From contig DATHVN010000062.1 in assembly GCA_035461305.1 (NCBI GenBank), positions 1 through 38,441 on the forward strand: a DNA stretch of 38,441 bases. Direction: 5' to 3'. A program made the position numbers and the translations under genes. The notes under the pieces were generated by a model. That model saw only the letters and a list, made by a program, of their open reading frames with translations. It did not search any database and was not told where the DNA came from. This document shows, in pieces, positions 1-38,441 of this stretch. The stretch is from Euzebyales bacterium. Lineage in GTDB: Bacteria; Actinomycetota; Nitriliruptoria; Euzebyales; JAHELV01. Each line of letters opens with the position of its first letter. Positions within the stretch are counted from its first letter, which is position 1.

Positions 1-64
1 TGTGCCGAACGCCTCGTCCTCGCCGAACAACAACCTCAGCCACGCCGCGTTCCTCGAACTCAGG

Positions 65-318
65 TCAGATCGCTTCGGCGGTCACGAGGCTGACGGGGCC
101 GGCCAATGGGGAGTGCGTGACGGCCAGCCGGTGGCGGCGAGCCAGTCGTCGATCTCTTCGACGCTGTAGACATCGGCTATCAGCAGGCGGGCGCCGGCCT
201 CGGCAGCACGCCGAACCCGGAGGAGCAGCTGTCGGTTCTCGTCGGGTGACCAGTAGTGAACCAGGTTGGCGAGCAGGAACACGTCGTAACCGGACGGCAG
301 CTCAGAATCATGACCACA
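65..318 (-). pseudogene. relic of a SAM-dependent O-methyltransferase (C-terminal part)
   Basis: Read on the minus strand, the segment gives LPSGYDVFLLANLVHYW followed by LLLRVRRAAEAGARLLIADV, the usual strand-4 to strand-5 region of the Rossmann domain of small-molecule O-methyltransferases. It then jumps to DVYSVEEIDDWLAATGW, and in another frame to THSPLAGPVSLVTAEAI with a stop at 65-67, which is a typical C-terminus of the family. Two lesions are therefore inferred. About 30-40 residues are missing between LLIADV and DVYSVEE, and a frameshift lies near 110-120. The N-terminal half and the SAM-binding GxGxG region are absent; upstream sequence to about 530 gives nothing recognisable. The family assignment is from motif memory and no substrate can be named. 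Confidence 0.55.
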
Positions 319-537
319 TCACCTACGACCGCGGCGATGGCCACCACCTTTGGCGCCGCCCAGGGGATGCAACGGAGTTCCGTGATGCCCGGGGAGTCCG
401 CGCACTTGGGGGGAGTCCCGGCGTGGGGCTTGCCTTGGGTGGCCGCGTCGGGAGCGGGGTGCAGCAGGCCCGCTGGCGGGCCGACGGAGACGCCGAGCGG
501 ACCACGGGGTCCGTCGTCGGTGCGGTAGCCTGTGCCG

Positions 538-1770
538 ATGCGCGGCGAAGGGAGCATGGCGCTAAATCTCGACCAGCTGCTGTGGGCGGTGGAGCAGGCA
601 CCGCCGGTCATGGCCGCCGACGTTGTGGGCCAGCACCTTGCCGCGCAGTTCGGCGCTTCGGCAGTCGCGCTATCGGTTGCCGATCTCAGCGGCCGAGCGC
701 TGACCCGGCTCAGCTACGACTCCACGGGCGATCAGGACCGGGCGCAGGGGCGGGAGACCGGCGAACGGGTGCCCTTGCAGGGCACGCCGCACGGGCGGGT
801 GTTGGCCATGCAGAAGATCGAGGTGCTGCCGCAAGACGTGGGCGTGTGCGTGTACGCGCCGGTGACGAACCGGGGAGAGGCCATCGGCATCCTGGAGCTC
901 GTGCTCCCCGACGCCCCCGATGACCGGACGGTGGCCGAGGTGGCCGCTGCCGCCCGCGTGCTGGCCTACATCGTGATCGCGAACCGGCGCTTCACCGATC
1001 TGTACGACTGGGGGCAGCGTTCGATCCCGTTGACCCTGGCGGCGGAGGTGCAGCACCGCCTGTTGCCCGGGTCGTTCACCTGCGAGGGTGGCCAGTTCAC
1101 GCTCGCGGCGTGGCTCGAGCCCGCGGGGGAGGTCGCGGGTGACACGTTTGACTTCGCCCTGGAGCGTGATGTGCTCCACGTGTCGGTGACGGACGCGATG
1201 GGTCATGGCGTCGAGGCGTCCGTCCTGGCCACGTTGCTGGTCGGCGCGTTGCGCAACGCACGTCGCGCGGGCGCGGAGCTGGCCGCGCAGGCAGCTCTTG
1301 CCGACGAGGGGCTCGGCCGCTACGTCGGGCTGGGGGGCGGCTTCGTGACCGGTCAGCTCGCTCGTATCGACCTGCGTACGGGCACCGCGAGCATCGTCAA
1401 CGCCGGCCACCCAGCGCCGCTGCGGCTGCGCGATGGTCGCGTCGAGAGCCTCGTCCTGCCGCCCGACCTGCCGTTCGGGACCTTGGTCCCCGGGGGCTAC
1501 ACGGTGCAGCCCCTACCGCTGGCGCAGGGTGACCGGCTGGTGTTCTTGACCGATGGGATGATCGAGCGGAATGCGGCAAGCGTCGACATCCGCGGCCTCA
1601 TCGTGCAGAGCGCCGGCATGCATCCCCGGGAAGCCGTGCAGGACCTCACGCATGCAGTGCTCGAGGCAGCCGGCGGCCAGCTCCAGGACGACGCCACCGT
1701 CCTGTGTCTCGACTGGCACGGCGGAGCCGCAGACGACGTCGCCCCGTCAGCCGACACGAACCCCGGCTGA
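538..1770 (+). CDS. GAF-like / SpoIIE-type PP2C serine phosphatase
   Basis: A 410-residue soluble protein. The first ~140 residues look like a degenerate GAF sensor fold. The remainder is a PPM/SpoIIE (RsbU-type) phosphatase domain, with GEVAGDTFDF and VTDAMGHGVEAS as the first metal-binding motifs, VNAGHPAPLRLRDG in the middle and a C-terminal DDATVLCLDW carrying the last metal-binding aspartate. Such enzymes dephosphorylate anti-anti-sigma factors of the STAS type and so release alternative sigma factors. No STAS, anti-sigma or sigma gene lies next to it, so its partner must be elsewhere. Starts at GTG 532, ATG 538 and ATG 556 are all in frame. A GAAGGGAG element sits just before 556 but is very close to it, so the exact start is open. 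Confidence 0.85.
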   Translation: MRGEGSMALNLDQLLWAVEQAPPVMAADVVGQHLAAQFGASAVALSVADLSGRALTRLSYDSTGDQDRAQGRETGERVPLQGTPHGRVLAMQKIEVLPQDVGVCVYAPVTNRGEAIGILELVLPDAPDDRTVAEVAAAARVLAYIVIANRRFTDLYDWGQRSIPLTLAAEVQHRLLPGSFTCEGGQFTLAAWLEPAGEVAGDTFDFALERDVLHVSVTDAMGHGVEASVLATLLVGALRNARRAGAELAAQAALADEGLGRYVGLGGGFVTGQLARIDLRTGTASIVNAGHPAPLRLRDGRVESLVLPPDLPFGTLVPGGYTVQPLPLAQGDRLVFLTDGMIERNAASVDIRGLIVQSAGMHPREAVQDLTHAVLEAAGGQLQDDATVLCLDWHGGAADDVAPSADTNPG

Positions 1771-1938
1771 GCTCACCCCAGCTCGACGTAGTCCCCGCGA
1801 CAGGGACGCCATGGCTCTACGGCCGAGCCCGCGTCATGGCAGCACCTAAGTACCTCTCCACAGAATTACAGTGACGTGACTCCTCCCACGCTTTGATGCG
1901 GTGACGCGGCATGGTTCCCTCGTCGAAGGGGAGCCCCG

Positions 1939-2455
1939 ATGCCACGAAGAAGCCCGTATCGCATCGAACTGAGTGATGAGGAGCGTCGCCAGCTCGAGGC
2001 GGTCGACCGCCGCTATATACGTCACCATACCGAGAGGTCGTGCGAGCCAGGATCGTGCTGTACGCCGCGCAGGGACTCGGCAACGACGAGATCGCTGCGC
2101 GTCTCGACACCCCGCGCCAGGTCGTGTCGAAGTGGCGCAAACGCTTCTACGAGCATCGTCTCGCCGGACTTGGGCGACCTGCCCCGGGGCGGACGGCCGC
2201 CGGGTTTCCCCCCACAGGTGGTCGTGGCGGTCAAAGCGCTGGCGCGTGAACTGCCCACCACCACCGGCGTGCCGCTGGGGCGCTGGCACTGCGCCGACCT
2301 GCCCGTGCCGCGGTCGACCAGGGCATCGTCGCGTCGATCTCGGACACCACGATCTGGCGGTGGCTGTCGGCAGACGCGGTCAAACCCTGGCGGCACCGCT
2401 CGTGGATCTTCCCCCGCGACCCCGACTTCGCGGTCAGGGCCGCCCGCGTGCTGGC
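1939..2455 (+). pseudogene. IS630-like transposase, frameshifted and truncated
   Basis: Across three frames the plus strand encodes the N-terminal half of an IS630/winged-helix transposase. It begins MPRRSPYRIELSDEERRQLE at ATG 1939, preceded by AAGGGGAG at 1925-1932. It continues in a second frame with YTSPYREVVRARIVLYAAQG and the HTH NDEIAARLDTPRQVVSKWRK. It returns to a frame with PPGFPPQVVVAVKALARELP, and in a further frame reads GIVASISDTTIWRWLSADAV and PWRHRSWIFPRDPDFA. Shifts are inferred near 2015 (an extra TA in a TATATA run), 2170 and 2310. The similarity stops at about 2455, where minus-strand integrase similarity begins. The DDE catalytic half is missing. No terminal inverted repeats were identified. 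Confidence 0.7.
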
Positions 2456-2555
2456 CGGCGGCGCGCACCGCCGGCAGCGACCACGACCGGCGAAACCCGG
2501 TGCGCCGCAGCGGCGTGCGCTCCGTCGTCGTGAAGACCAGCGCGTCGGGGTCGAC
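2454..2555 (-). pseudogene. fragment of a phage-type tyrosine integrase
   Basis: The minus strand reads DALVFTTTERTPLRRTGFRR and then PAVRAAG. This resembles the stretch between the catalytic core strands of actinobacterial tyrosine recombinases (typically LVFT..G.PLRRSNFRR..W.PA). Only about 30 residues remain. The active-site RHRY residues are not included. It is fused in frame, on its N-terminal side, to the small conserved protein upstream (2556-2678), and it abuts the oppositely oriented transposase relic at about 2455. It therefore looks like debris of an integrative element. The fragment is short, so the assignment is tentative. Confidence 0.45.
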
Positions 2556-2678
2556 CTCGCGCTCGAACCGCTCTACGAACGCCTGTCGCGCGTGGGCGGT
2601 GACCTCGCGACTGTCATTGCGGGCATGCATCGCGTGCGCCGCCAGTCGTGCGAGCATGCTGCGCTGACTCGGCGACAT
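2556..2678 (-). pseudogene. 5' fragment of a small conserved actinobacterial protein
   Basis: From ATG 2678 on the minus strand the frame reads MSPSQRSMLARLAAHAMHAR, then DSREVTAHARQAFVERFERE. This matches my recollection of a short uncharacterised actinobacterial protein with a basic helical N-terminus, in which the ARQAF.DRFEREVDPDG motif is followed by ERARRAEHARKAYF. Here the similarity ends at EVDPD (about 2550) and an integrase-like segment continues in the same frame. The gene has thus lost its 3' end through recombination. Its function is unknown. Confidence 0.45.
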
Positions 2679-2957
2679 GCCGTTCGCCGGACAACGGTCG
2701 CTGGCAATCACGGACCTCCGATCGCTCACCGCGCTGGTCGCGCGTGTCTACGACCGATCAGTCAGCCCGATGGCACTGGCACAGAGGTTGCGTCAGAAGT
2801 TGTGTGTCGGGTGGATTCCGGCGCCAGCGGTATGCAATCCGCGCAACACGGCGCGCGACCGCGCCAGCCGCGTGCAAGGTCCAGCGATCTACGCGCGTTA
2901 CGGACCACCGCGTCCTTGAACCGCGCTGGGAGTAGGATCTGTTATGGAGGTGGCGTT
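2679..2957. other. intergenic segment with no recognised gene
   Basis: I see no convincing coding or structural feature here. The final bases carry the GGAGG ribosome-binding site (2946-2950) of the following antitoxin-like gene. Confidence 0.4.
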
Positions 2958-3290
2958 GTGTTCGAACGGATCACGCATGATCCAGCCGTGATGGCGGGTG
3001 TGCCCTGCATCCGCGGCATGCGGGTGCCTGTGGCGACCGTGGTCGGCATGGTGGCCGAGGGCATGACCGCCAATGAGATCCTCGACGACTTCCCCTATCT
3101 GGAGCGCGAGGACATCGCCGAGGCGCTCCGCTATGCCGCCGAGGCGGTCCGTGAAGTCAGCTACCCCTCGTGGCAGACGGGTGAGGTTCCTGATCGACGC
3201 CAGCTTGTCGTTTCGGGTCGCGGAAGCCCTCCAGGAGGCCGACCACGATGCCGTGCACGTCCGCGATGCGCTGACCGTGGACGCACCTGA
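2958..3290 (+). pseudogene. DUF433-family antitoxin, apparently frameshifted near its 3' end
   Basis: GTG 2958 lies 7 nt after GGAGG. The product starts MFERITHDPAVMAGVPCIRG and continues with MRVPVATVVGMVAEGMTANE, then ILDDFPYLEREDIAEALRYA. This is a complete DUF433 domain, a small HTH-like antitoxin fold usually encoded just before a DUF5615 PIN-like toxin. In the present frame it runs about 35 residues too far, into the toxin gene. If one base is restored near 3153-3157 the reading becomes QLPLVADG and then TGA at 3182-3184. That is the normal family ending and makes a classic GTGA overlap with the toxin GTG at 3181. A single-base deletion is therefore inferred. Alternatively the longer product is real. 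Confidence 0.65.
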
Positions 3291-3566
3291 CACGGCGATC
3301 TTCCATTACGCCGCCGGCGATGACCGCGTCGTCGTATCGGCCGACACGGACTTCGGTGAGCTGCTCGCGCGTCTGGAGACCGCGCGACCGTCAGTGGTGC
3401 TGCTGCGTCGGCGCACGCGACGACGGCCGTCGGATCAGAGCACTCTGCTGCTCACGCACTCCCCGCGGTCGCCGATGACCTGGAGGCGGGCGCGATCGTC
3501 GTGATCGAGGAGGCGCGCGTGCGCGTGCGATCCCTCCCCATGGACGACCACGGGCAGGACACATAA
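3181..3566 (+). pseudogene. DUF5615 PIN-like toxin, frameshifted
   Basis: From GTG 3181 the frame reads MRFLIDASLSFRVAEALQEA with HDAVHVRDAL, TAIFHYAAGDDRVVVSADTD and FGELLARLETARPSVVLLRR. This is the usual compact PIN-like nuclease fold, with acidic residues at LIDAS and SADTDFGE. In frame it ends at 3504 with a non-family tail. The correct tail, ALPAVADDLEAGAIVVIEEA followed by RVRVRSLPM, is found one frame over from 3456 to a TAA at 3564-3566. One base appears to be missing near 3452-3456. Restoring it gives about 128 residues, as expected for the family. The toxin is probably inactive, in line with the damaged antitoxin. Nuclease activity is inferred from the fold only. Confidence 0.65.
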
Positions 3567-3646
3567 CTGGACGGAGTTCGCTGGGTCGCGACCTGCGTTT
3601 TCGCTGGTGAGCACAGCGCTCGGGGTGGTGCTTTCAAGCCGGCGGC

Positions 3647-3672
3647 GCGGGTTCGAATCCCGTCGGGAGCAC
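3647..3672 (+). other. 3' portion of a tRNA (T-arm and acceptor strand)
   Basis: GCGGG, TTCGAAT and CCCGT (3647-3663) form a perfect 5-bp T-stem with the canonical 7-base T-loop. CGGGAGC and a discriminator base follow, as an acceptor 3' strand. The expected partner GCTCCCG is not present in the preceding 100 bases, and no D-arm or credible anticodon arm is visible. This is therefore a partial tRNA rather than a working gene. The retained 3' end is the part commonly duplicated at an attachment site by tyrosine-integrase elements, which fits the integrase debris at 2454-2555. Confidence 0.5.
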
Positions 3673-3738
3673 GCAGAACGCAGCTGCGGCCCGTGCCCAG
3701 ACGCGGTGCGCCCGTAACGCCGAGCACAGCGCTCCAGG

Positions 3739-4975
3739 CTACGAGTTGCGCAGTCGTGTCAGCATGCCTGTCGGCGTCTGGTCACCCTCGCCCCATTTGG
3801 GGCATGTGGGTTCGTACGGCCGGTGGGGAAGCAACCTGTCCCATTCCTCCTGGGTGAGGTTGCGGCCCGCGACCGTGCACGCGTGCTCGAGCAGCCGCTC
3901 GGACGCGATGGTCCACTCGCGGACGCCGGTGCCCTCGGTGAACGTGACGACGGTGCGGCCGCCGTCCCGGGTGCCCACGCTGACGTCCGCCTCGGGCCGC
4001 AGAGGATCCACATCCAGCCGCGCGCCTCCGTTGGCGGACTGCTCCACGCTCCAGATGGATGCGGTGCCCGCGCCACCCACGATGAGCAGCTCCGAGTCGG
4101 GGGTGAACCCAAGTGAACCGACGGCGAAGCCCGCAACGGCCTCCCGTGTGCTGTGCTGCTGCCATGAGCGGGCGTCCCAGAGGATGATCTGACCGCTGTA
4201 GGTCGCGGCCGCCAACCACTTGCCGTTGGGCGCGAACGTCAGCTGCGAGAACGGCAGGCGCTCCCGGAACCCCTCGCCAGGATCGAGGGTCTCGACGAGT
4301 TGCCCGGTCGTCAGGTCGATGACCTCGATGGTGCCACCGTCGACGGCCAACGCCGCGAGGCGTCCTCCCGGGTGCACGCCGATGGCACCGATGGCATCGG
4401 TCGCCTCGAACAGCTCCGCGCGCAGCGGCTCTCCCGTGGCCAGGTCGTACAGGCCGAGCTGTCGTTGCTCCGCCGCGAGCAAGGCCCGATTGTCCCAGGT
4501 GACGACGGCGTCCCAGGCGGTCTGGGCGTCGAGTTCCAGCGTGTAGGGCAACAGTCGGTCCCGCCGCACGTCGAACGTGCGCACGGTCACGGGGGAGGGA
4601 ATCACGGGGCCGGACCCGATCGATACCGCGTGGATCAGCACGGACACCAATGCGATCGACGTTCAACACGTCCGGCGTACCGGCCACCATCGCTCGGAAC
4701 GTCTCACCCGTGTCGATGTCGAATACGTCGACGCGGCCGTCCGGGTAGGCCGCGGACGCAATGGACCCGTCCGCCGCCAGGCCACGACCTGTGCACCAGG
4801 AGCGGGCCGTGGCCCGACATCGGTCACGATGCCCTTGGTGCCGGTCAGATCCCATGCCAGCACGGAGCGGTCAAGCCCGGCCGCGTACACGGTCCCGCTA
4901 TCGGGGGAGTAGGCCGCCTGCGACAGGTTTCCCCAGTGGCCGCGGGGGACAGATGTCACCTCAAGGGTGCGCGGG
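3739..4975 (-). pseudogene. WD40 beta-propeller relic (C-terminal part of a large regulator)
   Basis: Minus-strand pieces in three frames make one propeller. The first is RTLEVTSVPRGHWGNLSQAA, then DRSVLAWDLTG (about 4975-4780). The second is LAADGSIASAAYPDGRVDVF, then DIDTGETF (about 4775-4660). The third is a long intact stretch from about 4650 with QIILWDARSW, ASIWSVEQSA and the terminal TQEEWDRLLPHRPYEPTCPK. The last is the signature C-terminus of actinobacterial nSTAND/BTAD-type WD40 proteins. Frameshifts lie near 4775 and 4650. An in-frame stop occurs just upstream of the first piece. The N-terminal DNA-binding and NTPase parts expected in such proteins are not seen. Confidence 0.65.
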
Positions 4976-5300
4976 CGTCAGCCGGGAACGTACCGTCCTG
5001 GCCTGGGATGCGCGGGAAGGAACAGCAGTCGCCCGGAAGCAAACGCGCCATCCCGCCCTATCGCGACTTCGGCTTCTCGACCACAGTCGAGCTCGCCACC
5101 CGCTCGGTACCGATCGCAACGGGCGGGACGTCTCTCGCGGCGCTCATCGACGACAGCGTGCCGATCGTGGGTCTCGACGGGTCGCCTCAGCGTGCGGCGT
5201 TGGGGTTCGCGACACGGGTTCTGTGAGTCTCGCGACCAGCGGCAGCCGGATGGTGCACCAGTGAGCGCAGACCATGCCCGTCCCCGCCATACTGCGTGAC
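4976..5300. other. gene-poor stretch before phzF-like gene
   Basis: No gene was recognised on either strand. The minus strand may hold further decayed sequence of the WD40 relic. A plus-strand open stretch around 5090-5226 has no family resemblance that I can name. Confidence 0.35.
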
Positions 5301-6131
5301 ATGCAGCGCAGGTTCCGCCAGGTCGACGTGTTCTCGTCCGAGGCCTGCCGCGGCAACCCGGTTGCGGTCGTCGTGGACGGTGACGGGCTGACCACCGAGT
5401 CGATGCAACGGTTCGCGGCGTGGACGAACCTGTCGGAGACGACGTTCCTGCTGCCAGCGACAGAGCCCGGCGCGGACTACCGGGTGCGCATCTTCACGCC
5501 GGTCGCCGAGCTGCCGTTCGCCGGTCACCCGACGCTCGGATCGTGCCACGCCTGGCTGTCGACCGGTCACACGCCGGCCGACGAGGGCACCGTCGCGCAG
5601 CAGTGCGCTGCGGGGATCGTGCCGATCCGGCGCGGCGGCGACGGCCTGGCGTTCGCGGCTCCGCCACTGCTGCGGTCCGGACCGGTCGATCCCGTTCTGC
5701 TGGAGCGGATCGCCGGCGCGCTGGGGATCGAGCGCAGCGACGTCGTCGATGCCGAGTGGGTGGACAACGGACCTGGCTGGGTCGCCGTGCTGCTGGGCTC
5801 CGCGGAGGCGGTGCTGGAGCTGCGCCCAGGGTTCATCGACGCCGACGTCGGTGTCGTCGGGCCGAACCCACCGGAGGCCGACGCGGCGTTCGAGGTGCGG
5901 GCCTTCTTCCCGGTCAACGGTGTGATGGTCGAGGATCCCGTGACCGGTAGCCTCAACGCGGGACTGGCCCAGTGGCTGGTCGGCACGGGGCGGGCCGCGA
6001 CACCGTACGTTGCGCGCCAGGGCACGGCGCTCCGACGCGCCGGCCGGGTGCACGTGACGGGCGATCCCGCCAACGGGTTCTGGGTGGGCGGCACCACGAC
6101 CACAATCGTGTCGGGCACCGTGGACCTGTAG
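5301..6131 (+). CDS. PhzF-family isomerase
   Basis: A 276-residue protein of the PhzF/YddE diaminopimelate-epimerase fold. Motifs include FRQVDVFSSEACRGNPVAVV at the N-terminus, NLSETTFLLP with the catalytic glutamate, FTPVAELPFAGHPTLGS, and VEDPVTGSLNAGLAQWL in the second half. With the start at ATG 5301 the glutamate is residue 46 and the length matches well-studied PhzF enzymes (E45, about 278 residues), so I prefer this start to ATG 5274. No other phenazine genes are nearby. It is more likely one of the many stand-alone PhzF-like isomerases of unknown substrate than a phenazine enzyme. It stands alone, upstream of the sulfotransferase operon and in the same direction. Confidence 0.88.
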   Translation: MQRRFRQVDVFSSEACRGNPVAVVVDGDGLTTESMQRFAAWTNLSETTFLLPATEPGADYRVRIFTPVAELPFAGHPTLGSCHAWLSTGHTPADEGTVAQQCAAGIVPIRRGGDGLAFAAPPLLRSGPVDPVLLERIAGALGIERSDVVDAEWVDNGPGWVAVLLGSAEAVLELRPGFIDADVGVVGPNPPEADAAFEVRAFFPVNGVMVEDPVTGSLNAGLAQWLVGTGRAATPYVARQGTALRRAGRVHVTGDPANGFWVGGTTTTIVSGTVDL

Positions 6132-6226
6132 GATCTTCGCCCCGTTGCCGCCGGCGTCGGTGTGCGGACGGTGTCGAGACGCTGACCGAACGACAGACAA
6201 CCGCTGTACGCTGCGATTACTGAACG

Positions 6227-6258
6227 CCCCCGTACCGCGGGAACGGGGGTCCCGTTCC
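6227..6258 (+). promoter_or_regulatory. two mutually exclusive hairpins in the sulfotransferase leader
   Basis: CCCCCGT (6227-6233) pairs perfectly with ACGGGGG (6243-6249) around a 9-nt loop. GGAACGGG (6240-6247) pairs perfectly with CCCGTTCC (6251-6258) around a 3-nt loop. The two share bases 6243-6247, so only one can form at a time. The second ends directly against the AGGAG ribosome-binding site (6259-6263) of the gene starting at 6274. The first could also act as a terminator-like stem after the phzF-like gene, although no T tract follows. Confidence 0.45.
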
Positions 6259-6273
6259 AGGAGCATCCACGCC

Positions 6274-7161
6274 ATGACCCCGATCGGCCGGAAGACCGTC
6301 GTCTTCCACGTCGGCGCTCACAAGACCGGTACCTCGTTGCTGCAGAAGTACATGCGCGACAACGTCGCCCTGCTACGTCGCAACCGCATCTACTACATCA
6401 GCCGCGGTGCCATGAACGACTTCGTCGGCTGGGGCAACAAACTGCTGACCGACCCGGATCCGCTGGCGCGCAAGATCCGCACGACGCTGCTGGTCCCGTG
6501 GTTCACAACGGTCATCGCATCACACGAGAACACCCTCGGACGCCCGCTTCGCAGACGCGGTGCCCATCTGTACCCCAGGGCGCCGGAGATCATCGACGCG
6601 CTTGGCGACGTGCTCGCCCCGTACGATGCAAGGATCGTGTTCTCGATCCGGCCGCAGGACCAGTTCATCGAGTCCTACTACCTGCAGTCGATCCATGAGG
6701 GACGCCACGAGCGCTTCGACGAGTGGTATGCCAAGGTCGACCTCGATGCGCTGTCGTGGGGACCTGTGGTCGACAAGCTGCACGAGGTGTTCGGCGACGA
6801 GCACGTCCACGTCATCGACTTCCGTACCATCACGCGCGGGCAGGAGGCGTACATCGGTGACTTCTTCACACGCATCGACCCGCGGTACAGGTTCGACATC
6901 GAGTACAGCGCACTGCGCAACCCGAGCATCTCGGACAAGGGCCTGCAGATGGCGCTCGCCGCCAACCTTCACCTGAAGTCAGGCGACGAGCGCAAGCTGA
7001 TGCGCAAGTTCCTGCAAAAGCACTTCTCCAACCAGCGCTACCCGCGTCCCGCGCTGTTGTCGGACGACCAGAAGCGGGCCCTTCACGACCGTTATGCGGC
7101 CGAGTACGAGGCGCTCGTGGACGGGCGCGAACCTGCCACCGGTGCGACGAGGCGGGCGTGA
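6274..7161 (+). CDS. sulfotransferase-like protein (PAPS-binding P-loop)
   Basis: A 295-residue cytosolic protein. ATG 6274 follows AGGAG by 10 nt. The N-terminus carries VVFHVGAHKTGTSLLQKYMR, the 5'-phosphosulfate-binding loop of sulfotransferases, with Lys17 as the PAPS-contacting lysine. RIVFSIRPQDQFIESYYLQS is the 3'-phosphate-binding region, with Arg and Ser in place. The family transfers sulfate from PAPS to sugars or other acceptors. It is the first gene of a four-gene set in which every junction is a 4-nt overlap, and it is clearly paralogous to the N-terminal half of the next protein (shared GRH..FD and RG.....AMNPHL-like stretches). The acceptor is probably a cell-surface glycan, inferred from the Stealth neighbour. 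Confidence 0.8.
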   Translation: MTPIGRKTVVFHVGAHKTGTSLLQKYMRDNVALLRRNRIYYISRGAMNDFVGWGNKLLTDPDPLARKIRTTLLVPWFTTVIASHENTLGRPLRRRGAHLYPRAPEIIDALGDVLAPYDARIVFSIRPQDQFIESYYLQSIHEGRHERFDEWYAKVDLDALSWGPVVDKLHEVFGDEHVHVIDFRTITRGQEAYIGDFFTRIDPRYRFDIEYSALRNPSISDKGLQMALAANLHLKSGDERKLMRKFLQKHFSNQRYPRPALLSDDQKRALHDRYAAEYEALVDGREPATGATRRA

Positions 7162-9161
7162 TCATGCAGGCACCCGACCTCGTCCTCCACATCGGCATGC
7201 AGCAGAGCGGCGCGACCATGCTGCAACGTGCACTGTCGCGCATGCGGCCCCAATTGCGTACGTACGGCGTGGCCTTCATCGGGCACCGCCGCATCGCAGA
7301 GTTCGAGCACCTCGCCGGCTGGCGCTGCCGCGAAGACGCCGCCCCCGCGCAGGCAGCGGCCTTCGAACGCGAACTGGCCGACGCTGTCGCCCACGAGCAG
7401 AAGCGCATCGCCGACGCCGGAGGGATGGCACGCGGCCCCGTGCTGATCGCCAGCGACCACCTTGTCGGCGCCGCCAACATCAACGCCGCGGACGAGGACA
7501 CCTTCCGACCTCACGCCGTGCCGGCGATTGCCCACGTGGTCGCCGCGCTCGGTGCTGAGCGTGTACGGCTCGTGCTTCACACGCACCGCCAGGATCGCCT
7601 GATGGAGTTCTGCTACCTGCGAGAGATCCAGAAGGGCCGACACCACACCTTCGACGATCAGTTCCCACGGCGCTTCGAGCCGCTTCTCGACTACAACGAC
7701 CTGATCGCGCGCCTCCGGGCGCTGCCCGAGGTCATCGACATCCGCGTCCGGCCATTCGAGCTGGTCGCTGCGGGTCCGCATGCGTTCGTCGACGACTTCC
7801 TCGGCGCGCTCGGGCTGTCCGGCACCCTCGACCTGGAGGGCGTCGCGGACGGTCTCGAAGCGCACCATGTGTACTCCCGACGCGGTCTGCGGATCGCACT
7901 GGGCATGAACCCCCATCTGGAGACCGCCCGCGACCGCAAGCTCGTACGGCAGTTCCTGCTGGAGAACTTCCCTGCCGGCGACGACCGCCAGAGCCGCTTC
8001 ATGCCCAAGCGGGAGCGCCGCAGGATCCTTGCCGCGTACCGCGAGGCCAACCGCGATCTGTTCCGCGGTCACATGCCCGATCTGCCGGAAGACAGCTACG
8101 ACGACAACCCCGCGACCGAACAGCTGGCCGACGTGCTGACCGGTTCGGACGACCACGCCCGCGACACCATCGCACGGCCCGATCGAGCGACCGGTGTGGT
8201 GCCGAAACGCGCCGACCGCCGCACCGCACAGGCCGCGGCGCGCGGCTCCACCATCGCTGACCGCGTGGCGATGCGAACCGGAACGGTCACGGGCCGGTTG
8301 AGCGAGACGCTGACGCCGCTGGTGGCCCGCGCCGCCGAGCGCAACCGTCTGCTCTACGACCTGAAGGTCCGGGTGCTGGCACGCCGCTGCGACGCGTTCG
8401 TGGTGTCGTTCCCCAAATGCGGTCGAACCTGGCTGCGGATGATGCTCGGTGCCGCCCTCAGCGAGCACTACGGGGTCACGGTCCGCAACCTGCTGCGGTT
8501 CACCGACGCAGACATCGATCATCCCGGCATGCCGCGCGTGCTTGCGACCCACGACGACTCACCGCAGAGCAAGGCACCCCACCGGGTCATGCGCAGCAAA
8601 CGCGCCTACGCCGGCCGCAAGGTCGTCCTGCTGGTCCGAGACCCCCGCGACGCGGTCGTGTCGCTGTACTTCCACGTCACCCGACGCCGTCAGGTGCCGT
8701 ACGACGGTGACCTCATGGACTTCGTCCGTGACCGCACCGGCAGCCTGGCGTCGTTGCTGGCGTTCTACGACGCGTGGGCGCCACACCTCGCCGACGACAA
8801 CGTGCTGCTGGTCCGCTACGAGGACATGCGCACCGACCCACACCGTGAACTGCGGCGCCTCCTCGAGTTCCTCAACGTGGACGGTGTCGACGACACCGTG
8901 GTGCAGCGCGCCGTCGACGGGGCGTCGTTCGACCGGCTGCAGCGAGTGGAGCGCGACGGCTCGGCTCCCACGCGCGCGTTGCGCACCGACTCGACCGACG
9001 ATCCCGAGTCCTACAAGGTGCGCCGCGGGAAGGTCGGCGGACACCGCGACTACCTGGCCCCATCCGACATTGCGATGATGGACGCGGCGATCGGGCGCAG
9101 CAGGGGGGCGCGCTCCCTCGGCTACGTCACGGATAGCGACAGCGGGCCAGACATCACATGA
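7158..9161 (+). CDS. two-domain sulfotransferase fusion
   Basis: A 667-residue protein starting at GTG 7158 in a GTGA overlap with the previous gene. Residues 1-315 are a paralog of the upstream sulfotransferase, but the P-loop reads HIGMQQSGAT, so the PAPS-contacting lysine is Gln and this half may not bind PAPS normally. A basic linker of about 90 residues follows. Residues ~395-655 are a canonical sulfotransferase domain: VSFPKCGRTWLRMMLGAAL with Lys420 (5'-PSB), VLLVRDPRDAVVSLYFHVTR with Arg494 and Ser502 (3'-PB), VLLVRYEDMRTDP, and a C-terminal KVRRGKVGGHRDYL. No signal peptide or membrane segment was seen. A catalytic C-half with a pseudo-sulfotransferase N-half is my reading. An ATGA overlap leads to the Stealth gene. 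Confidence 0.82.
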   Translation: MIMQAPDLVLHIGMQQSGATMLQRALSRMRPQLRTYGVAFIGHRRIAEFEHLAGWRCREDAAPAQAAAFERELADAVAHEQKRIADAGGMARGPVLIASDHLVGAANINAADEDTFRPHAVPAIAHVVAALGAERVRLVLHTHRQDRLMEFCYLREIQKGRHHTFDDQFPRRFEPLLDYNDLIARLRALPEVIDIRVRPFELVAAGPHAFVDDFLGALGLSGTLDLEGVADGLEAHHVYSRRGLRIALGMNPHLETARDRKLVRQFLLENFPAGDDRQSRFMPKRERRRILAAYREANRDLFRGHMPDLPEDSYDDNPATEQLADVLTGSDDHARDTIARPDRATGVVPKRADRRTAQAAARGSTIADRVAMRTGTVTGRLSETLTPLVARAAERNRLLYDLKVRVLARRCDAFVVSFPKCGRTWLRMMLGAALSEHYGVTVRNLLRFTDADIDHPGMPRVLATHDDSPQSKAPHRVMRSKRAYAGRKVVLLVRDPRDAVVSLYFHVTRRRQVPYDGDLMDFVRDRTGSLASLLAFYDAWAPHLADDNVLLVRYEDMRTDPHRELRRLLEFLNVDGVDDTVVQRAVDGASFDRLQRVERDGSAPTRALRTDSTDDPESYKVRRGKVGGHRDYLAPSDIAMMDAAIGRSRGARSLGYVTDSDSGPDIT

Positions 9162-10858
9162 GCCCGATCCGTGCGACGGCCATCGCTGTGCTCGAACGCT
9201 TGGGTCTCGTCGAAGCGTTGCTCGTGGCGCGGGACCACGCGGCGAGCATACTTGATCCACTGCATCGCGCGGGGGCCCTGAGGACCTACGGCGGACTACT
9301 GGGCCGCAATGCCGACCTCCTGCTGGCCCACCACGATGGCGTCTGGGAGATCGCCCGCCGGGACGACCGCCTGATCGTCCGGGACGTCATGGCAGACAAC
9401 CTCCACCTGGTGGTGTCGGCGCTTGAGCGCCAAGCCATCCCGTGCCTGATGGTCCCGATCCGAAGCCCGAACCGCCACCGCGTGATCGTGCCGTCCGTCC
9501 ACCGTCGTGCGGCCCTCGACGCGTTGGCACAAACAGGTGACCCGGCGGTACACCTCTACATCGACGACGCCGACCTCGCACCGCGACATCGGCGCGTCGC
9601 AGTCGGCCGAGGTCTACCGCCGAGTGCGCGCGCACGTGCGCTGCGGCGGCCGGTGTGGCGCGTCTACGTCAACCGGGCTGACGTGCAGGGCCGCACAGTG
9701 CTGGGCCACCTGCACGGGTGTGAGGTGGAGTTCTGGTCGGAGTCACAAGACGTCGGGGCGCGTGGCGTGTCTCCGCTCGTCGCAGAACGTTGGAACAAGA
9801 GTGTCGCCGATGTGCCGCCGGACGTCGCACCCACCGGCGCCACCGAGATCGGCGACCGCCCCGCACCCATCCTGCGCGAGTTCGGCACCGCACCGCACTT
9901 CGATGACGTCACGTTCCCGATCGACGTGGTCTACACCTGGGTCGACGGGTCCGATCCCGCATGGTTGGAGCGCAAGAACACGGTGCTGCGCACCCTCAAC
10001 GTCGAGACGGTCCACCCCGACGCACACGACGCGTCGCGCTACCGCAGTCGGGACGAGTTGAAGTACTCCCTGCGCTCCGTCGCGATGTTCGCCGACTTCG
10101 TGCGTCACGTCTACATCGTGACCGACGACCAGGTGCCGACATGGCTGAACACCGAGAACCCGCGAGTGACGGTGGTGTCCCACAAGCAGATCTTCGGTCC
10201 GACCGGCACGCTGCCGACGTTCAACTCCCACGCCATCGAGGCGTGCCTGCACCACATCGACGGATTGTCCGAGCACTACCTGTACCTCAACGACGACTTC
10301 ATGTTCGGCCGCCGGGTGCGGCCCGACACGTTCTTCCTGAGCAACGGCTTGGCCAAGTTCTTCCCGTCAAGCGCTCTGATCGGGCTCGACGAGGCCGACG
10401 GCGTCGCCCGCTCGGTCGACGTGGCGGCACGCAACAGCCGCGCGCTCGTGCAGCGGCGCTTCGACCGCGTCACGCATCAGAAGATGAAGCATGCGCCGTA
10501 CCCCCAGCGGCGCAGCGTGCTCTACGCTGCCGAGAAGGAGTTCGCGGACGAGTTCGCCCGGACCATGTCGGCGCAGATCCGCAGCCGGACCGACCTCCCC
10601 GTGGCGTCGTCGTTCTCGCACTACTACGGCTACATGACCGGTAGCGCCGTGCCCGGCGACGTCGCCGCACGCTACGTCGAGCTCAGCGCACCTGACTTCG
10701 AGCGCCGGCTGCGCAGCCTGCTCGACAGTCGCAACGTGGACACGATCTGCATCAACGACGCGGCGCACCCGCACACGCCCGACATCGCGCGACGCGAACG
10801 CCGATTGCACGAGTTCGTGGACACCTATTGGCCGGTGAGAAGCGAGTTCGAGCTGTGA
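9158..10858 (+). CDS. Stealth-family (capsular-polysaccharide) phosphotransferase
   Basis: A 566-residue protein with all four Stealth conserved regions after a ~250-residue N-terminal extension. CR1 is IDVVYTWVDGSDPAW near residue 255. CR2 is SRDELKYSLRSV through LPTFNSHAIEACLHHIDGLS and EHYLYLNDDFMFGR. CR3 is KHAPYPQRRSVLY through SSFSHYYGYMTGSAVPGD. CR4 is the short C-terminal region with TICINDA. Known relatives include GlcNAc-1-phosphotransferase and bacterial capsule polymerases that move a hexose-1-phosphate from a nucleotide sugar to make phosphodiester-linked glycans. It is coupled by ATGA to the sulfotransferase fusion and by GTGA to the 2H protein. The donor and acceptor cannot be read from sequence. 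Confidence 0.9.
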   Translation: MSPIRATAIAVLERLGLVEALLVARDHAASILDPLHRAGALRTYGGLLGRNADLLLAHHDGVWEIARRDDRLIVRDVMADNLHLVVSALERQAIPCLMVPIRSPNRHRVIVPSVHRRAALDALAQTGDPAVHLYIDDADLAPRHRRVAVGRGLPPSARARALRRPVWRVYVNRADVQGRTVLGHLHGCEVEFWSESQDVGARGVSPLVAERWNKSVADVPPDVAPTGATEIGDRPAPILREFGTAPHFDDVTFPIDVVYTWVDGSDPAWLERKNTVLRTLNVETVHPDAHDASRYRSRDELKYSLRSVAMFADFVRHVYIVTDDQVPTWLNTENPRVTVVSHKQIFGPTGTLPTFNSHAIEACLHHIDGLSEHYLYLNDDFMFGRRVRPDTFFLSNGLAKFFPSSALIGLDEADGVARSVDVAARNSRALVQRRFDRVTHQKMKHAPYPQRRSVLYAAEKEFADEFARTMSAQIRSRTDLPVASSFSHYYGYMTGSAVPGDVAARYVELSAPDFERRLRSLLDSRNVDTICINDAAHPHTPDIARRERRLHEFVDTYWPVRSEFEL

Positions 10859-11664
10859 GGCGACGGTCCGTCCGCGGCGCGGCCCTGGACATCACCAACG
10901 CCAAGGTGGCCAGTCTGGCGCCCACATGGCGGCCCTATCGCGGCGTCAGCGTGCTGTTCGACAATCCCGGAACCCGGCTGCCCCCCGGCGTGGCGCGGCT
11001 CGAGGACATCGCCGTCGTCGAGCCGGAGCGGCAGCGCCTGTACGACGACCTGGCGTGCGCGGTCGCCGACGGCGACGAGAACTGGGGCGACCGGCACGGC
11101 CTGTGCCCGCTGCCGCGCCACAGCTACCACGTCACGGTCTGCGACGGACCGAACCAGCACAGCGGCATCCCCAGCGTTTCGGCGCTGCTCGACGGGCTCC
11201 CCGCCAGCCTCGAGCGGCTGACCGACGAGCTGGTCGTCATGGCGGACGCGCGCGTGCTTGCAGTCGCTGCGGACAATGGGGTCACGCTGGCCGTCTCCGA
11301 GATCGTCGTGCAGGGGCACGTGCTCGCCGCCCGGCTCGTGCCGGTCGACCCCGTCAGCGACATCGCGCTCGACCGCATCGCGGCCGCCCGAGCCGAACTC
11401 GTCGACGGCCTGTGGACGGTCTTTCGGCTTCGAACCCAACACTGGCACCCGCACGTCAGCCTCGGATACTTTCCCAACCGCCACGCGGCCGCCGCGGCAG
11501 GCGCTGCACTGCCCACCGCCTACCAGGATCTCCCTGCAGTCCTGGACACGTCGATCACGTTCGCGTCGGCGGCCGTCTACGGCTTCACCAACATGGCGTC
11601 GTTCTTCCGCGTCGATCCCGATGCCACAGCCCTACGCTCCCATGGGCTCGGTACCGGCAGGTAG
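10855..11664 (+). CDS. 2H phosphoesterase-superfamily protein
   Basis: A 269-residue protein. GTG 10855 is chosen because it makes a GTGA overlap with the Stealth stop, as at the other two junctions. Two H-x-[ST]-hydrophobic signatures are visible: RHSYHVTVCDG (His92, Thr94) and HPHVSLGYF (His200, Ser202), about 108 residues apart, as in the bilobed 2H fold (cyclic phosphodiesterases, 2',5'-RNA ligase-like and LigT-like enzymes). A Stealth enzyme makes phosphodiesters or cyclisable phosphoglycans, so a role in opening or trimming a phosphodiester of the polymer is attractive but is inference. RNA is the other obvious substrate class. The last 88 bp overlap the convergent second Stealth gene. 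Confidence 0.72.
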   Translation: MRRRSVRGAALDITNAKVASLAPTWRPYRGVSVLFDNPGTRLPPGVARLEDIAVVEPERQRLYDDLACAVADGDENWGDRHGLCPLPRHSYHVTVCDGPNQHSGIPSVSALLDGLPASLERLTDELVVMADARVLAVAADNGVTLAVSEIVVQGHVLAARLVPVDPVSDIALDRIAAARAELVDGLWTVFRLRTQHWHPHVSLGYFPNRHAAAAAGAALPTAYQDLPAVLDTSITFASAAVYGFTNMASFFRVDPDATALRSHGLGTGR

Positions 11665-13304
11665 GACTGCAGGAACCGTGCTGCGGCTGCGCGCATCTCG
11701 TCGGCCCGATCCGGCGGCGCATCGGTCTCGTTGATGCAGATGGCGTCGACGTCCCTGCGCTCGAGCAACCTGCCCATCTGGAGGCTCGCCCAGCGGAACG
11801 CGATGTTGACGTACTCGGCCGCAATGTCGGCCGGTACCGCGCGGCCGGTGGCGAACGCGTAGTAGTGGGCCAGGCACGATGCGATGTTGAGGTCGGTCGG
11901 CTGACGGAAGCGGCTCGCGGCCGTGCGTGCGAACTCGTCGGGAAAACGCTGCTCCAGTTCGACCAGCACGCTGCGGAGCTGGGGGTACGGGACGTGCAGG
12001 ATCTTGCGCCCGACATACACGTCACAGTGGTTGCGCAGCAGATCGCGAACGTTCTTCGAGGCGCTGTCGACCGGCAAGTCATCCGTCGAGGGCGGACCAC
12101 CCGGGATCGGCGCGAGCTCGTCGGGGAACAGCTTCGCCAACCCGTTGGGGGTGAAGAACGTACCAGCCGTCACCTCACGTCCCAGCACGAAGTCGTCGTT
12201 GAGGTACAGGTAGTGCTCGGACAATCCGTCGATGTGGTGCAGGCGCGACTCGACCGCGTGGGAGTTGAACGTCGGCAGATGTGCGGAGTCGAGCAGCTCA
12301 TCGTGGTCGACCATCCGGATGTCGGAATGGTCGATGTCGAGCCACTCGGGAACCTGACCGGCCGTCACGACGAAGATGCGCCGTACGAACGGGGCGAACA
12401 ACGCAAGCGAGCGCAGCGAGTAGCGCAGCTCGTCGTTGTCACGGTACCGCGACGGGTTGATGGCCTGCGGATGCAGCGGACGTCGCTCGTACGCCAGGGC
12501 TTGCTCGAGCTGCCGACGCCATCGCGGATCCCGATCGTCAACCCAGGTGTAGACCACGTCGATCGGCATGCGAGCTGCGGACAGCGAGCGATGGTCGGAG
12601 AAGTCACTCAGCGTCGGGTACTCCCGACCGCCCACCGTGACCCGCGCCGGTGCGGTCGCCGAGTTCACCAGCCGGCCCGGACGGGCGCCGGCAGGGGGAC
12701 GCGTGTTGTCACCCGCGCGGTGCCACAGCTCGATCAGACAGCCGTGCGACGCTCCGACGACGTAGCCGGGACCGAGGCGGTGGTTGCGGTACACCAGCAT
12801 GCGCTCGGACCGGGCGGCGGCGCCCTCGGCGGTCACGAGGCGCCACGCCGGCACCTCACGGGTTCCGTCGGTGGCCTGCACATACAGGTCACCACCACGA
12901 CCGGCCGCCGCCAGCGCGGCCCACACGCGCGCGCGCTCGGCTACATCGACGCCGATGACGACGGGACCGGCCGAATGGGCGTCGCGCACGAAGAATGGAA
13001 CGCCCGCAGCCCGCAGTAGGTGTGCCACGATGGCCAGGTTGTCCTCCGCCACCTCGCGGACCGCGACGAACCGGAAGTTGACCGCAGACCGGCAGGCGTC
13101 GTCGGACTCGCCCCGGACGCGAGCCGCGACCGGCGACACGGAGTCCCGCCCGGAGCGCCACCGCGGCACGCTACGAGCGTAGCCGAAGCACTGGCGCGTC
13201 CGGCGCCACGCCTGTTGCGCGCGCTGTCGGACGTACTCCACGACGTACGAGGGAACGCGCCGCTGCACGACCGTTTGACGGAGCACGCGCGCGACCGGAC
13301 TCAT
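11577..13304 (-). CDS. second Stealth-family phosphotransferase
   Basis: A 575-residue paralog of the upstream Stealth protein with the same layout. An N-terminal extension (AVREVAEDNLAIVAHLLRAA, then a GCLIELWHR segment) precedes CR1 (IDVVYTWVDDRDPRW), CR2 (DNDELRYSLRSL, LPTFNSHAVESRLHHIDGLS, EHYLYLNDDFVLGR), CR3 (LHVPYPQLRSVL to SCLAHYYAFATGRAVP) and CR4 (DAICINETD). The C-terminus carries about 20 extra residues after VPSPWERRA, in the region overlapping the 2H gene. The start at ATG 13304 has only a weak AGGTCG upstream, so a later start is possible. The convergent arrangement means it is not part of the upstream operon even though it is functionally linked to it. Confidence 0.88.
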   Translation of the reverse strand: MSPVARVLRQTVVQRRVPSYVVEYVRQRAQQAWRRTRQCFGYARSVPRWRSGRDSVSPVAARVRGESDDACRSAVNFRFVAVREVAEDNLAIVAHLLRAAGVPFFVRDAHSAGPVVIGVDVAERARVWAALAAAGRGGDLYVQATDGTREVPAWRLVTAEGAAARSERMLVYRNHRLGPGYVVGASHGCLIELWHRAGDNTRPPAGARPGRLVNSATAPARVTVGGREYPTLSDFSDHRSLSAARMPIDVVYTWVDDRDPRWRRQLEQALAYERRPLHPQAINPSRYRDNDELRYSLRSLALFAPFVRRIFVVTAGQVPEWLDIDHSDIRMVDHDELLDSAHLPTFNSHAVESRLHHIDGLSEHYLYLNDDFVLGREVTAGTFFTPNGLAKLFPDELAPIPGGPPSTDDLPVDSASKNVRDLLRNHCDVYVGRKILHVPYPQLRSVLVELEQRFPDEFARTAASRFRQPTDLNIASCLAHYYAFATGRAVPADIAAEYVNIAFRWASLQMGRLLERRDVDAICINETDAPPDRADEMRAAAARFLQSYLPVPSPWERRAVASGSTRKNDAMLVKP

Positions 13305-13859
13305 CGACCTGAGGTCTCGGCCCAGGAGGGGTTCACGAATGACACCTGACTCCGGCTGGTGCGGCTTGAGTGGTCTCGGTCAACGGCAGCACGTGCTCGG
13401 CGAAAGGCCGCGGCAACACCTCAGCCTAACACTGCGCACCGAGCGCACGACGCAGCTGGGCAGGACCATGGGTCAGGGGCTTGCGTTGACAGATTCACGC
13501 GGTTTGATGGGGGGGCCTGCGCCGCCGCCCAGCGGAGACAGGTCGGAGCCGAAGGGCGGCAGGCTCCGCGGGACTCGAGGATGCGTGCAGATCCAGGATC
13601 ATCCGTCCTCCATACGGACACGGACCGATGACACAGTGCGGGCATCGACGCGCCTTCCCGGCCCTCTATCCGCAGACCAAGGATCACATCCGAGAGACCT
13701 TCGAGGAGAACGAGTTCGAAGGCCAGCCATCGGGCGTCCACATCTTTCGGCGTGACCTTTCCTGATCCTGTCCGGTGCAGGTCGTCGTCTGGCCGTTGTG
13801 GAGGGTGCACCGCGTGCGGGACAATGCGCAGCCAGGCCCGCGTCAGGAGGAGCGTGCGC
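13305..13859. other. 555-bp gap, possible short gene remnant at 13628-13765
   Basis: Most of this gap holds nothing I can assign. A plus-strand reading from ATG 13628 to TGA 13765 gives 45 residues, including FPALYPQTKDHIRETFEENE and PSGVHIFRRD. It has a natural-looking composition and C-terminus but no ribosome-binding site. It may be the tail of a lost gene. AGGAGG at 13845-13850 serves the next gene. Confidence 0.3.
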
Positions 13860-14234
13860 ATGAGCGACCAGCGTGGCGATCCGCCGTTGTTCGATCCGGT
13901 CGCCATGCTGCGCTGGGGCTGGCGTCTGGGAGAGGAGCTTCGCCAGCTGCCCGACGCGATCGCTCAGTGGCGAGAGGGTGTCACGCTCTTCCTCGCGGTC
14001 GCCCGGCGGCTGGAGTCGGCGACGACCAGCGCCGAGGACGTGTTGGCCCAGGTCGAGGCGTCGGGGTTGCTCGACCAGCTGGAGCGTCTTCAGGCCCTCA
14101 CCCTCGAGATCGGTCACCACGCGACGACGGGCGGTACCGCCGTCGGCGAGCAGGTCCTCGATGAGACCCGGCGCAACATCGAGGCGTTCGCACGGCTGTT
14201 CACCGCTCCACCACCACCACCCGACCGGGACTGA
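13860..14234 (+). CDS. small helical protein of unknown function
   Basis: 124 residues from ATG 13860, 9 nt after AGGAGG. The sequence is almost entirely predicted helix: a tryptophan-rich start (MLRWGWRLGEELRQLPDAIA), long amphipathic helices through DVLAQVEASGLLDQLERL and EQVLDETRRNIEAFARLF, and a proline-rich tail (PPPPP). There are no membrane segments and no cysteines. The heptad-like pattern suggests a helical bundle or a phasin-like or scaffold protein, but I do not recognise a family. It is monocistronic, with a hairpin downstream at 14266-14301. Confidence 0.7.
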   Translation: MSDQRGDPPLFDPVAMLRWGWRLGEELRQLPDAIAQWREGVTLFLAVARRLESATTSAEDVLAQVEASGLLDQLERLQALTLEIGHHATTGGTAVGEQVLDETRRNIEAFARLFTAPPPPPDRD

Positions 14235-14265
14235 CCGCGCGGCCGTGTCGTCGCGGCAGTGACAA

Positions 14266-14301
14266 CCAGCCACGACGGGCTACTCCGCCGCCGTCGGCTG
14301 G
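14266..14301 (+). terminator. terminator-like hairpin
   Basis: CCAGCC-AC-GACGG (14266-14278) pairs with CCGTCGGCTGG (14291-14301): 11 base pairs with a 2-nt bulge and a 12-nt loop, 32 nt after the stop of the small helical protein. There is no T run, which is common for high-GC actinobacterial stems. Whether it terminates is not shown by sequence alone. Confidence 0.4.
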
Positions 14302-14442
14302 CGTACAGTAGTGTCCCCACGCCCGTCACCCGGCGCAGGTCGCACGCGATCCCGCCGACTGGCCGGGGTGACAGGTGTGTCCGGACGGTGACGCTCCGGG
14401 ACCGGGAACCGTCGGTTCGGCCACGACCAGGCAGGCAGAACG

Positions 14443-15186
14443 ATGACACAGCACATCTCGGCCGACCGCTTCGACGCCGCACTGTTCGATCTCGACGGCG
14501 TTATCACGGACACGGCCGACCTCCACGCGCACGCGTGGAAGACGATGTTCGACGAGTACCTGCAGCAGCGTGCGGCGCATCGCGGCGAGACGTTTGAGCC
14601 GTTCACCATCGAAGGCGACTACAAGACCTATGTCGACGGCAAGCCACGCTACGACGGCGTCCGCAGCTTCCTGCTGTCGCGTGGGATCGAGCTTCCCGAG
14701 GGCACACCGGCCGATCCGGCGGATACCGAGACGGTGTGTGGACTCGGAAACCGCAAGAACGAGCTCGTCAACAAGCTGATGGACGAGGAGGGCGTCGTCG
14801 TCTACGACGGCTCGGTGCGGCTGCTGAACCAGTTGCGTGACGCGGGCGTCCGGCTTGGCGTGGTGTCGTCGAGCAAGAACTGTGTGAGGGTGCTCAAGAC
14901 CGCGGGCCTGCTCGACCTCTTCGAGGCACGCGTCGACGGTGTCGTCGCCGCTGATCAGGGTCTGCCCGGCAAGCCGGCGCCCGACACGTTCATCGCAGCG
15001 GCGCGTGACCTCGGAACGACGCCGGAGCGCGCGGTCGTGGTCGAGGACGCCATCTCGGGCGTGCAGGCGGGCCGCGCGGGTGGGTTCGGCCTGGTCATCG
15101 GCGTGGACCGAGACGGCGATCCCGAGGCGCTGCGAAGCAACGGCGCGGACATCGTCGTCGCCGACCTCGGCGAACTGGTGTCGTGA
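14443..15186 (+). CDS. pgmB: beta-phosphoglucomutase (HAD superfamily)
   Basis: 247 residues. The HAD nucleophile motif is FDLDGVITDTADLHAHAW with Asp16 and Asp18, followed by a helical cap, VVSSSKNC (motif II), KPAPDTF (motif III lysine) and VVEDAISGVQAG (motif IV acids). The enzyme converts beta-glucose-1-phosphate to glucose-6-phosphate. It lies 25 bp before a GH65 phosphorylase, whose product is exactly its substrate, so the pair forms an operon for phosphorolytic disaccharide use. The insert between the core and cap (GETFEPFTIEGDYKTYVDGK) is typical of the longer PgmB form. Confidence 0.92.
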   Translation: MTQHISADRFDAALFDLDGVITDTADLHAHAWKTMFDEYLQQRAAHRGETFEPFTIEGDYKTYVDGKPRYDGVRSFLLSRGIELPEGTPADPADTETVCGLGNRKNELVNKLMDEEGVVVYDGSVRLLNQLRDAGVRLGVVSSSKNCVRVLKTAGLLDLFEARVDGVVAADQGLPGKPAPDTFIAAARDLGTTPERAVVVEDAISGVQAGRAGGFGLVIGVDRDGDPEALRSNGADIVVADLGELVS

Positions 15187-15211
15187 CAGCCGGCGACAGG
15201 GGAGTGGGCGC

Positions 15212-17605
15212 GTGAGCATGCTACTGCCCGACGACGAGGTCCTCGCTGTCCCGGCGCGAATGCGCCGACGAGCCTTCAAGTTCCTTCCCGACGACCAGTA
15301 TCCGGTCGACGAGTGGAAGCTGATCGAAAAGCGGTACAGCGACAAGTACCTCGGTCGCGTCGAGACGCTGCTGTCGCTGTCAAACGGCTACCTCGGGATG
15401 CGCGGCACCCACGACGAGGGCCGCCCAGTCGTGGAGCGCGGCACCTACATCAACGGCTTCCACGAGATCTGGCCGATCGTCCACGCCGAGGAGGCCTTCG
15501 GATTCGCCACCACGGGCCAGACGATCCTGAACGTGCCCGACGCGCGCACCTTCCACCTGTACGTCGACGACGAGCCGCTGTACCTCGCCACCGCCGACCT
15601 GCGGTCCTACGAGCGGTCGCTCGACATGCGCCGGGGCACCCTGACCCGGTCGCTCGAGTGGCTCACGCCCGCAGGCAAGCGGGTCCGCGTCCGGTCCGAA
15701 CGGCTTGTGTCGTTCGAGCACCGCCACCTGATGGCCGTGTCCTATGAGGTCACCCTGCTCGACAACCACGCACCGGTCGTCATCTCGTCGCACATCCGCA
15801 ACCAGCAAGACGAGCGCGATCCGGCAGGGGACCCGCGCAAGGCACGCGCGCTGCCCGACCGGGTGCTCGTACCGCAGGGGCACACCGCCGCCGCCGGCCG
15901 CTCCGTGCTCAGCTACCGCGTCGCCGACAGCGGCATGACGATCGCGTGCGGCATCGACCACGTGATCGAGACCGACAACGAGCACACCCATCACAGCGAG
16001 GCCGACCCGGACCTCGGCAAGACCGTCGTGGTCGTCGACGCCGAGCCCGGGAAGACCATCCGGATCCACAAGTTCGGCACCTACCACACGTCGCGCAGCA
16101 CGACGACGCGTCAGCTCAGCGATCGCTGCCGGCGCACGCTGGACCGTGCGGTGCGTGACGGCTTCGATGCGCTGCTCGAGGCGCAGCGGTCCTACCTGGA
16201 CGACTTCTGGGAGCGCAGCGACGTCGAGGTGCGCGGGAACCCCGCGGTCCAGCAGGCGGTGCGGTGGAACATGTTCCAGCAGATCCAGGCCGCGGGGCGC
16301 GCCGAGGGCACCGGCATCCCCGCGAAGGGCCTCACCGGGTCGGCCTACGAGGGCCACTACTTCTGGGACACCGAGATCTACGTCCTGCCGTTCCTGACCT
16401 ACACGGCGCCGCGGATCGCCCGCAATCTGCTGCGGTTCCGCCACTCGCTGCTCGACGACGCCCGCCAGCGGGCCCGCGAGGTCAGCCAGCGCGGCGCGCT
16501 GTTCCCGTGGCGCACGATCAACGGCGAGGAGGCGTCCGCCTACTACGAGGCGGGCACTGCCCAGTACCACATCAACGCCGACATCGTCTACGCGCTGCGC
16601 AAGTACGTTGAGGTCACCGGTGACACCGAGCTGCTGGACACGCTCGGTGCCGAGATCCTCGTCGAGACCGCGCGGCTCTGGACCGACCTCGGGTTCCACC
16701 GCGATGACGGCCAAGGCACGTTCCACATCTACGGCGTGACGGGCCCCGACGAGTACACCACGCTGGTCAACGACAACACCTACACGAACCTGATGGCGCG
16801 ATTGAACCTGCGTTTCGCCGCCGAGGTCGTGTCCGACATCCGTCGGGAGGATCCGGACCGGTACGCCGTGCTGCACCGCGAGACGGGGGTGACGGCCGAG
16901 GAGATCGCCGAATGGAGCAGTGCGGCTGACTCGATGTTCGTGCCGTACGACAAGGTGCGCCGGATCCATCCCCAGGACACCAACTTCCTGGACAAGGAGG
17001 TGTGGGACTTCGCCGCCACGCCCCGCGACAAGTACCCGCTCCTGCTGCACTTCCATCCGCTGGTCATCTACCGTTTCCAGGTGATCAAGCAGGCCGACAT
17101 CGTGCTGGCGATGTTCCTGCTCGGCCACGAGTTCTCACGCGAGCAGAAGCGGCGCAACTTCGACTACTACGATCCGCTGACGACGGGTGACTCGTCGCTG
17201 TCGCCCTGCATCCAGAGCATCATCGCCGCCGAGCTGGGCTACGGGGACAAGGCGGTGGAGTACTTCCGCAACGCGGCGCTCATGGACCTCGCCGACGTGG
17301 CCGGCAACACCACCGACGGCATCCATGTGGCGTCGGCCGGCGGCGTGTGGATGGCCGTCGTCTACGGCTTCGGCGGCCTGCGCGACTCCGACGGCACGCT
17401 GGCGTTCGAACCGCGGCTACCGCGCACCTGGGACGGTCTGCACTTCCCACTGCAGTACCGCGGACAGCGCCTCGACGTCGACGTCCGCCATGACGAGGCC
17501 ACCTACGAGCTCGCCGACGGCGAACCGCTGACGATCGTCCACCAGGGCAAGCCGATCGAGCTCAAGGCGGGAGAGGCGGTCACCTGCCCCGTGCAGCAGC
17601 CCTGA
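15212..17605 (+). CDS. GH65 disaccharide phosphorylase (trehalose/maltose/kojibiose type)
   Basis: 797 residues from GTG 15212, 7 nt after AGGGGAG; ATG 15218 is an alternative. An N-terminal beta-sandwich domain begins with KRYSDKYLGRVETLLSLSNG and YLGMRGTHDEGRP. The (alpha/alpha)6 barrel has FWDTEIYVLPFLTYT and the catalytic acid in GVTGPDEYTTLVNDNTYTNL (Glu514). The phosphate-binding region is near DGIHVASAGGVWMAVV. A C-terminal beta domain follows. The enzyme phosphorolyses an alpha-linked glucose disaccharide to beta-glucose-1-phosphate and glucose, feeding the adjacent PgmB. Trehalose, maltose and kojibiose phosphorylases cannot be told apart here. The length is in the normal range. Confidence 0.9.
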   Translation: MSMLLPDDEVLAVPARMRRRAFKFLPDDQYPVDEWKLIEKRYSDKYLGRVETLLSLSNGYLGMRGTHDEGRPVVERGTYINGFHEIWPIVHAEEAFGFATTGQTILNVPDARTFHLYVDDEPLYLATADLRSYERSLDMRRGTLTRSLEWLTPAGKRVRVRSERLVSFEHRHLMAVSYEVTLLDNHAPVVISSHIRNQQDERDPAGDPRKARALPDRVLVPQGHTAAAGRSVLSYRVADSGMTIACGIDHVIETDNEHTHHSEADPDLGKTVVVVDAEPGKTIRIHKFGTYHTSRSTTTRQLSDRCRRTLDRAVRDGFDALLEAQRSYLDDFWERSDVEVRGNPAVQQAVRWNMFQQIQAAGRAEGTGIPAKGLTGSAYEGHYFWDTEIYVLPFLTYTAPRIARNLLRFRHSLLDDARQRAREVSQRGALFPWRTINGEEASAYYEAGTAQYHINADIVYALRKYVEVTGDTELLDTLGAEILVETARLWTDLGFHRDDGQGTFHIYGVTGPDEYTTLVNDNTYTNLMARLNLRFAAEVVSDIRREDPDRYAVLHRETGVTAEEIAEWSSAADSMFVPYDKVRRIHPQDTNFLDKEVWDFAATPRDKYPLLLHFHPLVIYRFQVIKQADIVLAMFLLGHEFSREQKRRNFDYYDPLTTGDSSLSPCIQSIIAAELGYGDKAVEYFRNAALMDLADVAGNTTDGIHVASAGGVWMAVVYGFGGLRDSDGTLAFEPRLPRTWDGLHFPLQYRGQRLDVDVRHDEATYELADGEPLTIVHQGKPIELKAGEAVTCPVQQP

Positions 17606-17614
17606 CGCCGGCGG

Positions 17615-18169
17615 ATGGGCGCTCAGCTGCGCCGGTTGATCGTCGCGGCGCTCGTCGTGGTGGCCGCGTTGTGGCTCGGCTCGTTGCGCAGGAGCGGGCA
17701 GATCCCTGCAGGTGATCCTATGGCCGGGGCGCCGTCCAACGTGCAGGCGGCCCGGGTCACGCGCGTGGTCGACGGCGACACGCTCCGCGTGGAGGTCACC
17801 GGCCCGGGTCGACTGCCCGGCGGAGAGCACCGCGTCCGTCTCCTCGCGATCGACAGCCCGGAACTGGACGACGGCGCCGGGCCGGAGTGTGGCGCGAGCG
17901 CCGCAGCCGCCTACCTTCGCGACCGCGTGCCCGCCGGGAGCCGGGTGTGGCTGGAGGCCGACCGGCAGGACGTGGACCGCTTCGACCGGCCACTGCGGTA
18001 CGTGTGGACGACGGGAGACGCACTGCTCAACCTCGCGGTCGTCGAGGCCGGCCACGCGCGCGCCGTTCTGATCGCACCGAACAACCGGTACTCGACGGCG
18101 ATGCGCGACGCCGAGGACGTGGCGCGAGCGGCGGGCGCCGGCGTCTGGAGTGCCTGCGCCGGCGCCTGA
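17615..18169 (+). CDS. staphylococcal-nuclease-like secreted or anchored nuclease
   Basis: 184 residues. Residues 1-25 (RRLIVAALVVVAALWLGSLR) form a signal peptide or single membrane anchor. The SNase fold follows: ARVTRVVDGDTLRVE, RVRLLAIDSPEL with the Arg and calcium-site acids, and DRFDRPLRYVW in the region of the second catalytic arginine. Members are calcium-dependent nucleases acting outside the membrane. The start at ATG 17615 is 9 bp after the GH65 stop and has no strong ribosome-binding site, so it may be translated by coupling. No functional link to the sugar genes is evident. Confidence 0.82.
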   Translation: MGAQLRRLIVAALVVVAALWLGSLRRSGQIPAGDPMAGAPSNVQAARVTRVVDGDTLRVEVTGPGRLPGGEHRVRLLAIDSPELDDGAGPECGASAAAAYLRDRVPAGSRVWLEADRQDVDRFDRPLRYVWTTGDALLNLAVVEAGHARAVLIAPNNRYSTAMRDAEDVARAAGAGVWSACAGA

Positions 18170-18249
18170 CCGGGACGGGTCGCCACCGCACCTCGCCCGC
18201 ACGGACCGCTGGCTACACTCGACCGCACATCCGACCCGTGAGGAGCACC

Positions 18250-18723
18250 GTGGCGACCCGACAGGCCGACACCTATGACGTCAGCGTCGACCGGCAGAAG
18301 GCCGCGCAGGCCGCCGGAACGTACGACCTCGGTGACCTGCCGGGCCCACTGTCCGAGCCGGTCAGCGCCGCGCGCATCGGCAAGAGCCTGCGTCAGGACA
18401 AGATGCTGACTGGCGCAGAGATCCTCGGCGACGTGACACGGCTGATCCCTGGTGCCGCGCTGGCGATCTACGGCCGCCCCGAGTCGCGGTGGGCCAACGC
18501 CTACTGGCGCCGAGCAGGCAACGCCGCCACGATGACCGAGCTTCTGAGCTACGCCCGGCAGCTCATCGGCATGCGGCCCGATGGCCACCTGGTGGTCTGC
18601 CTGTGCGGACACGCCGGACAGGGACCGTGCATCCCCCTGTGGGCGCCGCGTGGCGAGGTCAGCCTGACCGTTCAGCCCAACGACCTCGTCCTGCGGTTCG
18701 ACGACATCGTCACAGCCGACTGA
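18250..18723 (+). CDS. conserved-looking protein of unknown function
   Basis: 157 residues from GTG 18250, which follows AGGAG at 18241-18245. GTG 18238 is also in frame but lacks a ribosome-binding site. The product is soluble, with a long polar N-terminus, LSEPVSAARIGKSLRQDKML, and a more hydrophobic C-terminal half with HLVVCLCGHAGQGPCIPLWA (three cysteines within about 13 residues) and EVSLTVQPNDLVLRFDD. The cysteine cluster might bind a metal, but I do not recognise the family. A TACACT at 18214-18219 could be a -10 element, without a clear -35. Confidence 0.6.
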   Translation: MATRQADTYDVSVDRQKAAQAAGTYDLGDLPGPLSEPVSAARIGKSLRQDKMLTGAEILGDVTRLIPGAALAIYGRPESRWANAYWRRAGNAATMTELLSYARQLIGMRPDGHLVVCLCGHAGQGPCIPLWAPRGEVSLTVQPNDLVLRFDDIVTAD

Positions 18724-18732
18724 TCGACCGCG

Positions 18733-19065
18733 TCAGGTCGACCGGCGCAACTCCTCGACCTCGGCTTCGCACTCCTCGACGAACTCCTGCGCGTTGCTGA
18801 TGCGCTCGTCGACGCGCTCCGACTCCGCCAGCACGACCGATCGGCGCGCACCGATCGCCTCCACCACGGCCTTCGTCGTCTGGTCGATGGGCCGGCGCAT
18901 CCTCCTCGGCACCGTGTCCGCCTGCTCGCGCACCTGTGCGACGAACGCGTCGAGCCGCTCGCGCTCGGCGATCAGGAACTCGCGGTAGCGCAGCAGGTCG
19001 GTGTGCTCCTCACGCGCCCGCAGGAGCGTGAAGTAGGCCGCGTCGTACTCGGAGCGCGCAGCCAC
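18733..19065 (-). CDS. small coiled-coil protein of unknown function
   Basis: 110 residues from GTG 19065, 8 bp after the M20 peptidase stop, so probably co-transcribed with it. The composition is highly charged and helical: REEHTDLLRYREFLIAERER, IDQTTKAVVEAIGARRSV and AESERVDERISNAQEFVEEC. It is a likely coiled coil with one cysteine near the end and no membrane segment. I recognise no family. The closely spaced gene pair suggests a shared transcript rather than a known shared function. Confidence 0.6.
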   Translation of the reverse strand: MAARSEYDAAYFTLLRAREEHTDLLRYREFLIAERERLDAFVAQVREQADTVPRRMRRPIDQTTKAVVEAIGARRSVVLAESERVDERISNAQEFVEECEAEVEELRRST

Positions 19066-19073
19066 CGGTCGTC

Positions 19074-20459
19074 CTACGCGCCGTCTGCCAGCTCGGCGAA
19101 CAGGTAGGCCTCGGCGAGGCACGCACGCTCCCAGTCCTCCAGGTGCAGCGACTCGTCGATCCCGTGGGCCCGTGTGTCCGGATCCTCCACACCGGTCAGC
19201 AGCGCCGGAACGTCTCCGTACGCCTGGGTCAGCGGCTCGATCAGTGGGATGCTCCCGCCCATGCCGATGAGCACCGGCTCGGCGCCGAACGCGGCGGCCA
19301 GCGCCCGGCGGGCCGCTTTCATCGCCGGCTGGTCCGGATCGCCGCGGTAACCGTCACCGGCCGCGCCTGGTGTGACCTTCACCTGCAGCCCCCACGGCGC
19401 GTTCGCTTCGAGCCAGTCGACGAGCACGGTCAGAGCTCGTCCGGGTTCCTGGCCCGGTGCCAGCCGGGCACTGACCTTGGCGCGGGCAACCGAACTGAGC
19501 GTGTTGGACGCCTGCGCGACGGGGGTGGCGTCAAGCCCGATGATCGAGATCGCGGGCCGGTTCCACAGTCGCTCGAGCACGTGGTCGTCGCGTGCGCCGA
19601 TCAGCTCGACACCGTCGAGCAGGCCCGCCTCCGCGCGGAACTGCTCGACGTCGAAGCGCAGGTCGTCGGCGTCGCTGGGACTCGACAGTGGGGGAACGTC
19701 GTCGGCGAACCCGGGGACGGCGACGGTGCCGTCGTCGTTGGTCAGGCCCGCGAGCAGCTTGACCAGGCCGGTCAGCGGATCGGGCACCGCACCGCCGTAC
19801 ATGCCGGAGTGCAGTGGATGGTCCAGCGCACGGACCTCCACGACGCAGTCGACCAGGCCGCGCAGCGTGTGCGTGATCGCGGGCATGCCGACCTTCCAGT
19901 TCATCGAGTCGGTGATGACGACGACGTCGGAGCGCAGCAGGTCGCCGTAGGCCTCGAGCAGCTGGCCGAGGTGCTCGCTGCCGGTCTCCTCCTCGCCCTC
20001 GATGATCACCTTGACGTTGCACGGCAGTCGCTCATAGGTGGACAGCCACGCGTCGATCGCGGCGACGTGGACCATGATCCCGGCCTTGTCGTCGGCGGCG
20101 CCGCGGCCGTACAGCCGTCCGGCACGCTCCACCGGCTCGAATGCCGGCGTGGTCCACGCATCGGGGTCGCCCGGTGGCTGCACGTCGTAATGGGCGTAGC
20201 ACAGCACCGTCGGCCGGTCGGCGCCGGCATCCAGCCACTCCGCGTACACGGCCGGGTGGCTGCGGTCGACCTCGAGCAGCCGGGCGGCGTGGCAACCGCG
20301 GGCCGTGAGCAGGTCCCGGACGGCCTCGGCGCACCGGCGGACCTCGTCGTGGTCGAAGCCCGGCGCGCTGACGCTCGGGATGGTGACGAGCCGCTCGAGA
20401 TCGATGCGGTGGGTCGCCATCCGGTTCACGAGCGTGTCTCGGATCTGCCTGTCGGTCAT
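19074..20459 (-). CDS. M20-family metallo-dipeptidase
   Basis: 461 residues from ATG 20459; ATG 20492 would add 11 residues but places the family core further in than usual. Zinc ligands and catalytic residues are visible: CYAHYDVQPPGD (His and Asp), GRGAADDKAGIM (bridging Asp), EGEEETGSEHLGQLL (catalytic and metal Glu) and HPLHSGMYGGAVPDPL in the dimerisation domain. A typical C-terminal metal histidine lies in the RAHGIDESLHLEDW region. The enzyme is cytosolic, hydrolyses dipeptides or related N-acyl amino acids, and belongs to the carnosinase/DapE-like branch. It is divergent from the fatty-acid operon. Confidence 0.9.
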   Translation of the reverse strand: MTDRQIRDTLVNRMATHRIDLERLVTIPSVSAPGFDHDEVRRCAEAVRDLLTARGCHAARLLEVDRSHPAVYAEWLDAGADRPTVLCYAHYDVQPPGDPDAWTTPAFEPVERAGRLYGRGAADDKAGIMVHVAAIDAWLSTYERLPCNVKVIIEGEEETGSEHLGQLLEAYGDLLRSDVVVITDSMNWKVGMPAITHTLRGLVDCVVEVRALDHPLHSGMYGGAVPDPLTGLVKLLAGLTNDDGTVAVPGFADDVPPLSSPSDADDLRFDVEQFRAEAGLLDGVELIGARDDHVLERLWNRPAISIIGLDATPVAQASNTLSSVARAKVSARLAPGQEPGRALTVLVDWLEANAPWGLQVKVTPGAAGDGYRGDPDQPAMKAARRALAAAFGAEPVLIGMGGSIPLIEPLTQAYGDVPALLTGVEDPDTRAHGIDESLHLEDWERACLAEAYLFAELADGA

Positions 20460-20602
20460 CTCCACCGCCTCGCCAGCGCGTTCCGGGGACATGGTAGGTG
20501 CGCCAGCGCTCCCGCAGGGTAGAGGTCATGGACGGCGACGTCACCGAGGTGTTCGGCGGACAGCGCGACGAAGGTGGTTGGGTCAGGGGTGATTGGGCAG
20601 AA

Positions 20603-20631
20603 TTGACATTGACGTCAATGTCAACGACGAT
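20603..20631 (+). promoter_or_regulatory. perfect 22-bp palindrome overlapping a candidate promoter for the fatty-acid operon
   Basis: TTGACATTGAC (20603-20613) is followed directly by its exact reverse complement to 20624. The left arm begins with a consensus -35 TTGACA. A weak -10 GACGAT lies 17 nt later at 20626-20631. Such a site fits a homodimeric TetR/FadR-type repressor blocking RNA polymerase. It lies 42 bp upstream of the first operon gene. No TetR gene lies near it, so the regulator would be encoded elsewhere. Confidence 0.65.
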
Positions 20632-20666
20632 CGCACGTTGTCCCCCGCCCGCTGACGGAGGCGCAC

Positions 20667-20972
20667 ATGGCAGACACGATTCCCCCGGTCACCGGATCGC
20701 CGGCAGCCGACAGCGAGCCCGCATCGCTGCTCGGCACGTGCGCGGACTCGATGGGCCTGGTCGTCGCCCCGACCACCGGTCGCTTCGAGCCGGCCACCGG
20801 CACGGGACGCGTGCGCGCCGGACAGCTGCTCGGCCACATCACGGGGGGCAGGGGCCGTGCCGATGCGGTCCGCGCACCCGTCGACGCGCTGCTCAAGAAC
20901 CTGCTCGTGCGGCCACGCCAGCTCGTGCGCCGCGGCCAGGCGCTCGCGTGGCTCGACGTCTCCCCCGCATGA
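20667..20972 (+). CDS. biotinyl/lipoyl-like barrel-sandwich protein lacking the modified lysine
   Basis: 101 residues; GGAGG (20657-20661) is 5 nt before ATG 20667. Residues ~30-100 repeat the barrel-sandwich hybrid pattern: LVVAPTTGRFEP, RVRAGQLLGHI, VRAPVDALLKNLLV, then QLVRRGQALAWLDV. In a biotin carboxyl carrier protein the turn between the halves carries MKM. Here that turn reads GGRGRADA and contains no lysine. It heads the fatty-acid operon next to a carboxyltransferase gene, where a carrier protein would be expected. It may be a non-biotinylated structural or regulatory relative. The only lysine is in LLKNLLV, off the usual position. Confidence 0.6.
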   Translation: MADTIPPVTGSPAADSEPASLLGTCADSMGLVVAPTTGRFEPATGTGRVRAGQLLGHITGGRGRADAVRAPVDALLKNLLVRPRQLVRRGQALAWLDVSPA

Positions 20973-21007
20973 CCACACCCACGACGGTGGTGCCGCGGTA
21001 GGTTGCT

Positions 21008-21100
21008 GGTCATGACCTCAATGAGCGGTGGGTCACGGCCATGACCTCATGCAGCGTCAGCGGTAGGTCACAGCCATGACCTCATCCAGCCTCAGGGGGA
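21008..21100 (+). repeat. short tandem repeats before fabH
   Basis: Two 35-bp units start at 21031 and 21066 with GGTCAC[G/A]GCCATGACCTCAT and continue with similar tails. A third, shortened unit at 21008 reads GGTCATGACCTCA. Each contains an ATGACC, and the real fabH start follows as CCATGACG at 21109-21116. A related sequence (TGACCTCAAGGAGCG to GGTGGGTCAC) recurs at 22388-22416, between the ACP gene and fabF. Confidence 0.6.
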
Positions 21101-21110
21101 GGGCAGGGCC

Positions 21111-22091
21111 ATGACGCCACGGACCGCCGTCCTCGATGGCCTCGGCGTGGCCGTGCCCGACCGCGTCGTGACCAACGACGACTTGGCGGCCCGGCTCGAC
21201 ACGACCGACGAGTGGATCCGCACGCGGACGGGCATCGCCGAGCGGCGCATCGCCGACCCTGCCGTGGCGACCAGCGACCTGGCCTACGAGGCGGCCCAAG
21301 CCACGCTCAAGGACGCCGACGATGTGCCGCCGGCCGCAGTGATCGTGGCCACCACCACGCCCGACCACCCGATGCCGGGCGTGGCGCCGCTCGTCGCAGC
21401 TCGCCTCGGATGGGACTCAGTGCCCGCCTTCGACGTCCAGGCCGCATGCTCCGGCTTCGTCTACGGGCTCGCGTCAGCGGCCGGCCTGATCGCCGCCGGC
21501 GTCACCGACCGGGTGCTGCTGATCGGCGCGGACCTCATGTCGCGGATCACCAACCAGGACGACCGCGCGACGGCCGTGCTCTTCGGTGACGGCGCCGGGG
21601 CGGTCATGCTACGGGCCGGCTCACCCGATGAGCCGGGCGCAGTGGGACCGTTCGACCTCGGCAGCGACGGCGCACACGTCGACCGCCTGATCGTGGCCGC
21701 GGGAGGGACGCGCGTGCCGAGCCATCCGACCGAGCCCGCGCGCTACCTGTCGATGGACGGGCGGGACGTGTACCGGCATGCTGTGCGGCGGATGACCGAG
21801 TCGTGCCGCGCCCTACTGGACCGGGCGGGCCTCGGCGTCGACGACGTCGACCGCTTCGTGGCACACCAGGCGAACCTGCGGATCCTCATGGCGGTGGCCG
21901 ATCGGCTCGGCGTCGCCGAGGAGCGGCGCGTGAGTAACGTCGACCTCTATGGGAATACCTCAGCCGCATCGATCCCGCTCGCGTTGGCCGACGCGGCGTT
22001 GCGTCCGGGCGAGCGGATCCTGCTCACGGCGTTCGGCTCCGGGTTCACATGGGGGTCGACGCTGATGACCTGGCCGGATCTCGGCCCGTGA
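21111..22091 (+). CDS. fabH: 3-oxoacyl-ACP synthase III (KAS III)
   Basis: 326 residues, ATG 21111 after a strong GGGGGAGGG. The catalytic triad is visible: Cys113 in VQAACSGFVYGL, His252 in FVAHQANLRIL and Asn282 in LYGNTSAASIP, matching the 112/244/274 spacing of the E. coli enzyme. Other marks are DEWIRTRTGIAERRI and FGDGAGAVML. It condenses malonyl-ACP with a short acyl-CoA to start type II fatty-acid synthesis. It is the second gene of the operon, followed by ACP after 44 bp. Confidence 0.95.
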   Translation: MTPRTAVLDGLGVAVPDRVVTNDDLAARLDTTDEWIRTRTGIAERRIADPAVATSDLAYEAAQATLKDADDVPPAAVIVATTTPDHPMPGVAPLVAARLGWDSVPAFDVQAACSGFVYGLASAAGLIAAGVTDRVLLIGADLMSRITNQDDRATAVLFGDGAGAVMLRAGSPDEPGAVGPFDLGSDGAHVDRLIVAAGGTRVPSHPTEPARYLSMDGRDVYRHAVRRMTESCRALLDRAGLGVDDVDRFVAHQANLRILMAVADRLGVAEERRVSNVDLYGNTSAASIPLALADAALRPGERILLTAFGSGFTWGSTLMTWPDLGP

Positions 22092-22135
22092 CCTCGACGA
22101 CGTGATCAACCGACGGTGAAGGGAACATCGGACAC

Positions 22136-22390
22136 ATGAGCAGCGCTGTCTACGACAAGGTCAAAGAACTCCTCGTCGAGAAGTTCGGCGTCTCCGAGGA
22201 CGAGGTCTCACCCGAAGCCACGTTCTCCGACCTCGACCTCGACTCGCTCGACCTCGTCGAGTTCGCCCTCGCCGCCGAGGAGGAGCTGGGCGTGCGCATC
22301 AGCGACGAGGAGGCGGAGCAGCTCGACACGCTCGACGACACCGTCAAGCTCCTCGAAGAGAAGGGAGCCACCGTCGAGGGGGCGGGGTGA
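22136..22390 (+). CDS. acpP: acyl carrier protein
   Basis: 84 residues, strongly acidic and helical, with the phosphopantetheine serine in DLDLDSLDLVEFALAAEEEL (Ser37 at the family position). GAAGGGA lies 11 nt upstream. It carries the growing acyl chain between FabH, FabF and FabI, all encoded around it. Its stop TGA at 22388-22390 lies inside an inverted repeat (GTGACC 22387-22392 with GGTCAC 22411-22416) spanning the junction with fabF. Confidence 0.95.
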   Translation: MSSAVYDKVKELLVEKFGVSEDEVSPEATFSDLDLDSLDLVEFALAAEEELGVRISDEEAEQLDTLDDTVKLLEEKGATVEGAG

Positions 22391-22421
22391 CCTCAAGGAG
22401 CGTAGCGGTGGGTCACATGAC

Positions 22422-23645
22422 ATGACGACTGAGATCGCGATCACCGGACTCGGCCTGGTCACACCGGCGGGGATCGGCGTCGACGCCAGCTGGGAGGGTG
22501 TCCTGTCCGGCCGGTCCGCCGGTGCGACGGACCCGAATCTCGCTGGCATCCCGATCGACATCAGCTGCCGCGTGGCCGACTTCGACGGCAACGCGCTGCT
22601 GGGGCGCAAGGTCGCGCGCCGGCTCGACCGTTTCGTGCAGCTCGGGCTCGTCGCGGCGCGCGAGGCGATCGAGGACTCCGGACTGGATCCCGAGAGCTGG
22701 GACGGCGCCCGGGTCGGCGCCGTCATCGGGTGCGGCATGGGTGGCGCAGCCACCTGGGAGGCGCAGCACACCGTGCTCATGGAGAAGGGACCTGGGCGGG
22801 TGTCGCCGCTGCTGATCCCGATGCTCATCCCGAACATGGTTGCCGGCCACATCGCGATCGAGTTCAACGCCAATGGGCCCAACCTGGTGACCGCAACCGC
22901 GTGCACGTCCGGCACGACGGCGCTGGGCGTCGCGCGTGACCTGCTGCGTGGCGGTGCCTGCGACGTGGTCATCGCCGGCGGGAGTGAGGCCGGGCTCACG
23001 CCGCTGTCGATCGCCGCGTTTGGTCAGATGCACGCCCTGTCAGAGCGGGTCGACGACCCTGCGGCCGCGTCGCGCCCGTTCGACGCCGACCGTGACGGCT
23101 TCGTCGCGGCCGAGGCTGCCGGGGTGCTGATCCTCGAACGTGCCGATGACGCCGCGGCGCGCGGCGCAACCGTGCGGGCGCGGCTGATCGGCTACGGCGC
23201 CAGCGCCGACGCACACCACATCACCGCCCCCGACCCGGACGGCGTGGGCGTGGGCCTCGCGATCACGTCGGCGCTCGCCGACGCGGGCGTCACGCCCGCC
23301 GACGTGAGCCACATCAACGCGCACGGCACGTCGACGCCGCTCAACGACGTCGCCGAGTCGAGGGTGATCCGGCGGATCTTCGGCGGCGACGCGCCGCCGG
23401 TCACGTCGACCAAGGGCGTGACGGGCCACTCGCTGGGCGCCGCCGGCGCCATCGAGGCAGCCTTCAGCGCGCTGACGCTGCAGCACGGACGCATCCCACC
23501 GACGGCGAACCTCGACATGCAGGATCCCGAGATTGACCTGGACGTCGTCCACGGCGCGCCACGCGACAGCAACGTCGACGTGGTCATGTCGAACTCGTTC
23601 GGGTTCGGCGGCCAGAACGGCGTCGTCGTGTTGGCCGGTTCCTAG
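22422..23645 (+). CDS. fabF: 3-oxoacyl-ACP synthase II (KAS II)
   Basis: 407 residues. The Cys-His-His triad is Cys161 in ATACTSGTTALGVA, His301 in HINAHGTSTPLND and His336 in VTGHSLGAAGAIEA, nearly identical in spacing to E. coli FabF (163/303/340). A C-terminal NSFGFGGQNGVVVL completes the thiolase fold. It elongates acyl-ACP with malonyl-ACP. The start ATG 22422 lies in a repeated ATGACATGACG context; GGAG at 22397-22400 is rather far upstream, so translation may depend on the preceding ACP gene. Confidence 0.95.
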   Translation: MTTEIAITGLGLVTPAGIGVDASWEGVLSGRSAGATDPNLAGIPIDISCRVADFDGNALLGRKVARRLDRFVQLGLVAAREAIEDSGLDPESWDGARVGAVIGCGMGGAATWEAQHTVLMEKGPGRVSPLLIPMLIPNMVAGHIAIEFNANGPNLVTATACTSGTTALGVARDLLRGGACDVVIAGGSEAGLTPLSIAAFGQMHALSERVDDPAAASRPFDADRDGFVAAEAAGVLILERADDAAARGATVRARLIGYGASADAHHITAPDPDGVGVGLAITSALADAGVTPADVSHINAHGTSTPLNDVAESRVIRRIFGGDAPPVTSTKGVTGHSLGAAGAIEAAFSALTLQHGRIPPTANLDMQDPEIDLDVVHGAPRDSNVDVVMSNSFGFGGQNGVVVLAGS

Positions 23646-23711
23646 GACTGCGGCCGTGCCACCTCGCTCCGACCGGTGCCCGGTCGTGGGGACCGCTGCG
23701 GGAGGTTCCAC

Positions 23712-25151
23712 GTGACCGACGTCATCGACCCGCGCGCCCACCGTCTCGCCCGCATCCATGCACTGGTCGACCTCGACAGCTTCTCCGAGATCGGCAGCAG
23801 GGCGCGGCACCGCGTCACGGCGTTCGGCATGGATCGCAAGCGCCCGGACGGCGACGGCGTGGTGACCGGGCCGGCACGCATACACGGCAGGCCCGTCGAG
23901 GTCTTCGCCCAGGACCCGACGGCGCTCGGTGGATCGCTGGGGGAGGTGCACGCAGCCAAGATCGCCGCCGGCCTGGACCGAGCGGCTCGTGTCCGCTGTC
24001 CCGTCGTCGGCCTGCTCGACTCGGGCGGCGCGCGGATCCAGGAGGGGATCGCCGCACTCGACGGCTACGGCTCGATCTTCTACCGCAACGTGGCTCTGAG
24101 CGGTCGCGTCCCGCAGATCAGCGTCGTGCTCGGCCCGTGCGCCGGTGGGGCGGTCTACTCGCCGGCGCTGACCGACGTGGTCATCATGCAGCGCGACAAG
24201 GCCCACATGTTCGTCACCGGTCCGCGTGTCGTGCGCGCCGTCACCTTCGAGGACGTGTCGCTGGCCGACCTCGGTGGAGCGGACCTCCACGCGCAGACAT
24301 CGGGTGTCGCCCACCTGGTCGCCGACGACGCGGCCCACGCGCTGGACCTCACGCGCCGGGTGCTCGGCTACCTGCCAAGCTCGTGTCACGATCTGCCGCC
24401 GACAGAGGCGCCGGGTCGTGCCGACCCCATGCCCCGGATCCCCGACGACCACCGTGAGCCCTACGACGTGCGCCGCGTGATCGACGGGATCGTCGACCAC
24501 GGCACGTTCCTCGAGCTGCACGAACGGTTCGCCGAGAACGTCGTGGTCGGCTTCGGCAGGGTCGAGGGGAGGTCGGTTGGCGTCGTCGCCAACCAGCCGC
24601 TCGTGCTCGCCGGGTGCCTCGACATCGAGGCCAGCGAGAAGGCGGCGCGCTTCGTGCGCCTCTGCGACGCGTTCGGCGTCCCCCTGGTCACGCTGGTCGA
24701 CGTCCCGGGCTTCCTCCCGGGCACCGGACAGGAGGCCAGCGGCATCATCCGCAAGGGCGCCAAGCTCCTCTATGCCTTCGCGGAGGCGACCGTGCCCCGA
24801 GTCACGGTGATTCTGCGCAAGGCGTTCGGCGGCGCCTACATCGTGATGAACTCCAAGTCGCTGGGCGCTGACGCGGTGTTCAGCTGGCCCGGTGCCGAGA
24901 TCGCCGTCATGGGCGCCGAGGGCGCGGTCGACGTCATCCACCGCCGCGTGCTGGCCGAGGACCCCGACCGCCGTTCCGAGCTGCTGGCGCAGTACCGCGA
25001 GGAGGCGATGGACGCGACCGTCCCGGCGGAACGGCTCAGCGTGGACGAGGTGATCGACCCGGCTGGGACCCGCGACCGCGTCGCGGCCACCCTACGATCA
25101 CTGGAGCGCTCGGTCCGTCCCGGCTACCGTCACGACAACTTGCCCCAGTGA
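23712..25151 (+). CDS. accD: acyl-CoA carboxylase carboxyltransferase subunit (PCCB/AccD type)
   Basis: 479 residues from GTG 23712, 6 nt after GGAGG. Both crotonase-like carboxyltransferase halves are present. The N-half has VFAQDPTALGGSLGEVHAAK, LLDSGGARIQEG and LGPCAGGAVYSPAL. The C-half has VDVPGFLPGTGQEASGIIRK, AFGGAYIVMNSKSLGAD and AEIAVMGAEGAVDV. It moves carboxyl from biotin to acetyl-CoA (or another acyl-CoA) to make malonyl-CoA for this operon. The biotin carboxylase/BCCP alpha subunit is not in the window. The gene symbol reflects context; propionyl-CoA specificity cannot be excluded. Confidence 0.88.
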   Translation: MTDVIDPRAHRLARIHALVDLDSFSEIGSRARHRVTAFGMDRKRPDGDGVVTGPARIHGRPVEVFAQDPTALGGSLGEVHAAKIAAGLDRAARVRCPVVGLLDSGGARIQEGIAALDGYGSIFYRNVALSGRVPQISVVLGPCAGGAVYSPALTDVVIMQRDKAHMFVTGPRVVRAVTFEDVSLADLGGADLHAQTSGVAHLVADDAAHALDLTRRVLGYLPSSCHDLPPTEAPGRADPMPRIPDDHREPYDVRRVIDGIVDHGTFLELHERFAENVVVGFGRVEGRSVGVVANQPLVLAGCLDIEASEKAARFVRLCDAFGVPLVTLVDVPGFLPGTGQEASGIIRKGAKLLYAFAEATVPRVTVILRKAFGGAYIVMNSKSLGADAVFSWPGAEIAVMGAEGAVDVIHRRVLAEDPDRRSELLAQYREEAMDATVPAERLSVDEVIDPAGTRDRVAATLRSLERSVRPGYRHDNLPQ

Positions 25152-25185
25152 GGCCGGCGGGCCGGCCCGCCTGAGAGGATCCACC

Positions 25186-25965
25186 GTGCTGCTCGACGAC
25201 AAGCGCCTGCTCATCACGGGCGTGCTCAACGACGCCTCGATCGCGTTCCACGTCGCGCGCATGGCCCAGCGGCAGGGCGCCGAGATCGTGCTGACCGGTT
25301 TCGGCCGTGGCATGCGGATCACCGAGCGGGTCGCCGGTCGCCTGCCCGAGCCTGCCGACGTGCTGGAGCTCGACGTCACCGACGAGGACCACCTCAGAAT
25401 GGTGGCCGCTGCGGTCGACGACCGCTGGGGTCGCCTGGACGGTCTGGTGCACGCCATCGGGTTTGCGCCCGACACAGCGATCGGCGGCAACTTCCTCGAC
25501 ACCCCGTGGGACGACGTCGCCACCGCGATGCACGTCTCCACCTACTCGCTGGTCGCGCTGGGGCGTGCGTTCGCCCCACTGCTCGCGGCCTCGGAGCGCG
25601 GCGCCATCGTCGGGCTCGACTTCGACGCGGCGGTCGCGTGGCCGGCCTACGACTGGATGGGGGTGGCCAAGGCGGGGCTCGAGGCGTGCTGCCGGTACCT
25701 GGCACGCGACCTCGGCCCGCAGAGGACCCGGGTGAACCTGGTGGCCGCCGGCCCGCTGCGGACCATCGCCGCGCGCAGCATCGCCGGGTTCTCCACGTAT
25801 GAGCAGGTGTGGGAGAAGCGCGCACCACTCGGATGGGATCCCGGGGACCCCGAGCCGGTCGCCCGGGTGGTGTGCGCGCTGCTCAGCGACTGGACGCCGG
25901 TCGTCACCGGAGAGATCGTCCACGCCGACGGTGGCGCGCACGCGATGGGCGCCGACGTCCGCTGA
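25186..25965 (+). CDS. fabI: enoyl-ACP reductase (InhA/FabI type)
   Basis: 259 residues from GTG 25186 after GAGAGGA. N-terminal LLDDKRLLITGVLNDASIAF is the NAD-binding motif typical of the FabI/InhA subgroup. The catalytic pair is Tyr155 and Lys162 in PAYDWMGVAKAGLEA (Y-x6-K, as InhA Tyr158/Lys165). NLVAAGPLRTIAA and a C-terminal GEIVHADGGAHA are also present. It reduces trans-2-enoyl-ACP in the last step of the elongation cycle. It closes the fatty-acid operon; fabG, the dehydratase and fabD must be elsewhere. Confidence 0.95.
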   Translation: MLLDDKRLLITGVLNDASIAFHVARMAQRQGAEIVLTGFGRGMRITERVAGRLPEPADVLELDVTDEDHLRMVAAAVDDRWGRLDGLVHAIGFAPDTAIGGNFLDTPWDDVATAMHVSTYSLVALGRAFAPLLAASERGAIVGLDFDAAVAWPAYDWMGVAKAGLEACCRYLARDLGPQRTRVNLVAAGPLRTIAARSIAGFSTYEQVWEKRAPLGWDPGDPEPVARVVCALLSDWTPVVTGEIVHADGGAHAMGADVR

Positions 25966-25970
25966 GCGTC

Positions 25971-26648
25971 GTGGGGGTCAGCCGCTTCCCGGACCCACGG
26001 ACCGCGGCCGGCGACGAGCCGCTGGCCTACGGCGGCGATCTCGAGGTCGTCACGCTGCGCGAGGCCTACAGCCTCGGCATCTTCCCGTGGCCCGGCGACA
26101 GCGGCACGATCTGGTGGTGGTCCCCTGACCCGCGTGCCGTGATCCCCGTCGGTGGCCTGCACGTGTCCCGCAGCCTGCGTCGCACGCTGCGGTCCGGCCG
26201 GCTGCACTGCACAAGCGACGTCGCCTTCGACGCGGTCGTCGCCGCGTGCGCGCATCGGCCGGGGGAAGGGACTTGGATCACACGTGGCATGCGCGCGGCG
26301 TACCGGCAGCTGCACGAGGAAGGTGGCGCACATAGCACGGAAGTGTGGAACGCCGAGGGCCGCCTCGTCGGAGGGCTGTACGGTGTGCCGACGGGCCGGG
26401 TGTTCTGTGGTGAGTCGATGTTCCACCGCGAGGCCGATGCCTCGAAGGTGGCGATGGTCACGACGATGCGCATCCTCGCGCGCGGCGGGTTCAGCCTGTT
26501 CGACGTCCAGCTGCCAACGGGCCACCTCGCGTCGATGGGTGCGGTCGAGATGCCGCGCGACATCTACCTCGACATCCTACGGGCGGGCCGCGACCACCCC
26601 GCCGTGTGGGACCCTACGGTGGCCCGCGATGATCGCCACCTAAGGTGA
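25971..26648 (+). CDS. aat: leucyl/phenylalanyl-tRNA-protein transferase
   Basis: 225 residues from GTG 25971, 5 bp after the fabI stop. Motifs include FPDPRTA, GGDLEVVTLREAYSLGIFPW, IWWWSPDPRAVIP, WITRGMRAAYRQLHEEGGAH, GGLYGVPTGRVFCGESMFH and QLPTGHLASMGAVEMPR. It attaches Leu or Phe to N-terminal Arg/Lys of proteins, marking them for ClpS/ClpAP-type N-end-rule degradation. It probably shares the fabI transcript. Its 3' end overlaps the convergent small gene by 35 bp. Confidence 0.93.
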   Translation: MGVSRFPDPRTAAGDEPLAYGGDLEVVTLREAYSLGIFPWPGDSGTIWWWSPDPRAVIPVGGLHVSRSLRRTLRSGRLHCTSDVAFDAVVAACAHRPGEGTWITRGMRAAYRQLHEEGGAHSTEVWNAEGRLVGGLYGVPTGRVFCGESMFHREADASKVAMVTTMRILARGGFSLFDVQLPTGHLASMGAVEMPRDIYLDILRAGRDHPAVWDPTVARDDRHLR

Positions 26649-26835
26649 ACGGCTCGTGGATGCAGGCGACGCACGCCTTGGCGTTGTCGACGTTCTCCCA
26701 GCTGACGCGCCACAGCCGATCCTCGATCCCACACACGGTACTGCCCCGCCAGCGCAGCTGGATGTCGTCGGGTGGTTCGGCCAGGTGCTGGATGGTGTCG
26801 CTGGATGGGACCCACACCCAGATCACGTCTGCCAT
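26614..26835 (-). CDS. small Trp/Cys-containing protein of unknown function
   Basis: 73 residues from ATG 26835, with GAAAGGG about 11 nt upstream. It reads MADVIWVWVPSSDTIQHLAE, then QLRWRGSTVCGIEDRLWRVS, and ends with NAKACVACIHEPFTLGGD. Cysteines in TVCG and ACVAC could make a small metal site. Third codon positions are strongly G/C, as in real genes here. I know no family. It converges on aat with a 35-bp overlap and is divergent from the DUF2071 gene. Confidence 0.55.
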   Translation of the reverse strand: MADVIWVWVPSSDTIQHLAEPPDDIQLRWRGSTVCGIEDRLWRVSWENVDNAKACVACIHEPFTLGGDHRGPP

Positions 26836-26994
26836 CGGTGGTCCGGCCCTTTCGCGTCCTGACAGGTCCAGCCCGCCACCTGGTTGAGGGCTCCGGCCCT
26901 GGCGGACTGGGGGGCAGTCTAGAAGATCGCCATCCTCGTCCGCGGCCACTGGCGGCGCCAGTCCGTCGGACATTCCGCGACTACGCTTCCGGCG

Positions 26995-27762
26995 GTGTCC
27001 ATCGAACCGATCACGCCGACCGCGCCCCACGACGTGGATCGGACCGTCTTCACCCAGACCTGGGCACGGCTGACGTTCCTGCACTGGGCCGTCAAGCCGG
27101 GACGGGTGGCGGCGCACCTGCCCGCCGGGATACGTCCCGACGTCATCGATGACGTGACCTACGTCGGCCTGATCCCGTTCTGGATGCAGGACGTCGGCGT
27201 CCTCGGTGGCCCCGCGGTGCCATTCTTCGGGTCGTTTTGCGAGACCAACGTGCGCCTGTACTCGGTCGACGGGGCGGGTCGGCGTGGTGTCGTGTTCGTG
27301 TCGCTCGACGCCTCACGGTTGGCGCCGGTGCTCGTCGCGCGCGCCACCGGGCTGCCGTACGTCTGGTCGCGCATGCGCTACCGGCGTCGCGGCGACCTCG
27401 TCAGCTACACGTCGCGACGCAGGCGGTGGCCCACCGCGCCGAAACCGCCCGGCACCGACCGCGCCCGCGCCACCGGGGCCCGGTCCTCGATCGGCCTGCG
27501 GGTCGGTCGTCGTATCGAGCCGGAGCGCCTCGAGCACTTCCTCACCGCGCGCTGGGGCCTGCACGCGTCCGACGGCCGGGGCGGCGCCGTGTTCTGGCCC
27601 AACCAGCACCCCCCGTGGTCCCTGCACACGGCGACGGTGGAGCACCTCGACGACGACCTGCTCGCGGCCGCCGGCTTCGGCGACCTCGCGCGCCGCCGAC
27701 CCGACAGCGTTCTGTTCTCGCCCGGCGTGGACGTGCGCTTCGGATCCAGGAGGCCGGCATGA
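26995..27762 (+). CDS. DUF2071 (YqjF-like) family protein
   Basis: 255 residues from GTG 26995. Family marks are VFTQTWARLTFLHWAVKPGR, VAAHLPAGIRPDV, YVGLIPFWMQDV, FCETNVRLYSVDGAGRRGVV and PHTA-like NQHPPWSLHTATVEHLDDDL. The fold is related to acetoacetate decarboxylase. No activity is established for most members. No ribosome-binding site is visible before the start. It is followed by the hairpin repeat cluster and then convergent lon. Confidence 0.82.
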   Translation: MSIEPITPTAPHDVDRTVFTQTWARLTFLHWAVKPGRVAAHLPAGIRPDVIDDVTYVGLIPFWMQDVGVLGGPAVPFFGSFCETNVRLYSVDGAGRRGVVFVSLDASRLAPVLVARATGLPYVWSRMRYRRRGDLVSYTSRRRRWPTAPKPPGTDRARATGARSSIGLRVGRRIEPERLEHFLTARWGLHASDGRGGAVFWPNQHPPWSLHTATVEHLDDDLLAAAGFGDLARRRPDSVLFSPGVDVRFGSRRPA

Positions 27763-27790
27763 GCAGTCGAACGCAGCGCCGGCACGGCAC

Positions 27791-27810
27791 CACTCACGCA
27801 ACGCTGAGTG
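27791..27810 (+). terminator. short hairpin after the DUF2071 gene
   Basis: CACTCA (27791-27796) pairs with TGAGTG (27805-27810) around an 8-nt loop, 28 nt after the stop and just before the 50-bp repeats. A terminator role is possible. No T run is seen. Confidence 0.35.
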
Positions 27811-27815
27811 CCGAG

Positions 27816-27959
27816 CGTGGCAACAGAGGCCGGCGGGGCGGTGCTGGCTGCCACGCCCGCACGACCGTGGCAACGGGGGCCGGTGGGGCGGTCCTGGCTG
27901 CCACGCCCGGGTGACCGTGGCAACGGGGACCGGTGGGGCGGTGCTGGCTGCCACGCCCG
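27816..27959. repeat. three 50-bp tandem repeats, each with an inverted repeat
   Basis: Units 27816-27859, 27866-27909 and 27916-27959 are 44 bp each and nearly identical, separated by 6 bp, which gives an exact 50-bp period. Each starts CGTGGCA and has TGCCACG near its end, a perfect 7-bp inverted repeat around a G-rich centre (GGGGCGGT). The cluster fills the gap between the convergent DUF2071 and lon genes, the usual place for REP/BIME-like elements and bidirectional terminators. Confidence 0.85.
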
Positions 27960-28062
27960 AGATGAAGGCCAGGACGCCCGGGGAGAGCGGCCCCAACGGC
28001 CGGGCGGGTCACGCGGCGGCCACCGTGCGTGGACTGATGGTGACCGCGAGTGTCGGGCCCGG

Positions 28063-30408
<2,346 letters not shown>

Positions 30409-30429
30409 TCCAGCCACCTTCGCTCGTCA

Positions 30430-30444
30430 CTTGCAGATCACAAG
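30430..30444. promoter_or_regulatory. candidate HxlR operator upstream of lon
   Basis: CTTGCAGATCACAAG on the plus strand, a near-palindrome (CTTG-N7-CAAG), lies 22 bp upstream of the lon start in the 76-bp gap after the HxlR gene. Fourteen of its positions match the site at 30969-30982, except for a swapped AG/GA pair. Confidence 0.5.
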
Positions 30445-30484
30445 CTATCGGTGGCTGACCGGAATGGCTCCTCGGATCGCCGAC

Positions 30485-30904
30485 CTACACCACGACGCTG
30501 TCGTCAGTGTCGGCGTCGGTCAGGACCACGGCGCAGGTTGGGCAGTACCAGCGGGCCTCGGCGGGTGTGCCGCACGCGTCGTGGCGCACAGGATCTCCGT
30601 CGCCCTCGGTGGCTCCCCACTGGGCGAGCACCCGCAGGGCGCTGGCCAGGGCGTAGCCGCTCGCCGTCAGCTCGTAGGCGTAGCGCGGTGGGCGCTGCTG
30701 GTACGGCTGCGCGATCACGACACGGTGGCGCTCCAGCTGCTTCAGCCGGCTCGACAGGATATTGGGCGCGATGCCGTCGACGTGCTCCTGCAGCTCGCCG
30801 AAGCGGCGCGGGCCGTCGAGCAGTGCCTCGATCAGCAGCAGCACCCAACGGTCACCGACACGCTCGGCTGCGTGGACCAGTGGCGAGGTCTCCGGTGTGC
30901 TCAC
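30485..30904 (-). CDS. HxlR-family transcriptional regulator with zinc-ribbon tail
   Basis: 139 residues. The winged HTH shows the HxlR signature: VGDRWVLLLIEALLDGPRRF, FGELQEHVDGIAPNILSSRL, KQLERHRVVIAQPYQQRPPR and YAYELTASGYALASALRVLA. The C-terminal extension HDACGTPAEARWYCPTC, with spaced cysteines, looks like a small zinc ribbon and is found in a subset of actinobacterial members. It is divergent from the HtrA-like gene and directly upstream of lon on the same strand. Both genes are preceded by the same candidate operator, so they are its most likely targets. Confidence 0.88.
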   Translation of the reverse strand: MSTPETSPLVHAAERVGDRWVLLLIEALLDGPRRFGELQEHVDGIAPNILSSRLKQLERHRVVIAQPYQQRPPRYAYELTASGYALASALRVLAQWGATEGDGDPVRHDACGTPAEARWYCPTCAVVLTDADTDDSVVV

Positions 30905-30939
30905 GCTCGCATGCTACCCGCGGGGTCGGCAGATAGGGG

Positions 30940-30986
30940 TTGCCCCTCGACACGTTGAGGATAGTCTATTGCAAGTCACAAGTCAC
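30940..30986 (+). promoter_or_regulatory. promoter and candidate HxlR operator of the HtrA-like gene
   Basis: TTGCCC (30940-30945) and TAGTCT (30962-30967), 16 nt apart, form a plausible promoter. TTGCAAGTCACAAG (30969-30982) follows at the expected transcript start, and CAAGTCA is repeated directly (30972-30978 and 30979-30985). The motif matches the one upstream of lon. A repressor there would block initiation. AAGGAG (30992-30997) precedes GTG 31004. Confidence 0.5.
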
Positions 30987-31003
30987 TAACCAAGGAGCCG
31001 ACC

Positions 31004-31888
31004 GTGACGACCCTTGACGACCTGGCAACGGTCCTGCAGCAGATCGAGTCGCGGGTCGGACCCGCGGTCGTTGGCATCGGCCGGCGTCGCGGTGCCGGTT
31101 CCGGCATCGTGGTCGCCGAGGGCAGGATCGTGACCAACGCCCACAACATCCGCGGCGACACGGTCGGCGTCCGCCTGCACGACGGCTCACGGCTGGAGGG
31201 CACGCTGGCCGCCGCTGACCCCGACAGCGATCTGGCGGTCGTGACCGCCGACACGGGCGACATCACGCCCGTCGACTGGAGCACCGACGCCGCACCAGCG
31301 CTCGGCACCGCCGTGTTCGCGCTGTCGCGGGCGCGGTCGGACGCGGCGACACGCGTGACGTTCGGCACCGTCGCCGCCGTGGACCGCCGGTTCCGCGGAC
31401 CCCGCAACCGGCCGATCACCGGTGCGTTCGAGCACACCGCACCGCTGGCCAGGGGCGCCTCCGGCGGTCCGGTCGTCGATGCGAGCGGCGCACTGTTGGG
31501 GATCAACACCCACCGCCTGGGAGAGGGGTTCTACCTCTCGGTCCCCGCTGATGAGGCGCTGCGCGCCCGTGCCGACGCGCTGGCCGCGGGTCAGGCGCCC
31601 TCACAGCGTCAGCTCGGCGTCGCGCTGGCGCCGCCCCACGTCGCCCGGCGCCTGCGAGGTGCCGTCGGCCTGCCCGAGCGTGACGGCCTGCTGGTCCAGC
31701 AGGTCTTCGACGACACACCGGCCGCGGCGGCCGGTCTGCGGCGTGGTGACCTGATCGTCGCGGTAGACGGCGCGGACGTCGACAGCATCGACGTGCTCTA
31801 CACGGCCCTGGCGGGCCAGGGCGACACGCTGACCCTGCGCATCCTGCGAGGCGCCGACGAGAGCGACGTCACCGTCAGCTTCGACTAG
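31004..31888 (+). CDS. HtrA-like trypsin/PDZ serine protease without export signal
   Basis: 294 residues. The trypsin-like domain has His47 in IVTNAHNIRG, Asp76 in ADPDSDLAVV and Ser153 in ARGASGGPVVDA. One PDZ domain covers residues ~195-294 (QLGVALAPPHVARRL; LLVQQVFDDTPAAAAGLRRG; DLIVAVDGADVDSIDVLY). There is no N-terminal hydrophobic segment, unlike DegP or PepD, so it should stay in the cytosol. The degradosome partners are unknown. It is divergent from the HxlR gene, whose candidate operator overlaps its start region. It converges on the ClpP-like gene. Confidence 0.88.
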   Translation: MTTLDDLATVLQQIESRVGPAVVGIGRRRGAGSGIVVAEGRIVTNAHNIRGDTVGVRLHDGSRLEGTLAAADPDSDLAVVTADTGDITPVDWSTDAAPALGTAVFALSRARSDAATRVTFGTVAAVDRRFRGPRNRPITGAFEHTAPLARGASGGPVVDASGALLGINTHRLGEGFYLSVPADEALRARADALAAGQAPSQRQLGVALAPPHVARRLRGAVGLPERDGLLVQQVFDDTPAAAAGLRRGDLIVAVDGADVDSIDVLYTALAGQGDTLTLRILRGADESDVTVSFD

Positions 31889-31919
31889 CGCGGTCGGCAG
31901 GTCACGGAGCCTGACCGTC

Positions 31920-32579
31920 TCAGCGGCCGGCGACGTTGTCGATGAGCCCGGCCGCGAGGGCCTCGGACACCGACAGGTGTGATCCGTCGCGCAGTTCCGC
32001 CGCCGCCTCGTCCTGTGTGAGATGCGAGACCGCGGCGAGGTGCTCGGCGATCCGCCGCCACAGCTCGGAGACCTGCGCGGCGCCATGGCGGATGTCGTCG
32101 ACCCGGCCCTCGATGACGTGGCCGCCGTCGAGGCGGAGGCTGATCGTGGCGCGTGGTGTCGCCGCCCGCCCGGCCGTGCCCGAGGCCAGCACGACCGCCG
32201 CCGTTCCGGTCGCGACCCCGATGCACCGCGTCGTCAGGGGTGCCCGCAGCAGGCCGATCACGTCCAGCACCGCCGGCAGCGCATCGACCGGCCCACCGGG
32301 GCTGTTGACGGTCAGCTCCACCGGGTCAGCCGAGCGGCCGTCGGCGAGCATCAGCTCGGCGCACACGCGGTCTGCGGCGGCGTGGTCGAGCGTGCCCATC
32401 AGCAGCAGGCGACGATCCTCACGGAGCTGCTCGACGGGATCGCCGGACGGCGCTGGGTCCACGAGCGGCACTACCGGAACGCGTGGCGCGGTCGTCGGAT
32501 CGGGGTGATCCGGCTGCCGACGCGGATGCCACGGCACGCCCGGCGGCGGGATCTCGGGCGGCGGTTCGCCGGGAATCAC
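31920..32579 (-). CDS. ClpP-like protein lacking catalytic Ser and His
   Basis: 219 residues from GTG 32579, in a GTGA overlap with the XRE gene. A proline-rich N-terminal ~45 residues is followed by a crotonase/ClpP fold: RRLLLMGTLDHAAADRVCAE, LTVNSPGGPVDA (oxyanion strand), CIGVATGTAAVVLASGTAGR and SVSEALAAGLIDNV. In ClpP the third segment reads CIGQAASMGA-like, with the nucleophile Ser; the aligned residue here is Gly125. The catalytic His of the MIHQP strand aligns with Arg149. It is therefore probably an inactive, ClpR-like subunit or a scaffold. The alignment is by eye. Confidence 0.78.
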   Translation of the reverse strand: MIPGEPPPEIPPPGVPWHPRRQPDHPDPTTAPRVPVVPLVDPAPSGDPVEQLREDRRLLLMGTLDHAAADRVCAELMLADGRSADPVELTVNSPGGPVDALPAVLDVIGLLRAPLTTRCIGVATGTAAVVLASGTAGRAATPRATISLRLDGGHVIEGRVDDIRHGAAQVSELWRRIAEHLAAVSHLTQDEAAAELRDGSHLSVSEALAAGLIDNVAGR

Positions 32580-32869
32580 GCGTCATCCTCTTCGTCGATC
32601 GGCGCGACGCCGAACCGCATGGTCAGCCCGAGTGCCTGGGCGTACCGCTCCAGGGTGGACAGGCGCAGGTCCCCGCGGTTCGCCTCGAGCCGGGCGACCG
32701 CCGACTGCGACGTGCGCATGCGCTCGGCGACGTCGGCCTGTGACCGACCGGCGGCGCGGCGACGTTCCGCCAGGTGGCGGACCACGTCGTCGATGTCGGC
32801 GTCGAGCTGGTCGAAGCCGGGGAAGACCGACCGCGGTTGGTGGCTGCGGTCACCGTCCATCGCCGTCAT
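32576..32869 (-). CDS. XRE-family HTH regulator
   Basis: 97 residues. The HTH is central: AERRRAAGRSQADVAERMRT, SQSAVARLEANRGDLRLSTL and ERYAQALGLTMRFGVAP. It resembles the HigA/XRE fold with a single domain. It is joined to the metallophosphoesterase by ATGA and to the ClpP-like gene by GTGA, so the three are translated from one message. A regulator paired with a ClpP-like protein recalls systems where proteolysis or binding controls the regulator, but that is inference here. Confidence 0.85.
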   Translation of the reverse strand: MTAMDGDRSHQPRSVFPGFDQLDADIDDVVRHLAERRRAAGRSQADVAERMRTSQSAVARLEANRGDLRLSTLERYAQALGLTMRFGVAPIDEEDDA

Positions 32870-33660
32870 CTCGGCACCGCCTCGGCGTCCCGTCCGTCAC
32901 GCGGCGCGAACGCGGTCAATGCCTGGGCGTCGCTGGCGGGGGAGCGGACGAAGAAGTCCGCCCACACTTCCGCCTCGGCGGGATAGCCGGTCGCGACGAT
33001 CGCGGCGCAGGCGGCCTCTACGTCGAACGTCGTGGTGCGCAGCTGAGCGACGCCATCACGTAGCAGTGCCCAGTGGGCACCCGGACGGCCGTACGGCATG
33101 CCGACGCTTCCGGCGTTGACGATCAGGTGGCGGTGCGCCAGGCGGTGGAACGGCATGTGGGTGCGTCCGCAGACGATCGTCGACACGCCCCGATCGACGG
33201 CGGCCAGGATCTCCTCCCACCGCGACAGCCACGTGTCCACAACCACGACCTCCTCGTTGTCACGTGGCGCGCCGTGGCAGCGGAACAGCACAGCGCCGAA
33301 GCCGTCGACGTCCAGCGTGATGGGATGCGGCAGGTCGGCCAGCACGGCCACATGCCGGTCGGCGGGCTGCTGCGCCGCCCACGGCGCGATCGGGTCGGGG
33401 ATGGTCGTCGTTCCCCCGCGTGCCAGCGTGACCAGCTCGCGGTCCGCGTTGCCCCGCACCCACACGACGCGGGCGCCGAGGCCCACGAGCCGGTCGAGCA
33501 CGGCGACGGGCTGCGGACCCGCGGCGATGTCGCCCGTCATCACGATGCGGTCCGCGGCGGCGACCTCGGGCTCGGCCAGCACGGCATCGAGCGCGGGCGC
33601 GACGCCGTGGATGTCTGACAGCACGGCGAAGGTGCCGACGGCGGTGGCGGTGGGAGTCAC
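32866..33660 (-). CDS. calcineurin-like metallophosphoesterase (YfcE type)
   Basis: 264 residues from GTG 33660, preceded by AGGAGG. Metal and active-site motifs are in order: VLSDIHGVAPALDAV, IVMTGDIAAGPQPVAV, VWVRGNADREL, FRCHGAPRDNEE, VCGRTHMPFHRL and NAGSVGMPYGRPGAHW. Members hydrolyse phosphodiesters or phosphate esters in vitro; the natural substrate is unknown. First gene of the operon with the XRE and ClpP-like genes. The AT-rich inverted repeat at 33771-33786 lies upstream. Confidence 0.9.
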   Translation of the reverse strand: MTPTATAVGTFAVLSDIHGVAPALDAVLAEPEVAAADRIVMTGDIAAGPQPVAVLDRLVGLGARVVWVRGNADRELVTLARGGTTTIPDPIAPWAAQQPADRHVAVLADLPHPITLDVDGFGAVLFRCHGAPRDNEEVVVVDTWLSRWEEILAAVDRGVSTIVCGRTHMPFHRLAHRHLIVNAGSVGMPYGRPGAHWALLRDGVAQLRTTTFDVEAACAAIVATGYPAEAEVWADFFVRSPASDAQALTAFAPRDGRDAEAVPR

Positions 33661-33770
33661 GGGTCCTCCTGCGAGCAGTCCAGGCCGAGTTTGTCCGGCG
33701 GACCTCCCTGGGCCGTTGGGAGTCGAGCGCCGGCGAGACGATCAAGTTCGTGGAACCAGGCCCACGAAGT

Positions 33771-33786
33771 ATATCAAATGTGATAT
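33771..33786. promoter_or_regulatory. AT-rich inverted repeat upstream of the metallophosphoesterase operon
   Basis: ATATCA and TGATAT form a perfect 6-bp inverted repeat around AATG, in a strikingly AT-rich patch. On the minus strand a TATACT (33767-33772) could serve as a -10 for the operon. A repressor or XRE-type operator is plausible. Confidence 0.4.
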
Positions 33787-33798
33787 GGACTGACGGGC

Positions 33799-34831
33799 GT
33801 GCTCGACATCGATGATGTGGCCGGACGGCGCGCGATCGAGACCGCCTTGGCGGGCCGGGTGACCGTGTCCGAGGAGCAACGCTGCCGCGGCGCTCGAGGT
33901 CATGGCGCGGTTCGCCGCCGACCCGAGATGGCTCATCTACCTTCCGCCGACCATGTCTCCGTCGGAGACGTCCACGGTCGAGGGCCTGCTCGAGCGTCCG
34001 GCCGAGGCGTTCGCGCACAACGCCTCGCGTGGCGTCGAGCGCGTCGTGTGCGAGGCCAAGCACATGGGGTCGCGAGTCGTCGTCGTGGTGGCACGCGACG
34101 CGGCCGCCGCGCAGAGGCGGTTCGGTGTGGGTGAGGGCGACGGGGGAGCGGTGCTGACCCGCACGGGACGGCCGTGCGTCGACCCCGACATCACGGCCGA
34201 GGTGGTCGACCGGGTACGCGGGGGCTGAGCCGAGCGGGCCTGTGGGACGAGCTCGAGACCGACTGGGTGTGCCTGGACGGCGAGCTGCTGCCGTGGAACG
34301 CGCGCGGCGATGCGCTGGTCCGCCGGCAGTTCGCGTCGGTCGGTGCGGCCGCGCGGGCGTCGCTGGCCGCCACCCGGACCGTGCTCGAGGGCACCGGCGA
34401 CTGCGTCGATGTCAGCGACCTGCGCGCCACCGTCGCACGCCGCGTCGCGGCCGCCGACCGGTTCACCGACGTCTACCGCAGCTACTGCTGGCCAGTGGCG
34501 GGTTTCGCCGATCTCAGGCTCGCGCCGTTCCAGGTGCTGGCCGCCGAGGGACAGTGCTGATCAACCGGGGACACGACTGGCACATGGCCGTCGCCGCGCG
34601 GATGCGGACGCGTCGCAGCTGTGCGTCGCGACGCCACACGTCGCCCCCCGCACCCTCGAGGCGCTGCGGTCACGCACCCTGAATCACAAACGCGCGATGG
34701 CGCAGCGGGAGTTCGCGCTGGGTGTCGAGGCGGTGACCCGGTACGTCGACCGTGAGCCGCTGCACCGCGTGCACGAGGCGGTGTTCGGCGTCCTGGCGAT
34801 CGAGAGCGAGCCGGTCGATCCGCGACTGTGA
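33799..34831 (+). pseudogene. relic of the ligase domain of a bacterial Pnkp RNA-repair enzyme
   Basis: Pieces in several frames follow the order of the C-terminal nucleotidyltransferase of polynucleotide kinase-phosphatase-ligase. They are LDIDDVAGRRAIET and AGRVTVSEE (33799-33880); MARFAADPRWLIYLPPTMSP and VERVVCEAKHMGSR with the lysine motif (33902-34228); GLWDELETDWVCLDGELLPW, then FADLRLAPFQVLAAEG (to 34560); GHDWHMAV; and RAMAQREFALGVEAVTRYVD with LHRVHEAVFGVLAIESEPVD, ending at 34831. An extra C near 33885 and at least three more shifts are seen. The kinase and phosphatase domains and the motif around GGEGMVVKP are missing. No hen1 is present. Confidence 0.75.
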
Positions 34832-34843
34832 CTTCTATAGGTC

Positions 34844-34872
34844 TTGACTTATATAAGATCTGTACTATACTC
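34844..34872 (+). promoter_or_regulatory. strong sigma-70-like promoter with internal palindrome for the arsR-type gene
   Basis: TTGACT (34844-34849), 17 bp, then TATACT (34867-34872). The predicted start of transcription falls at or within a base of the ATG at 34880, which implies a leaderless message. CTTATATAAG (34848-34857), a perfect 10-bp palindrome, overlaps the -35 edge and is a good site for autorepression by the ArsR protein. Confidence 0.65.
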
Positions 34873-34879
34873 GGGGGAC

Positions 34880-35245
34880 ATGCACGCGTTCGACGTCCTC
34901 GGGGACCCGGTGCGCCGTCGCATCCTCGAGCTGCTGGCCGATGGCGAGCAGCCCGCCGGGGCGGTGACCGCGGTCGTGCGGGACGAGTTCGGGATCTCAC
35001 AGCCGGCGGTGTCGCAGCACCTCAGGGTGCTGCGTGACAGCGGGTTCGCCCGGGTCAGGCCCGATGGCGCGCGGCGGCTCTACGCGCTGGACGCCTCGCC
35101 GCTTCGCGACGTGGACGACTGGCTCGACAGGTTCCGGGCGTTCTGGACACCGCACCTCGACGCTCTGGCGACCGAACTCAGGCGCGGGCAACGACAGAGA
35201 CGGACGGCACAGGCCGGCCCGGATGACAGGAGTAGTGACGCATGA
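34880..35245 (+). CDS. ArsR/SmtB-family transcriptional regulator
   Basis: 121 residues from ATG 34880. MHAFDVLGDPVRRRILELLA, ISQPAVSQHLRVLRDSGFAR and VRPDGARRLYALDASPLRDV form the winged HTH. DVDDWLDRFRAFWTPHLDAL is the C-terminal helix typical of members paired with SRPBCC proteins. There are no cysteine metal sites, so it probably does not sense heavy metals. It is joined to the SRPBCC gene by an ATGA overlap. Its promoter carries a palindrome suited to autoregulation. Confidence 0.9.
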   Translation: MHAFDVLGDPVRRRILELLADGEQPAGAVTAVVRDEFGISQPAVSQHLRVLRDSGFARVRPDGARRLYALDASPLRDVDDWLDRFRAFWTPHLDALATELRRGQRQRRTAQAGPDDRSSDA

Positions 35246-35895
35246 TCGATGTCGAGCACCAGATCAGCGCGGTCAGCAGGCAGGTAGGCTCCCGGACGCT
35301 CGACGCGGGCGACGCCCGCGTCGTCACGGTCAGCCAGACCTACGACGCGGACGTCGAAGACGTGTGGGACGCCTGCACGAACGCCGACCGCATCCCGCGG
35401 TGGTTCCTGCCCGTGACCGGCGAGCTGAAGGAGGGCGGCCGCTACGAGCTGGAGGGCAACGCGAGTGGGACGATCGACACCTGCGACCCGCCGCACGGGT
35501 TCACCGCCACGTGGGAGTTCGGTGGCGAGGTCAGTTGGATCGAAGTGCGGCTGGCCGAGGTCGGCGGCGGACGCACCGAGCTGCGACTCGATCACGTCGC
35601 CCACGTCGACGACACCCGGTGGACGCAGTTCGGTCCGGGCGCGGTCGGGGTCGGGTGGGACCTGGCGCTGACGGGCCTCGCCTCCCACCTCGGCGCCGAT
35701 GGCGCCGCGGTCGACCGGGACGAGGCTGAGGCGTGGGCGATGTCCGACGAGGGCCGGGCGTTCATGACGCGCAGCAGCGGGGCCTGGCGTGATGCCAGCA
35801 TCGCCGCCGGGACCGACCCCGACCAGGCGACCGCGTCGGCCGAGCGGACGACGGCGTTCTACACCGGACAGGACGTGCCGGAGACGTCAACCTGA
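35242..35895 (+). CDS. SRPBCC (AHSA1-like) protein
   Basis: 217 residues. The helix-grip fold is marked by VSQTYDADVEDVWDACTNAD, RIPRWFLPVTGELKEGGRYE, TWEFGGEVSWIEVRLAEVGG and GVGWDLALTGLASHL. It may bind a hydrophobic ligand. It is co-transcribed with the ArsR-type regulator, a common actinobacterial pair whose stimulus is unknown. The C-terminal 45 residues extend past the usual AHSA1 domain and are helical. A strong hairpin follows the stop. Confidence 0.88.
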   Translation: MIDVEHQISAVSRQVGSRTLDAGDARVVTVSQTYDADVEDVWDACTNADRIPRWFLPVTGELKEGGRYELEGNASGTIDTCDPPHGFTATWEFGGEVSWIEVRLAEVGGGRTELRLDHVAHVDDTRWTQFGPGAVGVGWDLALTGLASHLGADGAAVDRDEAEAWAMSDEGRAFMTRSSGAWRDASIAAGTDPDQATASAERTTAFYTGQDVPETST

Positions 35896-35902
35896 CACCA
35901 TC

Positions 35903-35933
35903 GGCCGCCCGGTGGCCGAGACCACCGGCGGCC
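35903..35933 (+). terminator. GC-rich terminator-like hairpin
   Basis: GGCCGCCCGGTGG (35903-35915) pairs with CCACCGGCGGCC (35922-35933) with one bulged base and a 6-nt loop, 8 nt after the SRPBCC stop. No T tract follows. Confidence 0.5.
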
Positions 35934-36104
35934 ACGTGGCGCAACCTCGTCATCAGTGACGCGTCCGAGTCGCCGCCGAGCAGGGCACGCCATCACCCGA
36001 CCTGAGCACAGGTCGTGTGATGTGTCTGCGGGGAGCGCGGTCGACAGGCGCTGTCCGTGGTGGCAGGCTCGACGGCACGGATCACTGCCCGGGAGCACCC
36101 ACCG

Positions 36105-36584
36105 ATGGTCTACGCCTTCATCGTCGGACCGGTCGCGATCGCGGTCCGCTACTGGGAGGAGCGTGACCGGGAGGTTGAGGGCGGCGCGCGCATCGAGGTC
36201 CGCCGCGTCGCCGAGGTGATCGGCGAACGGCACCGTCCGGGTGCCGCGGGCTGGCGCATCGAGCCGGTCGCGGACGGCGGCCTGTGGCGGTCCGACATCC
36301 TGACCGTCATCAGCCGGCCCGGCAACGAGGTGCGGTACCACCATCATCCCGAGTTCAGCGACGGCGACGTCGGCCGGCGGGTGTTCGATCCCGAGATGAC
36401 CGCGGACCCGGTCGGCTTCACGATGGCACGACTCGCCGACGTCCCACGACTGCTGGCCGACGCCGGCGAACCGGAGCTGGCCGAACAGGTCGACCGGGCC
36501 GCGGTCGAGGCGGTCCTGCCGGCGGTCCGCGACGCGATCGACGCCTGCCTCGCGCGGATGCCGCGTGTCCCCGCCGACGCCTGA
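36105..36584 (+). CDS. protein of unknown function (His-rich centre)
   Basis: 159 residues from ATG 36105, 8 nt after GGGAGC; GTG 36057 is a weaker start. The product is soluble and mixed alpha/beta, with GWRIEPVADGGLWRSDILTV, then RYHHHPEFSDGDVGRRVFDP, and a C-terminal helical part FTMARLADVPRLLADAG. The clustered histidines might hold a metal or be structural. I cannot name a family with confidence. It lies alone between the SRPBCC gene and a minus-strand relic. Confidence 0.6.
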   Translation: MVYAFIVGPVAIAVRYWEERDREVEGGARIEVRRVAEVIGERHRPGAAGWRIEPVADGGLWRSDILTVISRPGNEVRYHHHPEFSDGDVGRRVFDPEMTADPVGFTMARLADVPRLLADAGEPELAEQVDRAAVEAVLPAVRDAIDACLARMPRVPADA

Positions 36585-36586
36585 CT

Positions 36587-36730
36587 CGCCGCCGTCGGCG
36601 AACTCCTTCAGGTCCGGCTAGACCTTGCTGAACGCCTCGTGACTGGCCCGCCCGAGCAGCATCGCCGTGCTCTCGTGCTGCTCGCGACCCTTGAGCTCGT
36701 AGGCCTCCTCGACGAACTCGATGTCCTTGA
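36587..36730 (-). pseudogene. fragment of a dihydrofolate-reductase-like (RibD C-terminal) gene
   Basis: On the minus strand, FVEEAYELKGREQHESTAML is followed by LGRASHEAFSKV, a stop TAG (36618-36620), and PDLKEFADG. The family motif is AMLLGR.TYEAFS.VWP, so the stop replaces the tryptophan codon TGG. The piece has neither the N-terminal strand nor the C-terminal half. It is a short remnant of a small NADPH-dependent reductase family widespread in actinobacteria. Confidence 0.55.
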
Positions 36731-36821
36731 CGTGGAGCAGACAGGGCAGACCGGACGCGGAGTGGGTTTTGGGATGCCAGCGCGCTGGACAACTCTGGTG
36801 CGACGTGGCACCGTCACACAG

Positions 36822-37271
<450 letters not shown>

Positions 37272-37276
37272 GCGCC

Positions 37277-37687
37277 ATGGACATCACAATTCACTCGAGC
37301 TTCCTCCCGCAGAACGACCCGGACGCCGCCCTGGCCTTCTATCGCGACACCCTCGGCTTCGAGGTCCGCAGCGACGTCGGATACGAAGGGATGCGCTGGA
37401 TCACAGTCGGACACGCCGACCAGCCCGGCACGTCCGTCGTCCTGTATCCGCCGGCCGCCACCCCCGGCCTCACCGACGACGAGCGCCGCACCATCGCCGA
37501 GATGATGGCCAAGGGCACCTACGGCATGCTCCTCCTGGCCACCAAGGACCTCGACGGTACCTTCGAGCAGCTGCAGGCCAGCGACGCAGAGGTCGTCCAG
37601 GAGCCGACCGAGCAGCCGTACGGGGTTCGCGACTGCGCCGTCCGTGATCCCGCGGGCAACCACATCCGCATCCAGGAGCTGCGCTGA
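37277..37687 (+). CDS. VOC (glyoxalase/bleomycin-resistance) family protein
   Basis: 136 residues. Paired beta-alpha-beta-beta-beta modules: ITIHSSFLPQNDPDAALAFY and RDTLGFEVRSDVGYEGMRWI, then GMLLLATKDLDGTFEQLQAS and PYGVRDCAVRDPAGNHIRIQ. The Asp/Glu metal-site residues near the module ends are plausible, but the reaction is unknown. Encoded just after the AraC-type gene. Confidence 0.88.
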   Translation: MDITIHSSFLPQNDPDAALAFYRDTLGFEVRSDVGYEGMRWITVGHADQPGTSVVLYPPAATPGLTDDERRTIAEMMAKGTYGMLLLATKDLDGTFEQLQASDAEVVQEPTEQPYGVRDCAVRDPAGNHIRIQELR

Positions 37688-37707
37688 GCCGTCTGGCGAT
37701 CGCAGCC

Positions 37708-37824
37708 ATGACCTGCACCGACGGCACCGTGAAGGAGCCCGCGCACGACGTCGGTGGCGGCCGCCCGGTGGCCACCGTCACCGACCCCGATGGCAACGTC
37801 CCCGGGCTGCTTCAGGACCGATGA
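37708..37824 (+). pseudogene. C-terminal remnant of a second VOC gene
   Basis: Thirty-eight codons from ATG 37708 to TGA 37824 read VGGGRPVATVTDPDGNVPGL followed by LQDR. This is the last strand pair of a VOC protein, with the usual DPDGN turn. The rest of the gene is absent. The stop is immediately followed by the GTG of the next gene, so the fragment may serve only as a leader. Confidence 0.5.
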
Positions 37825-38274
37825 GTGCCGACCCCCCGCTCCCGCGCTCAGCGTCGTCGCGACACCGAGCATCGGCTCACCCACGACAGCGATGTCTGGG
37901 TGGCCAGTGCCTCGGCGGACGGTGCGCCGTATCTGGTGCCACTGTCCTTCGACTGGGACGGCGAAACGCTGCTGGTGGCCACGCCGACGGACAGCCCGAC
38001 CGGCAGGAACCTGGCTGCCACCCGAACCGTTCGGCTGGGGCTTGGCCACACCCGCGACGTGTCCATGATCGATGGCGAAGTCGAGGTCCTCGAGATCGAC
38101 GCGCTGCCGCAGCAGCGGGGTGACCGGTTCGCCGCGCGCACCGGCTTCGACCCGCGTGCTCTGGCCACCCCGTACCGCTGGTTCCGCATCTCCCCGCGCC
38201 GCATCCAGGCCTGGCGCGAGGTGAACGAGCTGCGCGACCGCGAGCTGATGCGCGACGGCCGCTGGTTGGTCTGA
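37825..38274 (+). CDS. PPOX-class flavin/F420-binding oxidoreductase-like protein
   Basis: 149 residues from GTG 37825. The split-barrel fold is seen in RLTHDSDVWVASASADGAPY with LVPLSFDWDGETLLVATPTD, then NLAATRTVRLGLGHTRDVSM and IDGEVEVLEID. A C-terminal YRWFRISPRRIQAWREVNEL completes it. Members bind FMN, F420 or heme; which one cannot be told. It directly follows the VOC remnant. Confidence 0.85.
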   Translation: MPTPRSRAQRRRDTEHRLTHDSDVWVASASADGAPYLVPLSFDWDGETLLVATPTDSPTGRNLAATRTVRLGLGHTRDVSMIDGEVEVLEIDALPQQRGDRFAARTGFDPRALATPYRWFRISPRRIQAWREVNELRDRELMRDGRWLV

Positions 38275-38428
38275 CGCCTCGGCCGGGCGCGCCGCGTGGT
38301 CGGGGCCGGAGGCTCCACGGGCCGAAGCGAAGGAGAACCAGACGTACGCTCGAAGCTGGTCAGATCCGAGCCAGGCGACGCCGACGGAGACTGCGAAGGC
38401 GGCCCTGCCCGACAGATGGAGACACACG
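38275..38428. other. intergenic, no feature recognised
   Basis: I see no convincing structure or coding signal, apart from a GGAG (38418-38421) before the possible next start. Confidence 0.35.
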
Positions 38429-38441
38429 ATGAGCACGGCCA
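38429..38441 (+). CDS. possible start of a further gene, cut by the window edge
   Basis: ATG 38429 follows GGAG by 7 nt and opens with Met-Ser-Thr-Ala. Only four codons are inside the window, so nothing more can be said. Confidence 0.25.

Follow-up and report, generated by a model that had tools for sequence, protein, structure and literature searches.

An island of five genes (A–E), found within a 38,441-nucleotide stretch of Euzebyales DNA (hereafter the window), is interpreted here as a module, gained by horizontal transfer, for making a sulfated glycan in which sugar-1-phosphate diesters would link the sugars. In the proposed scheme, the two Stealth enzymes C and E would use UDP-sugars as donors of sugar-1-phosphate to sugar hydroxyls, dividing the work, at a guess, between two different sugars or between an initiator and a polymerase. 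The sulfotransferase-like protein A, together with the C-terminal half of B, would place sulfate from PAPS on the chain or its precursors, with the N-terminal half of B probably serving as a non-catalytic binding or scaffold domain, and the 2H phosphoesterase D would hydrolyze sugar-1-phosphate diesters in the cytosol and so trim, clear or recycle what the Stealth enzymes make, or cyclic by-products. We regard this scheme, taken as a whole, as the best explanation, with a confidence slightly above even; that the product is a sulfated phosphoglycan appears likely, and the action of D on the Stealth-made linkage, argued by analogy, has about an even chance of being correct.

Three congeners lack the island (positions 6131–13860 of the window) at the collinear site. 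Its flanking genes, a PhzF-like chromosomal gene on the left (5274–6131, + strand), which is kept in the congeners and marks the insertion site, and a small conserved gene on the right (13860–14234, + strand; the start at 13860 is backed by the congeners, that in the ORF list being 13752), lie 0.1–0.3 kb apart on one contig in all three same-genus genomes (G001–G003). In the window the same two genes are ~7.7 kb apart and A–E occupy the gap; A–E thus constitute a ~7.7-kb island, with an approximate right edge (about 13800–13860), and this suggests that exactly these five genes arrived as one unit. Contamination of the draft genome, put at 4% by estimate, is ruled out by the collinearity of both flanks with the three congeners. 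No mobile-element signature was found at the island edges, nor any tRNA or Rfam match anywhere in the window. At the right edge, some 500 bp (13310–13800) have no recognizable gene and no match in Pfam or PHROGs, and may carry an insertion scar. Elsewhere in the window, positions 1030–1848, overlapping a SpoIIE-domain gene, are 98% identical in DNA to an unrelated contig of one congener (G003:C88), most other larger matches being 73–85%, which may reflect recent transfer or a mobile stretch; positions 21111–25962 hold a fatty-acid synthesis run of FabH, FabF, carboxyltransferase and enoyl reductase-like genes.

Genes A (6274–7161, 295 aa, ATG start), B (7158–9161, 667 aa, GTG start), C (9158–10858, 566 aa, ATG start) and D (10855–11664, 269 aa, GTG start) follow one another on the + strand with overlaps of GTGA at 7158, ATGA at 9158 and GTGA at 10855, so that every coordinate of the three successive 4-nt overlaps described in the earlier note is confirmed. 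Gene E (11577–13304, − strand, 575 aa), described there as a second, converging Stealth gene, does meet D tail to tail, the two 3′ ends overlapping by 88 bp (11577–11664). A phage or defense cassette is ruled out, since relatives of D or A were found in none of the viral collections, none of the five island proteins matched the defense library, and the sole PHROGs matches were those of both Stealth proteins to one family annotated as of unknown function.

Stealth enzymes build immune-relevant capsules in bacteria and the mannose-6-phosphate tag in animals. The assignment of C and E to this family holds firmly: all four Stealth regions (CR1–CR4; PF11380, PF17101, PF17102 and PF17103) are above the Pfam cut-off and intact, and CpsY of M. 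tuberculosis (PDB 8j2n) aligns over the catalytic domain with both C (E 8e-72) and E (E 9e-67), as does GNPTAB. The CR3 arginine essential in CpsY (R419) has an aligned Arg in C (..SAQIR..) and in E (..ASRFR..), the equivalence being placed by alignment position and inferred from chain numbering. The genome has no Stealth genes besides C and E; such genes occur in only one other genome among 66 of the class and in 18 of the other 395 Actinomycetota genomes that were sampled. The CR2 regions of the two genes share a 155-nt inverted match of 83% identity (window 10211–10365 against 12124–12278), far above their ~40% overall protein identity, which may point to gene conversion or strong constraint.

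Protein A is sulfotransferase-like, as first described, by its two cofactor-binding motifs: a 5′-phosphosulfate loop GAHKTGTS at residue 14 with the lysine kept, and a 3′-phosphate-binding motif IRPQDQFIESYY at residue 125 with its Arg/Ser present, both conserved in its homologues. On these sequence grounds it is a divergent PAPS-dependent sulfotransferase outside the Pfam sulfotransferase membership, its PF13469 match (E 0.085, 13.5 bits) lying below the cut-off of 27, and no solved-structure relative was found for it by sequence. Homologues with 42–45% identity are encoded on Rhodobacterales capsule plasmids beside or near Stealth genes, and three other A-family members that were examined also lie among surface-glycan genes. 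Protein B had been called a double sulfotransferase, of which the two-domain architecture stands and the double catalysis probably does not. Residues ~408–650 form a Sulfotransfer_1 domain (PF00685, E 7e-26) with SFPKCGRTW and VRDPRDAVVS intact, and this C-terminal half matches many solved sulfotransferases in the PDB. Residues 1–330, in turn, form an A-like domain whose loop is degenerate (GMQQSGAT), and because the phosphosulfate-loop lysine is replaced by Gln, the N-terminal half is expected to be inactive. APS kinase, the PAPS-making enzyme, is encoded in this genome and in its congeners.

Protein D contains exactly two H-x-[ST] motifs, H92-V-T94 and H200-V-S202, and both histidines, already pointed out in the earlier note, are invariant in a 13-row alignment, built by way of a three-row alignment that included two plasmid relatives, followed by addition of ten further genome relatives. 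The single-sequence fold prediction of D reached a pLDDT of only 33, and an AlphaFold model made with an 11-row alignment gave a mean pLDDT of 60 (core 70–88), with the motifs on strands at 93–100 and 200–205. In a Foldseek search, the matches of this modest model, with a best E of 1.6e-5 and, for the first ten, TM values by query length of 0.33–0.44, were nearly all to 2H proteins, including a Pyrococcus RNA-ligase-like protein, Usb1, ATU0111, plant cyclic phosphodiesterase and LigT, and viral models of DUF1868 proteins were among the best. By motifs and predicted fold class, D is accordingly a probable 2H enzyme, in keeping with the fold suspected at the outset. It lies below the Pfam 2H cut-off (PF13563, 18.2 bits against 27), its Leisingera relative (see below) being just at 27. 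The closest described family is DUF1868 (2H-phosphodiest, PF08975), to which the D family is related at the profile level (profile–profile probability 97.6%) with an LPxxSxHxT-type motif in common; however, D has no match to the PF08975 profile at E ≤ 0.1, and the D family branches off on its own, with support of 100%. A role for D in removing PAP for the sulfotransferases was dropped on substrate class, because the known substrates of 2H enzymes are phosphodiesters rather than monoester bisphosphates.

The wider distribution of the D family bears on whether D belongs to the Stealth system. For eleven relatives, the genome or plasmid record of origin contains no Stealth gene; the seven Paenibacillus genomes represented by L006–L012 have no Stealth gene. 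The Paenibacillus D loci (L006–L012 and L098–L103), whose neighbor families were taken from Pfam for representatives and, for the remainder, from BLAST clustering, encode a sugar-binding protein in 13 of 13 cases, a LacI-type regulator in 12 of 13 and a β-helix, lyase-like protein in 8 of 13, with GDPD or EEP phosphodiesterases in some; they are candidate uptake-and-use operons for a sugar-containing phosphodiester, and point to a wider traffic in sugar phosphodiesters as nutrients. Thus the earlier suggestion of a 2H enzyme dedicated to the Stealth system fails for the D family as a whole, and D is better viewed as having been recruited, given the Stealth-free relatives and these uptake operons. 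As a separate observation, a locus of Pseudomonadota (L030:5719–10374) has ABC-transporter and solute-binding-protein genes followed immediately by a 2H gene of the DUF1868 type, in the same uptake-plus-2H pattern.

The same distribution could mean that the island does make a sulfated phosphoglycan but that D is a bystander, that is, a housekeeping or scavenging phosphoesterase of RNA, cyclic-nucleotide or uptake type that does not act on the Stealth product. Besides the many Stealth-free genomes carrying D relatives, this is favored by the nearest folds, which are those of RNA or nucleotide 2H enzymes, and by the absence of D from 18 other actinobacterial Stealth regions. Nevertheless, the GTGA overlap joins D to C, the D relatives accompany sugar-binding proteins rather than RNA genes, and D is found again beside Stealth and sulfotransferase genes in Leisingera, one of only two D records among 72,556 plasmid records, so that we consider a bystander role for D somewhat unlikely. 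In the proposed scheme, with D acting on the Stealth linkage, two counterpoints stand: the co-location of D with Stealth genes is known from two loci, and the D family occurs mostly in genomes without Stealth.

A mechanistic precedent for this scheme is provided by XanP, a 2H phosphoesterase of Xanthomonas that opens bis-(1,6)-cyclic di-galactose-phosphate on the C6 side, with galactose-1-phosphate as the end product and without cleavage of the nucleotides tested (PMC12807533). XanP and D, set side by side by motif spacing and described activity only, both have two H-x-[ST] motifs, separated by 105 and 108 residues, respectively, and the xanthosan system has the same regulator–uptake–hydrolase logic as the Paenibacillus relatives of D. 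However, the role of XanP is nutritional, and its partner synthase belongs to the GDPD family and not to Stealth. The bond class cleaved by XanP is that formed by Stealth enzymes (sugar-1-phosphate to sugar hydroxyl), which may by analogy provide a bridge from C and E to D, and hexose-1-phosphate diesters would be apter assay substrates for D than 2′,3′-cyclic nucleotides.

The resemblance of C and E to GNPTAB, a GlcNAc-1-phosphotransferase, raises another possibility for D, namely that it remodels the product by converting Stealth diesters into phosphomonoesters or cyclic phosphates, like the uncovering step that comes after GlcNAc-1-phosphotransferase in the lysosomal targeting of animals, to leave a final glycan with exposed phosphate and sulfate. 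However, the enzyme that carries out uncovering in animals is not known to be of the 2H type, and D, in which no signal peptide was recognized by eye, would be cytosolic. The C6-side cut by XanP, which leaves sugar-1-phosphate, illustrates that 2H enzymes can be side-selective (PMC12807533), as such remodeling would call for; on balance we judge it improbable. A bacterial enzyme dedicated to cutting the Stealth linkage within the same pathway was not found in the literature searched, and if D does cut this linkage, it would be a tool for analyzing or trimming phosphoglycan capsules.

The earlier note had asked whether the arrangement occurs elsewhere, and the neighborhood check found it on plasmid pBMJM1_7 of Leisingera thetidis (NZ_CP109794), a marine organism from a different phylum, where Stealth, D-relative, sulfotransferase, A-homologue, GT2 and second Stealth genes lie side by side inside a capsule-type export locus with an ABC exporter. 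The A homologue there is 42% identical and missed by Pfam, and the D relative is 27% identical to D of the window. The two loci are thus alike in uniting two Stealth genes, a 2H gene, a sulfotransferase gene and an A homologue, whereas the Leisingera locus adds an ABC exporter, a UDP-sugar dehydrogenase and GT2 genes, and its Stealth proteins are of another clade. On a Limimaricola plasmid, an A homologue (45%) adjoins a Stealth gene with exporter genes alongside, and a second Stealth gene and a CDP-glycerol glycerophosphotransferase gene lie further along. Among the 72,556 plasmid records, D was found in 2, A in 6 and Stealth in at least 48, a lower bound at the sensitivity of the query; chance alone would bring either of the two D records together with a Stealth record ~0.001 times, even before adjacency is required. 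The inference of a sulfated phosphoglycan is strengthened by the Leisingera locus, and the window locus and the two marine plasmids together predict that this glycan type occurs in phyla other than the cyanobacteria.

The island itself contrasts with these export loci in that no transporter, flippase, polymer exporter or ordinary glycosyltransferase is encoded within it, and because it has no transporter, export and anchoring of the product would depend on host machinery. Taken differently, this gene content could indicate that the product is not a polymer but a sulfated sugar phosphate of small size, serving as a nutrient, a signal or an antibiotic-like molecule, and the D relatives, as we infer from their operons, handle imported small molecules. 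Yet wherever the product of a Stealth enzyme is known, it is a surface polymer or a modified glycan (PMC10668966, PMC5974469), and A-family members are found in polysaccharide-export loci; a small compound is therefore, in our estimation, very improbable.

Within Actinomycetota, D was found in none of the 395 other genomes sampled and in none of the 65 other class members; a weak match in G022 (L002/L004) was judged spurious, having only 19 bits and an aligned frame without resemblance. The A family is present in one other genome in 396, where it belongs to a glycan locus that has NeuB and an ABC exporter but no Stealth gene. Among the 18 other actinobacterial Stealth regions, sulfotransferases are encoded in one (L077) and D in none. 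The combination of Stealth and sulfotransferase genes is thus uncommon but recurrent, and is known together with D from two places. The exceptional region (L077:7350–19485) carries genes for two sulfotransferases, one recognized by Pfam and one A-like, next to a GT2-LicD fusion gene and phosphonate genes (PEP mutase, decarboxylase and Fe-ADH), and its product is possibly a sulfated, phosphonate-bearing glycan.

In the Stealth tree, C and E of the window fall among actinobacterial Stealth proteins, and the Rhodobacterales proteins form a separate clade (support 100/98); in the D tree, the window and Leisingera proteins are not sisters, with weak support and long branches, and a single origin of the two is conceivable. 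Because the Stealth clades are separate, the two sets look separately assembled, which suggests that the same enzyme types were gathered independently in the two lineages, with A exchanged more recently. It is conceivable, at a confidence somewhat short of even, that these loci represent an undescribed class of surface glycan, sulfated and linked via sugar-1-phosphate diesters, in which a XanP-like 2H enzyme, recruited once by Actinomycetota and once more by Alphaproteobacteria, cuts or edits the Stealth link.

The proposed role of the island is worth comparing with those of described systems. The trio of Stealth, sulfotransferase and 2H genes, which the earlier note could not place in any described pathway, has no published description in the literature searched. 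The Stealth capsule polymerases and GlcNAc-1-phosphotransferase (CpsY, the meningococcal A/X-type enzymes and GNPTAB) share with C and E the CR1–CR4 regions and an alignable catalytic domain; in contrast, the island brings together two Stealth genes, three sulfotransferase-type domains and a 2H enzyme, a set that the 18 other actinobacterial Stealth regions all lack. According to one account, sulfated polysaccharides of bacteria are nearly confined to cyanobacteria (PMC13390465). Sulfotransferases within polysaccharide genes are reported for the wps-1 cluster of Actinoplanes (PMC13390465) and for cyanobacterial synechan (PMC8205485). However, wps-1, for a putative sulfated exopolysaccharide, is of the Wzx/Wzy type, the Stealth gene of Actinoplanes belongs to another cluster (gsf), and the available portion of that account does not mention a 2H enzyme (PMC13390465). 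Altogether, the locus may be viewed as a variant of Stealth-type glycan loci, to which a putative sugar-phosphodiester hydrolase, D, has been recruited.
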